A stretch of DNA of 64,000 nucleotides from positions 2,555,001 to 2,619,000 of the forward strand of contig NZ_CP119676.1 of NCBI RefSeq assembly GCF_029318635.1. Reading direction: 5' to 3'. This document shows, piece after piece, positions 1 through 64,000 of the stretch (positions within the stretch are counted from its first letter, which is position 1; each line of letters opens with the position of its first letter). The notes below the pieces were generated by a model. That model saw nothing but the letters and a program-made list of their open reading frames with translations. It was not told the origin of the DNA and made no database searches. The position numbers and the translations under genes are program-made. This DNA comes from Varunaivibrio sulfuroxidans. Lineage in GTDB: Bacteria > Pseudomonadota > Alphaproteobacteria > Rhodospirillales > Magnetovibrionaceae.

Positions 1-960
<960 letters not shown>

Positions 961-978
961 GACCTTGCCCGTGCCGTC

Positions 979-1977
979 CTACAGGACCACTTTGGCGTTG
1001 CCGACGGCGTCGGGAAGGTCCTCGTTAAAGCAGCGCTGATAATACTCGGCGACGATGGGGCGCTCCAATTCGTCGCACTTGTTGAGGAAGCTGAGACGAA
1101 AAGCGAAGGTTAGGTCGCCGAAAATGTCGGTATTTTCGGCCCAGGTCATCACGGTGCGGGGCGACATGACGGTTGAAATGTCGCCGTTGACGAAGCCTTG
1201 GCGGGTCAGGTCGGCGACCTCGACCATCGCCGATATTTTGGCCCTGCCGTCTTCGGTGTTGAAGGTGGGCAGCTTGTTCAACATGATGTTGACCTCGTCG
1301 TCGTGGGGCAAATAGTTAAGCGTGGCGACGATGCTCCAACGGTCCATCTGGCCTTGATTGATTTGCTGGGTGCCGTGATACAGCCCCGTGGTGTCGCCCA
1401 GGCCGATGGTGTTGGTGGTCGAAAAAAGGCGAAAATAGGGATGCGGCTTGATGACCCGGTTCTGGTCGAGCAGGGTCAGCTTGCCTTCGACTTCGAGCAC
1501 GCGTTGAATGACGAACATCACGTCGGGGCGTCCGGCGTCGTATTCGTCGAAGACGATGGCCACCGGGCGCTGCAACGCCCAGGGCAAAATACCCTCGCGG
1601 AACTCGGTGATCTGCTTGCCGTCCTTGAGCACGATGGCGTCCTTGCCGACGAGGTCGATGCGGCTGACGTGGCTATCCAGATTGATGCGCACGGTGGGCC
1701 AGTTGAGGCGCGCGGCGACCTGTTCGATGTGGGTCGATTTTCCGGTGCCGTGATAGCCTTGGATCATGACCCGGCGGTTGTGGGCGAACCCGGCCAGGAT
1801 CGCCAACGTGGTGTCGTGATCGAACTGATAGGCGGGGTCGATGTCGGGGACGTGTTCCTCGCCCCGGCTGAACGCGGGAACGACAAGATCGGAATCGATC
1901 TTGAACGTTTCGCGCACCGACACCGTGGTGTCGGGCTTATCGAGCGGGAAGGCGTTAGATTCGGTTGGCGTGCTCAT
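979..1977 (-). CDS. cobS: Cobaltochelatase AAA+ subunit CobS
   Basis: AAA+ ATPase subunit (332 residues) of the aerobic cobaltochelatase; with CobT it forms the chaperone-like complex that drives CobN. Seen: Walker [10 protein letters not shown] about residues 76-84, Walker [10 protein letters not shown], a sensor-type LFSTTNTIG segment, and a C terminus ending NAKVVL as in the family. The open frame extends upstream to 2076, but the ATG at 1977 ([10 protein letters not shown]) gives the normal family length, and the added 33 residues look non-coding. It precedes cobT by 18 bp. bluB at 23.1 kb also serves cobalamin synthesis but is not linked to this operon. Confidence 0.96.
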
Positions 1978-2056
1978 GGGGCGTGGCTCGTACTCGGTTG
2001 GCGCGGGGATGAACGGAGGATCGACTGTAGCGCTTAAAAAGCGGAATTGGGAAAAA

Positions 2057-2659
2057 TTATGAAGCCGTTTCGCCAAGACTTTTACGGATAATTTGATAGG
2101 CCTCGACGATTTGTTTGAATTTTTCTTCCGATCGCTTGTCGCCGTTGTTGGCGTCGGGATGGTGGCGCTTGACGAGAGACTTATAACGCGATTTCAGCGC
2201 CTTCATGGTGACGGTGGGGTCGAGGTCGAGCACCGCAAGGGCGCGGGCTTGCGACGGTGGGGCTTTGGGTGGTCGCGCATCATCGCCGCGGGTGCGACGG
2301 CGTGCGTCGCCTTCGAAGCCGCCGAAAGCGTCGGAAAAACGTTGGCGCGCGGCGTCGAAGGCGCGCGGCCCGATTCCACCCATCTTCCAGGTCGGGCGGT
2401 TCCAAACGGTGTCATGGCGCACTTGAGCCTCGACCTCCTGCTCGTTCAGTCCGGCGAAATAATTCCACGATTTGTTGCGTTCGCGGATATGGGTCAAACA
2501 ATACCAGTGATACTCGTTCAACTGGGTGCGCGATTTCGGGGCGCGGTACGCGCCTTCTTGCGCGCAATCGGGCCAGGCGCAAGGTTTGCCGGTGGACGGC
2601 TGCGCATTTTTATTGTGGCGGTGCGGTGCGCCGTGTGGTGAAGTGCGTTTATCGGACAT
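2057..2659 (-). CDS. J-domain protein (DnaJ-like co-chaperone)
   Basis: A 200-residue protein with a C-terminal J domain at about residues 140-195, including the HPD signature ([12 protein letters not shown]) and the following helix [12 protein letters not shown]. This motif stimulates the ATPase of DnaK-type chaperones. The N-terminal half is unusual: it carries [10 protein letters not shown] and [11 protein letters not shown], a short Cys/His-rich segment that may bind zinc, then [13 protein letters not shown], a pattern found in alphaproteobacterial J-domain proteins next to cobS. It ends 79 bp before the cobS start on the same strand, so it may lead the cobS-cobT transcript. It is transcribed divergently from bolA. 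The client is unknown. Confidence 0.88.
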
Positions 2660-2814
2660 TCCCTAACTATGATGTTTGCGCTTTCAATTGGCAAGACATG
2701 GCTCGGCCATGGAGATGAGGACGTCGGGAAATTGTATCCGGCATTTAACGATGTTTCGAGGGCGCCATTGCATCGCAAACGCGATGAGAGAGCACGAAAA
2801 TAAAGGACCAGAAA

Positions 2815-3081
2815 ATGCGCGTACGCGATCAAATCTATCAAAAATTAAAAACGGAATTCGATCCCGAATATTTGGACGTTGTCGATGAATCCCATAAACA
2901 CGAAGGCCACGCCGGGGCTCGCCCCGAAGGGCAGACCCACTTTAGGGTCGAGCTGTCGTGCGCCGCGTTCGCCGGAAAAAATCAGGTCGAAAGACAGCGC
3001 ATGGTTTATCGTCTCCTGGCGGATGAAATGGCCGGTCCGGTCCATGCCTTGGCCTTGAAAACACGCGCGCCGGGGGAATGA
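2815..3081 (+). CDS. bolA: BolA/IbaG family protein
   Basis: An 88-residue BolA-fold protein. These proteins partner monothiol glutaredoxins in iron-sulfur cluster trafficking and stress or morphology responses. Seen: the conserved DESHKHEGH segment (residues 24-32), HFRVELSCAAFAGKNQVERQRMVYRLL and the closing VHALALKT. The start is ATG 2815 with AAAGGA about 7 bp upstream. It is divergent from the J-domain gene; the roughly 155 bp between them must hold both promoters. Next to a J-domain gene in many alphaproteobacteria, it may be linked to cluster assembly or protein quality control, but that is inference. Confidence 0.93.
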   Translation: MRVRDQIYQKLKTEFDPEYLDVVDESHKHEGHAGARPEGQTHFRVELSCAAFAGKNQVERQRMVYRLLADEMAGPVHALALKTRAPGE

Positions 3082-3272
3082 AGCGGCGCCAGGCTCTCTT
3101 TCAAGGAATTCGAAAATGGCAACCTGGGGTAGCACAGGTCGTGTTTCTTCTTGGCGAATCGCCGGCGGTGTTATATGACTTGAGCGTTCATAAAAAAGTA
3201 TCGATCGCGTACACCCGGGGGAGGACGGACGCCCACTTCGTTCGTCGGCGACTTGGGGGCAAGGGGGGTTAA

Positions 3273-3581
3273 TTGTCCGATATCAAGAGTATGTTGCAAA
3301 ACAGGAATGTGACCATCGATGGTCGGCGGACGAGCCTACGTTTGGAGGAAGACGTCTGGGATGCGTTTGAGGAAATTTGCGATCGTGAAAACTTGAGCGT
3401 TCACGAACTGTGTACGCTGATCGATCATAATCGGTACAATTCGTCGCGCACCGCGGCGGTTCGCGCCTTCATCCTGTCGTATTTTCGCAATGCCGCGACG
3501 GATAGCGGTCATCTTGAGGCCGGACATGGTGGATTAAGCGAACGCCTCACTAGGCGCGGCGGGTTGCGGGCCTCCGCCTAA
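3273..3581 (+). CDS. Ribbon-helix-helix domain protein
   Basis: A 102-residue protein with a ribbon-helix-helix-like core: NVTIDGRRTSLRLEEDVWDAFEEI, then RENLSVHELCTLID and AAVRAFILSYFR. This resembles the RHH_4 type common in alphaproteobacteria, often annotated only as a domain protein and thought to bind DNA as a dimer. The TTG at 3273 is chosen because AAGGGGGG lies 4-5 bp upstream; ATG 3291 (MLQNRNVT) is the alternative and keeps the whole domain. Its stop codon lies 1 bp from the end of the convergent CBS gene. Targets are unknown. Confidence 0.8.
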   Translation: MSDIKSMLQNRNVTIDGRRTSLRLEEDVWDAFEEICDRENLSVHELCTLIDHNRYNSSRTAAVRAFILSYFRNAATDSGHLEAGHGGLSERLTRRGGLRASA

Positions 3582-3582
3582 G

Positions 3583-4074
3583 TCACTCCGATGTCGTTCC
3601 GAAAATGTGGGCTCCGAACAGTTGCGTCTGCACGGCGCGGGTTTGCGTGTCTATGTAGGCCTTGACGGTTTTCAGCATTTGACGTTGCGACAAAACGCCC
3701 AGCGGGCGGCGGTCGTCATCGACAAGAACCAGATGGCTCGCCGGGCGAAGGGACATCAGGTCCAGGGCGTCGAGAATGCTGTCGCCGGCCGTCAGGACAT
3801 CGCCGAGCTCGGAGATGATCGCTTCGAGGCGGGTCGTTCTTGGGTCCATGTTTCGGTCGTGCACGGCGCGTAAAACATCTTCACCGGTCGCGAGGGCTTG
3901 AAATTTTCCCGCGTCATCGCACAAAATAACGACCTTCGCTTCCGATCCCCCGGAGCGCGCTCCGTCGCCGGGATAAAGCCATTCGAGGGCGCTTTGCAAT
4001 GCCTCCGCCATGTTCATCAGGCGCCAGAATGGGGGCGTTTCCCGGACGATGGTGGCGACGCTTCGATGTAGCAT
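3583..4074 (-). CDS. CBS-domain protein
   Basis: A 163-residue soluble protein that reads as a pair of CBS motifs: AKVVILCDDAGKFQALATGEDVLRAV (about residues 46-71) and ASHLVLVDDDRRPLGVLSQRQMLKTV (about 112-137). CBS pairs bind adenine nucleotides and usually regulate a partner. The ATG at 4074 lies 3 bp after the stop of the upstream CorC-type gene, and GAGGAG inside the end of that gene sits 9 bp before the start, so the two are probably translated from one message. It may modulate that membrane protein; this is inference from position. Confidence 0.82.
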   Translation of the reverse strand: MLHRSVATIVRETPPFWRLMNMAEALQSALEWLYPGDGARSGGSEAKVVILCDDAGKFQALATGEDVLRAVHDRNMDPRTTRLEAIISELGDVLTAGDSILDALDLMSLRPASHLVLVDDDRRPLGVLSQRQMLKTVKAYIDTQTRAVQTQLFGAHIFGTTSE

Positions 4075-4077
4075 GTT

Positions 4078-5391
4078 CTAGAGCTCCTCCGCGTCGCCGC
4101 TGTTGGGTGGTGTGACCCGCAGTGAAACGATCTGATGGCGTTGTAGGCGCAAAATTTCGAAACGAAAGCCGTGGAATTGAAAAACTTGTCCTTCCTCGGG
4201 GATGCGCCGGGCTTCATGAAGAACCAGTCCCGCGATGGTCGCCGCGTCCTCGTCGGGAAGGCGCCAATCCAACTGACGGTTAAGGTCGCGTATTGTCGCC
4301 GTGCCGCGGATAATGTAGGCCCCGTCGGTCTGGGGGGTGACGCCAAAAATATGGACGTCGTGTTCGTCGGAGATATCGCCGACAATTTCCTCAAGGATGT
4401 CTTCCAGCGTAACGATGCCGAGCAGGGAGCCATATTCATCGACCACTAGGGCGAAATGCTCGCGCCGTTCGCGAAACGCCTGCAATTGATCCAGCAGCAA
4501 GGTATGTTCGGGGACGAACCATGGTTTCGAGGCGATGGCCATGATGTCCAGCTCGTCGATCGCCTTCTGTCGCCCCGGCGCCTCGCCGGTCGCGGCGCGC
4601 ACCGCACGCAACAGGTCCTTGGCGTGAAGAACGCCGACAATGTTGTCGGTGTCGTTTTTCCATAGCGGAATGCGGGTGTATGGGCTGTCGAGGACTTGAG
4701 AAAGGATAGCGCCTGGGCTGAGATCGGCGTCGATCGCGACGACATCCTTGCGGTGGATGGTGATTTCGCCGACTTGCACTTCCGCCAGATCAAGGACGCT
4801 GCGCAGCATGTTGCGTTCATGGCGGACCACGGCGATTTCTTCTTCCTCATCCGTTTCCATTCCATGCAGCGCGATTGCGCCGCGCAGTTCCTCGGCATTT
4901 TCGCCCAAACCCCCGGAACCCCGGTGGTCGGCCCCGAAAAGGTGAAGTGTGGCGTGGATGATGGCGTTGAGCATGATCGTCAGGGGCGTGACCGCGATGA
5001 CCAGAAAATTGACACTGGGAGCGATCGACAGGGCGACGTGGTTGGCGTGACGAAAGGCGTAAGTTTTGGGCAGGACCTCGGCAAAAATCAACACCAAAAG
5101 GGTCATCGCCAAGGTGGCGTAAACAACCCCGGCCGCGCCGAAAATGGTGATTAGGGCATTGGTCGCCAGGGCCGAGGCTAAAATATTGACCAAGTTGTTG
5201 CCCAACAGGATCGAGCCGATGAGGCGTTCTTTTTTTTCATACAGGTGATTGACCAGCCGGGCGCGGGGGTTTCCCTGTTGTTCAAGCTGATGCATCAGTG
5301 GCCGGGACGACGCCGTCAGTGCGGTCTCCGAGCCGGAAAAAAAAGCGGACAGAAGGAGTAGAAAAACAATAGCGGCGATTGTCAGAACCAT
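4078..5391 (-). CDS. Hemolysin C/CorC-type CNNM family membrane protein
   Basis: A 437-residue protein with the order DUF21 membrane domain (hydrophobic segments about 1-20, 60-80, 88-108 and 125-150), a CBS pair (about 205-335; YTRIPLWKNDTDNIVGVLHAKDLLR and HFALVVDEYGSLLGIVTLEDILEEIVGDI in pieces) and a C-terminal CorC_HlyC domain (about 350-430). The family is linked to magnesium/cobalt export and metal homeostasis; older names call it hemolysin. The DEYG...G.VT.EDILEEIVG signature is clear. The start is ATG 5391 with GAGG 3-4 bp upstream. It lies upstream of the stand-alone CBS gene and downstream of aroB, with a gap of about 120 bp. Confidence 0.9.
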   Translation of the reverse strand: MVLTIAAIVFLLLLSAFFSGSETALTASSRPLMHQLEQQGNPRARLVNHLYEKKERLIGSILLGNNLVNILASALATNALITIFGAAGVVYATLAMTLLVLIFAEVLPKTYAFRHANHVALSIAPSVNFLVIAVTPLTIMLNAIIHATLHLFGADHRGSGGLGENAEELRGAIALHGMETDEEEEIAVVRHERNMLRSVLDLAEVQVGEITIHRKDVVAIDADLSPGAILSQVLDSPYTRIPLWKNDTDNIVGVLHAKDLLRAVRAATGEAPGRQKAIDELDIMAIASKPWFVPEHTLLLDQLQAFRERREHFALVVDEYGSLLGIVTLEDILEEIVGDISDEHDVHIFGVTPQTDGAYIIRGTATIRDLNRQLDWRLPDEDAATIAGLVLHEARRIPEEGQVFQFHGFRFEILRLQRHQIVSLRVTPPNSGDAEEL

Positions 5392-5512
5392 ATCCTCAAA
5401 CTCTTTGCAAAGGTGTGCCGTAATCTTGGGGTTGGCCCCGCCGCGCCATATTTAAGCGACGCCATGCCCTCTTCGCGATGCCCCGTTCAACCGTGGGCGC
5501 GCCCGACCACGA

Positions 5513-6667
5513 CTACGCGCGTGCGCGGTCGATGGCATCCTGTAGGATATTCGTCACAACCGACAAATCGACCTCGTCGGTAATAAAAGCTTTCCCTATT
5601 CCCCGGGCCAGAATGAACGTGATTTTGTTGTCTCGAACTTTCTTGTCTTGTCCCATAAGTTCGACCAGACGCGCGCCCGACCACGATTCGGTGACGAAAG
5701 GTTTGATGGTGTGGGGCAAGCCGATATTTTCGAAATGGGCGCGCAGCCGGGCGATGTCTTCGTCGGGGCACAAGCCCATTTTCACGGACACCTCGAACGC
5801 CAGCACGATGCCGATGGCGACGGCTTCGCCATGAAGCAGTCCGTCGCCGTAGCCGACTGTCGATTCAAGGGCGTGAGCGAAGGTGTGTCCCAGGTTGAGC
5901 AGCGCGCGCGCGCCGCTTTCGCGTTCGTCGCCGGCGACGATCGCGGCCTTGGCTCGACAACTGTGTAACACGGCGTGACGGCGCGCCACGGGATCGGCGT
6001 GGGCGACCATGTCGGCGCCGTGACGTTCCAGCCAGGAAAAAAAGTCGGGATCGTCGATGGCGCCGTATTTAACGACTTCGCCGTATCCCGCTAGAACTTG
6101 GCGCATGGGCAGGGTATCGAAGGTGTCGGTGTCGGCGATGACGGCCAGGGGTTGATAGAACGCCCCGACCAAATTCTTTCCGTGTCGGGTGTTGATGCCG
6201 GTTTTGCCGCCGACGGAGCTATCGACCTGGGCGAGCAGTGTGGTGGGAATTTGCACGAAGGGCAGACCGCGCAGCGTGATCGCCGCGGCGAAACCGGTGA
6301 TATCGCCGATCACGCCGCCACCCAGGGCGATCAGAGTGGTTTGGCGCTCGACCTTCAGGTCAAGGAGGCGCGACACCAGTGTTTCCAAGTGGCCGAAGTC
6401 TTTCGTCGGTTCGCCGGCGGGCAACACGACGGCGTCGCTCGAGATGCCGCCGCCTTCCAGCGCCCGACGCAGCGGTTCGAGATACAGCGGCGCGACATTG
6501 GTGTCGGTGACGATGACGACGCGCGGTTGCGGCAAGAGAGGCCTCAGCAAACCGGCGCTCCGGGCGATCAGGCCTTCGCCGACGAAAATGTCGTAACTGC
6601 GTTCACCCAGGGCGACGTTTAGGGTTTGCAAGGCCGGCTCGGGTGTCGGATGGGACGGGTGTGTCAT
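5513..6667 (-). CDS. aroB: 3-dehydroquinate synthase
   Basis: Converts DAHP to 3-dehydroquinate, the second step of the shikimate pathway, in the cytoplasm using NAD and a divalent metal. The 384-residue protein shows the glycine-rich NAD segment LIALGGGVIGDITGFAAA, the IPTTLLAQVDSSVGGKTGIN block, and metal-binding segments NLGHTFAHALE and LLHGEAVAIG. The start ATG 6667 overlaps the aroK stop (ATGA), so translation is coupled; the longer open frame upstream merely shadows aroK. An N-terminal extension of about 15 residues (MTHPSHPTPEP) precedes the core fold. Confidence 0.97.
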   Translation of the reverse strand: MTHPSHPTPEPALQTLNVALGERSYDIFVGEGLIARSAGLLRPLLPQPRVVIVTDTNVAPLYLEPLRRALEGGGISSDAVVLPAGEPTKDFGHLETLVSRLLDLKVERQTTLIALGGGVIGDITGFAAAITLRGLPFVQIPTTLLAQVDSSVGGKTGINTRHGKNLVGAFYQPLAVIADTDTFDTLPMRQVLAGYGEVVKYGAIDDPDFFSWLERHGADMVAHADPVARRHAVLHSCRAKAAIVAGDERESGARALLNLGHTFAHALESTVGYGDGLLHGEAVAIGIVLAFEVSVKMGLCPDEDIARLRAHFENIGLPHTIKPFVTESWSGARLVELMGQDKKVRDNKITFILARGIGKAFITDEVDLSVVTNILQDAIDRARA

Positions 6668-7239
6668 CGCGAAGAATGGGCTTCCAATTGTTGTGGGTGA
6701 TCGTTCATGTGACGCCGTAAGGCGTCGATAATGGCCTTGACGGCGACTTCGTGTGGCTCGTTTCGGGATTCGATTTCGATGTCGGCTTCGGCATATACCG
6801 GGTAACGCTGATCGATCAGCGTTTTTAACACGGCGCGTGGATCTTCGCTTTTCAGTAAAGGGCGTCCGGCGCGTCGCGAGGTGCGTTCGTATAAAATCGA
6901 CAGCTCGGCGCGCAGCCAGACCGAGACGCCGCGCCGTTTGATCGTGGCGCGAATTTCGGGGTTGATGAACGCGCCGCCGCCGGTGGCGAGGACGATCGGC
7001 GCGCCTTCGAGAAGGCGTAAAATAACCCGTTTTTCCCCTTCTCGGAACGCGGCTTCGCCGTAGAGTTCGAAAATATCCTCGATCGAACATCCCGCGGCCT
7101 TGACGATTTCGTCGTCGGCGTCGATAAACGGCCATTCCAACGTCTTGGCGAGACGGCGTCCGACGCTGCTTTTTCCTGCGCCCATCAAACCAACCAGGAC
7201 AATCGAACGGTTAAGGGTGGGTAACACGATATTGCTCAT
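6664..7239 (-). CDS. aroK: Shikimate kinase
   Basis: Phosphorylates shikimate to shikimate-3-phosphate with ATP. The 191-residue protein has the P-loop GLMGAGKSSVGRRLA (about residues 17-31), the substrate-binding DADDEI, the ATGGGAF motif and the lid arginines in ERTSRRAGRPLL. ATG 7239 is chosen as the start because it places the P-loop at the usual distance; further upstream the frame reads unlike protein. It forms a two-gene operon with aroB through a 4-bp overlap. The arrangement aroK-aroB divergent from xerD recurs in related alphaproteobacteria. Confidence 0.96.
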   Translation of the reverse strand: MSNIVLPTLNRSIVLVGLMGAGKSSVGRRLAKTLEWPFIDADDEIVKAAGCSIEDIFELYGEAAFREGEKRVILRLLEGAPIVLATGGGAFINPEIRATIKRRGVSVWLRAELSILYERTSRRAGRPLLKSEDPRAVLKTLIDQRYPVYAEADIEIESRNEPHEVAVKAIIDALRRHMNDHPQQLEAHSSR

Positions 7240-7571
7240 AGGGGTTACGTTTGCATTAAAGTCGCGCAAAGAACAAGGGGTACGGCTATAAAGTCGGCGG
7301 TAAAGTCGTCCAGGTTCGCCCGCACCGACGCCGCTGCCGCCGGTGATAAGGCGCGCGCCGGGGTGTTGGAGACTTTTATGTCGCCGAAAAACTGCCATAA
7401 TCGCCCCATAAGGTAAACCGAAGAAGCTTTGTTTCGGGGCTCTTTTTGAACGCCTCGGTTTTGTCCCCCGATGCCGTTGGGCGTACCGTTGAGCCGCCCC
7501 AGCACCCTTTCTGGATGCGGCCCGTCGGATGATCGCGACGGTTTAAAGATAAAGACGATTTAAGGATAGAA
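7240..7571. other. 332-bp intergenic region between aroK and a small membrane peptide
   Basis: This divergent region must carry the aroK-aroB promoter on the minus strand and the promoter for the plus-strand small peptide and exported protein. I see no clear -35/-10 pair, riboswitch or repeat. A minus-strand frame (7245-7505) is open but its composition and lack of a ribosome binding site argue against a gene. Confidence 0.5.
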
Positions 7572-7712
7572 ATGAAAAAAATTTCGACGATGATTATTTT
7601 TCTGGCGCTGGTTTTGGTTGGCGGGGCGGGCGCGTTTCTGGCGACGTGGCGGATACCTGCTCCGACATCGCACATGGTGAAAACGTTGCCCGATGCTCGT
7701 TTTCCGCAATAG
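7572..7712 (+). CDS. Small single-span membrane peptide (46 aa), unrecognised
   Basis: A short frame with ATG 7572 preceded by AAGGATAGAA, a usable ribosome binding site. It encodes a Lys-rich start (MKKIST), a hydrophobic stretch of about 18 residues (IIFLALVLVGGAGAFLA) and a short polar tail ending DARFPQ. It could be a small inner-membrane protein or an uncleaved signal anchor. It lies between aroK and a large exported protein, 59 bp upstream of the latter's chosen start. I do not recognise a family; the strong signal-like composition and the ribosome site are the only support. Confidence 0.5.
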   Translation: MKKISTMIIFLALVLVGGAGAFLATWRIPAPTSHMVKTLPDARFPQ

Positions 7713-7771
7713 GCCGCTTTTCGGCTCCGTTTTCCCGCGGTAGGGCGCCGCGAAAAAAGGTGATCTTGAGT

Positions 7772-9925
7772 ATGATGTTTTCCTTTTGCGTCAATCTTCG
7801 CGGCGTGCTCCCCGGCAGGGGATGGCCGGTGAGTGGTCTTGGGGGAGCCGGTTTGCGCGGGATGTTCGGCAGGCCTCTTACGTTTGTGTTGGGTGCGGCG
7901 GCGCTTGGGCCGTTGGTGTTGGCCGCGGGCGTTCCGCGGGCGTCGGCGCAGCAAGGCCCCCTGGTCTTGACGCCACCGGCTAGAACGTCTTCCCAGCTTA
8001 CGCCGTCCTCACCACCTCCGGCTTCGCCGCTTCCGACGCCGAGGCAAACGATTGAGACGGGACCCGCCGCTTCTCCCGCCGCGCCACCCGCGACAAACGC
8101 CTCTTCATCCGGCGCGCCGCCGGAGGGGACGGTCGTCAAGGCGCCGTCGGGTATTCAGGCGGATACTTTGGGCCAGATCAATCCCGAGACGGTAGGGGTT
8201 TTGGATCAGGGAAGCGGCGGCTTTGGCGTTGATTTGTGGCGGGGGACGCCGCGCGCCGTGGTGGAAACCTTATTTTCGGCGTTGCCGGTGGATGCGACCT
8301 CTCCCGTGGTGCGCGACCTGATGCGCCGCACGATGTTGTCGCGGGCGCTGGCCCCTACGGGGGAAAGCCTCGATGCGGGCGTTACCCTGCTTGCCAGACG
8401 CATCACGATTTTGTCGGCAATGGGCGACATCCCTGGGGCGACGCAGTTGATCGACGCCATACCGGGGCGGGTGGCGGATGAGAAAATCAATCGGATCGAG
8501 GCCGATGTTCGGTTGCTGAACGGCGACAACGCCCGCGCCTGCGCCTTGGCGCAGGGGGCGGTCGGCGCGGCTGGCGGCGATCAAGAATATTGGCGTCAGG
8601 CGCTGATTTTCTGCCAGGCGTTGGCGGGAAAAATGGATGCCGCGGCCCTGGGCGTTTCATTGTTGCGCGAGCAGGGCGTAAAAGCGCCTGTTTTTTACAC
8701 CTTGATGGACGCTTTCACTCTGCGGACGCAGGCGAAATTGACGACATTTCCCGATCCGACTCCGTTGACGTTGGCGATGGCGCGCGCGCTTAACGTCGCG
8801 TTGCCCGAGGACGTGGCGACGACATCGTCTCCGGCAATTTTGCGCGTCCTTTCGAGCAGTCCCAACGCCCCCCTGGACGTGCGCCTGGACAGCGCCGAGC
8901 GGGTGGCGGGCGTCGGTGCGTTGGGGCCGGACGAACTGCGTCAGATCTATGAAAGCGTCTCCTTCTCCCAGGATGAATTGGCCAGCCCCCTTTCCCGAGC
9001 CGAGAAAAAACGCGGGGCATGGAGCCGGGCGCTGTTGTATCGCGCCGCATTGGGCCAGGCGATCCCTTCGGCGCGTGCCGAAACCCTCGCCCGCGCCTTG
9101 AAGCTGGGGCGTGAGGATGGGCGTTACGCCTTGACGGCGCGCGCCTTCGCGCCGTTGATCGCGGGGCTTGAACCTTCGAGCACGCTGGCGTGGCTCGCGC
9201 CCGAGGCGTTGCGCGCCCTGATCGTGGCGGGCGACGACGCCGGCGCGCGACGTTGGCTTGCGTTCCTACGGACGCGGGCGACGCTCGATTCTTCCGCGCG
9301 TGACGCCCTGACGGCGCTGATGCCGATTGTGCGCTTGTCGGGCCTTGAGCGGGCCAAACCGGATAGGGCGCCAACGCCAACGCCAACACCGACACCAATA
9401 CCAGCACCAACACCGACCTCGACCTCGACCTCGACCTCGACACAAGAGCGCGGCGTAAACATTAACCCCGACGGGCGGGCGGCGATGGGAAAGCCTGCGG
9501 ACGGGGGCGCCGCCACGCAGGGCGGGGCGACGAACGCCGTCACGACGGACGCCCGCGCCCAGGCCTGGTGGGCGGTGGTCAAAAATACGCCCAACGCCCG
9601 CGCCCGGGCGTCGATGCTCTACGCCCTACTTTCCGGTCTTGGCGATAAACTTCCGGTGTCCGTGTGGCGAAGCTTGCTGGCGGGTTCCGCGCGCCTGAGC
9701 ACCGAGGCCATGCAGGCGCCGATCGCCCACGCTCTTGATGACGCGGCGCGAAACGGTCGCGTCGGTGAAACGGTGCTGCTCAGCCTGGTGGCGATCGGAA
9801 GGGCCGATCCGGCGGGGCTCAATCCCATGGATATGGAACGCATCGTCGCGGCGTTGGGAGCCGTCGGACTTCAGGCGGATGCGCGTAAATTAAGTCTGGA
9901 AATCATGTTGGCGTCGGCGCCATGA
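7772..9925 (+). CDS. Large exported protein with Pro/Thr/Ser repeat linker, function unknown
   Basis: A 717-residue protein. A signal sequence is visible as FGRPLTFVLGAAALGPLVLA...RASA followed by QQ, suggesting cleavage near residue 60 if ATG 7772 is used, or residue 30 from ATG 7862; the first is kept, but the second is equally plausible. A Pro/Ser/Ala/Thr-rich stretch follows, then a long Ala/Leu-rich helical body (about residues 150-525) that looks like a solenoid of helical repeats, a linker of Pro-Thr then Ser-Thr pairs (about 533-557), and a second helical domain. No catalytic motif is seen. Its end overlaps the xerD start by 4 bp (ATGA), so the two are co-translated. Similar exported proteins of unknown role sit beside xerD in related genomes. 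Confidence 0.72.
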   Translation: MMFSFCVNLRGVLPGRGWPVSGLGGAGLRGMFGRPLTFVLGAAALGPLVLAAGVPRASAQQGPLVLTPPARTSSQLTPSSPPPASPLPTPRQTIETGPAASPAAPPATNASSSGAPPEGTVVKAPSGIQADTLGQINPETVGVLDQGSGGFGVDLWRGTPRAVVETLFSALPVDATSPVVRDLMRRTMLSRALAPTGESLDAGVTLLARRITILSAMGDIPGATQLIDAIPGRVADEKINRIEADVRLLNGDNARACALAQGAVGAAGGDQEYWRQALIFCQALAGKMDAAALGVSLLREQGVKAPVFYTLMDAFTLRTQAKLTTFPDPTPLTLAMARALNVALPEDVATTSSPAILRVLSSSPNAPLDVRLDSAERVAGVGALGPDELRQIYESVSFSQDELASPLSRAEKKRGAWSRALLYRAALGQAIPSARAETLARALKLGREDGRYALTARAFAPLIAGLEPSSTLAWLAPEALRALIVAGDDAGARRWLAFLRTRATLDSSARDALTALMPIVRLSGLERAKPDRAPTPTPTPTPIPAPTPTSTSTSTSTQERGVNINPDGRAAMGKPADGGAATQGGATNAVTTDARAQAWWAVVKNTPNARARASMLYALLSGLGDKLPVSVWRSLLAGSARLSTEAMQAPIAHALDDAARNGRVGETVLLSLVAIGRADPAGLNPMDMERIVAALGAVGLQADARKLSLEIMLASAP
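9369..9441 (+). repeat. In-frame Pro-Thr / Ser-Thr coding microsatellite
   Basis: Degenerate hexamers of the form CCAACG/CCGACA, then four exact copies of CTCGAC, encode a run of Pro-Thr and then Ser-Thr dipeptides inside the exported protein. Both hexamers keep the frame, so copy-number change would only alter linker length. Confidence 0.85.
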
Positions 9926-10875
9926 CCGGGCGGCGTGGACGAGAACCGGCGGGTTTTCCTCCCTCGCGTTGGGTCGATAGCTTTATCGAAATGATGGCCG
10001 CCGAACGCGGGGCCGCCGTGAATACGCTGGATTCGTATCGTCATGATTTGGACGATTTCTCCGGGTTTACCGCGGGACGAGGGCGCCAACCCGAAGACGC
10101 CGATCCGACAATGATCCGCAAGTACCTGGCGCGCATGACCGGGGCCGGCCTGTCGCCGCGCACGGCGGCGCGGCGGTTATCCGCGCTGCGTCAATTTTTT
10201 CTGTTTTTGTTGTCTGACGATTATCGCGGCGACGATCCGACGGCGACCATCGACAGCCCGCACCAAGGGCGTTCGCTGCCGAAATATCTCAGCGAGGAAG
10301 AGGTCGAACGCCTTCTCGATCGGGCGCACGTCCATTCGGGGCCCGAGGGCGCGCGTCTGATCGCCCTGATCGAAGTGCTCTACGCCTGCGGGTTGCGCGT
10401 TTCGGAATTGGTGGGATTGCCGTTGGGGGCGCTGTCGCGCGACGGTATGATCCTGATCGTTCGCGGCAAAGGCGCCAAGGAGCGCATGGTTCCTCTCAAC
10501 GAGGAGGCCAGCGCCGCGCTGGTCGCCTATTTGGCGCACCGGACGCATTTCATTCCTCAGGCCCTGCATGGGCGCTCGCCATGGATGTTTCCATCCCGAG
10601 CGAAGCAAGGATACCTCACGCGCGCGCGCTTCGGGCAGCTGATTAAGGTTCTGGCCGGCGAGGCTGGGATCGATCCGAAACGGGTCTCGCCTCACGTTTT
10701 ACGCCACTCCTTCGCCAGCCATTTGCTTGCCCATGGCGCCGATCTGCGCGCGTTGCAACAGATGCTGGGGCATAGCGACATCGCCACCACGCAAATTTAC
10801 ACCCATGTTCTGGATGAACGCTTGAAATCTTTGGTGCGCGCCGCGCACCCCCTGTCCGTGCATGGCCCTCGCTGA
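9922..10875 (+). CDS. xerD: Tyrosine recombinase XerD
   Basis: Site-specific recombinase that with XerC resolves chromosome dimers at dif. The 317-residue protein has an N-terminal SAM-like core-binding domain (about 15-100) and a C-terminal catalytic domain. Active-site elements seen: Arg159 in ACGLRVSEL, the Lys in the GKGAKER beta-hairpin, HVLRHSFASH with His and Arg, LGHSDI, and the nucleophile Tyr293 in TTQIYTHV. Length and motif order match XerC/XerD; the choice of XerD over XerC rests on overall resemblance and the aroK neighbourhood, and is less certain. Translation is coupled to the upstream gene through ATGA. Confidence 0.9.
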   Translation: MTGRRGREPAGFPPSRWVDSFIEMMAAERGAAVNTLDSYRHDLDDFSGFTAGRGRQPEDADPTMIRKYLARMTGAGLSPRTAARRLSALRQFFLFLLSDDYRGDDPTATIDSPHQGRSLPKYLSEEEVERLLDRAHVHSGPEGARLIALIEVLYACGLRVSELVGLPLGALSRDGMILIVRGKGAKERMVPLNEEASAALVAYLAHRTHFIPQALHGRSPWMFPSRAKQGYLTRARFGQLIKVLAGEAGIDPKRVSPHVLRHSFASHLLAHGADLRALQQMLGHSDIATTQIYTHVLDERLKSLVRAAHPLSVHGPR

Positions 10876-11015
10876 GGACGCTGCTTTTTGCGTTGCGAAA
10901 AGCCCTATCGCGTTGCACACTTCGCCGATAACCCGCCGCCGTCGCCGCCGGTTCCGTTTTTCCCGGCGTGCGGTGCAATGCGAACGGACACAGCGAGACA
11001 GTGGAGATACCCCTT

Positions 11016-11990
11016 ATGAGTTTTACCATCACCGAACAGGCGCCGGCCCGTTTAAATCGTTCCGAGTTGGCGGTGCCCGGCTCGAACGCGCGTTTTCTCG
11101 AAAAGGCGGCGGCGGGTGACGCCGATGTCGTTTTTCTCGATCTTGAGGACGCCGTCGCCCCGAACGATAAGGAACAGGCGCGTAAAAACATCATCGCGGC
11201 GCTGAACGATCTTGATTGGAGGGGAAAAACCGTTTCGGTTCGGATTAACGGTCTGGATACGCATTATATGTATCGTGATGTCGTTGACGTGGTGGAGCAA
11301 GCGGGCGAACATTTGGACCTGATCATGATCCCCAAGGTCGGCGTGGCGTCGGATGTCTATGCGCTGGACATGCTGGTCGGTCAGATCGAGGCGGCCAAGG
11401 GGCTGAAGAAAAAAATCGGCTTCGAGTTGATCATCGAGACCGCCCTGGGGATGGCCAATATCCACGATATCGCCGCCGCCAGCAGGCGCAACGAGTCGCT
11501 GCACTTCGGTGTCGCCGATTACGCGGCCTCGACCAAGGCGCGGACGACCAATATCGGCGGTCCAAACGCCGAGTACGGCGTGCTCACCGACCCGGACGTC
11601 GCCGGCGGGCGAGATTTTCATTGGGGCGATATGTGGCACTATGCGATTGCGCGCATGGTGGTCGCCGCACGGGCCAATGGTTTACGTCCGGTCGATGGTC
11701 CCTTCGGCGATATTTCCGACGCCGACGGTTACAAGGCCCAGGCGATGCGCGCCGCGGTTCTCGGCTGCGAGGGTAAGTGGGCGATCCATCCCAGTCAGAC
11801 CGCTCTGGCCAATCATTTGTTCAGCCCCTCGTCCGAGGAAATCGACAAGGCGAAACGCATCCTGGCCGCCATGGAACAGGCCCAGAAGGAAGGCAAGGGC
11901 GCCGTCACGCTGGACGGCAAACTGATCGATATCGCCTCGATTAAGCAGGCCGAGGTCGTGGTGCGCAAGGCCGAACAGGTCAAGGGCTGA
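11016..11990 (+). CDS. mcl1: L-malyl-CoA/beta-methylmalyl-CoA lyase
   Basis: CitE-like lyase of 324 residues. It reversibly cleaves malyl-CoA to glyoxylate and acetyl-CoA and beta-methylmalyl-CoA to glyoxylate and propionyl-CoA, as in the ethylmalonyl-CoA pathway. Seen: the N-terminal [10 protein letters not shown], the metal-site [19 protein letters not shown], a [12 protein letters not shown] core and the C-terminal GKWAIHPSQ segment, at the length of Mcl1 proteins rather than shorter citrate lyase beta subunits. ATG 11016 is chosen because the upstream 16 codons lack similarity and a purine-rich GTGGAGATA lies about 9 bp before it. accA follows 193 bp downstream. No other ethylmalonyl-CoA genes are in the window. 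Confidence 0.9.
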
Positions 11991-12183
11991 ACGGATCCGC
12001 ACCGAGTTCCTGTTGCGCGGCGGCGCGCGGTTTTATACAGTGCCGCCGCGTGCGGCGCGAAGGGTGCGATGCGGCTTTCCCGCCACCTTTCGTGTGTCCC
12101 GTCTTCGATGGGATAAGCGGGCGTCGCCGCGGCGCATGTTTTATCCGTCGCCTTGTCAAAATCAGTGTGTTAGAAAAACGCCC

Positions 12184-13143
12184 ATGAACCACTTTTTAGA
12201 CTTTGAAAAACCGATCGCCGAACTCGAAGGAAAGATTGAGGAACTGCGTCACCTTTCCGGGGCCGGTGAAGTCAACATCGCCGAGGAAGTCTCCAAGCTT
12301 CAGGCCAAGGTCGATAAGCTCCTACGTCAAACGTACGCCAAATTGACGCCATGGCAGAAGGCGCAGGTCGCCCGCCATCCGGGTCGCCCCCACGCTTTGG
12401 ACTACATTCACGCGCTGATCACGGATTTTACCCCGTTGGCGGGGGATCGCCTGTTCGCCGAAGATTGCGCCATCGTCGGTGGTCTGGGCCGTCTGGGCGG
12501 GCGCTCGGTGGTGGTGATCGGCACCGAAAAAGGCGCCGATACGCAAAGTCGAGTGAAGCATAATTTCGGTATGGTGCGCCCCGAAGGGTACCGTAAGGCG
12601 CAACGCCTGATGCGTCTCGCCGAGCGCTTCGCTCTGCCGGTCGTCACCTTGGTGGATACCGCCGGAGCCTATCCCGGCGTCGATGCCGAGGCGCGCGGCC
12701 AGGCCGAGGCCATCGCCCGCAGCATTGAAACCTGCCTGGATATCAAGGCGCCCTTGGTTTCTGTGATTATCGGCGAGGGCGGGTCGGGCGGCGCGATCGC
12801 CCTGGCGGCGGCGAACGCCGTCTTGATGTTGCAACATTCCATCTATTCGGTGATTTCACCCGAAGGCTGCGCATCGATTTTGTGGCGTGATGGCGATAAG
12901 GCGAAGGACGCCGCCGGCGCTCTGCACCTAACGGCTCAGGACCTGCATAAGCTGAAGGTTATCGACGCCGTTGTCGATGAACCCTTGGGCGGCGCGCATC
13001 GTGCGCCCCAAGACGCGATATCCCGGGTTGGGGCGGCGATCGAGAAAGCGCTCGGGGAATTACGCCCCCTGGAAGGTGGCGTCCTTAAGGCGCGTCGTCG
13101 GGAAAAATTTCTGACGATGGGCGCGCAGGGGATCGGCGGATAA
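12184..13143 (+). CDS. accA: Acetyl-CoA carboxylase carboxyltransferase subunit alpha
   Basis: Subunit of the carboxyltransferase that makes malonyl-CoA for fatty-acid synthesis, working with AccD. The 319-residue protein starts [21 protein letters not shown] (read in two parts: the acyl-CoA carboxylase alpha helix), and contains [46 protein letters not shown] and [12 protein letters not shown], all family hallmarks. ATG 12184 matches the usual start; the frame open upstream to 12013 is not homologous. It ends convergently to secA with a strong two-way terminator between them. Confidence 0.97.
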
Positions 13144-13208
13144 AGCATCGCCGTTCGGTCTCGCGGCGGCACGCGTGGCGCGGCCTTTTTAAGGGAACCT
13201 CTTCATCA

Positions 13209-13245
13209 AAACAAGAAAAGCCTCCATAGGAGGCTTTTCTTGTTT
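13209..13245. terminator. Bidirectional intrinsic terminator between accA and secA
   Basis: A perfect 17-bp inverted repeat, AAACAAGAAAAGCCTCC (13209-13225) and its complement (13229-13245), with a 3-nt ATA loop. The arms themselves give A- and T-rich flanks, so it can end transcription of accA on the plus strand and secA on the minus strand. Confidence 0.92.
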
Positions 13246-13268
13246 GTGAGCGTTCCGTCCGTAAGGCC

Positions 13269-15980
13269 TTATACCTTGCCGTGGCAATGTTTGTATTTTT
13301 TTCCCGAGCCGCATGGGCACGGCGCGTTGCGCGAGACTCGCCCCCAGGTGGAAGGATCGTTGGGGTCGAGCTTGGCCGCGCCCTGGCGTTGGCGGACTTG
13401 GGCTTGCGGTTGGTGTTGCGGGGGGTGGGCGGCGAAGGCCGGGTCCTCGTGGCCTTCGATCGTCTCTTGAGGGGGACGCTGCGCGAGCAGGTTTTCTTCG
13501 GGCGCGACCTGGAGTTCGACGTGCGACAAAAACATCGTCACCCGATCGCGCAGGCTTTCGAGCATGCCCTCGAAAAGATTGAAGGCCTCGCGCTTGTATT
13601 CGTTGAGCGGATCTTGCTGGGCGTAGGCGCGAAGGCCGATGCCCTGGCGCAGATGGTCCAGGGTCAGCAAATGTTCCTTCCACATTTGGTCGAGAATCTG
13701 GAGCAGCAGGCTTTTTTCCACGTCACGCATGACTTCGGGGCCGTGATTGGCGGCCTTTTCGGCCATTTTTCGGTCAGTGGCCCGGATGAGACGGTTGAGA
13801 ACCTCGGCGTCGGCGATGCCTTCTTCCTTGGCCCATTCGACGAGCGGAAGATCGAGGCCGAAGATGCGCCGGATTTCTTCGTGCAGGAAGGTGATGTCCC
13901 ACTGTTCGGCATAAGCCTTTTCGGGCATGGCGCGGCGGACCAGGTCTTCGATAACCTGATGGCGCATCTCGACGATTTCATCGGCGACCGTTTCGGCGGC
14001 CATCAATTCCTTGCGCTGGTCGTAGATGACTTTGCGTTGGTCGTTCATGACGTCGTCGAATTTGAGCACGTTCTTGCGGGCGTCGAAATTGCGCGCCTCG
14101 ACCTTTTGTTGCGCTTTCTCTAGGGCCTTGTTGATCCACGGATGGACAATCGCCTCGCCCTCTTCGAGACCGAGCTTTTGGAGCATGCCGTCGATCCGCT
14201 CGGAGCCGAAAATGCGCATTAAATCGTCATCGAGGGAGAGATAGAATTTCGAACCGCCGGGGTCGCCCTGACGTCCCGCGCGACCGCGCAACTGATTGTC
14301 GATGCGCCGGCTTTCGTGACGTTCCGTACCGACGATGTACAGTCCGCCCGCAGCCATGACGGTGGCGCGATTTTCCTTGACCTCGGCGGTGATCCTGGCG
14401 ATTGCGGCGGCGCGCTCGGCCTCGTCGGTGACCCGCGCCAGCTCGTTTTGGATGCGCATATCGACGTTGCCGCCTAACTGGATATCCGTACCCCGACCGG
14501 CCATGTTGGTGGCGATGGTGATCGCCCCCGGCGCGCCGGCCTGCGAGACGATGCGCGCCTCCTGCTCGTGATAACGGGCGTTGAGAACGTTGTGGGGGAC
14601 CTTCTTTTTCTTCAACAAGTCGGAAAGTATTTCGGATTTCTCGATACTGACGGTGCCGACCAGAACCGGTTGATTGCGCGCCCGGCATTCCTCAAGCAAG
14701 GTGATGATGGCGGCGAATTTTTCGTTCTGGGTGCGATAGACCTCGTCGTCTTCGTCCTTGCGGATGCACGGCACGTTGGTTGGCAGTTCGACGGCTTCGA
14801 GATCGTAGATTTCCGCGAATTCACCCGCCTCGGTCATCGCGGTGCCGGTCATTCCCGACAGTTTTTCATAGAGGCGGAAATAATTCTGGAAGGTAATCGA
14901 CGCCAGCGTTTGATTTTCGCGCTGGATGGTGACGCCTTCCTTGGCCTCAAGCGCTTGATGCAGCCCCTCGGAATAGCGTCGTCCTTCCATCATTCGACCG
15001 GTGAATTCGTCAATGATGATGACCTGATCGTCCTTGACCACATAATCGGTATCGCGGCTGAACATGATATGGGCGCGCAAGGCCTGATTGATATGATGGA
15101 CCAGCGCCACGTTGGCGAGGTCGTACATCGCGCCCTCGCTCAACAAACCGCTTTTGCGCAATAGAGTCTCGGTTTTTTCGGTGCCGCTCTCGGTCAGGGT
15201 GACGGCCTTGGCTTTTTCATCTTTTTCGTAATCTTCCGGCGAAAGGGACGGAATCAATTTATTGATGGCGATATACAGTTCCGAAGAATCATCGGTCGGC
15301 CCCGAAATAATCAGCGGTGTGCGCGCTTCATCGATGAGGATGGAATCGACTTCATCGACGATGGCGTATGCCAGCGGGCGCTGAACCATGTCGCCCAAAT
15401 CGAATTTCATGTTGTCGCGCAGATAATCGAAACCCAGTTCGTTATTCGTCGCGTAGGTGACGTCGGCCTGATAGGCGGCGCGGCGTTCGTCGTCGTCAAG
15501 GCCATGCTTGATGCACCCGGCGCTTAGGCCGAGAAAACCGTACAGTTGCCCCATCCATTGCGAATCGCGTTCGGCCAGATAATCGTTGACGGTGACGACA
15601 TGCACGCCGTTACCGGTAAGGGCGTTGAGATAAACCGCCAGGGTCGCGGTCAGGGTTTTTCCTTCGCCGGTTTTCATTTCGGCGATCATGCCGCGGTGAA
15701 GCACGATGCCACCGAGCAATTGAACATCGAATGGGCGTTGTCCGAGCACCCTGCGCGCAGCCTCGCGCACGGTGGCGAAGGCGTCGGGAAGCAGCGCATC
15801 GAGGCTTTCTCCGGCGCGCAGGCGCTCTTTTAGCCAAGCTGTGCGCGCCTTAAGATCGCCGTCGCTTAGGGCCGAGACTTCCGCCTCGAGGGCATTAATC
15901 GCGGTGACCTCGGAGGTAAGGGTTTTGAGAAAACGCTCGTTGGCAGAGCCGAACAACCGTCGGGCAATGGCGCCTAACAT
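13269..15980 (-). CDS. secA: Preprotein translocase ATPase SecA
   Basis: The 903-residue motor that drives preproteins through SecYEG. Order: nucleotide-binding domain 1 with Walker [14 protein letters not shown] (about 100-112) and [20 protein letters not shown] in two parts, the preprotein cross-linking domain, nucleotide-binding domain 2 with [13 protein letters not shown] and [13 protein letters not shown], the helical scaffold, and a C-terminal zinc-binding tail with [14 protein letters not shown] for SecB. The start is ATG 15980 ([16 protein letters not shown]); the upstream open frame to 16127 is spurious. It is transcribed alone, opposite to accA, and is divergent from a receiver-domain gene. 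Confidence 0.98.
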
Positions 15981-16461
15981 GGAAGAACCCCGAGAAAAAT
16001 GTGATGACAGGACCGTACGACGGGAAAAAAGTCTATCGCACGGCGTGTGCCCGACAGAGATAGAGGGCGCGCGGGGTTCTGTCAATGGACCGCATCGAAG
16101 CCCTTGTATTTTTGGAAAAGATCCCAAAATATAAGCAGGCGTAGCGGGGGGTGGAGGATGACGAAGCGGGCCGTGCTTTATGACGAAATGGTTAAAATAT
16201 GCGGGTCAAGGAAGATCATTATTGACATACGCCCTAGGCGTTCCGATATAATAGCTAATAATAAGAATAATAATAAAGCGGATTGCGTTCGGGTATGCTG
16301 TTTAAACATCGGAGCGAACGCGTGCGGTTTTTTGTGCATTTGAGGGCCGGGCACTGGAAGGTGAACCGGTTTTTTTAGTCATCATTATCCTTGATGGTGC
16401 GCGGTCGCTTGGCTTGTCGCTCCGACGTGAAACAACGCAAGGTATTTGAGGAAGTGCGCCA
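15981..16461. other. 481-bp divergent intergenic region with an A+T-rich island
   Basis: Contains the secA promoter on the minus strand and that of the receiver gene on the plus strand. From about 16180 to 16290 base composition drops sharply, with runs such as AATAATAAGAATAATAATAA, unlike the GC-rich surroundings. A plausible promoter lies at the edge of this island. Short frames here have no coding character. Confidence 0.6.
16222..16252 (+). promoter_or_regulatory. Candidate housekeeping-type promoter upstream of the receiver-domain gene
   Basis: TTGACA at 16222-16227 and TATAAT at 16247-16252 are both exact consensus matches, but the 19-bp spacing is longer than the ideal 17. The spacer holds CGCCCTAGGCG, a short dyad that could be an operator. 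The gene starts about 210 bp downstream, implying a long leader. Confidence 0.5.
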
Positions 16462-17505
16462 ATGTCCGTGTCCCGTTTTGATAATATCCGCGTCGTTCTT
16501 GCCGAGCCCGAGGCGAAATCGCGCAAGGATATTCAGTTCGAACTCAAGAAGTGCGGCTTCAATAATGTTCTCGCCACGGGAAACTTGTCCGATGTCGTCG
16601 GCGCCGTGAAACGTGGCGAAGTCGATTTGCTGATCGGCGACACCAAGCTTCCCGAGGGCGATTTAACCGACCTTATTTTTGAGATGCGGCACGGCGTTTT
16701 GGGGGGCAATCCCTTTGTGGTAACGCTGACGATGATCAGTAACCCGACTCAGGAACGCGTTCGTCAGGTCATCAATTCGGGAACGGATGACATCTTGGTG
16801 CGTCCCTTCGCCACCAGGCAGTTGATCGACCACATTCAGGCGTTGACCTACGCTCGGAAAAAATTCGTGGTGACCAGTGATTATATTGGCCCCGACCGAC
16901 GCAAGACCCATCGTGAAGGCAGTATGAAAATCGCCCAGATCGATGTACCTAATCCACTGCGCAATCGAATTACCGGGCAGGTTAGCGAGGCCATGCTGAG
17001 AAAATCCATCGAAACCACGTTCGCCAGCATTAACGAGCAGAAAGTCGAGCGTCACGCCTTCCAAATCGGATATCTGATGGAAAGGTTGATCCCCGCGTTT
17101 GAAAATGCGCGCCACGATACCCCGGAAACGGCGCCCCTGTTGGACCGGTTGTGCGATGTCGCCGGCGATCTCAGCCAACGGATATGCAAGACCCGTTACG
17201 CCCACATCGCCGAGATGTGTATGACGTTGGATAAGATGACGGCATCGATCCGTGAAAAGGGTTTGGAGGACGCGGATATCGTTCTCATCGGGAAGTTAAC
17301 CAAGGTGATCGGCAACGCATTTGATCCCGATCGCAATAAGGATGTCGTCTTGCGTAAGAGCGTGTCTGAAGTCCCGCGTGGCGATAAAGAAGAAAACGAG
17401 AACGGCTCCACGGATGCCTCCGTTGCTTCGCCGGGGTCGCAGACGAAAAAAGCAACGGCCCAGCCGCGGCGCGCGGCCATGGCGGCGGTCCCCGCGCCCG
17501 CCTGA
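16462..17505 (+). CDS. Receiver-domain (CheY-like) response regulator with helical C-terminal domain
   Basis: A 347-residue protein. Residues 9-130 form a receiver: Asp60 in LLIGDTKLPEGD is the expected phosphoacceptor, and FATRQLIDHIQ follows as in REC domains, but the acidic pair near the start is reduced to AEPEAKS and the conserved Lys is replaced in VRPFATR, so signalling may be atypical. A linker with YIGPDRRKTHR, a motif recurrent in alphaproteobacterial receiver proteins, leads to a helical domain of about 150 residues and a Ser/Ala/Pro-rich tail. No DNA-binding or cyclase domain is recognised. It probably acts through protein contacts. It is monocistronic and converges on the LpxR-like gene. 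Confidence 0.78.
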   Translation: MSVSRFDNIRVVLAEPEAKSRKDIQFELKKCGFNNVLATGNLSDVVGAVKRGEVDLLIGDTKLPEGDLTDLIFEMRHGVLGGNPFVVTLTMISNPTQERVRQVINSGTDDILVRPFATRQLIDHIQALTYARKKFVVTSDYIGPDRRKTHREGSMKIAQIDVPNPLRNRITGQVSEAMLRKSIETTFASINEQKVERHAFQIGYLMERLIPAFENARHDTPETAPLLDRLCDVAGDLSQRICKTRYAHIAEMCMTLDKMTASIREKGLEDADIVLIGKLTKVIGNAFDPDRNKDVVLRKSVSEVPRGDKEENENGSTDASVASPGSQTKKATAQPRRAAMAAVPAPA

Positions 17506-17548
17506 GGGCTTCCGTCTGCGCGGCCCTTTTCGGGGGGCGCGTCCGGAC

Positions 17549-18736
17549 TTAAAATTTCGCGGTTAGGCTCAATGCGCCGTAGCGATCGGGTTGGCGTTGC
17601 CCTCGGAATTCCCGGCTACGGAAAATCTGCGTATAGGTCAGGCGATAGCGCCCTAGGGTCGCCGCCATGCCAAGTTGAAAATCCCAGACCACGGCGTTTT
17701 TATCGACATGATGACTGGCGGCGAAGGTGTTGCCGTCGAGGAAGATGTTACGTCCGACAAGGCGACTTTCCCCGCCGGCGAACAGGTACCATCCCAAACC
17801 GCCTTCCTCGCGGAAAGATTCGCGCCCGGGCAGCGCCGGCTGAATATGCGCGGGGCCAAAATCGAAATTGATGTTCTGCCCCAGACGAAAGGTGCCTCCC
17901 GCGCTCAAGTGCGTGAGCACGTTGCCCAGACTGCCGCCCATATGGGGAATGAAATCGGCCTGCAACGGAATGCCCAGGGGACGGGTCCGAAACGGTGTAT
18001 GAGGTCGCCATTTGCGTTGCAGGATAATGTCCAGGGCCGGCTCGTTGGAGAGCTGATTGCCCCATCCCCTGGGGCGGGTCACGTGTAGGAACTTGTGGAC
18101 TTGGGTTTGGGTTTGCTTGGCGAGGCTTAGCGGGCCGACTACGCCAAGGTCGATTTCCATGGTGTCGAGCACGTTATAGGACATCCCGGCCAGGGCGCCG
18201 ACGCCTTCGCCGTGCAGGGAAATTCCACCATATAGCCAACCGGCATAAGGTCGATCCTTCGTCTGAAGCTGGGTGGAGGCGATGTTTTCCGGCGTGTATA
18301 TGTTCTGCCCGATGGCGAAGCCGATTTGCTGGCGTTTTCGCGCGTGTAGGGGATAAAGACGGTCGATCAGATCGCGTACGGACTGCGGGATTCCCTTCTG
18401 GTCGTCGGAAACCCAACTGATTCGCGTGCCGTGGGTGTAGTGGCGGTCGGTTCCGGCGGCCTTGTCGTTTTCGATCTCGACGGTGAGCGATCCCGAAAAC
18501 GGGGTGAACGGGACAATGGTGGAAGGGAAGGTGTCTGCGCGCGCGTTTGCGGGGGGGGCCAAAAGAGCCAAGAAGAAGGAGGATGCGATGCAAATTGCGC
18601 CAAGAGTTCCCGTCTGCGCCTTGTTTTGCGCGTCGCGTTGTGCTTTATCGAGCGGGCGCGCCGGGCGACTGCCTCGGAAAACGACAGGGAAAAATACAGG
18701 AAAAGCGAACGACGCGCGCGCGCGCGTCGCGAACAT
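17549..18736 (-). CDS. LpxR-like (DUF2219) outer-membrane protein, putative lipid A deacylase
   Basis: An exported beta-barrel-type protein. LpxR enzymes remove the 3'-acyloxyacyl chain of lipid A at the outer membrane. Seen: a signal-like hydrophobic segment SSFFLALLAPPANARA, then VEIENDKAAGTDRHYTHGTRISW read in parts, which matches the family N-terminal Asn-Asp and YT.G pattern, KDRPYAGWLYGG, and a C-terminal Phe (LSLTAKF) typical of barrel proteins. The start is doubtful: ATG 18736 is used, GTG 18799 would overlap the divergent ppiC start by 45 bp, and both leave about 60 or more residues before the signal segment with no good ribosome site. Function is assigned by family resemblance only. 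Confidence 0.72.
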   Translation of the reverse strand: MFATRARASFAFPVFFPVVFRGSRPARPLDKAQRDAQNKAQTGTLGAICIASSFFLALLAPPANARADTFPSTIVPFTPFSGSLTVEIENDKAAGTDRHYTHGTRISWVSDDQKGIPQSVRDLIDRLYPLHARKRQQIGFAIGQNIYTPENIASTQLQTKDRPYAGWLYGGISLHGEGVGALAGMSYNVLDTMEIDLGVVGPLSLAKQTQTQVHKFLHVTRPRGWGNQLSNEPALDIILQRKWRPHTPFRTRPLGIPLQADFIPHMGGSLGNVLTHLSAGGTFRLGQNINFDFGPAHIQPALPGRESFREEGGLGWYLFAGGESRLVGRNIFLDGNTFAASHHVDKNAVVWDFQLGMAATLGRYRLTYTQIFRSREFRGQRQPDRYGALSLTAKF

Positions 18737-18754
18737 AAGGACGAGGGGCGCGAA

Positions 18755-19723
18755 ATGGCGTGGCGACTTCAGAGGCAATTTCAGGACTGTTTTTTTCACG
18801 GCGTGATTTCCGTTTATCGATGGCTCTTCGTGCCTTTAGTTGGGCGGCGGGCCGTGGCCGCGACTTTTTTTATTGGGCTCTTCATTGGCGCCGCCTTCGC
18901 GGGCGGCACGGCGCGCGCCTTCGCCGAAAGCGTTTCCCCTGCAGACGATGTCGTCGTTCGCGTCAACGGGCAGGCCATTACACGTTCTGACATGAACGCC
19001 GCCTTCGAGCAACTCCCTGTCGCGCTGCGAAGCCTGCCTAAGGATAAGATCGAGCGGATATTAATCAAGTCGCTGATCGATACCAAGTTGGTGGCGACGG
19101 CGGCGCGTGCGCAGGGGTTGGATAAAACCGAGGCTTTCCGCCGCCGTCTCGCCCGGATATCGGAGCAGCTTCTTGAACGGATGTACATGGCAAAGTTGAT
19201 CGGCGAGAAAGTCGGCTCCCGGGCGTTGCATGAAAGATATCAGGCCTTCGTTAAAACGCTTCGCGCCCAAAAAGAGGTTCGCGCCCGACATATTTTGGTG
19301 AAAACACAGAAAAAAGCGCGCGAAATCATTGCGTTGCTGGATAAGGGAGAGAATTTTGCCGATCTGGCGCGGAAGTTTTCTCTCGACAGCACGGCGGCCG
19401 GGGGTGGCGAATTGGGCTTTTTCCCTCTTCACGGCGTGGACAAGGCGTTCGCCGACGCCGTGGCCGCCCTCAAAGTTGGCGCTTATACGCGCACGGCGGT
19501 GAAGACCGGCTATGGCTGGCATGTGATTTTATTGGAAGAGCGTAGGCCCCGCCCGATCCCCGGCTTCGCCGCCGTGCGCGATCGCCTGGACCGCGAAATG
19601 TCGCGTGAGGTGATCGATGCGCGGATTATCGCGCTTCGCGGCGCGGTGAAAATCGAAAGCCCAAGGCAGCAGCATCCCAAGGCGCGGCCCGGCCCAGGGC
19701 GCGGTGCGGCGGTCTCGAAATAA
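18755..19723 (+). CDS. Periplasmic peptidyl-prolyl isomerase (SurA/PpiC parvulin type)
   Basis: A 322-residue foldase. The N terminus has a hydrophobic signal or anchor (about residues 27-55, ending ARAFAES). A SurA-like N-terminal helical region follows (VVVRVNGQAITRSDMNAAF, LIDTKLVATAARAQGL), then a parvulin domain at about 185-275: VRARHILVKTQKKAREI, FADLARKFSLDSTAAGGGELGFF in parts, and GYGWHVILLEERR. It should help outer-membrane proteins fold in the periplasm. ATG 18755 is preferred because GAGGGG lies 7 bp upstream; the longer frame from 18431 is the shadow of the divergent gene. argJ follows in the same direction after 187 bp. Confidence 0.9.
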   Translation: MAWRLQRQFQDCFFHGVISVYRWLFVPLVGRRAVAATFFIGLFIGAAFAGGTARAFAESVSPADDVVVRVNGQAITRSDMNAAFEQLPVALRSLPKDKIERILIKSLIDTKLVATAARAQGLDKTEAFRRRLARISEQLLERMYMAKLIGEKVGSRALHERYQAFVKTLRAQKEVRARHILVKTQKKAREIIALLDKGENFADLARKFSLDSTAAGGGELGFFPLHGVDKAFADAVAALKVGAYTRTAVKTGYGWHVILLEERRPRPIPGFAAVRDRLDREMSREVIDARIIALRGAVKIESPRQQHPKARPGPGRGAAVSK

Positions 19724-19910
19724 CGCTTCGCATCGCCGGTGGGCGCGGGGAAGGCGGGGCCGATGTGAACGAGCGGCGGTTCACCCGATTTTTCTTTCTG
19801 TCTTACCGGGTGTCAACGTATGATCGCGGGCGTTTTTTCGTTTGCGCCGTTCATGCGCCGTCTTGCGTGGCGCGTGAATATCCCGTTCCATTCCGTGTTG
19901 GAGTCACGTC

Positions 19911-21143
19911 ATGAGTTTGCCGGTTTCGCCTCTTGCCCCCGCGTCCTTTCCCAAGATGACCCCACTGGGCGGCGTGCGCCTTGCGGTCGGGGCGTGTGGC
20001 GTGCGCTATAAGGAACGCACCGATGTCCTGCTGGTCGAACTGGCGCCCGGCGCCACGGTCGGCGGCGTTTTCACGCGTTCGAAAACCGCCTCGGCGTCCG
20101 TGCTGCGTTGCCGCGCACACCTTCCCGGCGGCGCGGCGCGGGCCTTGCTGGTCAATTCGGGCAACGCCAACGCCTTCACCGGGGCCAGGGGCGTGGCGGC
20201 GGTGGACCGTGTCGTCGCTACCGCCGCCAATGTGTTGGGTTGCGCCGAGGAAACGGTGTTTACCTCATCGACCGGGGTCATCGGCGAGCCGCTGCCCGAT
20301 GGCAAACTGACCGCGTTCCTGCCGACCTTGAAAGAGCGCTTGGACGCGGATCGCTGGGAAGACGCGGCGCGGGCGATTATGACCACCGACACTTTCGCCA
20401 AGGGGAGCGTGCGCACGGCGCGGATCGGCGGGGCCACGGTGCGCATCCAGGCGATCGCCAAGGGATCGGGGATGATCGCCCCGGATATGGCGACGATGTT
20501 GGCGTACGTCTTTACCGACGCCAAAATCCCCGCCCCGGTGCTTCAGGCGCTGGTGGCCGAGGGGGCGGAGCGTTCCTTCAACGCGATCACCGTCGATAGT
20601 GATACCTCGACCAGCGATACCTTGCTGGCGTTCGCCACCGGCCACGCCCGCCATGCCGAAGTCGAGGCCGCCGACGATCCCATTTTGGCGGATTTCAGGG
20701 CCGCTTTCGACGCCGTTCTGATTGACCTCGCTCACCAGATCGTGCGCGACGGCGAGGGGGCGCGCAAGTTCGTCACGATCGCCGTCGGTGGTGCGCAAAA
20801 CGATGTCGCGGCGCGCAAGATCGGTCTGGCGATCGCCAATTCGCCGTTGGTTAAAACGGCGATCGCGGGCGAGGACGCCAATTGGGGGCGGATCGTGATG
20901 GCCATCGGCAAGGCCGGCGAGGCCGCCGACCGCGACCGCATCGCCATCGCCATCGGCGGCGTCGAGATCGCCCGCGACGGCGAGGCCGTGCCCGATTACG
21001 ACGAAACCCCCGTCGCCCGGCACATGAAGGGGCAGGAAATCGACATCGCGGTGGACGTCGGCGTGGGGACGGGGGCGGCCACGGTGTGGACCTGCGACCT
21101 GACCCACGGCTACATCGACATCAACGCCGATTACCGTTCGTAA
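19911..21143 (+). CDS. argJ: Bifunctional glutamate N-acetyltransferase / amino-acid acetyltransferase ArgJ
   Basis: Catalyses ornithine-acetylglutamate transacetylation and, in bifunctional forms, acetyl-CoA-dependent glutamate acetylation in arginine synthesis. The 410-residue precursor cleaves itself at the MATML motif; here Thr195 in DMATMLAYVFTD is the expected nucleophile. Also seen: LLVNSGNANAFTG, SSTGVIGEPLP, a C-terminal GEDANWGRIVMAIGKAG and the closing TCDLTHGYIDINADYRS. The start is ATG 19911. It is followed after 33 bp by the GNAT-Nudix gene. The order foldase-argJ-mutT is common in related alphaproteobacteria. Confidence 0.96.
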   Translation: MSLPVSPLAPASFPKMTPLGGVRLAVGACGVRYKERTDVLLVELAPGATVGGVFTRSKTASASVLRCRAHLPGGAARALLVNSGNANAFTGARGVAAVDRVVATAANVLGCAEETVFTSSTGVIGEPLPDGKLTAFLPTLKERLDADRWEDAARAIMTTDTFAKGSVRTARIGGATVRIQAIAKGSGMIAPDMATMLAYVFTDAKIPAPVLQALVAEGAERSFNAITVDSDTSTSDTLLAFATGHARHAEVEAADDPILADFRAAFDAVLIDLAHQIVRDGEGARKFVTIAVGGAQNDVAARKIGLAIANSPLVKTAIAGEDANWGRIVMAIGKAGEAADRDRIAIAIGGVEIARDGEAVPDYDETPVARHMKGQEIDIAVDVGVGTGAATVWTCDLTHGYIDINADYRS

Positions 21144-21176
21144 TCGTAAGAACCCTGGAACGGAGTGACGCGCATC

Positions 21177-22166
21177 ATGGATTATGCTTGCTTCACCGCG
21201 GATAAGGGCTGGCGCGGGCAGACGTTGGAAGCGCCCCGCCTGCGCCTGCGCGCGCCCCGCACCGAGGATGCCCGGGCTCTTGCCGAACTGGCCAATGACC
21301 CTGAGGTCGCGCGCTATACCACGCGCGTTCCCCATCCCTATGAATTGGACGATGCGCGGCTTTTTCTCGAACAGGCGCTTCGTCGCACGGCGGGGTGCGA
21401 AACGGGGCGAGGTTATGCCTTCGCCGTGGAAAAGCGGATTGGGGAGGATTTGATCGGGGTCATCGAAATCGACCCCCAGGACGAAGGGCGCGGCGGTGTG
21501 ATCGGCTATTGGCTGGGCAAGTCCCACTGGGGCCGGGGGTTCGCCACCGAGGCGCTCAAACGGGTGGTCTCGTTTGCTTTCACCAGTCTCGGTATGGACT
21601 GGCTACGCGCCGGGACGCACCCTAAAAACCCCGCCTCGGCGCGGGTTTTGGAAAAAGCGGGATTTTCTTTCAAGGGGATGGATACCGCCTTTCCCGGCCA
21701 CGACAAACCCGTCGAGGCGCGCGCCTATCGCCTCGCGCGCGGTGACTGGCATCGGCGCGAGGCCACGAAACCGCGCCTTTTGGTCGCCGCCGCCGCCCTG
21801 CTCGACGGCGATGGGCGGGTGTTGCTGTGCAGCCGTCCCGAGGGCAAAACCATGGCCGGTCTGTGGGAATTTCCCGGCGGTAAGGTCGAGGGTGCGGAAA
21901 CACCCGAGGCGGCCCTGGTGCGCGAACTGAAGGAAGAATTGGGGATCGATATTTCGCAAAGTTGTCTTGCCCCGCTGACCTTCGCATCGCACAACTATGA
22001 CGATTTTCACCTGTTGATGCCGCTCTATATCTGTCGGGCTTGGAAAGGAGCGGCGCACCCCAAAGAAGGGCAGCGTCTGAAATGGGTGCGCCCGATGCGC
22101 CTCGCCGACTATCCGATGCCGCCCGCCGATATTCCCCTAGTCGCTTTGTTGCGGGATTTCCTGTAA
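21177..22166 (+). CDS. GNAT acetyltransferase fused to a MutT-type Nudix hydrolase
   Basis: A 329-residue two-domain protein. Residues about 15-180 are a RimJ/RimL-type GNAT fold: LRLRAPRTEDARALAEL, GVIGYWLGKSHWGRGFATEA (acetyl-CoA loop) and HPKNPASARVLEKAGF. Residues about 192-325 are a MutT-type Nudix domain with VAAAALLDGDGRVLLCSRP, WEFPGGKVE and the box from GGKVEGAETPEAA to RELKEELGI, which fits GX5EX7REUXEEXGU. MutT cleans 8-oxo-dGTP; the GNAT substrate is unknown. ATG 21177 is chosen, with GGAG 11 bp upstream; GTG 21165 is possible. The frame runs uninterrupted across the join, so the fusion is real in this sequence. Confidence 0.9.
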   Translation: MDYACFTADKGWRGQTLEAPRLRLRAPRTEDARALAELANDPEVARYTTRVPHPYELDDARLFLEQALRRTAGCETGRGYAFAVEKRIGEDLIGVIEIDPQDEGRGGVIGYWLGKSHWGRGFATEALKRVVSFAFTSLGMDWLRAGTHPKNPASARVLEKAGFSFKGMDTAFPGHDKPVEARAYRLARGDWHRREATKPRLLVAAAALLDGDGRVLLCSRPEGKTMAGLWEFPGGKVEGAETPEAALVRELKEELGIDISQSCLAPLTFASHNYDDFHLLMPLYICRAWKGAAHPKEGQRLKWVRPMRLADYPMPPADIPLVALLRDFL

Positions 22167-22215
22167 AGTAGGGGAGGGTAGTCGAGTAGGTTTACGAAAA
22201 AATAGGAGGCGCGTA

Positions 22216-22983
22216 ATGACGAAAGACAAAAATGACGCACCACAAAATCCGACGGCGTGCCTGATCATTATTGGCAACGAAGTGCTTAGTGGACGCACGC
22301 AGGACGCGAATCTCGCCTATCTCGCCCAAGGTCTGAACGATGTCGGCGTGCGTCTCGCCGAGGCCCGTGTCATCCCCGACGTCGAGGCGATCATCGTCAA
22401 AACCCTCAATCAATGCCGGAAGGCCCATACCTACGTGTTTACCACCGGGGGCATCGGGGCGACCCACGACGACATCACGGCCGAGGCCGTCGCCAAGGCC
22501 TTCGGGCGACCGCTGTTGTGTGACGCCCGCGCCGTCAAGGCGCTTGAAGAACATTATGGCGATCGCCTCAACGATGCGCGTTTGAAAATGGCTGAAATGC
22601 CCGAGGGGGCGGAACTGATCGACAACCCGGTCAGCCACGCGCCGGGCTTTCATATCGGCAATGTGTACGTTTTTGCGGGCGTGCCTAAAATCATGCAGGC
22701 CATGTTCGACGGCGTCAAACATACCCTAAAAGGGGGTGCGGTGTGGCGTGCGCGGAGTCTTTCCACCGATCTTACCGAAGGGGTGATCGCCGGAGAGATG
22801 GCCCTGCTGCAGGACGATCACAAAGATGTTGAAATCGGTAGTTACCCCCACTTCAAGGACGGTCGTTTGGGGGTCGCCTTGGTGGTTCGGGGCGCCGACG
22901 CCGGGGCTATCGACGAAACCGTGGCGGCGTTGGAAGCGATGGTTCGCGCACACGATGGCGCGGTGTTTGAGGACCCCCCCTAG
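22216..22983 (+). CDS. Molybdopterin-binding-domain protein (CinA N-terminal type)
   Basis: A 255-residue protein of the MoCF_biosynth/CinA-N type. Seen: LIIIGNEVLSGRTQDANLAYLAQ, TTGGIGATHDDITAEAVAKAFGRPL and PGFHIGNVYVFAGVPKIMQAMF (in parts), the conserved core of COG1058. It lacks the C-terminal CinA amidohydrolase domain. Roles proposed for the family include cofactor binding and pyrophosphatase activity; none is proven for this short form. The start is ATG 22216 with TAGGAGG 5 bp upstream. It is 49 bp after the GNAT-Nudix gene and converges on bluB. Confidence 0.87.
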   Translation: MTKDKNDAPQNPTACLIIIGNEVLSGRTQDANLAYLAQGLNDVGVRLAEARVIPDVEAIIVKTLNQCRKAHTYVFTTGGIGATHDDITAEAVAKAFGRPLLCDARAVKALEEHYGDRLNDARLKMAEMPEGAELIDNPVSHAPGFHIGNVYVFAGVPKIMQAMFDGVKHTLKGGAVWRARSLSTDLTEGVIAGEMALLQDDHKDVEIGSYPHFKDGRLGVALVVRGADAGAIDETVAALEAMVRAHDGAVFEDPP

Positions 22984-22996
22984 TGGTTTGAGTTTA

Positions 22997-23029
22997 ACAT
23001 TTGAGTCCGATGCAATTGGACACAAATGT
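22997..23029. other. Inverted repeat between convergent genes
   Basis: ACATTTG at 22997-23003 pairs with CAAATGT at 23023-23029; inside it GTCC pairs with GGAC across one A-A mismatch, around a 9-nt loop. Outer bases GTTTGA/TCAAAC nearby extend the dyad. It lacks a T-run, so it may be a weak terminator or a binding site. Confidence 0.5.
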
Positions 23030-23110
23030 GTGAAGAAATCAAACTGCAACAAAAAGATAGATAGTGGTCGGCCCGATGGTTCGCGGGAGCGAAACGTCGG
23101 AGTCGATCCC

Positions 23111-23764
23111 CTAGCGCGTAATCGTAAAATTCGCCGGGTCGAGGCGGTCCTGCCAACCAAAACGCACCAGCTCGGGGTCGATGTGCTCTTCCTCGGGGTA
23201 GCCGATACACAGGTAGGCGATCAATTTCCAGTCGTCCGGCACGTCGATGATGCGCGCCGCCTCCATCGGGTCGATGATCGATATCCAACCCACCCCGATG
23301 CCGCGCGCCCGCGCCCCTAGCCACAGCGTTTGCACCGCGCCGACCACCGAATAATCCATGGTTTCGGGCATCGTCTTGCGCCCCAACCCATGGCCGGTCG
23401 AGGTCTCGGGTTGGCAAAACACGGCCAGCTGTTCGGGGGCCCGATCCATGCCGGAAAGCTTCAGCGTGGCGTAAAGTCGGGCCTGCGCGCCGTGGTAGTC
23501 GTTTAAGGCGTCCTTGTTGCAGGCCTCGAACAGATCGCGCATGGCGCGGCGACGTTCGCCATCGTTGATCTTGGCGAAGCGCCAGGGCTGGCTGTTGCCC
23601 ACCGACGGGGCCAACGCCGCCAGGGCGATCAGCTCGTCGATCGCACCTGCGGGCAGGGCGTCGGAGCGAAACCGGCGCACGTCGCGCCGCCACTGGAACA
23701 ACTGCGTCAATTGGGCGTAAAAGGCGTCGTCAAATACGGGCGCGGCGGATGTGTCTGTACTCAT
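23111..23764 (-). CDS. bluB: 5,6-dimethylbenzimidazole synthase BluB
   Basis: Flavin-destroying nitroreductase-fold enzyme that makes the lower ligand of cobalamin from FMNH2. The 217-residue protein shows RRDVRRFRSDALP, LAPSVGNSQPWRFAKI, METMDYSVVGAVQTLWLGAR-like helix region (PETMDYSVVGAVQTLWL) and GVGWISIIDP, the pattern separating BluB from other nitroreductases. ATG 23764 is chosen over an ATG three codons upstream. It fits with cobS/cobT elsewhere in the window: this organism should make its own B12. It is transcribed away from the tRNA-Leu gene. Confidence 0.92.
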   Translation of the reverse strand: MSTDTSAAPVFDDAFYAQLTQLFQWRRDVRRFRSDALPAGAIDELIALAALAPSVGNSQPWRFAKINDGERRRAMRDLFEACNKDALNDYHGAQARLYATLKLSGMDRAPEQLAVFCQPETSTGHGLGRKTMPETMDYSVVGAVQTLWLGARARGIGVGWISIIDPMEAARIIDVPDDWKLIAYLCIGYPEEEHIDPELVRFGWQDRLDPANFTITR

Positions 23765-23931
23765 GGCGCACACTGTAGCGGCGCAAGGTGCGCCAAGACA
23801 ACGCCAAACCGTACCTCACCGTGAAAACGCGATGAAAATGCGTCGCGAGGCGAAATTGTCGCACGCCGTCGATTGGCGCTTGCCTCCGGGCGGGCCGTCG
23901 CGATAGGTTCAGCCCACCACCCCGGTTCAGT

Positions 23932-24018
23932 GCCCGCTTGGCGGAATTGGTAGACGCAACGGACTTAAAATCCGTTGTCCTTCGGGACGTGCCGGTTCGA
24001 GTCCGGCAGCGGGCACCA
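23932..24018 (+). tRNA. tRNA-Leu (anticodon TAA)
   Basis: An 87-nt cloverleaf with encoded CCA. The acceptor stem GCCCGCT (23932-23938) pairs with AGCGGGC (24008-24014), followed by A and CCA at 24016-24018. The anticodon arm ACGGA-CTTAAAA-TCCGT places TAA at 23966-23968. A long variable arm (TGTCCTTCGGGACG region) and the T arm GCCGGTTCGAGTCCGGC confirm a class II leucine tRNA. Confidence 0.97.
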
Positions 24019-24094
24019 GAACCTTTGCGGCCATCGCGTTTTGTTCGCGGCGCGCGGCATGTTTTCACCATGCGTCGCCCGATCGCGGTCGCCC

Positions 24095-24763
24095 TCAGGC
24101 GATGGAAAAGGCGAGGGTTTGGCTGATTTGAATCAATGGGCGCGCACTTTCACGGCGCCATGTATCCAAGGCGGTTTGTAAGGCGGAGAAGTCTTTCGCC
24201 GAGTTGGGCGCTTTGGCGACGACGCCCTCGCGGGCGAGAGCCTTTAGGACGTCGGTGGAAAAAACCATCGTATCGACCCCCATGCGCCGGAGCATGATTT
24301 GTCCCGTTTTCCCGCCCATCCGCGACGCACCTTTTCGCAAGGCGCGCAGGTTGTCGCAGTACTCGGCGTTTCGCCAACCGGCGAAAAAGGCGCCGACGCT
24401 TCCGTGTTCACCTTCGAGGGTCAGCAGATAGCGCGCATTTTCGCCCACGGATTTCATTTTCGCCGCATTGGCGATTAGGCCTGGGGTGGCGAGCAAGGTG
24501 TCCAGATCCTCCTCGCTCATCATCGACCAGCGGTTGACGTCGAAGCCTTCGAAAACCTCTTCGAAACGAGGCCATTTGTTCTCGACCAGTTGCCAATTGA
24601 AGCCGACCTGAAAGATGGCCTTGGTCATCTCCGAGAGCCAGCGCTCGGCGGGCGTGGCTTCGATTTCTTCGGGCGGGCGTGGGGCGAGGAGCAGGCGCTC
24701 CAGTTCGTTCTCGCCTCCCTTTCGATTGGCCGCATCCTCGAAAATATCGCGAAACGGTCGCAT
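24095..24763 (-). CDS. DNA-3-methyladenine glycosylase I-like (Tag family) protein
   Basis: A 222-residue protein of the HhH-GPD-related Tag/COG2818 type, base-excision enzymes removing 3-methyladenine. The core AIFQVGFNWQLVENKW, FEEVFEGFDVNRW, LLATPGLIANAAKMKSVGENAR matches the family layout, with the usual R of NR.K replaced in IANAAK. The N-terminal zinc ligands of classical Tag (Cys, His) are absent, so this may be a divergent paralogue with other activity. The start is ATG 24763 with AGAAG 5 bp upstream. No operon partner: it follows the tRNA gene on the opposite strand, and the next gene starts 121 bp away. Confidence 0.75.
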   Translation of the reverse strand: MRPFRDIFEDAANRKGGENELERLLLAPRPPEEIEATPAERWLSEMTKAIFQVGFNWQLVENKWPRFEEVFEGFDVNRWSMMSEEDLDTLLATPGLIANAAKMKSVGENARYLLTLEGEHGSVGAFFAGWRNAEYCDNLRALRKGASRMGGKTGQIMLRRMGVDTMVFSTDVLKALAREGVVAKAPNSAKDFSALQTALDTWRRESARPLIQISQTLAFSIA

Positions 24764-24884
24764 GCATCTTCTCCCGTAACGTTAGGCGACTTTCCCATGG
24801 TGGGATGGACAAAACACGGCCCCCATGCCCGGGCGGCGTGGGCAAAAATGGGGCAAAAATGGGGAAAGACGGAGTGATGTGGCG

Positions 24885-25253
24885 TCAGGACAGTTTGAGC
24901 TCCGTCTTCAAAAAAGAAATAATATCATCGGATTCGTACAGCCATTTTACGTCGTTAGGGCCCTTCTCGATGCGCAGGCAGGGGACCTTGTGTCGTCCGC
25001 CTTCCCGGGTCAATTCAGCCTTGAACGTCGCATTGTTTTGGGCGTCTCTCAGCTCGATATTCAGGGCGTGTTTCCTGAGTTGTCGCCGGACTTTTACGCA
25101 AAACGGGCAGGCCTTGAATTGGTAAAGGGCCATGTTCGCCGTCAAGGCGTCGATCGCATCTTGCTCTCTTTTTTCTCGAACGACGGGCTTGGGTCCGGTC
25201 AGAAAATCCATCGCAAGGATGAGGCGACCTAATATCATCCGAATAAACTTCAT
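24885..25253 (-). CDS. Glutaredoxin-like thiol protein
   Basis: A 122-residue protein with an N-terminal amphipathic or membrane-proximal segment (MKFIRMILGRLILAMDFLTG) and a thioredoxin-fold domain from about residue 41. The redox site is C49-P-F-C52 (KACPFCVKVR), the cis-proline lies in KVPCLRI and the closing helix in YESDDIISFLKTEL, as in glutaredoxin and GST N-terminal domains. It may be tethered to the inner membrane. The start is ATG 25253. It reads opposite to the SLC13 permease gene. Confidence 0.85.
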   Translation of the reverse strand: MKFIRMILGRLILAMDFLTGPKPVVREKREQDAIDALTANMALYQFKACPFCVKVRRQLRKHALNIELRDAQNNATFKAELTREGGRHKVPCLRIEKGPNDVKWLYESDDIISFLKTELKLS

Positions 25254-25558
25254 AATTGTTTCCTATAAGCATGTCAATTAATCCCACTTTATACATTGCT
25301 TCGCGAGATATGGTAGAACCTTATGGGAGATCGCCGTGCGGACGAACATCCTATGGGCGCGATAATGGTTTGTTCTATCCCGCCCGTAAGCCTATGCGGA
25401 CCGGGAAACGATGGCCGGAGTCGAAGGGGCGCCTAGGCGTGCGTTAGCGCGGGTCGTTTTTGTTTCCCGATGTGTTTGTTTCCCGATGTGATAATGTGCC
25501 CGGTGTGAGGGTCCGCGCGCGCGGGCGGGTAAACGACGCGACCGACGGAGGCGTGGAT
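25254..25558. other. 305-bp divergent intergenic region
   Basis: Holds the promoters for the glutaredoxin-like gene and the permease gene. Apart from a 16-bp tandem repeat at 25459-25490 I see no clear element. A small frame (25256-25447) lacks a ribosome site and is not believed. Confidence 0.5.
25459..25490 (+). repeat. Tandem 16-bp direct repeat upstream of the permease gene
   Basis: TTTGTTTCCCGATGTG occurs twice in immediate succession, followed by ATAATGTG. It lies 69 bp before the permease start and could be a duplicated operator or a polymerase-slippage product. Confidence 0.75.
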
Positions 25559-27460
25559 ATGCATCAAGCAGTGGACCTTCACGCGGTGACATCCTTTCAG
25601 ATGGCCATGACCTACGCCTTGATCGTCGGGGCGTTCGCCCTTTACGCCTGGGGCAAGGTGTCGATCGAGGTGGTGTCCCTCGGCGTGCTCAGTGCGGTAT
25701 TGATCTTTTTTTATGTTTTCCCCGTGATCGGGGCGGACGGGCGTAACCTGCTGGGGCCCGAACGGTTGTTGTCCGGCTTCGCCAATCCGGCCTTGATTAC
25801 CGTGCTGGCGCTTTTGGTGATCGGTCAGGGGATGGTGCGCACCGGGGTTCTCGATCAGGGGGCGCGAATAATTTTGGCGTGTTGCGGGGATTCTCCTCGG
25901 ATCACGGTCGGCGTGGCGTTGCTTTGCGTGTTGGTGGTCAGCGCATTTTTGAACAACATTCCGGTGGTTGTGATCTTTATTCCGATCATGCAGGCGATCG
26001 CCGCTAAATTTTCGATTTCCTCCAGCAAGTTGATGATGCCGCTCAGTTTCGCTTCGATCCTGGGGGGGATGACGACGCTGATCGGGTCGGCCAGCAACCT
26101 GTTGGTCAACAGCGCCCTGATCGATATCGGCCAACGTCCCTTTGCTTTTTTCGATTTTACCGTGCCGGGGTTGGTCTTGGCGGCGGTCGGCATGGTCTTT
26201 CTTCTTACCGTGGCGCCCCGTCTGCTCCGTGCACGGGAAAACCTGACCAGCCAAATTCTCGACGGCGCGGGTCGGCAGTACATCGCGCAGATTACCGTGA
26301 GCCCCGATTCGAATCTGGTCGGCAAAAAAACCATTGGGGGGATATTCCCCGATCTGACCGACATGACCCTGCGGTTGGTTCAGCGCGGCGAGGAGGGCCT
26401 GTTGCCGCCTTTCGAGGATTACCAGGTTCGTCCCGGCGATGTTTTGGTGGTGGCCGCGACCCGTCAGGCGCTGAGCGACGCCCTGACCCATGACCCATCG
26501 CAGCTCTATCCCGACCTGACCCACACCCAGGCCCAGGGCGCCGCCGGGGACGAAACCAAAACCGAAACCGAGGATGAACGGCCTTGGCATCAAGGCGAAC
26601 GGATGCTGGCCGAAGTCATGGTCGCCCCGGCGTCGCGCCTGATCGGCCAAACGTTGCCGCAAATCGGGTTTCGCTTTCAAACCCGGTGCATCGTGCTCGC
26701 GATACAGCGCCGTTCGCGCATGATCCGAAAGCGCCTGACCGATATCCGCTTGCAAGACGGGGACGTCCTTTTGCTGCAGGGCAGCCCCGCCGACATCGAA
26801 AAATTACGTACGAACCGCGATGTCGTCCTTTTGGAGTGGTTGGCCGCAGAGTTGCCTGCGGTTCACCATGCCCGGCGGGCGGCGTTCATCCTTTTGGGTG
26901 TCGTGCTCGCGGCGGCGACGGGGGTGGTGCCGATCGTTATCGCCGCGCTTGCCGGGGTGACCGCGATGCTCGCCAGTGGCGTATTGAATTTACGTCAAGC
27001 CGGGCGTGCGATCGACAGCAAAATCCTGACCATGATCCCGCTCGCCCTGGCGTTGGGCGCGGCGCTGAATGCCACGGGCGGGGCGATATGGCTGGTGAAA
27101 CAGTTGACCCAGGCCCTGGGCGGCGCACCGCCGGTGGTTATTTTGTCGTTATTTTTTCTTGTTATGGTCGTCCTCACCAACGTGATCAGTTCGAAAGCGA
27201 TGGCGGTTCTCTTCACGCCGATCGCTGTCGATATGGCGCTCGCCACGGGTAGCCCCGTCGAGGCCTTCGCCGTCGCGGTGGTTTTGGCCGCCAATTGTTC
27301 GTTTGCGTCCCCCATAGGCTATCAGACCAATCTGCTTGTGATGGGGCCGGGACATTACCGGTTTTCCGATTTTGCGCGCGTGGGCGTCCCGGTGATTGTG
27401 GTTGTCTGGTTGGCGTTCAGCGTGTTCGTGCCCTGGTATTACGGGATGATGTTTCCGTAG
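25559..27460 (+). CDS. SLC13/DASS-type permease with two RCK-C (TrkA-C) domains
   Basis: A 633-residue inner-membrane protein. The N-terminal half has about five hydrophobic segments and the family motif SFLNNIPVVVIF-like (AFLNNIPVVVIFIP) plus ILGGMTTLIGSASNLLVN, as in ArsB/NhaD and sulfate or dicarboxylate carriers. Two TrkA-C-like regulatory domains follow (about 240-325 and 350-430; PPFEDYQVRPGDVLVVAA, LTDIRLQDGDVLLLQG). The C-terminal half repeats the membrane fold, with NVISSKAMAVLFTPIA and ASPIGYQTNLLV. Substrate cannot be read from the sequence. ATG 25559 is chosen for its GGAGG 8-9 bp upstream; the open frame begins at 25460. Confidence 0.87.
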   Translation: MHQAVDLHAVTSFQMAMTYALIVGAFALYAWGKVSIEVVSLGVLSAVLIFFYVFPVIGADGRNLLGPERLLSGFANPALITVLALLVIGQGMVRTGVLDQGARIILACCGDSPRITVGVALLCVLVVSAFLNNIPVVVIFIPIMQAIAAKFSISSSKLMMPLSFASILGGMTTLIGSASNLLVNSALIDIGQRPFAFFDFTVPGLVLAAVGMVFLLTVAPRLLRARENLTSQILDGAGRQYIAQITVSPDSNLVGKKTIGGIFPDLTDMTLRLVQRGEEGLLPPFEDYQVRPGDVLVVAATRQALSDALTHDPSQLYPDLTHTQAQGAAGDETKTETEDERPWHQGERMLAEVMVAPASRLIGQTLPQIGFRFQTRCIVLAIQRRSRMIRKRLTDIRLQDGDVLLLQGSPADIEKLRTNRDVVLLEWLAAELPAVHHARRAAFILLGVVLAAATGVVPIVIAALAGVTAMLASGVLNLRQAGRAIDSKILTMIPLALALGAALNATGGAIWLVKQLTQALGGAPPVVILSLFFLVMVVLTNVISSKAMAVLFTPIAVDMALATGSPVEAFAVAVVLAANCSFASPIGYQTNLLVMGPGHYRFSDFARVGVPVIVVVWLAFSVFVPWYYGMMFP

Positions 27461-27605
27461 ATTGTGAATTTATGCCCATGCCCCGCGTTTAATTTCGCCG
27501 TGTCTCCCGGAGTTTATATTTTTCCGCTGGTAAAGCGGTGCCCTCTTCCCACCTAAAGGGGGACGCTGCCTCAGGGAAGTTATTTAAGCAAAAACGGGTG
27601 ATGCC

Positions 27606-29582
27606 ATGATCAAGAAAAGCATAATGAACCTGCCTATCGGAACCAGGGTGGGGGGGACGTTCGCCGTCGTCATGGCGCTTCTCGTCGCCATTGCCAGTCC
27701 CTTAATGCTGACGTCGATCGACAAAGTGATTTCTCAGGCGGAATACCGTGAGTTAAAAAGTTATTACGAAAACATGATGGCCAAGCTTCAGTCCGAATCG
27801 TATCGGGCGCGGTCGCTCAGCGAATTCGTGGCGAACATGCCCGCCGCGCAAAAGGCCTTTTCCGAAAAGGATCGCGGCGCTTTAATGGCTTTGTTCGGCC
27901 CCTCTTTCGATCGTTTGAAAAAGCAGTACGGGGTACGCCAATTCCAGTTTCACACGCCGCCGGCGACGTCCTTCCTGCGCGTTCACAAGCCGGAAAAATT
28001 TGGCGATGATCTTTCCTCGTTCCGCAAGACCGTGGTGCAGACGAACGCGACCAAGGAGGGAACCTCCGGGTTGGAAAAAGGTGTCGCGGGGATCGGTATT
28101 CGCGGACTTTCTCCCGTGTTCGAAAAGGGCGACCAGGTGGGGTCCGTCGAATTCGGACTCTCCTTCGGCGCGCCGTTCCTGGCCAGCTTCAAGAAGCAGT
28201 ACGGGGTCGATGTCTCGGTGATGGTGCCCGATAAGAACGCCTTCAACCCTTTGGCGACAACCCTTGAAAAGGGGTCGATGTCTTCCGCCGCGCAGCTCGA
28301 CGCGGCGATGAAAGGCAAGGCGTTTTCCCATTCGGGAAAGCTGAACGGGACGCCGGTCGCCGTTTATCTGGGCAGTGTGAAGGATTTTTCGGGTAACCCG
28401 ATCGCAGTCGCCGAATTGGTGATGGATGTCAGTTATTACGCCAACGCCCTGACGATGGCCCGCTATGCGATTGGCGGCGTGACCATCGTCGCCGTTCTTA
28501 TTTCGATCGGCTTTATCTGGTTCGTTCGCGCCACGGTCGCCAACCCGTTGCGCGAAATGACGGGGGCCATGCGCGGCCTGGCGGAGGGGCAGACCGATAT
28601 CACGATCCCGACGGCGGACCAGAAAGATGAAATCGGCGACATGGCCGGCGCGCTCGCGGTGTTCAAGGCCAACGCCATAGAGCGCGAGCGCATCGCCGAG
28701 GCGCAGCGCAAGGAGGAAGAGAAAAAGCACCAGCGGCAAGAGAAAATAGAACGTCTGACCGATACCTTCGATAAAACGTCTTCCGAACTTGTGGACAAGG
28801 TGACCCGGGCGGTCGGTTCGCTGGGTGAATTTTCGCAAACCATGAGTACGCTTGCCGACGACACCAGCCAGCGCAGCAACGCGGTGGCCGCGGCCACCGA
28901 GGAAGCCTCGGCCAATGTGCAGACGGTGGCGGCGGCGGCGGAGGAATTGACCGCGTCGATCCAGGAAATTCGCACGCAAGTCCATAAATCCGCCGAAATG
29001 TCGGATAAGGCCGCCGAACGGGCGCAGGAAACGATAGAAATCGTTCGTTCCCTGGCCGGGGCGACGGAGCGTATCGGTGAAGTCATCAACCTGATTAACG
29101 ACATCGCCGATCAAACCAACCTGTTGGCGCTCAACGCCACTATCGAGGCGGCCAGGGCCGGCGAGGCGGGCAAGGGTTTCGCCGTTGTCGCGGGCGAGGT
29201 GAAAAATCTCGCCAACCAGACGGCGAAGGCGACCGAAGAAATCAGCACCCAGATTCGCGGCGTGCAGGATCAAACGCAAAATTCGGTTGACGCCATGGGT
29301 GAAATTTCCGGAGTAATTGTCGAGTTGAGCCAGGTTGTGGGCGACATTAATCACGCCATGGGCCAGCAAAATGAAGCAACCAACGAGATCGCTAATAATA
29401 TTAATCAGGCGGCGGCGGGCACCAAGGAAGTCACCACCAATATTTCAAGTGTTTCCGCCGCCGCGGTGGAAACCCGTGGCGCAGCGGGCCAGGTCTCCGA
29501 ATCGGCTCAGGACCTGATGGCGGAAACCGACACCCTAAGCCGTCATATTCAGGGATTTTTGCGCGACGTAAAAAACGCCTGA
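27606..29582 (+). CDS. Methyl-accepting chemotaxis protein with double-Cache sensor
   Basis: A 658-residue chemoreceptor: transmembrane helix 1 (about 14-34), a periplasmic sensor (about 35-275), transmembrane helix 2 (about 285-307), HAMP (about 308-362) and a cytoplasmic signalling domain with the hairpin [21 protein letters not shown]. Within the sensor, [23 protein letters not shown] (in parts) and [11 protein letters not shown] followed by GSVEFG resemble the dCache_3 type common in spirilla. No C-terminal pentapeptide for CheR tethering is seen. It is monocistronic and ends at a strong terminator. The ligand is unknown. Confidence 0.93.
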
Positions 29583-29631
29583 TGCCGTCATAACGCGGCC
29601 TCCGAAATCTCCGAGGCCCGTTTTTCCACCG

Positions 29632-29668
29632 TCCCGCCCGGTTCCTTGAGCCGGGCGGGATTTTTTTT
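29632..29668 (+). terminator. Intrinsic terminator after the chemoreceptor gene
   Basis: TCCCGCCCGG (29632-29641) pairs with CCGGGCGGGA (29651-29660) around a 9-nt loop and is followed by eight T. A weaker hairpin GGCCTC/GAGGCC with CGTTTTT lies just upstream at about 29597-29624. Confidence 0.93.
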
Positions 29669-29811
29669 GGGATTTCTCTTGTGCGGCGCACCATGGCTGC
29701 GTATAAGGGCTGTGGGCCACGGTCCCCCAACGGACCGCGACCCTTCTGCCGAACGGCGAAGGGCGACATCTGATACGCTGGCTGGGTTTGCCTCCACCGG
29801 TGAATACGCGG

Positions 29812-29887
29812 GGACCTCGTGGTCCTTTTCGTTTTGTATCTTTTGCTCCACTCCCTTCGCCTTGCGCCACAAGAAGGGAGTTTTTTT
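29812..29887 (+). promoter_or_regulatory. Structured serC leader with terminator-like hairpin that contains the ribosome binding site
   Basis: Two hairpins precede serC. The first is GGACC (29812-29816)/GGTCC (29821-29825) with a TCGT loop and a T-rich tail. The second is ACTCCCTTC (29850-29858)/GAAGGGAGT (29873-29881) with a 14-nt loop, followed directly by a T-run to 29887 and then the serC ATG at 29888. The 3' arm holds GGGAG, the ribosome binding site, so folding would both hide it and form an intrinsic terminator. A conserved serC leader motif is known upstream of serC in alphaproteobacteria; this region has the same position and general design, but I could not test the match to the consensus. 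Confidence 0.7.
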
Positions 29888-31057
29888 ATGACCACCGTTC
29901 CCCAGCCGGACACCCGTCCGGCACGCCCCGAATTTTCCTCAGGTCCCTGCGCCAAACGTCCCGGTTGGACGGTTGACGTGTTGAAGGACGCCGCCGTCGG
30001 GCGTTCGCATCGCTCGAAAATCGGCAAGGCCAAACTGGCCGAGGTGATCGATCGCACCCGTGCCGTTCTCGGGGTGCCCGACGATTATAAAATTGGTATC
30101 GTCCCGGCGTCCGACACCGGCGCCGTGGAAATGGCGTTGTGGTCGCTGCTGGGCGAACGCGGCGTCGATATGCTGGTGTGGGAAAGCTTCGGCGCCGGAT
30201 GGGCGACGGACATCACCAAACAGCTAAAGCTCGACGACGTCCGCGTGATGAAGGCCGATTACGGGAATATTCCCGATTTGGGCCAAGTCGATTTCGCCCG
30301 TGACGTGGTGTTCGCCTGGAACGGCACCACTTCGGGCGTCAAGGCGCCGGACGGCGCCTGGATCAAGGATGATCGCCAAGGCCTCACGATCTGCGACGCC
30401 ACCTCGGCGGTGTTCGCCATGGATATGCCGTGGGCGAAGCTCGATGTCGTCACTTATTCATGGCAAAAAGTCATGGGTGGAGAGGGACAGCATGGAATTT
30501 TAATTCTAAGCCCGCGCGCCGTCGAGCGACTGGAAAATTACACCCCGGCGTGGCCGTTGCCGAAGATTTTTCGCCTGACCAAGGGCGGTAAGTTGATCGA
30601 GGGTATTTTTCGCGGCGAGACCATCAACACGCCGTCGATGATTGCGGTTGAAGACGCCCTGGACGGCCTGAAATGGGCCGAACAATTGGGCGGCTTGGCG
30701 GCGTTGAAAAAACGCAGCGAAGATAACCTCGCCGTCCTCGACGCGTGGGTGACGAAAACCGGCTGGGTCGAATTTTTGGCCAAGGATCCGGCGATCCGCT
30801 CCAATACCTCGGTCTGCCTGAGCGTCGCCGACCCCGACTTCCAAAACCTCGACGCCGACGCCCAGACCAAGACGGTCAAGCGCATGGCCGCGCTTCTTGA
30901 GGCCGAGGGCGTCGCCTTGGATATCGGCGGTTATCGCGATGCGCCGGCGGGCCTGCGCATCTGGTGCGGATCGACCGTCGATAGCGCCGATCTGAAGGCG
31001 CTGACGCCTTGGCTCGACTGGGCCTACGCCACCGCCAAAAATGAACAGAACGCTTAA
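29888..31057 (+). CDS. serC: Phosphoserine aminotransferase
   Basis: PLP enzyme converting 3-phosphohydroxypyruvate to phosphoserine in serine synthesis (it also serves pyridoxine synthesis in many bacteria). The 389-residue protein has [52 protein letters not shown] and the PLP-lysine segment [15 protein letters not shown], the pattern of the alphaproteobacterial/archaeal-type SerC. ATG 29888 is the correct start: it immediately follows the leader T-run, and GGGAG lies 8 bp upstream. serA follows after 32 bp in the same operon. Confidence 0.95.
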
Positions 31058-31089
31058 AACACCGCGCCCCGCGCGAACGGAGAACAGTT

Positions 31090-32667
31090 ATGCCCAAAGT
31101 CCTTATTTCCGATAAAATGAGCCCCCGCGCCGCCGAGGTTTTCAAGGCCCGTGGCGTCGAGGTCGATGTCAAACCCGGGATGACGCCGGATGAACTGAAA
31201 GCGTGCATCGGTCAGTACGACGGCCTCGCCGTGCGTTCGGCGACCAAGGCCACCGCCGAGATCATCGCCGCCGCCGACAACCTGAAGGTCATCGGCCGCG
31301 CCGGTATCGGTGTCGATAACATCGATATCAAGGCCGCCACCGCCAAGGGAATCGTGGTCATGAACACGCCCTTCGGCAACTCGATCACGACGGCCGAACA
31401 CGCCATTTCCATGATGATGGCGCTGGCCCGCCAGTTGCCTTTGGCCAACGCTTCCACCCAAGCCGGAAAGTGGGAAAAATCCCGCTTCATGGGCGTCGAA
31501 TTGATGGGCAAGACCTTTGCGCTGATCGGCTGCGGCAATATCGGCGCGGCGGCGGCCGACCGCGCCCAGGGCCTGAAGATGAAAGTGATCGCCTACGACC
31601 CCTATCTGTCGCCCGAGCGGGCCAAGGATCTGGGCGTGGAAAAGGTGGAACTGGACGACTTGTTCGCCCGCGCCGATTTCATCAGCCTGCACACCCCGTT
31701 GACCGACGCGACCCGGGGCATCATCAACGCCGAGGCCTTCGCCAAGATGAAGGACGGCGTGCGCGTCATCAACTGCGCGCGTGGCGGTCTGGTCGATGAA
31801 GCGGCGCTGAAAGTCGCCATTGAAAGCGGCAAGGTGGCGGGCGCGGCGCTCGACGTCTTCGAGGTCGAGCCGGCGAAGGAAAATCCTCTGTTCGGGATGG
31901 AACAGATCGTCGCCACCCCGCACCTCGGCGCATCGACCACCGAGGCCCAGGTCAACGTCGCCGTTCAGGTCGCCGAACAGCTTTCGGACTATCTGCTTAC
32001 CGGCGCCGTCGTCAACGCGCTGAACATGCCGTCGGTCAGCGCCGAGGAAGCGCCCAAACTGCGTCCCTACATGAAGTTGGCGGAACAACTGGGCTCGTTC
32101 GCCGGGCAGTTGACGCAAACCGGGATCAAATCGGTGAGCATCGAATACGAAGGCCAGGCCGCCGAGCTGAACACCAAACCGCTGACGGCGATCGTCCTTC
32201 AGGGCGTGCTTTCCCCGCAGTTGGAAGCGGTCAACATGGTCAGCGCGCCCGCGATCGCCAAGGAGCGCGATATCGACGTCAGCGAAATCAAGCATGAACG
32301 CCCGGGTGCGTATCAGACCTTGATCAAGCTGACCTTGACCACCGAGACCCAGACTCGCAGCGTTTCGGGGACTTTGTTCAATGGACAAAATCCGCGCCTG
32401 GTCGAAATCAAGGGGATTCCGATCGACGCCAAGTTGGGCACGCATATGCTGTACATCACCAACAAGGACGAGCCGGGCTTCATCGGCAAATTGGGCACCG
32501 CCTTGGGGGCGGAGAAGGCGAATATCGCGACGTTCAATCTGGGCCGCGCCGAGGCGGGCGGCGACGCCATCGCCCTGATCGAGGTCGATAGCGCCGTCAG
32601 CGACGCGTTTATCGAAAACTTGCGCGCCATGCCCGAGGTCGTTCAAGCCTTGCATCTGACGTTCTAA
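31090..32667 (+). CDS. serA: D-3-phosphoglycerate dehydrogenase
   Basis: NAD-dependent first enzyme of serine synthesis. The 525-residue protein is the long form: substrate/NAD domains (GRAGIGVDNIDIKAAT; Rossmann GCGNIGAAAADRAQG; catalytic INCARGGLVDE and ATPHLGASTTEAQ with the His), an intervening ASB domain (about 320-445) and a C-terminal ACT domain (about 452-525; NKDEPGFIGKLGTALGAEKANI in parts) that commonly senses serine. The start is ATG 31090 with GGAGAA upstream. It is co-transcribed with serC, so the leader ahead of serC should control both. A strong terminator follows. Confidence 0.97.
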   Translation: MPKVLISDKMSPRAAEVFKARGVEVDVKPGMTPDELKACIGQYDGLAVRSATKATAEIIAAADNLKVIGRAGIGVDNIDIKAATAKGIVVMNTPFGNSITTAEHAISMMMALARQLPLANASTQAGKWEKSRFMGVELMGKTFALIGCGNIGAAAADRAQGLKMKVIAYDPYLSPERAKDLGVEKVELDDLFARADFISLHTPLTDATRGIINAEAFAKMKDGVRVINCARGGLVDEAALKVAIESGKVAGAALDVFEVEPAKENPLFGMEQIVATPHLGASTTEAQVNVAVQVAEQLSDYLLTGAVVNALNMPSVSAEEAPKLRPYMKLAEQLGSFAGQLTQTGIKSVSIEYEGQAAELNTKPLTAIVLQGVLSPQLEAVNMVSAPAIAKERDIDVSEIKHERPGAYQTLIKLTLTTETQTRSVSGTLFNGQNPRLVEIKGIPIDAKLGTHMLYITNKDEPGFIGKLGTALGAEKANIATFNLGRAEAGGDAIALIEVDSAVSDAFIENLRAMPEVVQALHLTF

Positions 32668-32697
32668 TTCGACGACAGGACACGAAGAGCCTCGCCG

Positions 32698-32740
32698 CGA
32701 AGCCCCCCGCCGAACATTCCGGCGGGGGGCTTCGTCGTTT
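32698..32740 (+). terminator. Intrinsic terminator of the serC-serA operon
   Basis: CGAAGCCCCCCGCCG (32698-32712) pairs perfectly with 32720-32734 around a 7-nt AACATTC loop; TCGTTTTTCG follows. The minus-strand tail is less T-rich, so it serves mainly serA. Confidence 0.9.
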
Positions 32741-32776
32741 TTCGTCTGGCCTTGTCGTGGATCGTCCAGCGATGAA

Positions 32777-34576
32777 TTATTCGGCGTGTGCGATTTCGCC
32801 CAGGAAAGTGGCGGCGAAATCGCGCACCTTGGAGACTCCGACACCGTGGATGCGGGAAAAGGCGTCGATATCGGTGGGTTTTTTCCGCGCCATTTCGGCC
32901 AGGGTGCGGTCGGTGAAAACGGCGTAGGCGGGCACCCCCCGTTCGTGCGCCAGTTCGCGGCGCAAGCTTTTCAAGGCGTCGAACAAGGCGCGCTCCTCGT
33001 CGTTCAGGTCGGCGAGGACGCCGGATGTTTTGCCGTTTGTCTTGCGGTTTTGCGCCGTGATGCCGTGGCGCTCGACGCGGCACTGGAATATTTCCGTTCC
33101 GGCCATCAGGTCGCGTCCCTTAGAAGTGATCGCGAGCCCACCGTACCCGGCGACGTCGAGGCGCAAAAATCCCGCGCCGGTCATCTGACGAAGGATCGAA
33201 CGCCAGCGCTCCTTCGGGGTTTCGGCGCCTGCGCCGTAGGCCGCCAGGGCATGGTGGCCGGCGGATGTGATCTTCTGCGTTTTCGCCCCGCGCACGATGT
33301 CGATGATGTGGGCCGCGCCGTAGATTTGCCCGCTTTGTTCGACCGCGCCAAGGGCGATGCGCGCGCTGTCGCTGGCGTCGTGCAGTTCCGGCGGGTTCAG
33401 GCACATGTCGCAATTGCCGCACGGCGCCGTGGTTTCTCCGAAGTAGGCAAGTAGCGTCTGACGGCGGCAACCCGGTGTTTCGCAATACCCGATCAAGGCG
33501 TCGAGACGTTTGTGTTCGCGCTGTTTATGGTCGTCCGCGGTGTTTTCCTGTTCGATAAACATGCGCCGCATGCGCACGTCGTCCAAACCGTAAATCATAT
33601 GCGCCGTCGCCGCCTCCCCGTCGCGTCCGGCGCGCCCGATTTCCTGGTAGTAGGCCTCGACGCTGCCCGGCATATCGGTGTGCGCGACGAAACGCACGTC
33701 GGGTTTGTCGATTCCCATGCCAAAGGCGATGGTGGCGACGATGATGACGCCGGGCGCATCCATGAAGATTTTTTGATGATGGGTCCGTTCGGCGGCATCC
33801 ATCCCGGCGTGGTAGGGCAGGGCGCGATAGCCGTTTTCGCACAAAAGGCGCGCCGTTTTTTCGGTCTTGTCCCGCGACAGGCAATAGACGATTCCGCTTT
33901 CGCCGGGATGGGCGCGCACGATATCCAGCAATTGGCGGTTGCGCTCGGTGCGCGCGTCCACGGCGAGATGAATGTTGGGACGGTCGAACCCGGAAACGAA
34001 GACTTTTCCGGCGCCGGCGAACAATTTATCGACGATGTCGCGCTGGGTCGCCGCGTCGGCGGTCGCGGTTAGGGCGGCGATGGGAACACCGAGGAACAGC
34101 TCGCCAAGGCGGGTCAGGCTTTCATATTCGGGGCGGAACGACGGTCCCCAACGCGACAGGCAATGGGCCTCGTCAATGGCGATCAGGCGCACGGGCAGGC
34201 GCTGCAACGCGGCGATCATGCGCGCGGTCATCAATCGTTCCGGGGCCAGGTACAGCAGGCGAGTTTGGCCGCTTGCGACCCGCCGCCAGGCGGCGACGTT
34301 GCTATCTCGGCTCCGCGACGAATTGATGGTTTCGGCCTCGACCCCCGCCAGCTTTAGCGCCGCGACCTGATCTTCCATCAGCGCCACCAGCGGCGAAACC
34401 ACGATGGTCAACCCGCCCAAGACCAGGGCCGGAATCTGAAAACACATGGATTTTCCCGCCCCCGTGGGCATCACCGCCAGAACATGCGCGCCGTCCAATA
34501 TGGCTTGAATAATGTCGTGCTGGCCGGGGCGAAACCGGTCGTATCCGAAGACGTTTTTTAAAGCGGCGAGGGGCAT
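32777..34576 (-). CDS. recQ: ATP-dependent DNA helicase RecQ
   Basis: 3'-5' DNA helicase of recombination repair, 599 residues. Seen: motif 0 FGYDRFRPGQHDII, Walker A AVMPTGAGKSMCFQ, DEAH box IAIDEAHCLSRWG, motif VI QEIGRAGRDG, the RQC zinc cysteines (ETPGCRRQTLLAYFGE and CGNCDMC) and a C-terminal HRDC domain (about 520-595; LFDALKSLRRELAHERGVPAYAVFTD in parts). The start is ATG 34576 with AGGA upstream. It converges with serA and is divergent from the AOR operon. Confidence 0.96.
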   Translation of the reverse strand: MPLAALKNVFGYDRFRPGQHDIIQAILDGAHVLAVMPTGAGKSMCFQIPALVLGGLTIVVSPLVALMEDQVAALKLAGVEAETINSSRSRDSNVAAWRRVASGQTRLLYLAPERLMTARMIAALQRLPVRLIAIDEAHCLSRWGPSFRPEYESLTRLGELFLGVPIAALTATADAATQRDIVDKLFAGAGKVFVSGFDRPNIHLAVDARTERNRQLLDIVRAHPGESGIVYCLSRDKTEKTARLLCENGYRALPYHAGMDAAERTHHQKIFMDAPGVIIVATIAFGMGIDKPDVRFVAHTDMPGSVEAYYQEIGRAGRDGEAATAHMIYGLDDVRMRRMFIEQENTADDHKQREHKRLDALIGYCETPGCRRQTLLAYFGETTAPCGNCDMCLNPPELHDASDSARIALGAVEQSGQIYGAAHIIDIVRGAKTQKITSAGHHALAAYGAGAETPKERWRSILRQMTGAGFLRLDVAGYGGLAITSKGRDLMAGTEIFQCRVERHGITAQNRKTNGKTSGVLADLNDEERALFDALKSLRRELAHERGVPAYAVFTDRTLAEMARKKPTDIDAFSRIHGVGVSKVRDFAATFLGEIAHAE

Positions 34577-35022
34577 GAGGTCCTATGGATGGAAAGACGG
34601 TTGAACGAGGCCGGCAAGCAAGTGGAGCATACGCCCACTGCCGCCGTTCGATCGGCGGCGGCGCGGCTCATCATCGTTATTATCGCCCGGCGATGCAATC
34701 GTTGGAGCGGCTTTTTCTTTCGTCGCCACCGCCACGGCCTCGCGTGAGGCGAATTTGAGGGGTAAAAGTTCCTTGCAACACGCGCTATTGTGAGTCGTAA
34801 TATCAGATCAAGTCCGGCGTCGAGATCGGGCGATCTTGGAGGTTGTATCCGCCGTTGGCGCACCGACGGAACGAAGGTGGCTCCGTCTGTTTTTCGCGCT
34901 TTAGACGGCCTTATGACCGGGAATTGCGCATCGGCCGTTCGGCCCCGTGCGTTTGGGTTCGTCGTGCGTTCGGGTTCGTCGTGCGTTCGGGTTCGTGGTG
35001 ATCGGCGATTTGGGAGGACATT
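34577..35022. other. 446-bp divergent region between recQ and the AOR operon
   Basis: Must contain the AOR operon promoter and probably the site for its regulator. Most of it shows no recognisable element; the last 80 bp hold a 17-bp triple repeat (34946-34996) and the ribosome site GGGAGGAC before aorA. I found no convincing ModE palindrome or riboswitch. Confidence 0.55.
34946..34996 (+). repeat. Three tandem 17-bp repeats just upstream of the AOR operon
   Basis: CGTGCGTTCGGGTTCGT is repeated three times without gaps (34946, 34963, 34980); the first copy has one change (TTTGGG). The array ends 26 bp before the ferredoxin start codon, inside the leader or promoter. It could be a repeated operator or a slippage product. 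Confidence 0.85.
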
Positions 35023-35502
35023 ATGCAAAAGGCGTTGTTGCTGGATTCGGAAAAATGCACCGGATGCCTGCAGTGCGAGATCGCTTGTTCGTTCGAAAAC
35101 GAGGGCGTTTTCAATCCGTCGAAGTCCCGTATTCGGGTCTTCAATTTTCACGACGAGGGGCGTTTCGTTCCCTACACCTGCACCCAGTGCGACGAGGCGT
35201 GGTGCCGCTCGGCGTGTCCGGTGGGGGCAATTTCGCTGAACGGCGCGACCGGGGCCAAGGAAGTCGCCGAGGCGCTGTGCGTCGGTTGCAAGGTGTGCAC
35301 CATCGCCTGCCCCTTCGGCACCGTCAATTACAACCAGGCGACGGGTAAGGTCGTCAAGTGCGACCTGTGCGGCGGCGATCCCGCCTGCGCCAAGGCGTGT
35401 CCGACGCAGGCGATCGTTTATGTCGATGCCGATGCGACGGGGCTGGAAAAAATGCGGGTTTGGGCGGCGAAAACGGATGCCGGCAATCGGGCGACGGCGT
35501 AA
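35023..35502 (+). CDS. aorA: Polyferredoxin subunit of aldehyde oxidoreductase
   Basis: A 159-residue iron-sulfur protein with four cysteine groups for four [4Fe-4S] clusters: CTGCLQCEIAC, CTQCDEAWCRSACP, CVGCKVCTIACP and CDLCGGDPACAKACP. It resembles the HycB/DmsB-like small subunit of AorABC enzymes and would carry electrons between the tungstopterin subunit and the flavoprotein. The start is ATG 35023 with GGGAGGAC 4-5 bp upstream. The catalytic gene follows after 12 bp. The symbol is given by context with the next two genes. Confidence 0.88.
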   Translation: MQKALLLDSEKCTGCLQCEIACSFENEGVFNPSKSRIRVFNFHDEGRFVPYTCTQCDEAWCRSACPVGAISLNGATGAKEVAEALCVGCKVCTIACPFGTVNYNQATGKVVKCDLCGGDPACAKACPTQAIVYVDADATGLEKMRVWAAKTDAGNRATA

Positions 35503-35514
35503 GGGAGAAAAATC

Positions 35515-37362
35515 ATGGCTTGGGCGCGGAAAATTCTTCGGGTCAATCTGACGAAGGGAACCTGTGAAAGCGAACCTTTGAACATGGAATGGGCGCAAAA
35601 ATATCTCGGCCAGCGCGGCCTGGGGACGAAATACCTGGTCGAGGAAACCGATCCCAAGGTCGATCCCCTGGCGCCGGAAAACAAGATGATCATGGCGACC
35701 GGGCCGTTGACCGGAACCGCGGCCTCCACGGCGGGGCGCTATTCGGTGATCACCAAGGGGGCGCTGACCGGGGCCATCGCGTGTTCCAACGCCGGCGGTT
35801 TTTTCGGCAACGAGCTCAAGAACGCGGGCTTCGACATGATCATTTTCGAAGGAAAATCACCCAAGCCCGTCTATCTTTTATTGGAAGACGACAACGCCCG
35901 CCTGCTCGACGCCGCCGCGTTTTGGGGCAAATCGGTGTGGGACACCGAGGAGGGCATCAAGGCGAAGCACCAGGACCCGCAGCTGCGCGTCGCCTCGATC
36001 GGGGTGGCGGGGGAAACCGGTTGCAAATACGCCGCCATCGTCAACGACATGCACCGCGCCGCCGGTCGCTCGGGGGTCGGCGCGGTGATGGGATCGAAAA
36101 ACCTGAAAGCGGTCGCCGTGCGCGGCACCCAGGGCGTTAAAATCGATAATGTCGAGGCCTTCATGGCCGCGGTTAACGCGGGCAAGGCGGTGCTCGCCGG
36201 CAATGCGGTGACCGGCGAGGGGTTGCCCGCTTACGGCACTCAGGTGCTGATGAACGTGATCAACGAGACCGGCGCCCTGCCGACGCGCAATCACCGCGAT
36301 GTGCAGTTCGAAGGGGCGGCGAAAATTTCGGCGGAAGCCATGGTCGAACCGCGGCGTTCCGACGGTAAGCCCAACTTGGTGCGCAACGCCGCGTGTTTTG
36401 GCTGCACCATCGCCTGCGGGCGGATATCGACCATCGACCGCACGCATTACACGGTCGCCGATCGACCACAATACCACGGCGCGTCGGGTGGTCTCGAATA
36501 CGAGGCGGCGTGGGCGTTGGGCGCGGCGACCGGGGTATCCGATCTGGACGCGCTGACCTTCGCCAATTTCATCTGCAACGAGCAGGGAATGGACCCGATT
36601 TCCCTGGGCGCGACCATCGGCGCGGCGATGGAGCTGTTCGACATGGGCGTGATTACTTCCAAGGAAACCGGGGGCGTCGCGTTGACCTTCGGCAATACCC
36701 AGGCCTTTACCACGATCGTCGAGTTGACCGCCCGGGGCGAGGGCTTCGGCGCCGATATCGCGCTGGGCTCGAAAAGGATGTGTGAAAAATACGGTCACGG
36801 CGAATTGTCGATGTCGGTCAAGGGCCAGGAATTCCCGGCCTATGACTCGCGAGGCATTCAGGGTATGGGGTTGACCTACGCCACCTCCAACCGCGGCGCT
36901 TGTCATTTGCGCAGTTATACCGTGGCGTCGGAAATTTTGGGCGTGCCGGAAAAAACCGACCCGTTGTCCTCCGACGGCAAGGCGGGGCTGGTGATGGCGT
37001 TTCAGGACGCCACGGCGGTGGTCGATTCGGTGGGGTTGTGCGTGTTCACCACGTTCGCCTGGTCGCTCGATGATATCGCGCCGCAGATCGACGCCGCCTG
37101 CGAGGGCGATTGGTCGGTGGAAAACCTGCTCAAGGCCGGAGAGAGAATCTGGACCTTGGAGCGCCAGTACAATTTGGCCGCCGGTTTCACCGGAAAGGAC
37201 GACACCCTGCCCAAAAGACTACTCAAGGACGCCGCCAAGACCGGCCCCGCCAAGGGCAAGGTCAACCGGCTCGACGTTATGCTGCCCGAGTACTATCAAC
37301 TGCGCGGTTGGACCCCGAACGGCGTGCCGACCAACGAGACGCTGTCGCGCATCCAGTTGTAA
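35515..37362 (+). CDS. aorB: Aldehyde:ferredoxin oxidoreductase catalytic subunit (W/Mo bis-pterin)
   Basis: A 615-residue AOR-family enzyme that oxidises aldehydes to carboxylic acids, or can reduce acids, using a tungsten bis-pterin and one [4Fe-4S] cluster. Seen: N-terminal LRVNLTKGTCESEPL, GRGLG-like QRGLGTKYL, ATGPLTGTAAS and GRYSVITKGALTGAIA; cluster ligands Cys294, Cys297, Cys301 (CFGCTIAC) and Cys509 (SVGLCVFT), the standard spacing; and KGQEFPAYDSRGIQGMGLTYATSNRGACH in parts, a family hallmark. The order FeS protein-catalytic-flavoprotein follows the AorABC enzymes described in Aromatoleum. Tungsten rather than molybdenum is inferred from the family. Confidence 0.95.
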   Translation: MAWARKILRVNLTKGTCESEPLNMEWAQKYLGQRGLGTKYLVEETDPKVDPLAPENKMIMATGPLTGTAASTAGRYSVITKGALTGAIACSNAGGFFGNELKNAGFDMIIFEGKSPKPVYLLLEDDNARLLDAAAFWGKSVWDTEEGIKAKHQDPQLRVASIGVAGETGCKYAAIVNDMHRAAGRSGVGAVMGSKNLKAVAVRGTQGVKIDNVEAFMAAVNAGKAVLAGNAVTGEGLPAYGTQVLMNVINETGALPTRNHRDVQFEGAAKISAEAMVEPRRSDGKPNLVRNAACFGCTIACGRISTIDRTHYTVADRPQYHGASGGLEYEAAWALGAATGVSDLDALTFANFICNEQGMDPISLGATIGAAMELFDMGVITSKETGGVALTFGNTQAFTTIVELTARGEGFGADIALGSKRMCEKYGHGELSMSVKGQEFPAYDSRGIQGMGLTYATSNRGACHLRSYTVASEILGVPEKTDPLSSDGKAGLVMAFQDATAVVDSVGLCVFTTFAWSLDDIAPQIDAACEGDWSVENLLKAGERIWTLERQYNLAAGFTGKDDTLPKRLLKDAAKTGPAKGKVNRLDVMLPEYYQLRGWTPNGVPTNETLSRIQL

Positions 37363-37457
37363 TGCCGCGCGTTCCACTCGGGCTCGCCCGCGCCTGCGCC
37401 TGGGGAACGGGAAAGCGCGGACCCGGGGAGATAAGGTCATGAGCAGGGGATGAAAAA

Positions 37458-38693
37458 ATGAACTATGTCATCGTCGGCGCCGGTCCGGCCGGAGTGATCG
37501 CGGCGGAGACCCTGCGCAAGCACGATCCCGAGGGAAATATCGTTCTGATCGGTGACGAAGGGGGCGTCCCCTATTCGCGGATGGCGATTCCCTATTTTTT
37601 GATCGGGAAAATTCCTCAAAGCGGCATGCACTTGCGCCCCGACGACGATCATTATCGGCGGCTGGGGATTCGTGTCGTTTCCGGGCGCGTCGCCGCCCTG
37701 GATATGGAAGCCTCGCGGGTCACCTTGGAGGGAGGGGAAAATCTGCCCTTCGACAGATTGCTGCTGGCGACCGGTTCGCGCGCGGCCAACCCGCCGATTG
37801 CAGGGCTGGACCTTCCCGGCGTCGAACATTGTTGGACCGCCGGGGACGCTGACGCCATCGCGCGGCGGGCGCACAAGGGCGCGCGGGTGGTGCTGATCGG
37901 GGCGGGGTTCATCGGTTGCATCATTCTAGAGGCCTTGGCCCTGCGCGGGGTCGATCTGACGGTGATCGAGGCGGCCGACCGAATGGTTCCCCTGATGACC
38001 ACCGAAACCGCGGGGGGCCTGATCAAGACGTGGTGCGAGCGCCGAGGCGTCGCCGTGTTGACGCGGACCCAAGTGGGCGAGATTACACGGGACGGCGCGG
38101 GCCTGTCGGTCCATCTTGATAAGGGCGCGCCGATTTCCGCCGATTTGGTGGTGGTCGCCACCGGGGTGCGCGCGAATATGGACTTTCTCGCCGGCAGCGC
38201 CGTCGCCACGGATGTGGGCATCATCGTGAACGACCACCTACAAACCAACATTTCCGGAATTTACGCCGCCGGCGACGTCGCCCAGGGGCCGGATTTTTCA
38301 GGTGGGGACCGGGTCCATCCAATTCAGCCGACGGCGGTCGAGCATGGCCGGATCGCGGCCCTCAACATGGTCGGCAAGGATGTGCGCTATCAAGGTAGCT
38401 TGATGATGAACGTGCTCGACACCCTGGGGTTGGTTTCCGTGTCGTCGGGCAATTGGAAGGGTGGCCCCGGCCTTGACGTTGGCGAGCGGATCGACGAAGA
38501 GGATTTTCGCTATATACGCTTGGTCTTCGATGACGATGTGCTGGTCGGCGCCCTGTCGTTGGGGCGCACCGATAGGGTCGGCGTCCTGCGCGGCCTGATT
38601 CAGACAAAAACCCCGCTGGGTCCATGGAAGGAACGCCTGATCGCCGACCCGACCCGGATCGATGCGGCCTATGTCGCGCGTAGTCACGTCTGA
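37458..38693 (+). CDS. aorC: FAD/NAD(P)-binding oxidoreductase subunit of the AOR
   Basis: A 411-residue flavoprotein with an FAD Rossmann motif VIVGAGPAGVIAAETL at the N terminus, the PYSRMAIPYFLIG block, a second NAD(P) motif VVLIGAGFIGCIILEAL (about 139-155), and the FAD-binding GIYAAGDVAQG (about 270-280), as in NADH-dependent class III disulfide-reductase-like proteins. The redox-active cysteine pair of true disulfide reductases is missing. It would link the ferredoxin subunit to NAD(H) or NADP(H). It starts at ATG 37458, 95 bp after aorB; that gap is long for this operon but holds no other gene. moaD-like follows after 18 bp. Confidence 0.9.
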   Translation: MNYVIVGAGPAGVIAAETLRKHDPEGNIVLIGDEGGVPYSRMAIPYFLIGKIPQSGMHLRPDDDHYRRLGIRVVSGRVAALDMEASRVTLEGGENLPFDRLLLATGSRAANPPIAGLDLPGVEHCWTAGDADAIARRAHKGARVVLIGAGFIGCIILEALALRGVDLTVIEAADRMVPLMTTETAGGLIKTWCERRGVAVLTRTQVGEITRDGAGLSVHLDKGAPISADLVVVATGVRANMDFLAGSAVATDVGIIVNDHLQTNISGIYAAGDVAQGPDFSGGDRVHPIQPTAVEHGRIAALNMVGKDVRYQGSLMMNVLDTLGLVSVSSGNWKGGPGLDVGERIDEEDFRYIRLVFDDDVLVGALSLGRTDRVGVLRGLIQTKTPLGPWKERLIADPTRIDAAYVARSHV

Positions 38694-38711
38694 CGCGCCC
38701 GGAGACGTTTC

Positions 38712-38963
38712 GTGAAAATCACCGTCAAGCTGTACGCCGGCCTCGCCAAGCATTTACCCGCCGGGGCGCGGGAGAACGCCGTGGAAATGGATATAGACGC
38801 CGGCGCGACGCCGGGCGATGTCATCGCCCTGTTGGGGGCGCCCGCCCAGCATTGCCATCTGGTGCTGGTCAATGGCATTTTCCGAACCCCGCAGGAGCGG
38901 GCGACCGTGGCTCTGGAACCGGGCGACGTTCTTGCGATCTGGCCGCCGGTCGCGGGCGGATGA
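38712..38963 (+). CDS. MoaD/ThiS-family sulfur carrier dedicated to the AOR operon
   Basis: An 83-residue ubiquitin-like protein ending in VAGG, the di-glycine tail that is adenylated and thiocarboxylated to give the dithiolene sulfurs of molybdopterin. Seen: VKLYAGLAKHLP at the start and LEPGDVLAIWPPVAGG at the end. MoaD-like genes are regular members of AOR operons and may feed tungstopterin synthesis. The start is ATG 38712, 18 bp after aorC; the stop overlaps the next start (ATGA). No moaE or moeB is nearby, so it must use partners encoded elsewhere. Confidence 0.9.
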   Translation: MKITVKLYAGLAKHLPAGARENAVEMDIDAGATPGDVIALLGAPAQHCHLVLVNGIFRTPQERATVALEPGDVLAIWPPVAGG

Positions 38964-39250
38964 CGGTCGTCGTCGAACGCGAGATGGGATTTGATCGCGA
39001 CGATTTCGTGCGCGTTCTCCCCAAGGGGTTGCGCCATGACCGCTTCGTAATTGACGGTGACGTTGTCCGCGTCAATGCCTCGGCGGGACGGCGTCTCACC
39101 ATTTATTTGAACGAAAAACCTCCACGCCGGATCGCCTTGTTGCGCATTCCGGTTCTTGGCGTGCGCTTCGAATTCGAAGGATACGCCGAAGATGAGGCGC
39201 GCACCCTGCTCGCCACTTTTGATAAGCATGTACATCGCGGCGGAGGGTAA
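38960..39250 (+). CDS. Unrecognised 96-aa protein of the AOR operon
   Basis: A small basic protein translationally coupled to the MoaD-like gene by a 4-bp ATGA overlap. It begins MTVVVEREMGFDRDDFVRVLP, alternates short beta-like strands (RFVIDGDVVRVNA, RRLTIYLNE, RIALLRIPVLGVRFEFEGY) and ends with a helix and the tail HVHRGGG. There is no signal peptide, membrane span or cysteine. It is too short and too different to be a second MoaD. By position it probably aids assembly or metal loading of the AOR, but I recognise no domain. An open frame begins upstream at 38852 but overlaps moaD heavily, so ATG 38960 is used. Confidence 0.78.
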   Translation: MTVVVEREMGFDRDDFVRVLPKGLRHDRFVIDGDVVRVNASAGRRLTIYLNEKPPRRIALLRIPVLGVRFEFEGYAEDEARTLLATFDKHVHRGGG

Positions 39251-39294
39251 TATGATGGGTGCACGCCCAACGACCCCAATGAAATCGATGAATA

Positions 39295-39675
39295 ATGAAC
39301 AGAGAGGCCATGACCAGCAAAAAACGTCATAAGCCGCGCATCCGCATTCTGATCGGTCAGGTCACGGCGCTGGGGCCGGGCAAGGTGGATTTACTGGACG
39401 CCATCGAAAAAACCGGCTCCATTTCCGCCGCGGCGCGGACCATGGGGATGTCGTATCGGCGCGCCTGGGTTCTGGTCGATACCATGAACAAAAGCTTCGT
39501 GCGCGAACTTGTGCTTACCGCCACCGGCGGCAAGGGCGGCGGCGGGGCGCAGGTCAGCGACCTGGGCCGCGACGTGCTACGGCGCTATCGGGAAATGGAA
39601 AAAAAGGCCGCTCGCTCGGTCGCGGCGCAGGCCCTCGATTTCGCCACCTTGTTGCGCAATCCTCAACAGGATTGA
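39295..39675 (+). CDS. ModE-like winged helix-turn-helix regulator (no metal-binding domain)
   Basis: A 126-residue LysR/ModE-type DNA-binding protein: GKVDLLDAIEKTGSISAAARTMGMSYRRAWVLVDTMN (read in parts) is the N-terminal ModE helix-turn-helix, followed by a Gly-rich wing (TGGKGGGGAQ) and LSDLGRDVL-like VSDLGRDVLRRYREME. The TOBE molybdate/tungstate domain of full ModE is absent, so it may act as a constitutive or partner-dependent regulator. ATG 39310 with AGAGAGG just upstream is an alternative start. It closes the AOR operon 44 bp after the 96-residue gene and probably controls it. Confidence 0.85.
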   Translation: MNREAMTSKKRHKPRIRILIGQVTALGPGKVDLLDAIEKTGSISAAARTMGMSYRRAWVLVDTMNKSFVRELVLTATGGKGGGGAQVSDLGRDVLRRYREMEKKAARSVAAQALDFATLLRNPQQD

Positions 39676-39765
39676 CCTTTTCGGCGGTTTCCATCGATGC
39701 GGAAGGTCGCGTATAAGAGGCCATCGCGCGGCGACTGCCACGCCCGGCGGAATTGAGGAGAAAAC

Positions 39766-40437
39766 ATGCAAATCGACGACCGGATCGCGCAATTGCTGTG
39801 TTCGCGCCTGTGTCACGATCTCGCCGGCCCGGCGGGGGCGGTCAACACGGGAATGGAGCTTATCGGCGAAGCCGAAAATCCGATATCGCCCGAAAATGCG
39901 CAGACGATGGATTTTGTTATGCACAGCGCCCGTCAGGTGACCGATCGTCTCGCCTTTTATCGTCTCGCCTTTGGTTTCGCGGGACGTGGCGGTGCGCCGC
40001 GCGTGGCGGTCGCCGACGCGTGTCGTTTGATCGAAAGCTTTATCGACCGGTCGCGTATCGACGTGCGTTGGGATTGTCCGGACGGGGATTTGACGTCGGA
40101 TCAGATTCGCATGGTGTTTACGATGATATTGATGGCCTTGGGTTGCCTGCCGCGAGGCGGGCGGTTGCTGTGTGGATTTGGAACGATCGAGGACGGTTTC
40201 GGCGTCGCGATGACCGCATCGGGGGAAGGCGCGCGCCTTAGCGACGACGATCGGGCGGCCTTGGACATGAACGTTCCCGTCGATCGCCTAAGCGCACGCA
40301 ACGTGCACGTGCGCTGGGGAGCGCTTGTGGCGGCGAATATGGGAGGGGCGATCGAAATTGACGGCCCCGCAGAGGGCGCGTTCCTCGCAAAAGAAAACGC
40401 AGAGGTGCGTTTGGCCGTTCTCCTGATCGGATCCTGA
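39766..40437 (+). CDS. chpT: ChpT-type histidine phosphotransferase
   Basis: A 223-residue protein of the ChpT family, dimeric phosphotransferases that pass phosphate from CckA to CtrA. The N-terminal dimerisation helix holds the phosphoacceptor His17 in SRLCHDLAGPAGAVNTGMEL, followed by an ATPase-like fold with DQIRMVFTMILMALGCLPRGG (in parts) lacking nucleotide-binding boxes. The start is ATG 39766 with TTGAGGAGA about 7 bp upstream. It lies between the AOR regulator and cheA; ctrA itself is 5 kb away, so phosphorelay parts cluster here. Confidence 0.85.
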   Translation: MQIDDRIAQLLCSRLCHDLAGPAGAVNTGMELIGEAENPISPENAQTMDFVMHSARQVTDRLAFYRLAFGFAGRGGAPRVAVADACRLIESFIDRSRIDVRWDCPDGDLTSDQIRMVFTMILMALGCLPRGGRLLCGFGTIEDGFGVAMTASGEGARLSDDDRAALDMNVPVDRLSARNVHVRWGALVAANMGGAIEIDGPAEGAFLAKENAEVRLAVLLIGS

Positions 40438-40680
40438 GCGCGTGTGTACTATGTCGTAGGGGCGGGTGTGGGCTCAGGAAAAACTTGAAAATAGAAGACG
40501 TTGATGCTTTTTTGAGGTAGCTTCTCGATATCTCAGTAGAATATTCTCGACATGTGATTTGGAGTGCCTATTTAGTTCTTGTGAGTGTTTTTTTAGCGCT
40601 CCGTCGGTTATCCGTAAATGCGGGATGATTGCGCTAGGCGCCCCGTGTATCGGGACCCCTTGTATGCTGGAGTTCGCACA

Positions 40681-43557
40681 ATGGATGATTTGTTAAGCGA
40701 GTTTATTACGGAAACCTCCGAAAGCCTGACGGAGGTCGATCTTAAACTTGTTGAATTTGAAAAAAATCCCCACGATAAGGAAATTATCGGACACATTTTT
40801 CGCCTTGTTCACACGGTGAAGGGGACGTGCGGATTCCTTGGCTTACCCCGCCTCGAGTCGGTTGCGCACGCCGGCGAAAACGTAATGGACAAGTTCAGGG
40901 ACGGTGCGTTGGACGTAACGCCGACAGCGGTTTCCCTAGTGCTTAAGTGTATCGATAAAATTCGCGAACTGTTGGAGCGCCTGGAAGAATCCGGCGAGGA
41001 GCCCGAGGGTGACGATAGCGAATTGATCGCCGAGTTGAACGCCTTGGCTTCGGGGAAGGCCGCAGCGGCCCCGGAACCTGCCCCGCAAGCCCCCGCGCCG
41101 TCGGCGGCGGACACGGGGAGTGGTCCGGTGACCAGCGACGAAGGCTTCCCCATTGCCGCCGAACTGATGGCGGAGTACGAGGAGGCCGTCGCCGGTAATG
41201 CGACGCCCGATGGCCCGATGACCAGCGATGAGGGCTTTCCCATAGCCGCCGAACTGATGGCGGAATATGAAGAAGCCGTCGCCGGCGGGAAAAAGACCGA
41301 CGGCGGCCCGGTGACCAGCGACGAAGGTTTCCCGATCGCCGCCGAGCTGATGGCCGAGTACGAAGAAGCCGTCGCCGGCGCCGCCTCCGCCCCAGCCCCC
41401 GCCGCGCCTGCGCCCGTCGAAGCCGCGCCGGCGACCCCGGCGCCCGCCCCCAAGGTGCCCGCAAAAACGGAAGAAGAAAAAGCGCCGGTGAAAAAAGCCG
41501 ATGGCGGCGGTGTGGCCGCGGCGTCGATTCGCGTCAACGTCGAGGTCCTGGAAGACCTGATGACGATGGTCTCCGAAATGGTGTTGACGCGCAATCAGCT
41601 CTTGCAGATGGTGCGTTCGTACGAAGATAGCGAATTTACCGTTCCGATCCAGCGTCTTAGCCATATTACGACCGACCTGCAAGAAGGTGTGATGAAAACG
41701 CGCATGCAGCCGATCGGCAATGCGTGGGCCAAATTGCCGCGCATCGTGCGCGACCTTGCGATCGAAACGCATAAGAAAATAGATCTGCAGATGATCGGCG
41801 CGGAAACCGAACTTGATCGGCAAGTTCTGGACCTGATCAAGGATCCGCTCACCCACATGGTCCGCAATTCCGCCGATCATGGGCTGGAGGTGCCCGACGA
41901 CCGCGCCATGGTCGGGAAACCCGAGATGGGGACGATTACCCTCAACGCCTATCACGAGGGCGGGCACATCATTATCGAAATCAGCGATGATGGTCGGGGC
42001 CTCAACATGGATCGCATTCGTAAGAAATGTCTTGAGAATGGCTTGGCCAGCGAGGCCGAACTGGATGCGATGTCGACCTCGCAAATTCAGCAATTCATAT
42101 TCAAGGCTGGTTTTTCCACGGCTGAAAAAGTGACCAGTGTTTCCGGGCGTGGCGTCGGCATGGATGTCGTGCGCACCAACATCGAAAAAATCGGCGGAAC
42201 GGTCGAATTGAAATCGGTCGAGGGGAAGGGATCGACTTTCCTTATTAAAATCCCCCTGACCTTGGCGATCGTATCGGCCTTGATCGTGGAAAGTCACGGC
42301 GAAAAGTTCGCCATTCCACAAATCAGCGTCCTTGAACTGGTGCGCGCTTCGAGCCGTTCGGAATACATGATCGAGGTGATCAACGAGAGTCCGGTCTTGC
42401 GATTGCGTAATCGGTTGCTGCCGTTGGTTAATCTTGGCAATCTCCTACACCTTCAGGAAACCGAAGTCGATCGTATCGGCGACGAAATGTTTATCGTCGT
42501 CACCCAGGTTGGCACCTATACATTCGGAATTATTGTCGATCGGGTCTTCGATACCGAGGAAATCGTGGTCAAGCCGGTCGCGCCGATTTTGCGCAATATT
42601 CCCTTTTATTCGGGCAATACGATCTTGGGTGACGGCGCCGTGATCATGATCATAGATCCTAACGGCATTGCCGCGTCAACGGGGCAAGCCGGCGGCCATG
42701 CCGAGCATCCCGACGCGACCAAGGAGGTTATCGGCCATGACAGCGACGAAAAATCGACGATGCTGATTTTCCGCGCCGGCGGGGACGAGCTGAAAGCGGT
42801 TCCGTTGGCTCTTGTCGCTCGCCTGGAAGAAATCAACATGTCCAATGTCGAAAAGTCTCATGACGAACATGTCGTGCAGTACCGTGGTCAGTTGATGCCG
42901 CTCATTCCCTTCGATCCCGCTCATGTATGGAAAACCGAAGGCCGTCAGCCGGTCTTGGTGTTTTCGGACAACGAACGGTCGATGGGGTTGGTGGTCGATG
43001 ACATTGTCGATATCGTCGAAGATCGCCTGAAAGTCGAAATTTCGGCTTCACAGCCGGACATTATCGGTTCGGCGGTGATCGCCGGAAGGGCGACCGATGT
43101 TATCGACGCCGGATATTTTCTGACGAGGGCATTCTCCGACTGGTTCGGCGGCTCGGACGAACACGGCACCAAGGGGCGGGGAACGCTTCGCGCCCTATTG
43201 GTCGATGACAGCCCGTTTTTCCGCAACCTCCTGGCGCCGATCCTATCCGTTGCGGGCTATGACGTCACGACCGTTCCCGGCGCCGGGGACGCCTTGCGCT
43301 TGCGCGATAACGGGTCGGAATTCGATGTCATCATCAGCGATATCGAAATGCCCGACATGGATGGCTTCGAATTCGCAAAGGCGGTACGTGCGGATGTACG
43401 CTGGGGAGACGTGCCGATGGTGGCCCTGTCCTCACGCGCCAGCCCGGAAGATTTCGAAAAGGGTCGGGATGTCGGGTTTAACGATTACGTCGCGAAATCC
43501 GACCGTGACGAGTTGATCCGCAGTTTGGCGTCAACGGTTGCCGGCGTCGCCGGTTAA
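40681..43557 (+). CDS. cheA: Hybrid chemotaxis histidine kinase CheA with extra CheW domain and receiver
   Basis: A 958-residue kinase. Order: HPt domain (1-105) with His44 in LVHTVKGTCGFL; an Ala/Pro linker with three 25-residue repeats (148-233); dimerisation P3 and HATPase domains (about 280-535) with MVRNSADHGLE, SDDGRGLNM and SGRGVGMDVVRTNI; a first CheW-like domain (about 536-680); a second CheW-like domain (about 693-825); and a C-terminal receiver (about 838-958) with LLVDDSPFFRN and IISDIEMPDMDGFEF. No CheY/CheB-binding P2 domain is recognised, and the repeats lie where it would be. ATG 40681 is chosen as it gives the usual MDDLLSEFITE start. cheB follows 345 bp later with no cheW or cheY between. 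Confidence 0.95.
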   Translation: MDDLLSEFITETSESLTEVDLKLVEFEKNPHDKEIIGHIFRLVHTVKGTCGFLGLPRLESVAHAGENVMDKFRDGALDVTPTAVSLVLKCIDKIRELLERLEESGEEPEGDDSELIAELNALASGKAAAAPEPAPQAPAPSAADTGSGPVTSDEGFPIAAELMAEYEEAVAGNATPDGPMTSDEGFPIAAELMAEYEEAVAGGKKTDGGPVTSDEGFPIAAELMAEYEEAVAGAASAPAPAAPAPVEAAPATPAPAPKVPAKTEEEKAPVKKADGGGVAAASIRVNVEVLEDLMTMVSEMVLTRNQLLQMVRSYEDSEFTVPIQRLSHITTDLQEGVMKTRMQPIGNAWAKLPRIVRDLAIETHKKIDLQMIGAETELDRQVLDLIKDPLTHMVRNSADHGLEVPDDRAMVGKPEMGTITLNAYHEGGHIIIEISDDGRGLNMDRIRKKCLENGLASEAELDAMSTSQIQQFIFKAGFSTAEKVTSVSGRGVGMDVVRTNIEKIGGTVELKSVEGKGSTFLIKIPLTLAIVSALIVESHGEKFAIPQISVLELVRASSRSEYMIEVINESPVLRLRNRLLPLVNLGNLLHLQETEVDRIGDEMFIVVTQVGTYTFGIIVDRVFDTEEIVVKPVAPILRNIPFYSGNTILGDGAVIMIIDPNGIAASTGQAGGHAEHPDATKEVIGHDSDEKSTMLIFRAGGDELKAVPLALVARLEEINMSNVEKSHDEHVVQYRGQLMPLIPFDPAHVWKTEGRQPVLVFSDNERSMGLVVDDIVDIVEDRLKVEISASQPDIIGSAVIAGRATDVIDAGYFLTRAFSDWFGGSDEHGTKGRGTLRALLVDDSPFFRNLLAPILSVAGYDVTTVPGAGDALRLRDNGSEFDVIISDIEMPDMDGFEFAKAVRADVRWGDVPMVALSSRASPEDFEKGRDVGFNDYVAKSDRDELIRSLASTVAGVAG
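41122..41379 (+). repeat. Three in-frame 75-bp repeats in the cheA linker
   Basis: Copies at 41122-41196, 41212-41286 and 41305-41379 encode the same 25 residues (GPVTSDEGFPIAAEL then MAEYEEAVAG), with one change (Val to Met in copy 2). Spacers of 15 and 18 bp differ. Between copies 1 and 2 I count ten silent codon changes and one amino-acid change, so the peptide, not the DNA, is conserved. Confidence 0.93.
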
Positions 43558-43902
43558 CCGGCGGGGCGACGGCGAATAAGGGCTGCGCCGCGCGGCGAAA
43601 AGAAAGGGTGAGTGATCGCAAGGCTTCGGTGTTTTCTTGACTTGACGTAGGTTCTAGGTTGGAAATCGTTTGAAATGCGTGGTATCGACTCCAGTGGAAA
43701 TTTCCTGCGCCCCGAAAATTACGATCGGGTCCTATCAGGAGGGGGCTTCTTTCCACGACGCTATCGGTCCGTCCGGCGGCTTGGTCGTTCGTATCGAGGT
43801 TCCTTACGTTAATAATAAGATCGCCGGCTGCTTGTTGACACAGCACCTTTTTTGTAGCACACGTTCCAGTAGTGTCGGCTTGGCGTTTATCAAGAAAGAA
43901 GA
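43558..43902. other. 345-bp gap between cheA and cheB
   Basis: No convincing gene. Frames on either strand (43670-43930 plus; 43478-43846 minus) lack ribosome sites and family resemblance. The base composition is less GC-rich than the flanks from about 43620 onward. TTGACA occurs at 43834-43839 but without a good -10. cheW and cheY usually occupy this place. Confidence 0.6.
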
Positions 43903-45108
43903 TTGTTTTTGTTGGATAGTGAACAAGTGAAAACAGAAGATCCGATACGCGTGATGGTGGTTGATGATTCCGCCGTTATCCGCGGGTTGATGACGCGCAT
44001 GCTCGAAGAAGACCCGGACATCCGGGTCACGGCCTCGGTGGGGAACGGGGAACTCGCGATCAAGAGCCTGAGCAGGGATATCGTCGATGTTATCATTTTG
44101 GACATCGAAATGCCCGTTATGGACGGCTTGACCGCCCTGCCTAAGTTGCTTGAAATCGACCGCGATATCAAAATCATCATGGCCTCGACACTGACCATGC
44201 GCAACGCCGAAATTAGCATCCGCGCACTCAGCGCCGGGGCGACCGAATATATCCCCAAACCGTCTTCGTCGCGCGATATTGGAGGCTCTAGCGACTTCAA
44301 GCGCGAGTTGGTCAGTAAAATCAAAAGTCTTGGCGATCTTCGTCGTCAGCGGGTGGGGCGCGCTCCGGCGAAACCCTCCGCCCCAGGCCATGCGCCGGCG
44401 TCGCCGGGCGCCCGTCCGGGCGCGACCCCGGTGGCCCCGGCGACCCCGGCGCGGCCCAGGCCCGCTGCGGGCGGGTGGCACAAGGCGACCCAGGACGAGG
44501 TTGTCCTACGCAAGGCCGGGACCAGCAAGCCGGATATTCTGGCGGTGGGGAGTTCCACCGGCGGGCCGCAGGCCTTGTTTGAGTTTTTCAAGAATTTGGA
44601 TAAAACCCTTAAGTTACCGATTGTCATTACGCAGCATATGCCGGCGACGTTCACGACGATCTTGGCCGAACATATTACCCGCATGTCAGGGTGGCCCTGT
44701 AGCGAAGCGAAGAACGGCGACGTGCTCACGCCGGGCCATATTCTTCTTGCGCCGGGCGACTATCACATGACCGTCGTCAACAAGGGACCCCAGCGGGTGA
44801 TCGCGATCAATCAAGATCCGCCCGAGAATTTTTGTCGGCCGGCCGTTGATCCGATGCTGCGCAGTTTGGTTCAGGTTTACGGGCCGCGCATCCTGACCGT
44901 TATCCTAACGGGTATGGGCAACGATGGCGAAAAAGGCTCGACGATTGTGGTCGAAAAGGGCGGTACCGTGATCGCTCAGGACGAGAAAACCAGCGTCGTT
45001 TGGGGCATGCCGGGCGCGGTGGCGTCCGCCGGTCTGTGTAGCGCCGTCCTGCCGGTCAAGGAATTGGCCCAATACGTCGGCCGGTTTGTGTCCCGCACGT
45101 CGGGGTGA
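43903..45108 (+). CDS. cheB: Chemotaxis protein-glutamate methylesterase CheB
   Basis: A 401-residue response regulator that demethylates or deamidates chemoreceptors. The receiver has MVVDDSAVIRGLM and Asp67 in ILDIEMPVMDG; a Pro/Ala-rich linker (about 150-200) leads to the methylesterase with the catalytic Ser in VGSSTGGPQAL, His in TQHMPATFT and Asp in LTGMGNDGEKG. Start choice is uncertain: TTG 43903 with AAGAAAGAA upstream is used; TTG 43909 or GTG 43927 also fit. Small GGGGTGACGGT repeats overlap its stop. It faces ctrA convergently. cheR is not found in the window. Confidence 0.94.
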   Translation: MFLLDSEQVKTEDPIRVMVVDDSAVIRGLMTRMLEEDPDIRVTASVGNGELAIKSLSRDIVDVIILDIEMPVMDGLTALPKLLEIDRDIKIIMASTLTMRNAEISIRALSAGATEYIPKPSSSRDIGGSSDFKRELVSKIKSLGDLRRQRVGRAPAKPSAPGHAPASPGARPGATPVAPATPARPRPAAGGWHKATQDEVVLRKAGTSKPDILAVGSSTGGPQALFEFFKNLDKTLKLPIVITQHMPATFTTILAEHITRMSGWPCSEAKNGDVLTPGHILLAPGDYHMTVVNKGPQRVIAINQDPPENFCRPAVDPMLRSLVQVYGPRILTVILTGMGNDGEKGSTIVVEKGGTVIAQDEKTSVVWGMPGAVASAGLCSAVLPVKELAQYVGRFVSRTSG

Positions 45109-45170
45109 CGGTGGGGTGGGGTGACGGTGGGGTGACGGTTTTTTTCGCGGCCGGCCAACCTCGCGCGGCT

Positions 45171-45198
45171 AAAAAACGGCGTTTTTTCTGTTTTTTTT
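45171..45198. terminator. Intrinsic terminator between cheB and ctrA
   Basis: AAAAAAC (45171-45177) and GTTTTTT (45181-45187) flank a GGC loop, followed on the plus strand by CTGTTTTTTTT. The A-run serves the minus strand. Stem GC content is low, so efficiency is uncertain. Confidence 0.55.
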
Positions 45199-45213
45199 AG
45201 GACGTTGTGGCGC

Positions 45214-45915
<702 letters not shown>

Positions 45916-45952
45916 AAAATCGAACCCCCTAAAGGCTCATAACATACCGATC

Positions 45953-45960
45953 GTTAACCA
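45953..45960. promoter_or_regulatory. Candidate CtrA half-site between ctrA and fliI
   Basis: TTAACCAT at 45953-45960 in the 236-bp ctrA/fliI divergent region matches one half of the TTAA-N7-TTAA type CtrA box. The second TTAA is not at the expected distance, so support is modest. Confidence 0.35.
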
Positions 45961-46151
45961 TAAGTGCCGGGACGCGATCATTCAAGTTTTCCCATGAGGG
46001 CGTCAAACACTTTTTTGCGTGACCGCCAAAGCCGGCCTGTTTATGCAGATAGGATGGCGACGTCGATTTACAAATTATAAAGGCGCGCCGTGGCATTGTG
46101 AAAACTCGGTTTGTCGCGGCGAACCGGGCTTCCCCGAGGGAAAGGAGCGTC

Positions 46152-47498
46152 GTGAGTATTTTCGTCAATAACATTATCAGCGAAGTGGACCATCTGCCCG
46201 AGGTGCTCGTCTATGGTCAGGTCACCTCCGTGGTCGGCATGATGGTCGAGGCGGGCGGCGTTCAGGGGAGCTTTTCGATCGGGGATCACTGCCATATTCT
46301 CGCTCGTGGGGCGCGCCGAATCGCCTGCGAGGTCGTGGGGTTTCGCCATGGGCGGGCGCTGCTGATGCCGTTTGGTCCCCTCGACGGCGTTTCGCTGGGC
46401 TGTCGGGTCGAAATTGGCGCCACCGAATTGACGATCAATCCCGCCGAGGGCTGGTTAGGGCGGGTCGTCAATGCCTTTGGCGAGCCGATCGACGGAAAGG
46501 GGCCATTGTCCCTTGGGCGCCAAACCTATCCGATCCACAATTCGCCGCCCCCGGCGCACAAGCGCCAACGGGTTGGCGGCAAGGTCGATCTGGGCGTGCG
46601 TGCGATGAATGCCTTCCTGACCTGCTGTGAAGGCCAGCGGATGGGGATTTTCGCGGGTTCCGGGGTCGGCAAATCGACCCTGCTGTCAATGATGGCGCGC
46701 CACACCAGCGCTGAGGTCAGCGTCATCGGCCTGGTCGGCGAGCGTGGTCGTGAAGCCCGCGAATTCATCGAAGACGATCTGGGTGAAGAAGGCTTGGCGC
46801 GCAGCGTCGTCGTTGTGGCGACCTCCGACGAGCCGCCTCTGGTGCGCCGACAAGCAGCGTATACCACGCTGGCGGTCGCCGAAAGTTTTCGCGATCGCGG
46901 TCGCGCCGTTCTGTGTTTGATGGACAGCGTTACCCGCTTCGCCATGGCGCAACGCGAGATCAGTCTGTCTGTCGGCGAACCCCCTGCGACGAAGGGCTAC
47001 ACGCCGTCGGTGTTCGCCGAACTGCCGCGCCTGCTGGAGCGTGCGGGGCCGGGTGTCGAGGGCAGCGGCAGCATCACCGGACTGTTCACGGTCTTGGTTG
47101 AAGGCGACGACCACAACGAGCCGGTTTCGGACGCCGTGCGCGGCATTTTGGATGGCCATGTCGTGCTTGATCGGGCGATCGCCGAGCGGGGGCGGTATCC
47201 TGCGATCAACATTTTGCGCAGCGTCTCCAGAACCATGCCCGATTGCAACAGTGAGGAGGAAAATGTCCTCGTCGCGCGGGCCAGACGCTTGATGTCCACT
47301 TATGAGGACATGGCCGAACTGATTCGCCTGGGGGCATACCGCAGGGGAACCGATACAGCGGTTGACGAAGCCATTTTTTATCACGACCCGCTTGAGGAAT
47401 TTTTATCCCAAAGAAAAGACGATCAGACCGATTTGTTAAGCGGATATCAAAGATTGGCGGAGATACTGAACATACAAAGCAGCGACGCCGAGATATAA
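46152..47498 (+). CDS. fliI: Flagellum-specific ATPase FliI
   Basis: F1-beta-like ATPase energising flagellar type III export, 448 residues. Seen: GRVVNAFGEPIDGKGPL, Walker A IFAGSGVGKSTLLSMMA (about residues 158-174), GLVGERGREAREFIED, DSVTRFAMAQREISLSVGEPP in parts and GYTPSVFAELPRLLERAGPG. GTG 46152 is the start: AAAGGAG sits 5-6 bp upstream and the residues before it are not conserved. fliJ follows after 95 bp. Confidence 0.97.
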   Translation: MSIFVNNIISEVDHLPEVLVYGQVTSVVGMMVEAGGVQGSFSIGDHCHILARGARRIACEVVGFRHGRALLMPFGPLDGVSLGCRVEIGATELTINPAEGWLGRVVNAFGEPIDGKGPLSLGRQTYPIHNSPPPAHKRQRVGGKVDLGVRAMNAFLTCCEGQRMGIFAGSGVGKSTLLSMMARHTSAEVSVIGLVGERGREAREFIEDDLGEEGLARSVVVVATSDEPPLVRRQAAYTTLAVAESFRDRGRAVLCLMDSVTRFAMAQREISLSVGEPPATKGYTPSVFAELPRLLERAGPGVEGSGSITGLFTVLVEGDDHNEPVSDAVRGILDGHVVLDRAIAERGRYPAINILRSVSRTMPDCNSEEENVLVARARRLMSTYEDMAELIRLGAYRRGTDTAVDEAIFYHDPLEEFLSQRKDDQTDLLSGYQRLAEILNIQSSDAEI

Positions 47499-47593
47499 GA
47501 GCGACACGTAACGTGAAGATGGGGCGTCGCTATCGTCAAATTCTCGCTAAATGTTGAGAATCGGTTAAACCTACGACTTGGAAGGGTAGGCGA

Positions 47594-48022
47594 TTGAGTG
47601 CGCGGTTGGATAACCTGATACGCTTGGGTGAATGGAACGTTGACGAGAAGCGCCGTCAGCTGTCGGACTTGCTCAAGTTGATGGCGGATTTGGAGCGCCG
47701 GGTCCGCGAATTGGATGACGAAGTCGAGCGCGAAAAATTCGCCGCCCGTTCGAAACCCTCCGAAAGTGGTATGTATTACGGAAGCTATATCAAGGCGGCG
47801 TTGAAGCGCCGGGAAAATCTGATGGATTCCTTGGAACAAATGGATCCCGTGGTTACCGCCGCGCGCGACGAACTGGCCGACGCCTTTCAGGATTTGAAAA
47901 AGGTCGAGATTACGCAGCGCAACCGAGACCAGCGTGAGGCGCGCGAACGCGACCGCCGCGAACAAGCCTTTCTCGACGAACTGGGCCAAGAAAGCCACCG
48001 TCGGCGCCAACGCGCCGGTTGA
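47594..48022 (+). CDS. fliJ: Flagellar export protein FliJ
   Basis: A 142-residue coiled-coil protein downstream of fliI: charged heptads run almost throughout (RLGEWNVDEKRRQLSDLLKL, LERRVRELDDEVEREKF, EITQRNRDQREARERDRRE), the profile of FliJ, which contacts FliI and escorts chaperones to the export gate. Sequence identity alone is weak; position and shape carry the call. The start TTG 47594 has GAAGGG about 8 bp upstream. It is followed by a tandem-repeat array and faces the T-fold-like gene convergently. Confidence 0.85.
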   Translation: MSARLDNLIRLGEWNVDEKRRQLSDLLKLMADLERRVRELDDEVEREKFAARSKPSESGMYYGSYIKAALKRRENLMDSLEQMDPVVTAARDELADAFQDLKKVEITQRNRDQREARERDRREQAFLDELGQESHRRRQRAG

Positions 48023-48076
48023 TTTCGAGCGCGGGTGTTACCGAGCGATCGACAAACCGATGTCGTAGTTGGAGCC

Positions 48077-48176
48077 GGAGCCGGTGTCGGCTCGGATATG
48101 ATTGGAGCCGGTATCGGCTCGGATATGATTGGAGCCGGTGTCGGCTCGGATATGATTGGAGCCGGTATCGGCTCGG
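48077..48176 (+). repeat. 27-bp tandem repeat array (3.7 copies)
   Basis: Units start at 48077, 48104, 48131 and 48158; the unit reads GGAGCCGGTGTCGGCTCG then GATATGATT, with GGTGTC and GGTATC alternating. Each unit holds the dyad GAGCCG/CGGCTC, so the array could form serial hairpins. It lies between the ends of the convergent genes fliJ and the T-fold-like gene. In one frame it encodes SDMIGAGVG repeats, but no convincing gene. Confidence 0.9.
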
Positions 48177-48185
48177 GCGGCGAAC

Positions 48186-48584
48186 TTAATACTTGCGCAT
48201 GCGTGACAACAAAGAGGCGTTATCCCACTTGGGCTGACGGTCTTCCAAGGTGACGCCGTGGCTGTCGATGGCGTGATGTTGTTTCTGCCCGGATGAAATG
48301 CCCAATTGCAGCCAGCGGGCGACGGTCTCGTTGGTGACGTCGCTGAGAATTGTCACGGCGAGGGCTTCGGGGGTCGGCCATTCTTCCTGCATGACGAGAT
48401 CAAGGTAGTCTCCGAAGGATCCGGCCTCCAGGATATGACGGTCGGGGACATAACGCAGAACGACGTTCATGCGATCCCCGTAAGGTTTGAGCGTCAGATG
48501 TCCTTCAAGCGTGACCACGTAGTCGATTTTGCTATCCGGGTTGGGATGAACTTGAAGGACGTTGCGTCTCTCGGTGATATCCAT
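48186..48584 (-). CDS. Small T-fold-like protein at the end of the flagellar run, function unknown
   Basis: A 132-residue protein beginning MDITERRNVLQVHPNPDSK with AGGAAAG 5 bp before the ATG at 48584. The stretch DYVVTLEGHL, VVLRYVPDRHILEAGSFGDYLDL and ALAVTILSDVTNETVARWLQL recalls the T-fold of QueF-like enzymes (Y.PD, Glu, YL), but there is no cysteine at all, so the QueF catalytic thiol is missing. The tail VTLEDRQPKWDNASLL is also distinctive. It starts 37 bp after the FliK-like gene and is the last gene of the minus-strand flagellar run. I treat it as a non-QueF T-fold homologue of unknown role. Confidence 0.7.
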   Translation of the reverse strand: MDITERRNVLQVHPNPDSKIDYVVTLEGHLTLKPYGDRMNVVLRYVPDRHILEAGSFGDYLDLVMQEEWPTPEALAVTILSDVTNETVARWLQLGISSGQKQHHAIDSHGVTLEDRQPKWDNASLLSRMRKY

Positions 48585-48621
48585 AGCTCTTTCCTGTTTT
48601 TTCCCGCCCTCAAGGGGGGCG

Positions 48622-50307
48622 TCAGGCCCAAATTTCCCCGGATGGGCCGGACGGCGAGGGTTTTGTTTCTTCTTTATTGACGAAATGCGGTGGGTCGGAT
48701 TGAAAACCCAGCGCACCGTTCAATCTTTCCAGAGCCCCGCTTTGGGCGAAAATTTCCGACATTTCCGCTTTGATGGCGTCGGGCAGAGGGCTTTCGCTGC
48801 GTACGATTACATCCAGGCGATTTTCATGCGGGCGAACCAAACCGTCGAATTGCAGACGGCCCAGTCGTGACAACATAAGATCAAACACGAAGCGCACCCC
48901 GCCGCGATGGGCGTCGTCGTCGTCTTCTTCTTGGGCGTGGCGGCGCATATAGAGGTGAATGGCTTCGATCTGCTGGCCATTGAAAAAGGGGATCGCCATG
49001 GCGCGCCAATCCGCCGGGCCGGGCCGGGCCGCGCCATGGGCGTTGTCCTTGAAGACATCGTTCAGTTTGTCCAACGCGCCCGGGCGGGTGCGTTTTAAAA
49101 GCGCCGTGGTCTTGTCCCCCAACCATAGGCCGATATCGCCGCCGCGCAACGCCGACAGAAAGAACAACACCGTGGCGCTGAAGTGTTTATCCGCGCGGGG
49201 AAGCGCGCCGTGGATGAACGCCCGCGCCGCCTCGGCGTCGATGCGATTGAGCGAGCTTAAGACATCGTCCAGGACATCCCAGGATTGCCCGAGAGGCGTC
49301 GGCGATGTCGCGCCTTGCGCGCCCTGGGCGTGTAATCCGGGAGATGGCTTGGGAAACATGGGCGCGCTTGAAATGGTGAGGCTTAGGGTGCTGCCCCGGC
49401 TAAGCGTGGCGGCGGTATCCAACACCATCACCGCGCCCTGGGATTGTACGATCGGTTGTCCTTGCGGGGTATGGTTTGTAACGACCGCGTTCAACGTTCG
49501 TCCGGGGGCGATGTTGAGGGCGATGGCGCGCCCGCTCGCGCCCGCGCCCGCGCCCGCGCCCGTAGAAGTCTGGGGGGGAGAAGCGACCTGTCCCGGCGGC
49601 GCTTGAATATGCGCCGAAAGGTGCGGTGATGGTGGGGTAAGCGCGCGAATTGTCGCCCCGAAGCGGGTTCCGATAGGCAACATTTGGAGCCGCCGCGCGC
49701 CGCCGCGCTGTGCTGTGGTGGCGTCTTTTTGCGTCAATGAAAGGTCCGGCGAACCGCCGCGCGTTCCGACGGGAGGCGACGCGGCGTTTTTTTCCGAAGA
49801 TGCGTGCGCGCCCTGTCCGGGGTCGGGCGTGAAGGGGTGCGCTTTTAAAAGGGTCGCCGTGACCTTCATCCCAATGCTGAGGGTCACCGGTGCGACGGCG
49901 GCGCTTTTGGCGCTGCCCTGTAAAGAGGAATGGTTTTGATCTTGCGTGGCGATTTGATGCGAGGACGCCGGCGCGCCGCCGGGGAGCTTCGGCGCTGCGC
50001 CGGGAGAGACGGCTTCGCCGGAGATCTGGGTGATGCGCGCGCCCACGGGCGCGCCAAGGCGGGTAACCACGAGAGAAAGGTTTCCCGATGATGGGAACGG
50101 GGCTGCGCTGCGTACGATCATCTGGCCCACCGGCGTTTGGATGAGCGCGCGCCCTTGGGGGAGCCTATCGACAATCACGGCGTCGATTTTCTGGGCGACG
50201 GCGAGGCGCGACAGGATGGCGTCGGGCGCGTCAAGGCGCGCCTTGAAACCCGTTGGCGGAACAGCCCGCGGCGGTGGGGCCGCGGGTGGCGGGACGATAC
50301 TTGTCAC
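48622..50307 (-). CDS. Putative flagellar hook-length control protein (FliK-like)
   Basis: A 561-residue protein with a long Pro/Ala/Gly/Ser-rich N-terminal two thirds (about 1-340), then a globular C-terminal part (about 345-540): WDVLDDVLSSLNRIDAEAARAF, FFNGQQIEAIHLYMRR, RFVFDLMLSRLGRLQFDGLVR, LDVIVRSESPLPDAIKAEM. An unstructured ruler region followed by a C-terminal domain with LSRLGRLQ is the FliK plan. Internal repeats of the type IGMKVTATLLK, IGTRFGATIRAL, PGRTLNAVVTNH recur about every 75-90 residues. GTG 50307 with AAAGGA upstream is preferred; a TTG at 50391 is possible. Sequence evidence for FliK is moderate; context supports it. Confidence 0.68.
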   Translation of the reverse strand: MTSIVPPPAAPPPRAVPPTGFKARLDAPDAILSRLAVAQKIDAVIVDRLPQGRALIQTPVGQMIVRSAAPFPSSGNLSLVVTRLGAPVGARITQISGEAVSPGAAPKLPGGAPASSHQIATQDQNHSSLQGSAKSAAVAPVTLSIGMKVTATLLKAHPFTPDPGQGAHASSEKNAASPPVGTRGGSPDLSLTQKDATTAQRGGARRLQMLPIGTRFGATIRALTPPSPHLSAHIQAPPGQVASPPQTSTGAGAGAGASGRAIALNIAPGRTLNAVVTNHTPQGQPIVQSQGAVMVLDTAATLSRGSTLSLTISSAPMFPKPSPGLHAQGAQGATSPTPLGQSWDVLDDVLSSLNRIDAEAARAFIHGALPRADKHFSATVLFFLSALRGGDIGLWLGDKTTALLKRTRPGALDKLNDVFKDNAHGAARPGPADWRAMAIPFFNGQQIEAIHLYMRRHAQEEDDDDAHRGGVRFVFDLMLSRLGRLQFDGLVRPHENRLDVIVRSESPLPDAIKAEMSEIFAQSGALERLNGALGFQSDPPHFVNKEETKPSPSGPSGEIWA

Positions 50308-50415
50308 GACGGGCCGTCCTTTTGCGGTTTGCCGGTTGATTTTTTCTATTTTGTCCGTTCGGGCGTCCGCAAACCGCCCGGAACCGCCCAAGTGGGCATT
50401 TTACGGTGAAACGCC

Positions 50416-51204
50416 CTAATTTTCCGTAATTTTTTTAGCGATGGACTGGACATCGGCGGCGGCTTCGGAATTGGGGAAGCGGGTCAGGATCGGCGACTGG
50501 GCGCGGATCGTATCGCGCACCTTGCCGTCGCGGCGCACCACCCCCATCAAGGGGGGGGCGAATTTCAAGAACCCCTCGCATGCCTTGAGCAAGGTGTTGT
50601 AGGTTCGCTCGCCCTCGCGGGTGGAGTTGGCGGCGTTGATGATGATCTTGATCGCGGCGGTGGGTCGTTCCATATGCGTCAACTTGATGAAGGCGTAGGC
50701 GTCGGTCAAGGAAGTCGGCTCGTCGGTGGCGACGACGAAACACGTTCCGACGTTGTGGGTGAGCTGGCGCACCGTGCGTTCGACGCCGGCGCCTAGATCG
50801 AGCACCACGCGGTCATATCCGGCGGCGAGCAGGACCAGGTCGTCGGACAGCATTTGCAGGCGCGAGGGGGCGATGTTCGCCAATCCGCCCGAACCCGAGC
50901 GCCCGGCGATGATATCGAATCCGCCGTCGTCGAAGGTGAATACCGCCTGATTGAGGGTGAGCCGCCCGGAGATCACCGATCCCAGGTCGTGCTTGGGCAT
51001 CAGCCCCAGTTGTATATCCAGGTTGGCCAGGCCCAGGTCGCCGTCGAACAACAACACCCGTTCGCCCGTCTTGGCCAGGGCGTGGGCCAGGGTGATCGAC
51101 AACCATGTCTTGCCGACGCCGCCCTTGCCGGAAGCGATCGCAATCAGGTTGCGCCCGTTGGTACGGGCGGCGAGATTGGGGTCTTTAAGGTTTTTTGACG
51201 TCAT
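50416..51204 (-). CDS. flhG: MinD-like ATPase FlhG (flagellar number regulator)
   Basis: ParA/MinD-type ATPase of 262 residues that with FlhF sets flagellar number and position. Seen: deviant Walker A IASGKGGVGKTWLSITLA (about 22-39), LFDGDLGLANLDIQLGL, LDLGAGVERTVRQL and VVATDEPTSLTDAYAFIK. The start ATG 51204 overlaps the flhF stop by 4 bp. The FliK-like gene follows after 108 bp. It differs from cell-division MinD by the short DLGLANLD block and the flagellar context. Confidence 0.92.
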   Translation of the reverse strand: MTSKNLKDPNLAARTNGRNLIAIASGKGGVGKTWLSITLAHALAKTGERVLLFDGDLGLANLDIQLGLMPKHDLGSVISGRLTLNQAVFTFDDGGFDIIAGRSGSGGLANIAPSRLQMLSDDLVLLAAGYDRVVLDLGAGVERTVRQLTHNVGTCFVVATDEPTSLTDAYAFIKLTHMERPTAAIKIIINAANSTREGERTYNTLLKACEGFLKFAPPLMGVVRRDGKVRDTIRAQSPILTRFPNSEAAADVQSIAKKITEN

Positions 51205-52238
51205 AATATGGCCTCGATTGCGCCAGTTTGGCGAGAAGGTGTTTCTTTTTCGTTAGCGTCGGGAAGAATTAGCCGAGCCAGCAATAAAGGTGTGACGGGG
51301 GTGAGGGCGCGGGCGATATGGGGAGCGTCGCTAAATCCGATTAGGGGGAGGGCGCTGGCGTACGCCGAAGCCAGTACGCCGCCCAGGCGGGCCGTCATGT
51401 CGAGACGCGTAAAGAGCAGAGATTTCGCCCCAAACCGGGCGCAGGCGGCGGCGATATCGGCCGATTCCAAGGCGTCGCCTCCGGCCGCCATGACTAAAAA
51501 GGGATGGACCGACGTGGCGGCGATAAGGGTTTCGATTTGGCGGGCGTCGTCATCGTCGAATGGGTTGATCGATTGGGTGTCGATAAAAGTATCCTGATTG
51601 GGAAGGGTGCGCGCGTCCTTTTTTCCATCCAGGGCGGCGCGCAAATCGTCGCCGTCGCGCAGGAGCCGGGCCTCGCAGCCCATGAGGCGGGAGAAGGTCT
51701 CCATTTGCGCCGTGCCCCCGGCGCGCACGGTATCGGTCGTCATCATGGCGATAGGGCGCCCCGCCAGCGCCGAACGGGCGGCCAGCTTGGCGAGGGTGAC
51801 GGTCTTGCCCGCGCCGGGCGGCCCGATCGCCATCCAGCGGCGTCCCGGCGCATGAGGCGGGACGGAGGGAAAAGGGTGAAACGTTAAAAGGGCGTCCAAC
51901 GCCCCGGCCAGGGCCAGCGCCGGATCGGGGGCGTCGAGGTGGCGGGCGATCTCGATCAAGCGATCGCAGAAAGGTTCGGGGGTGGCGTGGTGGCGTAAGG
52001 TCTGACGTAAAAAAGGGATGATCGCGTCGCCCCTGTCGGTCGAAGGAAGGGGTTCCTTCGTCTCGCCGTGGCGTTCCTCGGCATCGTCGTTAGCCTCCTG
52101 GACGGCGGCCATGACCTCGGCGGCAATTCCATTGCTGCCGCCCCGCGACGAGACGATAATCGCCTGCGCGCCCATGACGTGGCGAATTTCTTCCATGGCC
52201 TGGGCTACGGTGGGCGCGCTGAACACCTTGATCCTCAT
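51201..52238 (-). CDS. flhF: Flagellar SRP-like GTPase FlhF
   Basis: SRP-family GTPase that places the polar flagellum, 345 residues. The N terminus MRIKVFSAPTVAQAMEEIRHVMG followed by IIVSSRGG is the FlhF B-domain pattern. The G domain has G1 MAIGPPGAGKTVTLAKLA and TTDTVRAGGTAQMETFSRLMG. Later motifs are divergent: the usual DTAG-like and TK.D segments read IDTQS and FTRLDMT. It is shorter than gammaproteobacterial FlhF. The stop overlaps flhG; flhA lies 80 bp upstream in transcription order. Confidence 0.9.
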   Translation of the reverse strand: MRIKVFSAPTVAQAMEEIRHVMGAQAIIVSSRGGSNGIAAEVMAAVQEANDDAEERHGETKEPLPSTDRGDAIIPFLRQTLRHHATPEPFCDRLIEIARHLDAPDPALALAGALDALLTFHPFPSVPPHAPGRRWMAIGPPGAGKTVTLAKLAARSALAGRPIAMMTTDTVRAGGTAQMETFSRLMGCEARLLRDGDDLRAALDGKKDARTLPNQDTFIDTQSINPFDDDDARQIETLIAATSVHPFLVMAAGGDALESADIAAACARFGAKSLLFTRLDMTARLGGVLASAYASALPLIGFSDAPHIARALTPVTPLLLARLILPDANEKETPSRQTGAIEAIL

Positions 52239-52318
52239 AGCGGATGCGCCCTCGTTCCCCGAATCCCAACTATGCTGGATATATGCGCCTCCATATGGTG
52301 CGGTTTAAATGGTCTGCT

Positions 52319-54460
52319 TTAAATCTGTCCGACCGTCTTGATCCTGGCCTTGGGGTGGATCTCGTTTTGCGAAATGACCATGGTTGACGAGCGGAAGCGT
52401 TCAATGATGGAACGGACATAGGGTCTGATCGCTGGACTGACAAGCAACACCGGACTTTCCCCCATCATCGCCTGACGTTCGAAGGCCGAACGCAATACGT
52501 TGATAAATTCCTGTATTTTCGATGGGGCCATCGATAATTGTTTTTCGTCGCCCGAGCCCACCAGGGATTCGGCGAACGATTGTTCCCATTCGGGGGTCAG
52601 CGTAAGCAGGGGGATAAAGCCTTGTTCGTTGGTGGTCATGTCGCTGATTTGCCGCGCGAGGCGGGTGCGCACGTGTTCGGTGATCATCGACACGTTGCGG
52701 GTCACGCCGCAGGCTTCGGATATCCCTTCCAGGATCGTCGGCAGATCGCGGATTGAAATCCGTTCGGCGAGCAGGTTTTGAAGCACCCGCTGCACGCCGC
52801 CCAAGGCGATTTGGTTGGGAATCATCTCGCCGATCAGCTTTTGCTGTTCCTCGTCCAATTCGTCGAGTAATTTTTGCGTTTCGGCGTAAGACAGCAGGTC
52901 GGACATGTTGTCCTTGATGATCTCGGTCAGGTGGGTGGTCGTCACGGTAGCCGGATCGACGACGGTGTAGCCGCGAAATAGGGCCTCCTCGCGGTTGCCC
53001 TCGTCGATCCACATCGCCGGCAAGCCGAACGTCGGTTCGCGGGTGTTTTCTCCGGGCAGGGATATTTCTTCGCCCCTGGGGTCCATCACCAAAAGCATGC
53101 TGGGCCGAATGTCGCCGCTTCCGGCCTGAATTTCCTTAACCCGTATGACGTAAGCGTTGGCGTCGAGCTGCATGTTGTCCTGAATGCGCACCGATGGCAT
53201 GATAAACCCCATCTCCATCGCCAACTGGCGTCTCAGGGCCTTGATCTGATCGGTCAGGCGCTGGCCTTCCTTCGGGCTGTTGATTAAGCTCAACAACCCG
53301 TAACCCAATTCAAGGCGCAGCATGTCGATACGCAGCGCGGACGAGATCGGCTCGTCGGCGACGGGGGGCTGTTTTTGCGCCTCTTCTTCGGCCTGGGCGG
53401 CCTCTTCATCCTTGATTTTTTTCTGCGAACGATAGAGCAGGATGGCGCCGCCGCCGGTGACGCCGGCCAGGAACAAAAACGGCACCATCGGGATGCCGGG
53501 AAGCAACGAGAGCGAAACCAGCAAGAAAGAACTGACGCCCAGGGCGCGCGGCTTGCCGCCGAGCTGCTTGTACAGCGCCTTTTCCGTGGCTCCGGTGATG
53601 CCCGCCTTGGTCACCATCAGACCCGCGGCCGTGGAGACGATCAGGGCGGGGATTTGCGTCACCAAACCGTCGCCGACGGTCAGGCGTGTGTAACTGTCGG
53701 CGGCCTGAGAAAAGGTCAGGCCTTTTTGCGCGACGCCGATGATCATGCCGCCGATGACATTGATGAAGGTAATCAACAAGCCGGCGACGGCGTCGCCGCG
53801 CACGAACTTTGAAGCACCGTCCATGGACCCGAAGAAGGTGCTTTCGTCTTCCAGTTCCTTGCGCCGCCGCCGGGCCTCGGCCTCGTCGATCAAACCGGTG
53901 GACATGTCGGCGTCGATCGCCATTTGCTTGCCGGGCATGGCGTCCAGAGTAAAGCGCGCGGAAACTTCGGCGATACGTCCCGAACCCTTGGTGATGACGA
54001 TGAAATTGACGATCACCAGGATGGCGAAAACGATGATCCCGATGACGAAGTTGCCCGCCATGACGAAACCGCCGAAGGCCTCGATGACGCGCCCGGCGGC
54101 GGCCGTGCCTTCGTGCCCGTTGGCGAGAATCAGGCGGGTCGAGGCCAGATTGAGCGCTAGCCGGATCATGGTGGCGAGCAGCAAGATGGTCGGGAAGGTG
54201 TTGAATTCCAGAGGCTTTTCGATAAACAGCGAGGTCATCAAGATAAGCACGGAAAAGGTGATGGAAAACGCCAGACCGGCATCCAGCAACCACGTCGGCA
54301 TCGGCAAGATCATGATCACCAAGATCGCGACGACGGCCAGCGCCATCGAGATATCGCCATGGCGGAAGATATTGAAAATGCGCAGCAGACTGTTCTGCGC
54401 GCCGTCCTGGGGCGGAACGGTTGTCGGCGCTACGGCGCTGGATGGGGGTTCTTCAGCCAT
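52319..54460 (-). CDS. flhA: Flagellar export gate protein FlhA
   Basis: Core of the flagellar type III export gate, 713 residues. The N-terminal membrane half (about 30-345) has eight hydrophobic segments and the FHIPEP-family blocks [30 protein letters not shown] in parts and [34 protein letters not shown] in pieces; the C-terminal cytoplasmic half (about 380-713) ends [16 protein letters not shown]. The Asp-rich [11 protein letters not shown] loop is present. Gene order flbD-flhA-flhF-flhG is usual. Start ATG 54460. Confidence 0.97.
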   Translation of the reverse strand: [713 protein letters not shown]

Positions 54461-54538
54461 GGTCGGTCGGCCTCGATTCCATCACGCGCGCGCGCCTTCG
54501 CCGGAGGTGATGAGGAAGGGTGTGGTGATGAGAAAAAG

Positions 54539-55894
54539 TCATGCCGGCGACGCCTCTCCCTCACCGGGCATCGGGACGGTGAAGCCCTCATGATCGTACA
54601 ACTTCAACTTGTTGCGCAGGGTGCGGATCGATATGCCCAGGATGTTCGCGGCGTGGGTGCGGTTGCCCAGGCAATGGTTCAAGGTGTCCAAAATGAGATC
54701 GCGTTCGACATCGGACACCGTGCGCCCAACCAGCGCCGCCGTGTGTCCGGCGTCGCCCATATCGCCGTGCGCGCCGGCGGGGCCCTGGGGAGAGGGTGAC
54801 GAACCGAGTAAAATCGCCGGGCCGTCGATGGTCGCCCCGGTGGCCAGGAGGACGGCCCGGTGCATGGTGTTTTCCAATTCGCGCACATTGCCGGGCCACG
54901 CGTGCGCCTGCAGGCTTTTCAATGCTTGCGGCGAGAGCGGGCGCTGGGGAAGATCGTTGGAAGCGGCATATTTTTCGATAAAAAATTCGGCGAGGACCTT
55001 GATGTCCTCGGGGCGGTCCTTAAGGTCGGGAATACGAAGATTGACGACGTTAAGGCGAAAATACAGATCTTGGCGGAAACTGCCGTCGGCGACCGCCGCG
55101 TCCATGTCGCGGTTCGAGGTCGCCAGAATGCGGACATCGACCTTGACCGGTTTGTTGGCCCCGATGCGGTCGATCTCGCGTTCTTGAATGGCGCGCAGGA
55201 GCTTAGCCTGCAAGCGGGCGTCCATTTCCGAAATTTCGTCAAGCAGCAGGGTGCCGCCGTTGGCTTCCTCGAACTTTCCCAGACGGCGGGCGACGGCGCC
55301 GGTAAACGCGCCTTTTTCGTGGCCGAACAGTTCCGATTCAAGAAGGTTTTCGGGAATCGCCGCGCAATTGATGGCGACGAATCGTTTGTCCTTGCGGGGG
55401 CTTTTGTTGTGCAGATGACGCGCCAACATTTCCTTTCCGGTGCCCGACGCGCCGGTAATCAGGATCGAGGCGTCACTGGGCGCAACCTGATCGGCCATCC
55501 GCAAAAGCGCCGCCATTTTCGGGTCGCGATAGACGATGGCGGTGCTTTCCTCGGCGATGGCGCCGAGCACCGCCGCGATCAGTTCGGCGTTGGGCGGGAG
55601 GGGAATGTATTCCTTGGCGCCCGCCTTGATCGCGCGCACGGCGGCTTGGGTGTCGTTGTCGGTGCCGCAAGCGACGACCGGCACGTGGATGCGTTCGGTC
55701 TTCAGGCTTTCGACCAGCCGCTGAATGTCTTGGCGGACGTCAACCATGATTAAATCCGCGCCTTGACCGGCGCGCAGCGCATCCAGCCCGGCGCCGACAT
55801 CGGCGACATTCTCCACCCTCGCGCCGCGCGAGATGGCGATTTTGCTGGCGGCGCCGATTTGTCCGCCCAGTGTGCCGATAATCAAAAGACGCAT
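54539..55894 (-). CDS. flbD: Sigma-54-dependent flagellar regulator FlbD
   Basis: NtrC-type activator of class III/IV flagellar genes, 451 residues. The central AAA+ domain (about 120-350) shows Walker A ITGASGTGKEMLARHLH, the sigma-54 contact loop EKGAFTGAVARRLGKFEEA, TLLLDEISEMDARLQAKLLR and WPGNVRELENTMHRAV; the C-terminal Fis-type helix-turn-helix reads NRTHAANILGISIRTLRNKL. The N-terminal receiver-like domain starts MRLLIIGTLGGQIG and lacks the usual acidic pair, as in FlbD proteins that are not phosphorylated conventionally. It sits inside the flagellar run, upstream of flhA by 78 bp. Confidence 0.93.
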   Translation of the reverse strand: MRLLIIGTLGGQIGAASKIAISRGARVENVADVGAGLDALRAGQGADLIMVDVRQDIQRLVESLKTERIHVPVVACGTDNDTQAAVRAIKAGAKEYIPLPPNAELIAAVLGAIAEESTAIVYRDPKMAALLRMADQVAPSDASILITGASGTGKEMLARHLHNKSPRKDKRFVAINCAAIPENLLESELFGHEKGAFTGAVARRLGKFEEANGGTLLLDEISEMDARLQAKLLRAIQEREIDRIGANKPVKVDVRILATSNRDMDAAVADGSFRQDLYFRLNVVNLRIPDLKDRPEDIKVLAEFFIEKYAASNDLPQRPLSPQALKSLQAHAWPGNVRELENTMHRAVLLATGATIDGPAILLGSSPSPQGPAGAHGDMGDAGHTAALVGRTVSDVERDLILDTLNHCLGNRTHAANILGISIRTLRNKLKLYDHEGFTVPMPGEGEASPA

Positions 55895-55927
55895 GGGTTC
55901 CCGTCCCTCAGTGTCAACCAGTTGGGG

Positions 55928-56743
55928 TTAATCGAAATATTGAACGCGGTTCGCCGGGGGGAGAATGCTGTTGAGCATCATTTCCAACCTGCGGGGGTTT
56001 TCCTGTCGCCCGACGGAGGCCGCGCCCATGACATAAATGCTGTTGACCAGTCCTTCCTCGCTGGAGTTGCGATCGAGCTTCGAGGCCATCGGAGAGAACA
56101 CCATGTTCGCCAGGACGGCGCCGTAGAAAGTCGTTAACAGGGCGACGGCCATGCTGGGACCGATGGTCGAGGGGTCGGCCAGATTGCCGAGCATCTGGAC
56201 CAGGCCGATCAGGGTGCCGATTAATCCCATGGCCGGGGAAAATTCCGCCGCCTTGCGCAGAATGTTCGCGCTTTGCCGGTGACGTTGAGCGGTCGCCATC
56301 AGGTCGCGCTTTAAGATGGCTTCGACCTCCTCGCCGGGGGTGCCGTCCACGACCATCGCCATGCCTTTATACAAAAGCGGTTCGGATTGCATTTGTTCAA
56401 GGACGCCTTGCAGGGAAAGCACGCCCTGGCGGCGCGCCAATTCGGCGATTTTGAGAACCTGGACGGCGGCTTCCGCGGGATCGCGCGCGCTGTAAGACAG
56501 AGTCTTGGCGAACACTTTGAAGGATCTTAAAAACTCCGACAGGGAAAAACACATCATGGTGACGGCGATGGTGCCGCCGACAACGATCAAAACGGAGGGA
56601 ATGTTGACGAACGAGGCGGGAGACCCCCCCATGTAAATGGCGAAGCCGATGAGCCCAAAGCCGGCCAGCAGTCCGACAATCGTCGCCAGATCCATCGAGG
56701 ACCTCGATTTCCCGACCGAAACGTTGCTATCGGTATCCGCCAT
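55928..56743 (-). CDS. motA: MotA/PomA-type flagellar stator protein
   Basis: A 271-residue inner-membrane protein with four hydrophobic segments (about 18-38, 45-65, 165-185, 197-217) and the MotA blocks DLATIVGLLAGFGLIGFAI, PSVLIVVGGTIAVTMM, AEFSPAMGLIGTLIGLVQML and AVALLTTFYGAVLANMVFSPMA. The short charged cytoplasmic loop and lack of a large insertion resemble sodium-type PomA. It lies between flbD and fliN, an alphaproteobacterial arrangement. No motB is in the window, so the partner must be elsewhere. Start ATG 56743. Confidence 0.93.
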   Translation of the reverse strand: MADTDSNVSVGKSRSSMDLATIVGLLAGFGLIGFAIYMGGSPASFVNIPSVLIVVGGTIAVTMMCFSLSEFLRSFKVFAKTLSYSARDPAEAAVQVLKIAELARRQGVLSLQGVLEQMQSEPLLYKGMAMVVDGTPGEEVEAILKRDLMATAQRHRQSANILRKAAEFSPAMGLIGTLIGLVQMLGNLADPSTIGPSMAVALLTTFYGAVLANMVFSPMASKLDRNSSEEGLVNSIYVMGAASVGRQENPRRLEMMLNSILPPANRVQYFD

Positions 56744-56790
56744 TGTGACTCCCCGTCCTGTTCAAGTATCCATGCCTGGGCGTCGCCCGG

Positions 56791-57165
56791 TCAGGTGCGA
56801 TCGGTTTTGATGATTTCCGTCATCGTCACGCCTAGGCGGTCTTCCACGACGACCACCTCGCCACGGGCGACAAGGCGGTTGTTGACGTAGATATCGATCG
56901 CTTCCCCAACTTTCCTGTCCAATTCGACCACCGCGCCGCGCCCCAGTTTCAACAACTGGCTGACTTGCATCGTCGCCTTGCCCAAAACCGCCGAGACGGT
57001 TACGGGAATGTCGTAGACCGCCTCCAGGTCGCGGGCGTTGCGGGGCAGATCGGCGATGTCGGCGATATCGGCGATATCGTCCAGGGTTTCGTCATCGGAG
57101 TTTTTATCGCTCTGCGGCGCCGCGTCCTCCAGTTCGGTTAGTTCCAAATTCTTTTCATCGGCCAT
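56791..57165 (-). CDS. fliN: Flagellar motor switch protein FliN
   Basis: C-ring component that holds FliM and binds CheY-P. The 124-residue protein has an acidic N-terminal arm with the triple IAD repeat (DDIADIADIADLP) and a SpoA domain (about 50-122): VYDIPVTVSAVLGKATMQVSQLLKLGRGAVVELD in parts, NNRLVARGEVVVVEDRLGVTMTEII. The start ATG 57165 overlaps the end of fliH by 11 bp, so translation is coupled. Confidence 0.95.
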   Translation of the reverse strand: MADEKNLELTELEDAAPQSDKNSDDETLDDIADIADIADLPRNARDLEAVYDIPVTVSAVLGKATMQVSQLLKLGRGAVVELDRKVGEAIDIYVNNRLVARGEVVVVEDRLGVTMTEIIKTDRT

Positions 57166-58093
57166 TGTCTTCTCCTTGCGCCGGAGCGCTGTCGGGGGGT
57201 GTCAGGGGCGCCGTTGCATCGCCAGCCATTGCATCGCCATGTGCACCGCCATGTGCGTTCGTCTCGTTCCGTTCATCGTCGTCGGCCTCTTTCGTCGGTT
57301 CGAATGTGCCGTCGTTCGGGGGCGCGGACGCATTGCCGCCGATCCGGTTTTCACCCTCACTTTCCCCCTGGTCCTCATCTTCGGAGGCCTTTGCCGTGTT
57401 CGTGACGTCATCGAAAACGGGAAGAGGGTGGTTCATATTGCGTTCGACGATGGTTTCTATTTCCTTCCAAAGAAGGGATAGATCGCGCGATAGGCCGCCG
57501 TGTTCCCACTCAATACGGCAATCCCCATACGCCATGGCGGGGGCGCCGGCGACGATGATACGCCCCTCGAAACCTTTTTCGGCGGCAAATTTTACAAGAT
57601 GATTTTCCAACTCCGATTTTACGTCTTCATGAACATGAAGTACGATACGGGGTTCTTCGAAAACATGCATTACCGTTTCGTGGGCGAGGGCCTCAATTTC
57701 CGTCAGGCCGTGCGCTTTGATGTAAGCCGGAAACAACTTGCGAACGAGAACGCAGGCGACGGCGACGGCATCGCCGAGGGTTTCTTCATTGGCGCGCTTT
57801 TGGATTTCGAAAACGGAGTCAAATTTGGCGGCGACGGCTTCCAATGCGGCGCTAAGGCGGTTTTGAAGGGCGCTTTGGGCGTCCTCAAGCGCTGCGTTGC
57901 GCCCCTCGACATAACCTTCCTCGCGGGCGTTGGCGATGTCCTCCTCGCTGAATGTCGGTGGTGGCGGAATTTCCTCCTCCTCCTCCTCCATGGGGGCCGG
58001 GGCCGGGTTTGAGTCGGGTTCGACATTTTTCACGGGTTTTACCGCCACCAGGGAAAAATCGTTATCGAACATGAATTTTTGACGGGCGCTCAT
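57155..58093 (-). CDS. fliH: Flagellar assembly protein FliH
   Basis: Regulator of FliI that links the ATPase to the C-ring. The 312-residue protein shows an acidic/proline N-terminal segment (PAPMEEEEEEIPPPP), a glycine-spaced helix EEDIANAREEGYVEGRNAALEDA, a coiled region and the FliH/HrpE-like core (about 105-225; ETLGDAVAVACVLVRKLFPAY, IVAGAPAMAYGDCRIEWEHGG). The final 80 residues are unusually acidic and Asn/Ala/Gly-rich. Identity rests on position between fliG and fliN plus the helix and core. Start ATG 58093. Confidence 0.88.
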   Translation of the reverse strand: MSARQKFMFDNDFSLVAVKPVKNVEPDSNPAPAPMEEEEEEIPPPPTFSEEDIANAREEGYVEGRNAALEDAQSALQNRLSAALEAVAAKFDSVFEIQKRANEETLGDAVAVACVLVRKLFPAYIKAHGLTEIEALAHETVMHVFEEPRIVLHVHEDVKSELENHLVKFAAEKGFEGRIIVAGAPAMAYGDCRIEWEHGGLSRDLSLLWKEIETIVERNMNHPLPVFDDVTNTAKASEDEDQGESEGENRIGGNASAPPNDGTFEPTKEADDDERNETNAHGGAHGDAMAGDATAPLTPPDSAPAQGEDNGR

Positions 58094-58138
58094 CAGGTCG
58101 CTTCCCTTTTGGGTCCGGGATACATCGGTCCGGCGGCC

Positions 58139-59158
58139 CTAGTATACCAGTTCATCGTCTTCGCCCTGGCCGGCGATGACGATTTCGCCGGCATCGGCGA
58201 GCTGCTTGGCGATCGAGACGATTTCGCCCTGGGCCTCGTCGACATCTTTCAGGCGCACCGCACCCAAGGCATCCATGTCTTCGCGCAAAATCTTCCCCGC
58301 GCGTTCGGACATGTTGTCGAAGAACAGGTCCTTGACGTCGTCCGATCCGCCCTTGAGGGCGACCGCCAACTGGCTTTTTTCGACTTGCCGCAAGAGCATT
58401 TGAATGCCCCCGGAATCGACTCTGGTCAGATCGTCGAAGGTGAACATCAACTGTTTAATCCGTTCGGCCGATTCCCGGTTGCGTTCTTCCAGCGCGCCCA
58501 TGAAGCGGGTTTCCGTGTTGCGGTCCAGCGAGTTGAAGATATTGGCCATCATTTCGTGGCTATCCTGACGAGCGGTGCGGGCCAGGTTGGTCATGAATTC
58601 GGTGCGCAGGGTTTTTTCCACGTGGTCGAGGACATCCTTTTGCACCGCTTCCATACGCAACATGCGCTGGATGACCTCCATGGCGAAGTGTTCGGGCAGC
58701 AGCGAGAGCACCGCCGAGGCATGGTCGGGGCGAATTTTCGACAGCACCACGGAAACGGTCTGCGGGTACTCGTTCTTCAGATAATTGGCGAGCACCGCCT
58801 CGTTGACGTTGCCCAGCTTGTCCCACATGGTGCGCCCGGCGGGGCCGCGAATTTCTTCCATGATTTGGTTGACGCGGTCGGTGCCCAGGGCCTTGGAAAG
58901 TAGGCGTTCCGTGCTTTCGTACGATCCCACCAACGACCCGGCGCTGGACAGTTGATCGGCGAATTCGACGAACAAGCGCTCGATAACGGTCGAATTGATG
59001 GTGCCCAACGAAGCCATCGTCATCGACAGTTCGCGGATTTCCTCGTCATCCATTTTCTCGAAAATGGCGGCGGATTGCTCCTCGTTGAGGGAGAGCATGA
59101 AAATAGCGGCCTTCTGGGGGCCGGTTAAACTCCTGTAGTCGTCCTTAACGCGCGCCAA
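58139..59158 (-). CDS. fliG: Flagellar motor switch protein FliG
   Basis: Rotor protein that transmits torque from the stator, 339 residues. Seen: [23 protein letters not shown] at the FliF-binding start in parts, [17 protein letters not shown], the [15 protein letters not shown] middle domain (EHPQ-like region is altered), and the torque helix [20 protein letters not shown] with charged residues, then [18 protein letters not shown]. The start is ATG 59158. Its gene lies 39 bp after fliF. Confidence 0.96.
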
Positions 59159-59197
59159 CGGCGAAACTCCTCGATCGTCCTATCTCTGCAAAGAGCA

Positions 59198-60847
59198 TCA
59201 GGTTTCCTGATACATCCAGTTGCGGATAATGGAAAGCGCTTCCTCCGGGTGCTTATCGACGATTTCGCCGACTTTCTTCACCGAAGACGCTTTGACACGG
59301 CCTTCTACGCGATCGATATCGATCAACTCTTCATATTGGTCTTCTTCGACCATATCGCCACCGGGAACTGGCGGACCGGCCAAGGCGCCGGCCGCCGCCG
59401 ATGTGTGATCGGCGATCATCCGTCCGCCTTCGGCCAGTGCGCCGGCCGCGGCGGGGAGCGCCTCGAACATCCGCGAAATCAGCGGACGGATCACCAGAAG
59501 AATGACGAGCACGGCGACGATCGTCAGGACCAGCATTTCCGCGATTTTCAGCAGGCTGGAGCGATCGAGGCCGAAGAACAGATCGAGCGGGACCTCGGGT
59601 GCGGGTTCGCCCTCGGCGAATTTCATGTTGACCACCTCGACGACATCGCCGCGCTTGGCGTTATAGCCGATCGCGCCGCGCACCAGAGTGGCCAATTGCG
59701 CGAGTTCTTGTTTCGTGCGCGGACGATAGACGCGCTTGCCCTTGGCGTCGAGTTCCCAGGCGCCATCGACGAGAACCGCTACCGAAAGGCGTTTGACGAC
59801 GCCGGTGTCCTGGATATGGTTGACGACTTTTTTCGAAATTTCGTAATTGACCGTTTCCTCGGTCCGGCTTTCCGCGGCCTGTTGGGTGCCGGCGGCGTTG
59901 GCGGCGTTGGGATCGGGTAGGTTTTGCCCGACGCTGACATTGGCGGGGTCGCGGTTTTGGCTGGAGTTGGTTTGATCGACGGTCTGTGTCGAGCGCACCA
60001 CCTGACCGTCGGGGTTGTAGGTTTCCTCGTTGGTGGTGATACGGTCGAAGTTCATATCCGCCGTGACCTCGGCGCGGACTTTGCCGAACCCGATCGATTT
60101 TTCAACCAGTTGCTCGATCATTTGCGACATGCGGTTTTGATAGGCGAGTTTGCGTTTTTCCGCGCGCGAAGCGATTTGGTCGGGGGAATTGGGGTCGCCT
60201 TCGAAGCCGGGGGCGAGAAGCGAGCCTTTGTCATCGACGACGGAAATACTTTGGGGGACGAGACCGGGAACCGCCGCCGCGATCAGGTGTTGAACGGAAG
60301 AGACCTGTTCACGGGTTAAGCGATTGGATCCGCGCATTTTTAGGATGACCGATGCGCTGGGTTTTTGCCGCTGCCTGCTGAACAATTGGCGATTTGGCAT
60401 TACGAGGTGGATCCGCGCGCTTTTAACGATGTCGATGGTCTGGACCGTGCGCGCAAGCTCACCTTCCAGGGCGCGCACCAAGGTGACGTTCTGTTGAAAA
60501 TTCGTGGTGCCAAGGGCGCTTTGGTGATCGAACAGCTCGTACCCCACGGTGCCGCCGCTGGGCAGGCCGCGGTCCGCCATATCCATGCGTAGACGCAAGG
60601 CTTGATCGCCGGGGACCATGATTTTTGCGCCGTTGTTGGATGTCTCGAAGGGAATCCCTCGACTTTCCAATTGACTGACGATTTGCGCCGAATCGTTCGG
60701 ACTAAGGTCGGCGTACAGCAACGCCATCTGCGGCGTCGTCAAGCGCGTCGTCAAGTAAATGAAAAACGCGACCAAGGAGATCAGGACCCCCCCCATGATG
60801 ATTAATCGTGTGGGGCCAAGATTGCGGAGAATTTGTTGCAGCGTGTC
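59198..60847 (-). CDS. fliF: Flagellar MS-ring protein FliF
   Basis: Inner-membrane MS-ring scaffold, 549 residues. Two membrane segments are seen (about 14-34 and 440-460), with the ring-building motifs between them: ALLYADLSPNDSAQIVSQLESRGIPFE in parts, ALEGELARTVQTIDIVKSARIHLVMP and SVVDDKGSLL. The C-terminal cytoplasmic tail binds FliG (VGEIVDKHPEEALSIIRNWM). GTG 60847 is the start: AGGAT lies about 12 bp upstream and the extra residues upstream (from 60946) are Arg-rich and unlike the family. First gene of the long minus-strand flagellar run. Confidence 0.96.
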   Translation of the reverse strand, partial: DTLQQILRNLGPTRLIIMGGVLISLVAFFIYLTTRLTTPQMALLYADLSPNDSAQIVSQLESRGIPFETSNNGAKIMVPGDQALRLRMDMADRGLPSGGTVGYELFDHQSALGTTNFQQNVTLVRALEGELARTVQTIDIVKSARIHLVMPNRQLFSRQRQKPSASVILKMRGSNRLTREQVSSVQHLIAAAVPGLVPQSISVVDDKGSLLAPGFEGDPNSPDQIASRAEKRKLAYQNRMSQMIEQLVEKSIGFGKVRAEVTADMNFDRITTNEETYNPDGQVVRSTQTVDQTNSSQNRDPANVSVGQNLPDPNAANAAGTQQAAESRTEETVNYEISKKVVNHIQDTGVVKRLSVAVLVDGAWELDAKGKRVYRPRTKQELAQLATLVRGAIGYNAKRGDVVEVVNMKFAEGEPAPEVPLDLFFGLDRSSLLKIAEMLVLTIVAVLVILLVIRPLISRMFEALPAAAGALAEGGRMIADHTSAAAGALAGPPVPGGDMVEEDQYEELIDIDRVEGRVKASSVKKVGEIVDKHPEEALSIIRNWMYQET

Positions 60848-60995
60848 CACGGCTTTTTTTATCCTCGTTCGATGTATTTTTCGGACACCCCTTCTGGGTC
60901 GCGTGCGCCATCGAAAGCGCGAGGCCGGGCGAGGCCCGAACCTCATTCATCGCACTAAATTATAAAGGGGATGGTGAATAACTCGTTAATGTCTC

Positions 60996-61008
60996 GGCAA
61001 ATTTTGCC
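60996..61008. promoter_or_regulatory. Palindrome upstream of fliF (possible regulator site)
   Basis: GGCAAATTTTGCC, with arms GGCAAA/TTTGCC and a single central base, lies 149 bp upstream of the fliF start. Size and GGCAAA half-sites are compatible with an activator-binding site such as one for FlbD, but no assignment can be made by eye. Confidence 0.4.
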
Positions 61009-61188
61009 TACTCGTCCATTTTTCGACGCTGCGCGGACTCACCTCGTCACCTCCTCGCATGGGTAAGGGGCGAACGAGGGGGCAAGAGGTGATCGGGGGG
61101 GTGGGGCCGAGTGGGGCCGGGGCCGAGTGGGGGTCATGACATAACGCAAACCGGTGGGCGTGTTCGATGCTCCCCGTTCCGACGTCCC

Positions 61189-61241
61189 TCCAAAGTTTCC
61201 AAAGCCCGCGAAGTCTCCAAAGCCCGCGAAGCCTCCAAAGG
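61189..61241 (+). repeat. 18-bp tandem repeat upstream of the FlaG-like gene
   Basis: TCCAAAGCCCGCGAAGTC (61198-61215) and the same unit with one change (61216-61233), flanked by partial copies starting TCCAAAG at 61189 and 61234. Confidence 0.8.
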
Positions 61242-61457
61242 TTGTATGCTCGGCGACCCCAATTTTATGGACCGGCGCGATAAAGCTAGAGAATTGATTT
61301 CAAACCCCTTATTTTTTACCAATCGGAGGGCGATGACCCTAATTTCATGAAATACAATAAAAACTTGCATTTAGGATTATTTTAAAGATATAATTATCCA
61401 TGAGTAGAATTCTCATTCTAAGTTGCTAGGTTTGGCAGAAGGCACACGGTGAGAACT

Positions 61458-62006
61458 ATGGGTGACATCGCAATAAACTCAGGCGGCCACGGCGCTTCGT
61501 ATGCGCTCCGCTCTGGTGTTGGGGTGGGGGCCGCGCCCGAGGTCGCTAGGGCGGAGGCCGTTCCCGTGCGGGCGGACCCGGCGAAGGGATTGACGTCTCC
61601 TGTCGGAGTCGTGGATCCGGCGAGCGGGGTTTATGTCCTGCAATTTCGGGATTCCAAAACGGGCGAAGTCGAAGTGCAGTATCCTTCGGCCAAGGTCGTT
61701 AACGCCTATAGGCAAGGTCTTATTCAAGATACATCGACGCCAACGACTCCGGTGCGGACGTCGTCCCCGGGGGGCGATGTGGCGGGTGTGGCTCCGTCGG
61801 GCGGCGGCGGGTCGTCCAGTGGCCCCGTTAGCGGCCCTGTGGGCGGCGCGTTGCAGGCCGGCGGCGACGGCGGTTCCGCAGTGTCGGCGACGGAGGCGTC
61901 CACGGCAGGAACGTCCGTAGTGGGGGTATCCACGGCGGTGGCGCCCACGACAGGGGACGGCGGCGTGGCGGTGACGGGTTTTACGCCCACGGATACGACA
62001 GCCTGA
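61458..62006 (+). CDS. FlaG-like protein with Gly/Ser/Thr-rich tail
   Basis: A 182-residue protein. The segment GVVDPASGVYVLQFRDSKTGEVEVQYPSAKVVNAYRQG (about residues 48-85, read in parts) resembles the FlaG core, where I.D..TGEV.RQ.P is typical. The remaining 95 residues are almost entirely Gly, Ser, Thr, Ala, Val and Pro. FlaG proteins affect filament length or flagellin handling. It is located beside fliF but transcribed away from it. ATG 61458 is used; GTG 61449 is an alternative. The match is partial, so the name is tentative. Confidence 0.6.
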   Translation: MGDIAINSGGHGASYALRSGVGVGAAPEVARAEAVPVRADPAKGLTSPVGVVDPASGVYVLQFRDSKTGEVEVQYPSAKVVNAYRQGLIQDTSTPTTPVRTSSPGGDVAGVAPSGGGGSSSGPVSGPVGGALQAGGDGGSAVSATEASTAGTSVVGVSTAVAPTTGDGGVAVTGFTPTDTTA

Positions 62007-62330
62007 GCTTTTAGGGCGTTTTGGGGGCGTGCGCACGTCCGCGGCGTCCTTTTGTGTCTCCTGATATTTATTTTCCGATATGTTTCTGGATGCGGGTTCC
62101 GAACCGTAAGGGGGCGCGGTTTCGCTTCGCCGTGCGTTTTTTTCGCCTTTCATGCTAACGTCGCGTCGTATGACGTCGTGCAGGCTTTGTATTGAACTTT
62201 ACCTGTGGGGCCGATATGTATCGCGTCATCGGTTCGATGTGGGGAACGTATCGCGGCGCAAATGGCGCAATGCCCCCATGCCCCCATGACATCGATTCGC
62301 AGGTGTTGAACGGCGCGAAAAGGTCCCGCC
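62007..62330. other. 324-bp intergenic region before fdhD
   Basis: Presumably contains the fdhD-mobA promoter. CCCCCATG is directly repeated at about 62272-62288. I see no riboswitch, terminator with a clear T-run or repeat array. Confidence 0.5.
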
Positions 62331-63209
62331 ATGCAAGAACAATTTATCATTCGTCCAAATCCCGATGATCCGCGCTTGACGCGCCGGGTTGACGGCATCG
62401 ACCATGCCGGCCGGCCGATAACGACGTCCGTGACCGTCGAGCGTCCCCTGACTCTGTTTCTTAATGGGCGGGAAATTGTCACCATGATGACGATCGGCGA
62501 TTATCCGGAATATTTGGCCCTGGGATACCTGCTTAATCAAAATATGATCCGCGATGGCGAGCGCGTACGGGCGGTAGAATATGATCCCGATATCGACACC
62601 GTCGTCGTGCGCACCGATGGGGAAACCAGTTTTGAAGAGAAGCTGAAGAAAAAAACCCTGACATCGGGATGCGCCCAGGGGACGGTGTTTGGCGATATGA
62701 TGGAAAAATTTGAAACCGTCACTCTGCCCGAAGGCCATGTCGTCAAAACCTCGTGGCTGTCGGCCCTGGTGAAGAAAATCAATACGGCCCCCAGCCTGTA
62801 TTTGCAGGCCGGAGCCATTCACGGTTGCGCCCTGTGTCAGGAAGATCGGCCCCTTTTGTACATGGAAGACGTCGGGCGGCATAATGCGGTCGATAAGATC
62901 GCCGGCTACATGTTTCGTCACGGCGTCGATGGCGGGGATAAGATTTTTTACACCACCGGGCGGCTGACCAGCGAAATGGTCATTAAGACCGTGCAAATGG
63001 GCATTCCCATCTTGGTGTCCCGATCGGGTTTCACCGCCTGGGGGGTCGATCTCGCCCGGCAGGTCGGATTGACCCTGTTGGGGCGGGCGCGGGGGCGGCG
63101 CTTCGTCGCCCTGTCGGGACAGCAGAGGATTATTTTTGACGATGTTCCCAGCGAAGACACCGCCGCGTCAACGCACGATGCGCGCGCGGGACGGCGCGAT
63201 GAACGATGA
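62331..63209 (+). CDS. fdhD: Formate dehydrogenase accessory sulfurtransferase FdhD
   Basis: Transfers sulfur from IscS to the Mo/W cofactor before insertion into formate dehydrogenase. The 292-residue protein has VERPLTLFLNGREIVTMMTIGDYPEYLALGYLL in parts, YMEDVGRHNAVDKIAGYMF, YTTGRLTSEMVIKTVQMGIPILVSRS in parts. The usual sulfur-carrying CxxC site is here TSGCAQGT with only the first Cys. The start is ATG 62331. Its stop overlaps mobA (ATGA), so cofactor sulfuration and nucleotide attachment are co-expressed. An FDH structural operon probably lies to the right of the window. Confidence 0.95.
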   Translation: MQEQFIIRPNPDDPRLTRRVDGIDHAGRPITTSVTVERPLTLFLNGREIVTMMTIGDYPEYLALGYLLNQNMIRDGERVRAVEYDPDIDTVVVRTDGETSFEEKLKKKTLTSGCAQGTVFGDMMEKFETVTLPEGHVVKTSWLSALVKKINTAPSLYLQAGAIHGCALCQEDRPLLYMEDVGRHNAVDKIAGYMFRHGVDGGDKIFYTTGRLTSEMVIKTVQMGIPILVSRSGFTAWGVDLARQVGLTLLGRARGRRFVALSGQQRIIFDDVPSEDTAASTHDARAGRRDER

Positions 63210-63850
63210 GCGAAAGCCAACCTATTGATAAACAAAGGATCGCCCGGCAAAATATCTTGGGTGTTTTGTTGGCGGGCGGCCTCGCCCGGCGTATGGGGGG
63301 CGGCGATAAATGTCTGCGCACGGTCGGCGGCAAAACGATGTTGACGCACGCCATCAATCGGGCGGGGCCGCAGGTCGGCTCCCTGATCATCAATGCCGCG
63401 GGCGACCCCGAACGTTTCGCGTCATATGGTTTTCCCGTTGTTCCCGATGCGATTGAAGGTTTCGCCGGACCGTTGGCGGGGATATTGACGGCGATGGAAT
63501 GGGCCCATACCCATGCCCCAGAGGTGGCCTGGGTCGCCAGTTTCGCCACCGATGCGCCGTTTTTTCCGGAAGATTTGACGTCTCGTTTGGCGCAGGCGAT
63601 CGAATGCGACGGGGCCGAGATGGCCTGTGCGCAAACGGGCGCACGCACGCACCCCGTTTTCGCGTTGTGGCCGGTCGCGCTGGCCGCCGCGCTTCGCCGG
63701 GCGATGGAGGATGAGAAGATGCGTAAAATCGACCTCTGGACCGCACGCTATAAAATTGCACATGTTGTTTGGACCAGCGATCCCGTCGATCCTTTTTTCA
63801 ACATCAATACGGTGGACGATCTTCATGTAGCGGAGGAGTTTTCCTTATGA
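63206..63850 (+). CDS. mobA: Molybdenum cofactor guanylyltransferase MobA
   Basis: Adds GMP to molybdopterin to form MGD cofactors. The 214-residue protein has the nucleotide loop VLLAGGLARRMGGGDK (about 16-31), LIINAAGDPERFA, VPDAIEGFAGPLAGILTAMEWA in parts, FATDAPFFPEDL and NINTVDDL at the end, all in MobA order. It overlaps fdhD upstream and the DUF3305 gene downstream, both by 4 bp, so three genes are translated in series. AOR uses unmodified bis-pterin, so MobA is expected to serve the formate dehydrogenase rather than the AOR. Confidence 0.95.
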   Translation: MSESQPIDKQRIARQNILGVLLAGGLARRMGGGDKCLRTVGGKTMLTHAINRAGPQVGSLIINAAGDPERFASYGFPVVPDAIEGFAGPLAGILTAMEWAHTHAPEVAWVASFATDAPFFPEDLTSRLAQAIECDGAEMACAQTGARTHPVFALWPVALAAALRRAMEDEKMRKIDLWTARYKIAHVVWTSDPVDPFFNINTVDDLHVAEEFSL

Positions 63851-64000
63851 CGGACAAGGACGACGCGCAGCAACCCATCCCCGCGACAATGGATGTCGGG
63901 ATCGTTTTGGAACGGCGTCGTGTGGACAACCCCTGGGTCGATTACAGATGGACGGCGAACGGCGTTCTCGTGGGGCGGGGCGCACGGGCGGGGGGAAACG
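63847..64000 (+). CDS. DUF3305 family protein, N-terminal part (runs off the window)
   Basis: ATG 63847 overlaps the mobA stop. The 51 visible residues, with TMDVGIVLERRRVDNPWVDYRW and NGVLVGRGARAGG, match the start of DUF3305 proteins, which accompany DUF3306 and FeS genes in formate dehydrogenase operons of alphaproteobacteria. The role is unknown. Confidence 0.75.
   Translation, partial: MTDKDDAQQPIPATMDVGIVLERRRVDNPWVDYRWTANGVLVGRGARAGGN

Follow-up and report, generated by a model that had tools for sequence, protein, structure and literature searches.

In the model CheA kinases of E. coli and T. maritima, a folded domain, P2, is situated between the HPt domain and the dimerisation domain. 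P2 promotes the binding of CheY, and its deletion slows phosphotransfer, as summarized in the available part of a CheA survey (PMC10782961). According to the same part, more than half of the surveyed CheA proteins have no P2, CheA proteins of this kind have an extended, unstructured linker, and P2 is also duplicated in some lineages (Borreliales). The Class F5-type CheA described there has two CheW domains, a receiver and no P2, the same domain set as the CheA studied here. The available part of the survey does not mention any conserved linker motif, and that of a paper on Myxococcus FrzE contains nothing on the linker. In Vibrio, an extra region of CheA, the CheA-LID, is bound by the localisation partner ParP, which carries a CheW-like AIF domain, and is restricted to CheA proteins that have this partner, as stated in the available part of PMC5706961. 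Here, we describe a linker motif, termed motif A, of which neither the sequence strings nor a description were found in open PMC papers. It is thus undescribed so far in this literature, in agreement with the initial sequence-only reading, which did not know the repeat from described CheA proteins, and it is multiplied in the CheA of Varunaivibrio sulfuroxidans.

The window, a stretch of 64,000 nucleotides from the V. sulfuroxidans genome (G000), contains a P2-less cheA gene at 40678..43557 (+). The open reading frame opens at 40618, and the start at 40678 agrees with the start in the relatives. When the protein is read from 40678, Pfam recognizes Hpt (residues 4-102), H-kinase_dim (282-341), HATPase_c, CheW in two stretches and Response_reg (840-949), which gives the order HPt, linker, dimerisation domain, ATPase, CheW, CheW and receiver; no P2 or CheY-binding profile was listed up to E 1. 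The gene is followed by cheB (43903..45108, +), encoding a receiver and a methylesterase, which is a candidate partner of the motif. Considered for neighbourhood only, a gene for a ChpT-like histidine phosphotransferase (HPTransfase; 39766..40437, +) lies upstream of cheA and a response regulator gene with a Trans_reg_C domain, which we take to be CtrA-like, lies at 45214..45915 (-), so that these two flank cheA and cheB (39766-45915). Many relatives, whether or not they carry motif A, likewise have an oppositely oriented ctrA after cheB. In most relatives cheY is located between cheA and cheB; it is missing there in the window (43557-43903) and in locus L116, and the one close CheY found in the V. 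sulfuroxidans genome is encoded elsewhere (G000:C1:1523710-1524072), beside a CheR-like frame.

The Ala/Pro-rich linker from the HPt to the dimerisation domain (41056..41526, +, limits approximate) holds three motif copies of 25 residues each on the + strand. Copy 1, GPVTSDEGFPIAAELMAEYEEAVAG, lies at 41122-41196, copy 2, GPMTSDEGFPIAAELMAEYEEAVAG, at 41212-41286 and copy 3, again GPVTSDEGFPIAAELMAEYEEAVAG, at 41305-41379; the peptides are the same apart from one residue of copy 2 (V/M, unit position 3). The three copies at 41122-41379 of the sequence-only reading were recovered at exactly these coordinates, and the Pfam layout agrees with its placing of the repeat between the HPt and dimerisation domains of a CheA that has no P2. 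Tandem Repeats Finder reported positions 41121-41378 with a period of 93, 2.8 copies and a score of 319, and the core, written as a degenerate codon pattern, was matched three times in the window and in none of 100 dinucleotide-shuffled versions.

At the DNA level, the copies differ from each other by 9 to 11 bases, all silent but one or none. The silent and replacement codon differences are 10/1 between copies 1 and 2, exactly as first counted, 9/0 between copies 1 and 3 and 10/1 between copies 2 and 3, with NG86 estimates of dN of 0-0.018 and dS of 0.82-1.08. When unconstrained change of an equal number of bases was simulated, replacements as few as those observed occurred in at most 1 of 100,000 draws for each pair and setting, and the copies depart from the neutral silent-to-replacement ratio of tandem slippage. 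Each copy is under purifying selection, and recent slippage, already rejected in the sequence-only reading, is ruled out by the silent divergence with a fixed peptide together with the neutral simulation. The same evidence bears on the idea that the repeat is a helical spacer or a neutral tandem expansion without any partner. This is in line with a low-complexity linker of variable length and with a copy number that differs between close relatives, but it is very improbable in view of the strong purifying selection on every copy and of hydrophobic positions that are conserved across distant genomes, since slippage or a spacer would not fix the peptide.

To follow the motif in relatives, 199 genomes of the order were searched at the protein level, and 146 of them gave CheA at E ≤ 1e-60. 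CheA was collected from 30 loci of this search, from 60 further stretches and from the best 80 of 574 loci of a collection scan. Of 180 CheA-bearing loci, 153 were kept, and 27 were left out as same-contig repeats, as truncated or as lacking HPt. An HMM was built from seeds found by a regular expression, and it re-finds PVAAELL.EVE after G[FA]. The consensus of motif A is G-[FA]-P-[VI]-A-[AQ]-[ED]-[LF]-[LM]-x-E-[VYF]; its bearers are CheA proteins with two CheW domains, a receiver and no P2, and it lies in their variable linker. It is found in 81 of the 153 CheA proteins, once in 48, twice in 25 and three times in 8. Magnetovibrio blakemorei carries three copies, while single copies are present in Terasakiella pusilla, Roseospira navarrensis, Phaeovibrio sulfidiphilus and a Magnetospirillum MAG; all 11 examined CheA proteins of the same family have two or three. 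The tripling is thus a lineage feature, and one copy is enough in most lineages. The proposal of a selected peptide motif in the P2 slot therefore stands, with the amendment that the essential unit is one motif and not the triple repeat.

Among 127 aligned instances, P and A are invariant (127/127) and the later E is nearly so (126/127), although the invariance of P and A is partly due to selection, since this HMM-selected set was anchored on P-x-A. In an alignment of 32 CheA proteins, mostly motif bearers, the only invariant columns listed at residues 121-285 belong to copy 2 (P188, A190 and E196), which indicates that the linker can vary outside the motif but not within it. In a Pfam analysis of 32 CheA proteins of relatives, the core domains Hpt, H-kinase_dim, HATPase_c and CheW are present in all 32, and a P2 or CheY-binding model was matched in none (E ≤ 0.01).

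A gap-free 20-column profile made from 35 motif instances was then searched against whole genomes in six frames (E ≤ 0.001). It matched 90 of 199 genomes in the order sample, 9 of 385 in the class sample, where the eight besides V. sulfuroxidans are CheA, and 1 of 398 in the phylum sample, which is V. sulfuroxidans itself. The motif is therefore not private to this genome. Its absence from all relatives, which according to the sequence-only reading would have refuted the proposal, does not apply. The matches in the order fall on CheA places, as compared by eye with the positions from the protein search, and two matches in short frames (G125, G179) are CheA N-termini at contig ends. As the profile rows came from CheA, the recovery of CheA is expected, and the informative part is the lack of other proteins. 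In 8 genomes searched with the profile at E ≤ 10, no protein other than CheA matched better than E 0.43, over 10 columns, so FliM and other proteins are without motif A, and a motif common to other proteins of the genome was dropped as a candidate. An earlier search of the class sample with the triple unit as query (22 of 385 genomes, E ≤ 0.1) gave 15 of 25 loci without CheA, which were ascribed to chance, and it was replaced by the profile search. Motif A is near-exclusive to CheA and is very probably a real functional linear motif.

The copies were also compared within and between the genomes of 11 family members. Within a genome, an average copy pair differs in 7.7 of 22 codons by silent change and in 2.3 by replacement (21 pairs), and between genomes in 8.7 and 6.3 codons, respectively (330 pairs), while control windows of 22 codons in HPt differ between those 11 genomes by 9.9 silent and 4.0 replacement codons (165 windows). 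The motif stretch with its flanks thus alters its peptide more than HPt does between genomes and less within genomes. At silent sites, copies of one genome are nearly as far apart as copies of different genomes, yet their peptides remain similar, with IAAELM in all three copies of V. sulfuroxidans and VAAELL in sister genera as an example. An old duplication followed by strong selection would fit this pattern, as would parallel change suiting one partner, and the copies within one genome probably serve the same partner.

An AlphaFold2 model of the full CheA, calculated with 63 sequences, had a mean pLDDT of 77.5 and a pTM of 0.38. It places one short helix in each copy (residues 161-172, 191-201 and 222-233 for copies 1, 2 and 3), with a pLDDT of 61-67 for the blocks and below 50 for the surrounding linker. 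The unit may thus form a small helix that is started by an [F/A]-P-[V/I]-A cap in an otherwise disordered linker, as this low-confidence prediction suggests. A comparison of the motif with solved structures gave no match below E 1.

Such a helix could bind in cis to the receiver, the CheW domains or the ATPase of the same CheA and thereby set the mobility of HPt or autoinhibition. This is compatible with a receiver that is recognisable in 31 of 32 motif-bearing CheA proteins and with the fairly constant distance of the motif from both neighbouring domains (median of 48 residues after HPt His+60 and 59 before the dimerisation domain, n=81). However, locus L111 (genome G303) retains two good copies although its receiver is too degenerate for Pfam (E 0.01), which makes CheA's own receiver a poor candidate partner, and the full-length model places the helices without confidence. 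Docking to the kinase's own receiver is therefore disfavoured, and binding in cis as a whole appears unlikely.

By analogy with the CheA-LID, the motif could instead be a tag for polar or array anchoring. Both are extra CheA regions for a proposed or known partner, and motif A is likewise exclusive to CheA in the genome profile searches. ParP, however, carries a CheW-like domain, and in G000 the CheW model matches nothing but CheA, in two stretches, and one CheW gene, which is split. As no further match was obtained, no obvious ParP-like protein with an extra CheW domain was seen in this genome, though a diverged ParP could escape the model; we regard anchoring as rather unlikely. The split gene encodes the V. 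sulfuroxidans CheW (G000:C1:610181-610753, L263), in which the CheW match is divided by an insert of about 60 residues that is charged and rich in Lys, Ala and Glu. Split CheW matches are also seen in the family members G042, G101 and G093.

A less expected partner would be a protein such as CheW, CheR or the ChpT-like protein encoded beside cheA. A chpT-like gene adjoins cheA here and in several relatives, and a cheW gene directly after cheA is found in 8 loci with motif A and not in 69, compared with 63 with and 8 without among loci lacking motif A (148 loci). This strong raw count vanished when independent pairs on the tree were considered (7 pairs, sign test p 0.25-1), and the link between motif A and a missing cheW was rejected. 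Furthermore, a CheW frame outside CheA is present in 12 of 13 motif A genomes checked, with none seen in G132 (81% complete). A partner of this kind is thus quite unlikely.

The reading we prefer, which is among those raised in the sequence-only reading, takes the unit as a short linear motif for docking, carried in the linker of a CheA that has no P2. Motif A lies in the same place as P2 and is proposed to do the same job; in contrast to the folded P2 domain, it comprises only about 12-20 residues in disorder and has no Pfam P2 or CheY-binding match. It would keep the receiver of CheY and/or CheB near the phosphohistidine of HPt, and multiplication to two or three copies at the family level would raise the local receiver concentration by avidity. 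On the present evidence, there is an even chance that the motif is such a P2 substitute, docking the CheY and/or CheB receiver with copies that add avidity.

The N-terminal CheY-binding peptide of FliM, LSQxEIDALL, offers a comparable case. It is a short, acidic, amphipathic helix carried by a flexible tail, the kind of form that is predicted for motif A. In the FliM N-termini of these genomes, repeated short units, for example DDLAAEWEAML, precede VLNQDEIDSLLGF in 29 of 30 FliM proteins (loci L196-L225, with that of V. sulfuroxidans in L207; the other one is incomplete). Two genomes without any match to the motif A profile, G003 and G022, have these units as well. Profile comparison of motif A with the FliM repeat unit gave E 0.043 and a probability of 1.2%, which shows no sequence relation.

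The same linker slot is occupied by a second motif, motif B, (PGEVS)LDELEAAFxxAPGPD, in 39 of 153 CheA proteins, all without motif A (loci L130, L131, L137, L143, L145, L157, L166, L190, L192 and L193 among them). It shares with motif A the slot, a short acidic helix-like nature and occasional multiplication, being present once in 35 and twice in 4 (Sneathiella, Microvirga), while the sequence differs; the two profiles are weakly related (E 0.0037, probability 9%). Motif B had looked similar to the FliM N-terminus by eye and failed the profile comparison, in which the N-terminal CheY-binding region of FliM showed no relation to it, with one aligned column. Overall, 81 CheA proteins have A only, 39 have B only, none has both and 33 have neither, so the function is dispensable or otherwise served in the latter.

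On a FastTree phylogeny of CheA built without the linker, motif A needs 11 changes and motif B 12, far below the minima of 45 and 30 obtained by shuffling, which indicates clade-wise inheritance of both motifs, with repeated loss or swap, for example where Thalassospira (B) stands beside L086 (A). The mutual exclusivity of A and B is confounded with phylogeny. The tree has long branches at L111, L091, L158 and L114, of which L091 is interrupted by a stop codon. The receiver residues by which A and B genomes can be told apart did not point to one docking face. Of the ten CheY columns that best separate A from B, about half presumably lie in alpha4-alpha5 when numbered by hand on E. coli CheY, a weak hint at most.

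Extending the docking reading to these families, we tentatively propose, as a possibility somewhat short of even, that P2-less alphaproteobacterial CheA proteins are not docking-free. Interchangeable linker motifs (A, B and perhaps more) would recruit CheY or CheB receivers and would be gained, lost, swapped and multiplied, so that copy number and not a folded domain would tune phosphotransfer. If true, linear motifs would have replaced a folded docking domain in a central signalling kinase. How the P2-less CheA proteins of the survey (PMC10782961) find their regulators becomes directly testable with motif A, and the natural versions with one, two and three copies, together with the natural swap to motif B, are suited to peptide binding experiments and copy-number mutants.

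Among the CheA proteins with neither motif, further candidate motifs are HGFVPVPA, FPHFKGEDDP and PTFESV (L125, L168, L185, L186; L173, L194; L069, L139, L141). In two CheA proteins the P2 slot contains a bacterial globin domain (PF01152), at residues 153-268 in L158 and 167-277 in L176. L163 and L155 appear globin-like by eye, L163 without a Pfam globin match. The presence of a globin in this slot suggests that gas may be sensed inside the kinase.
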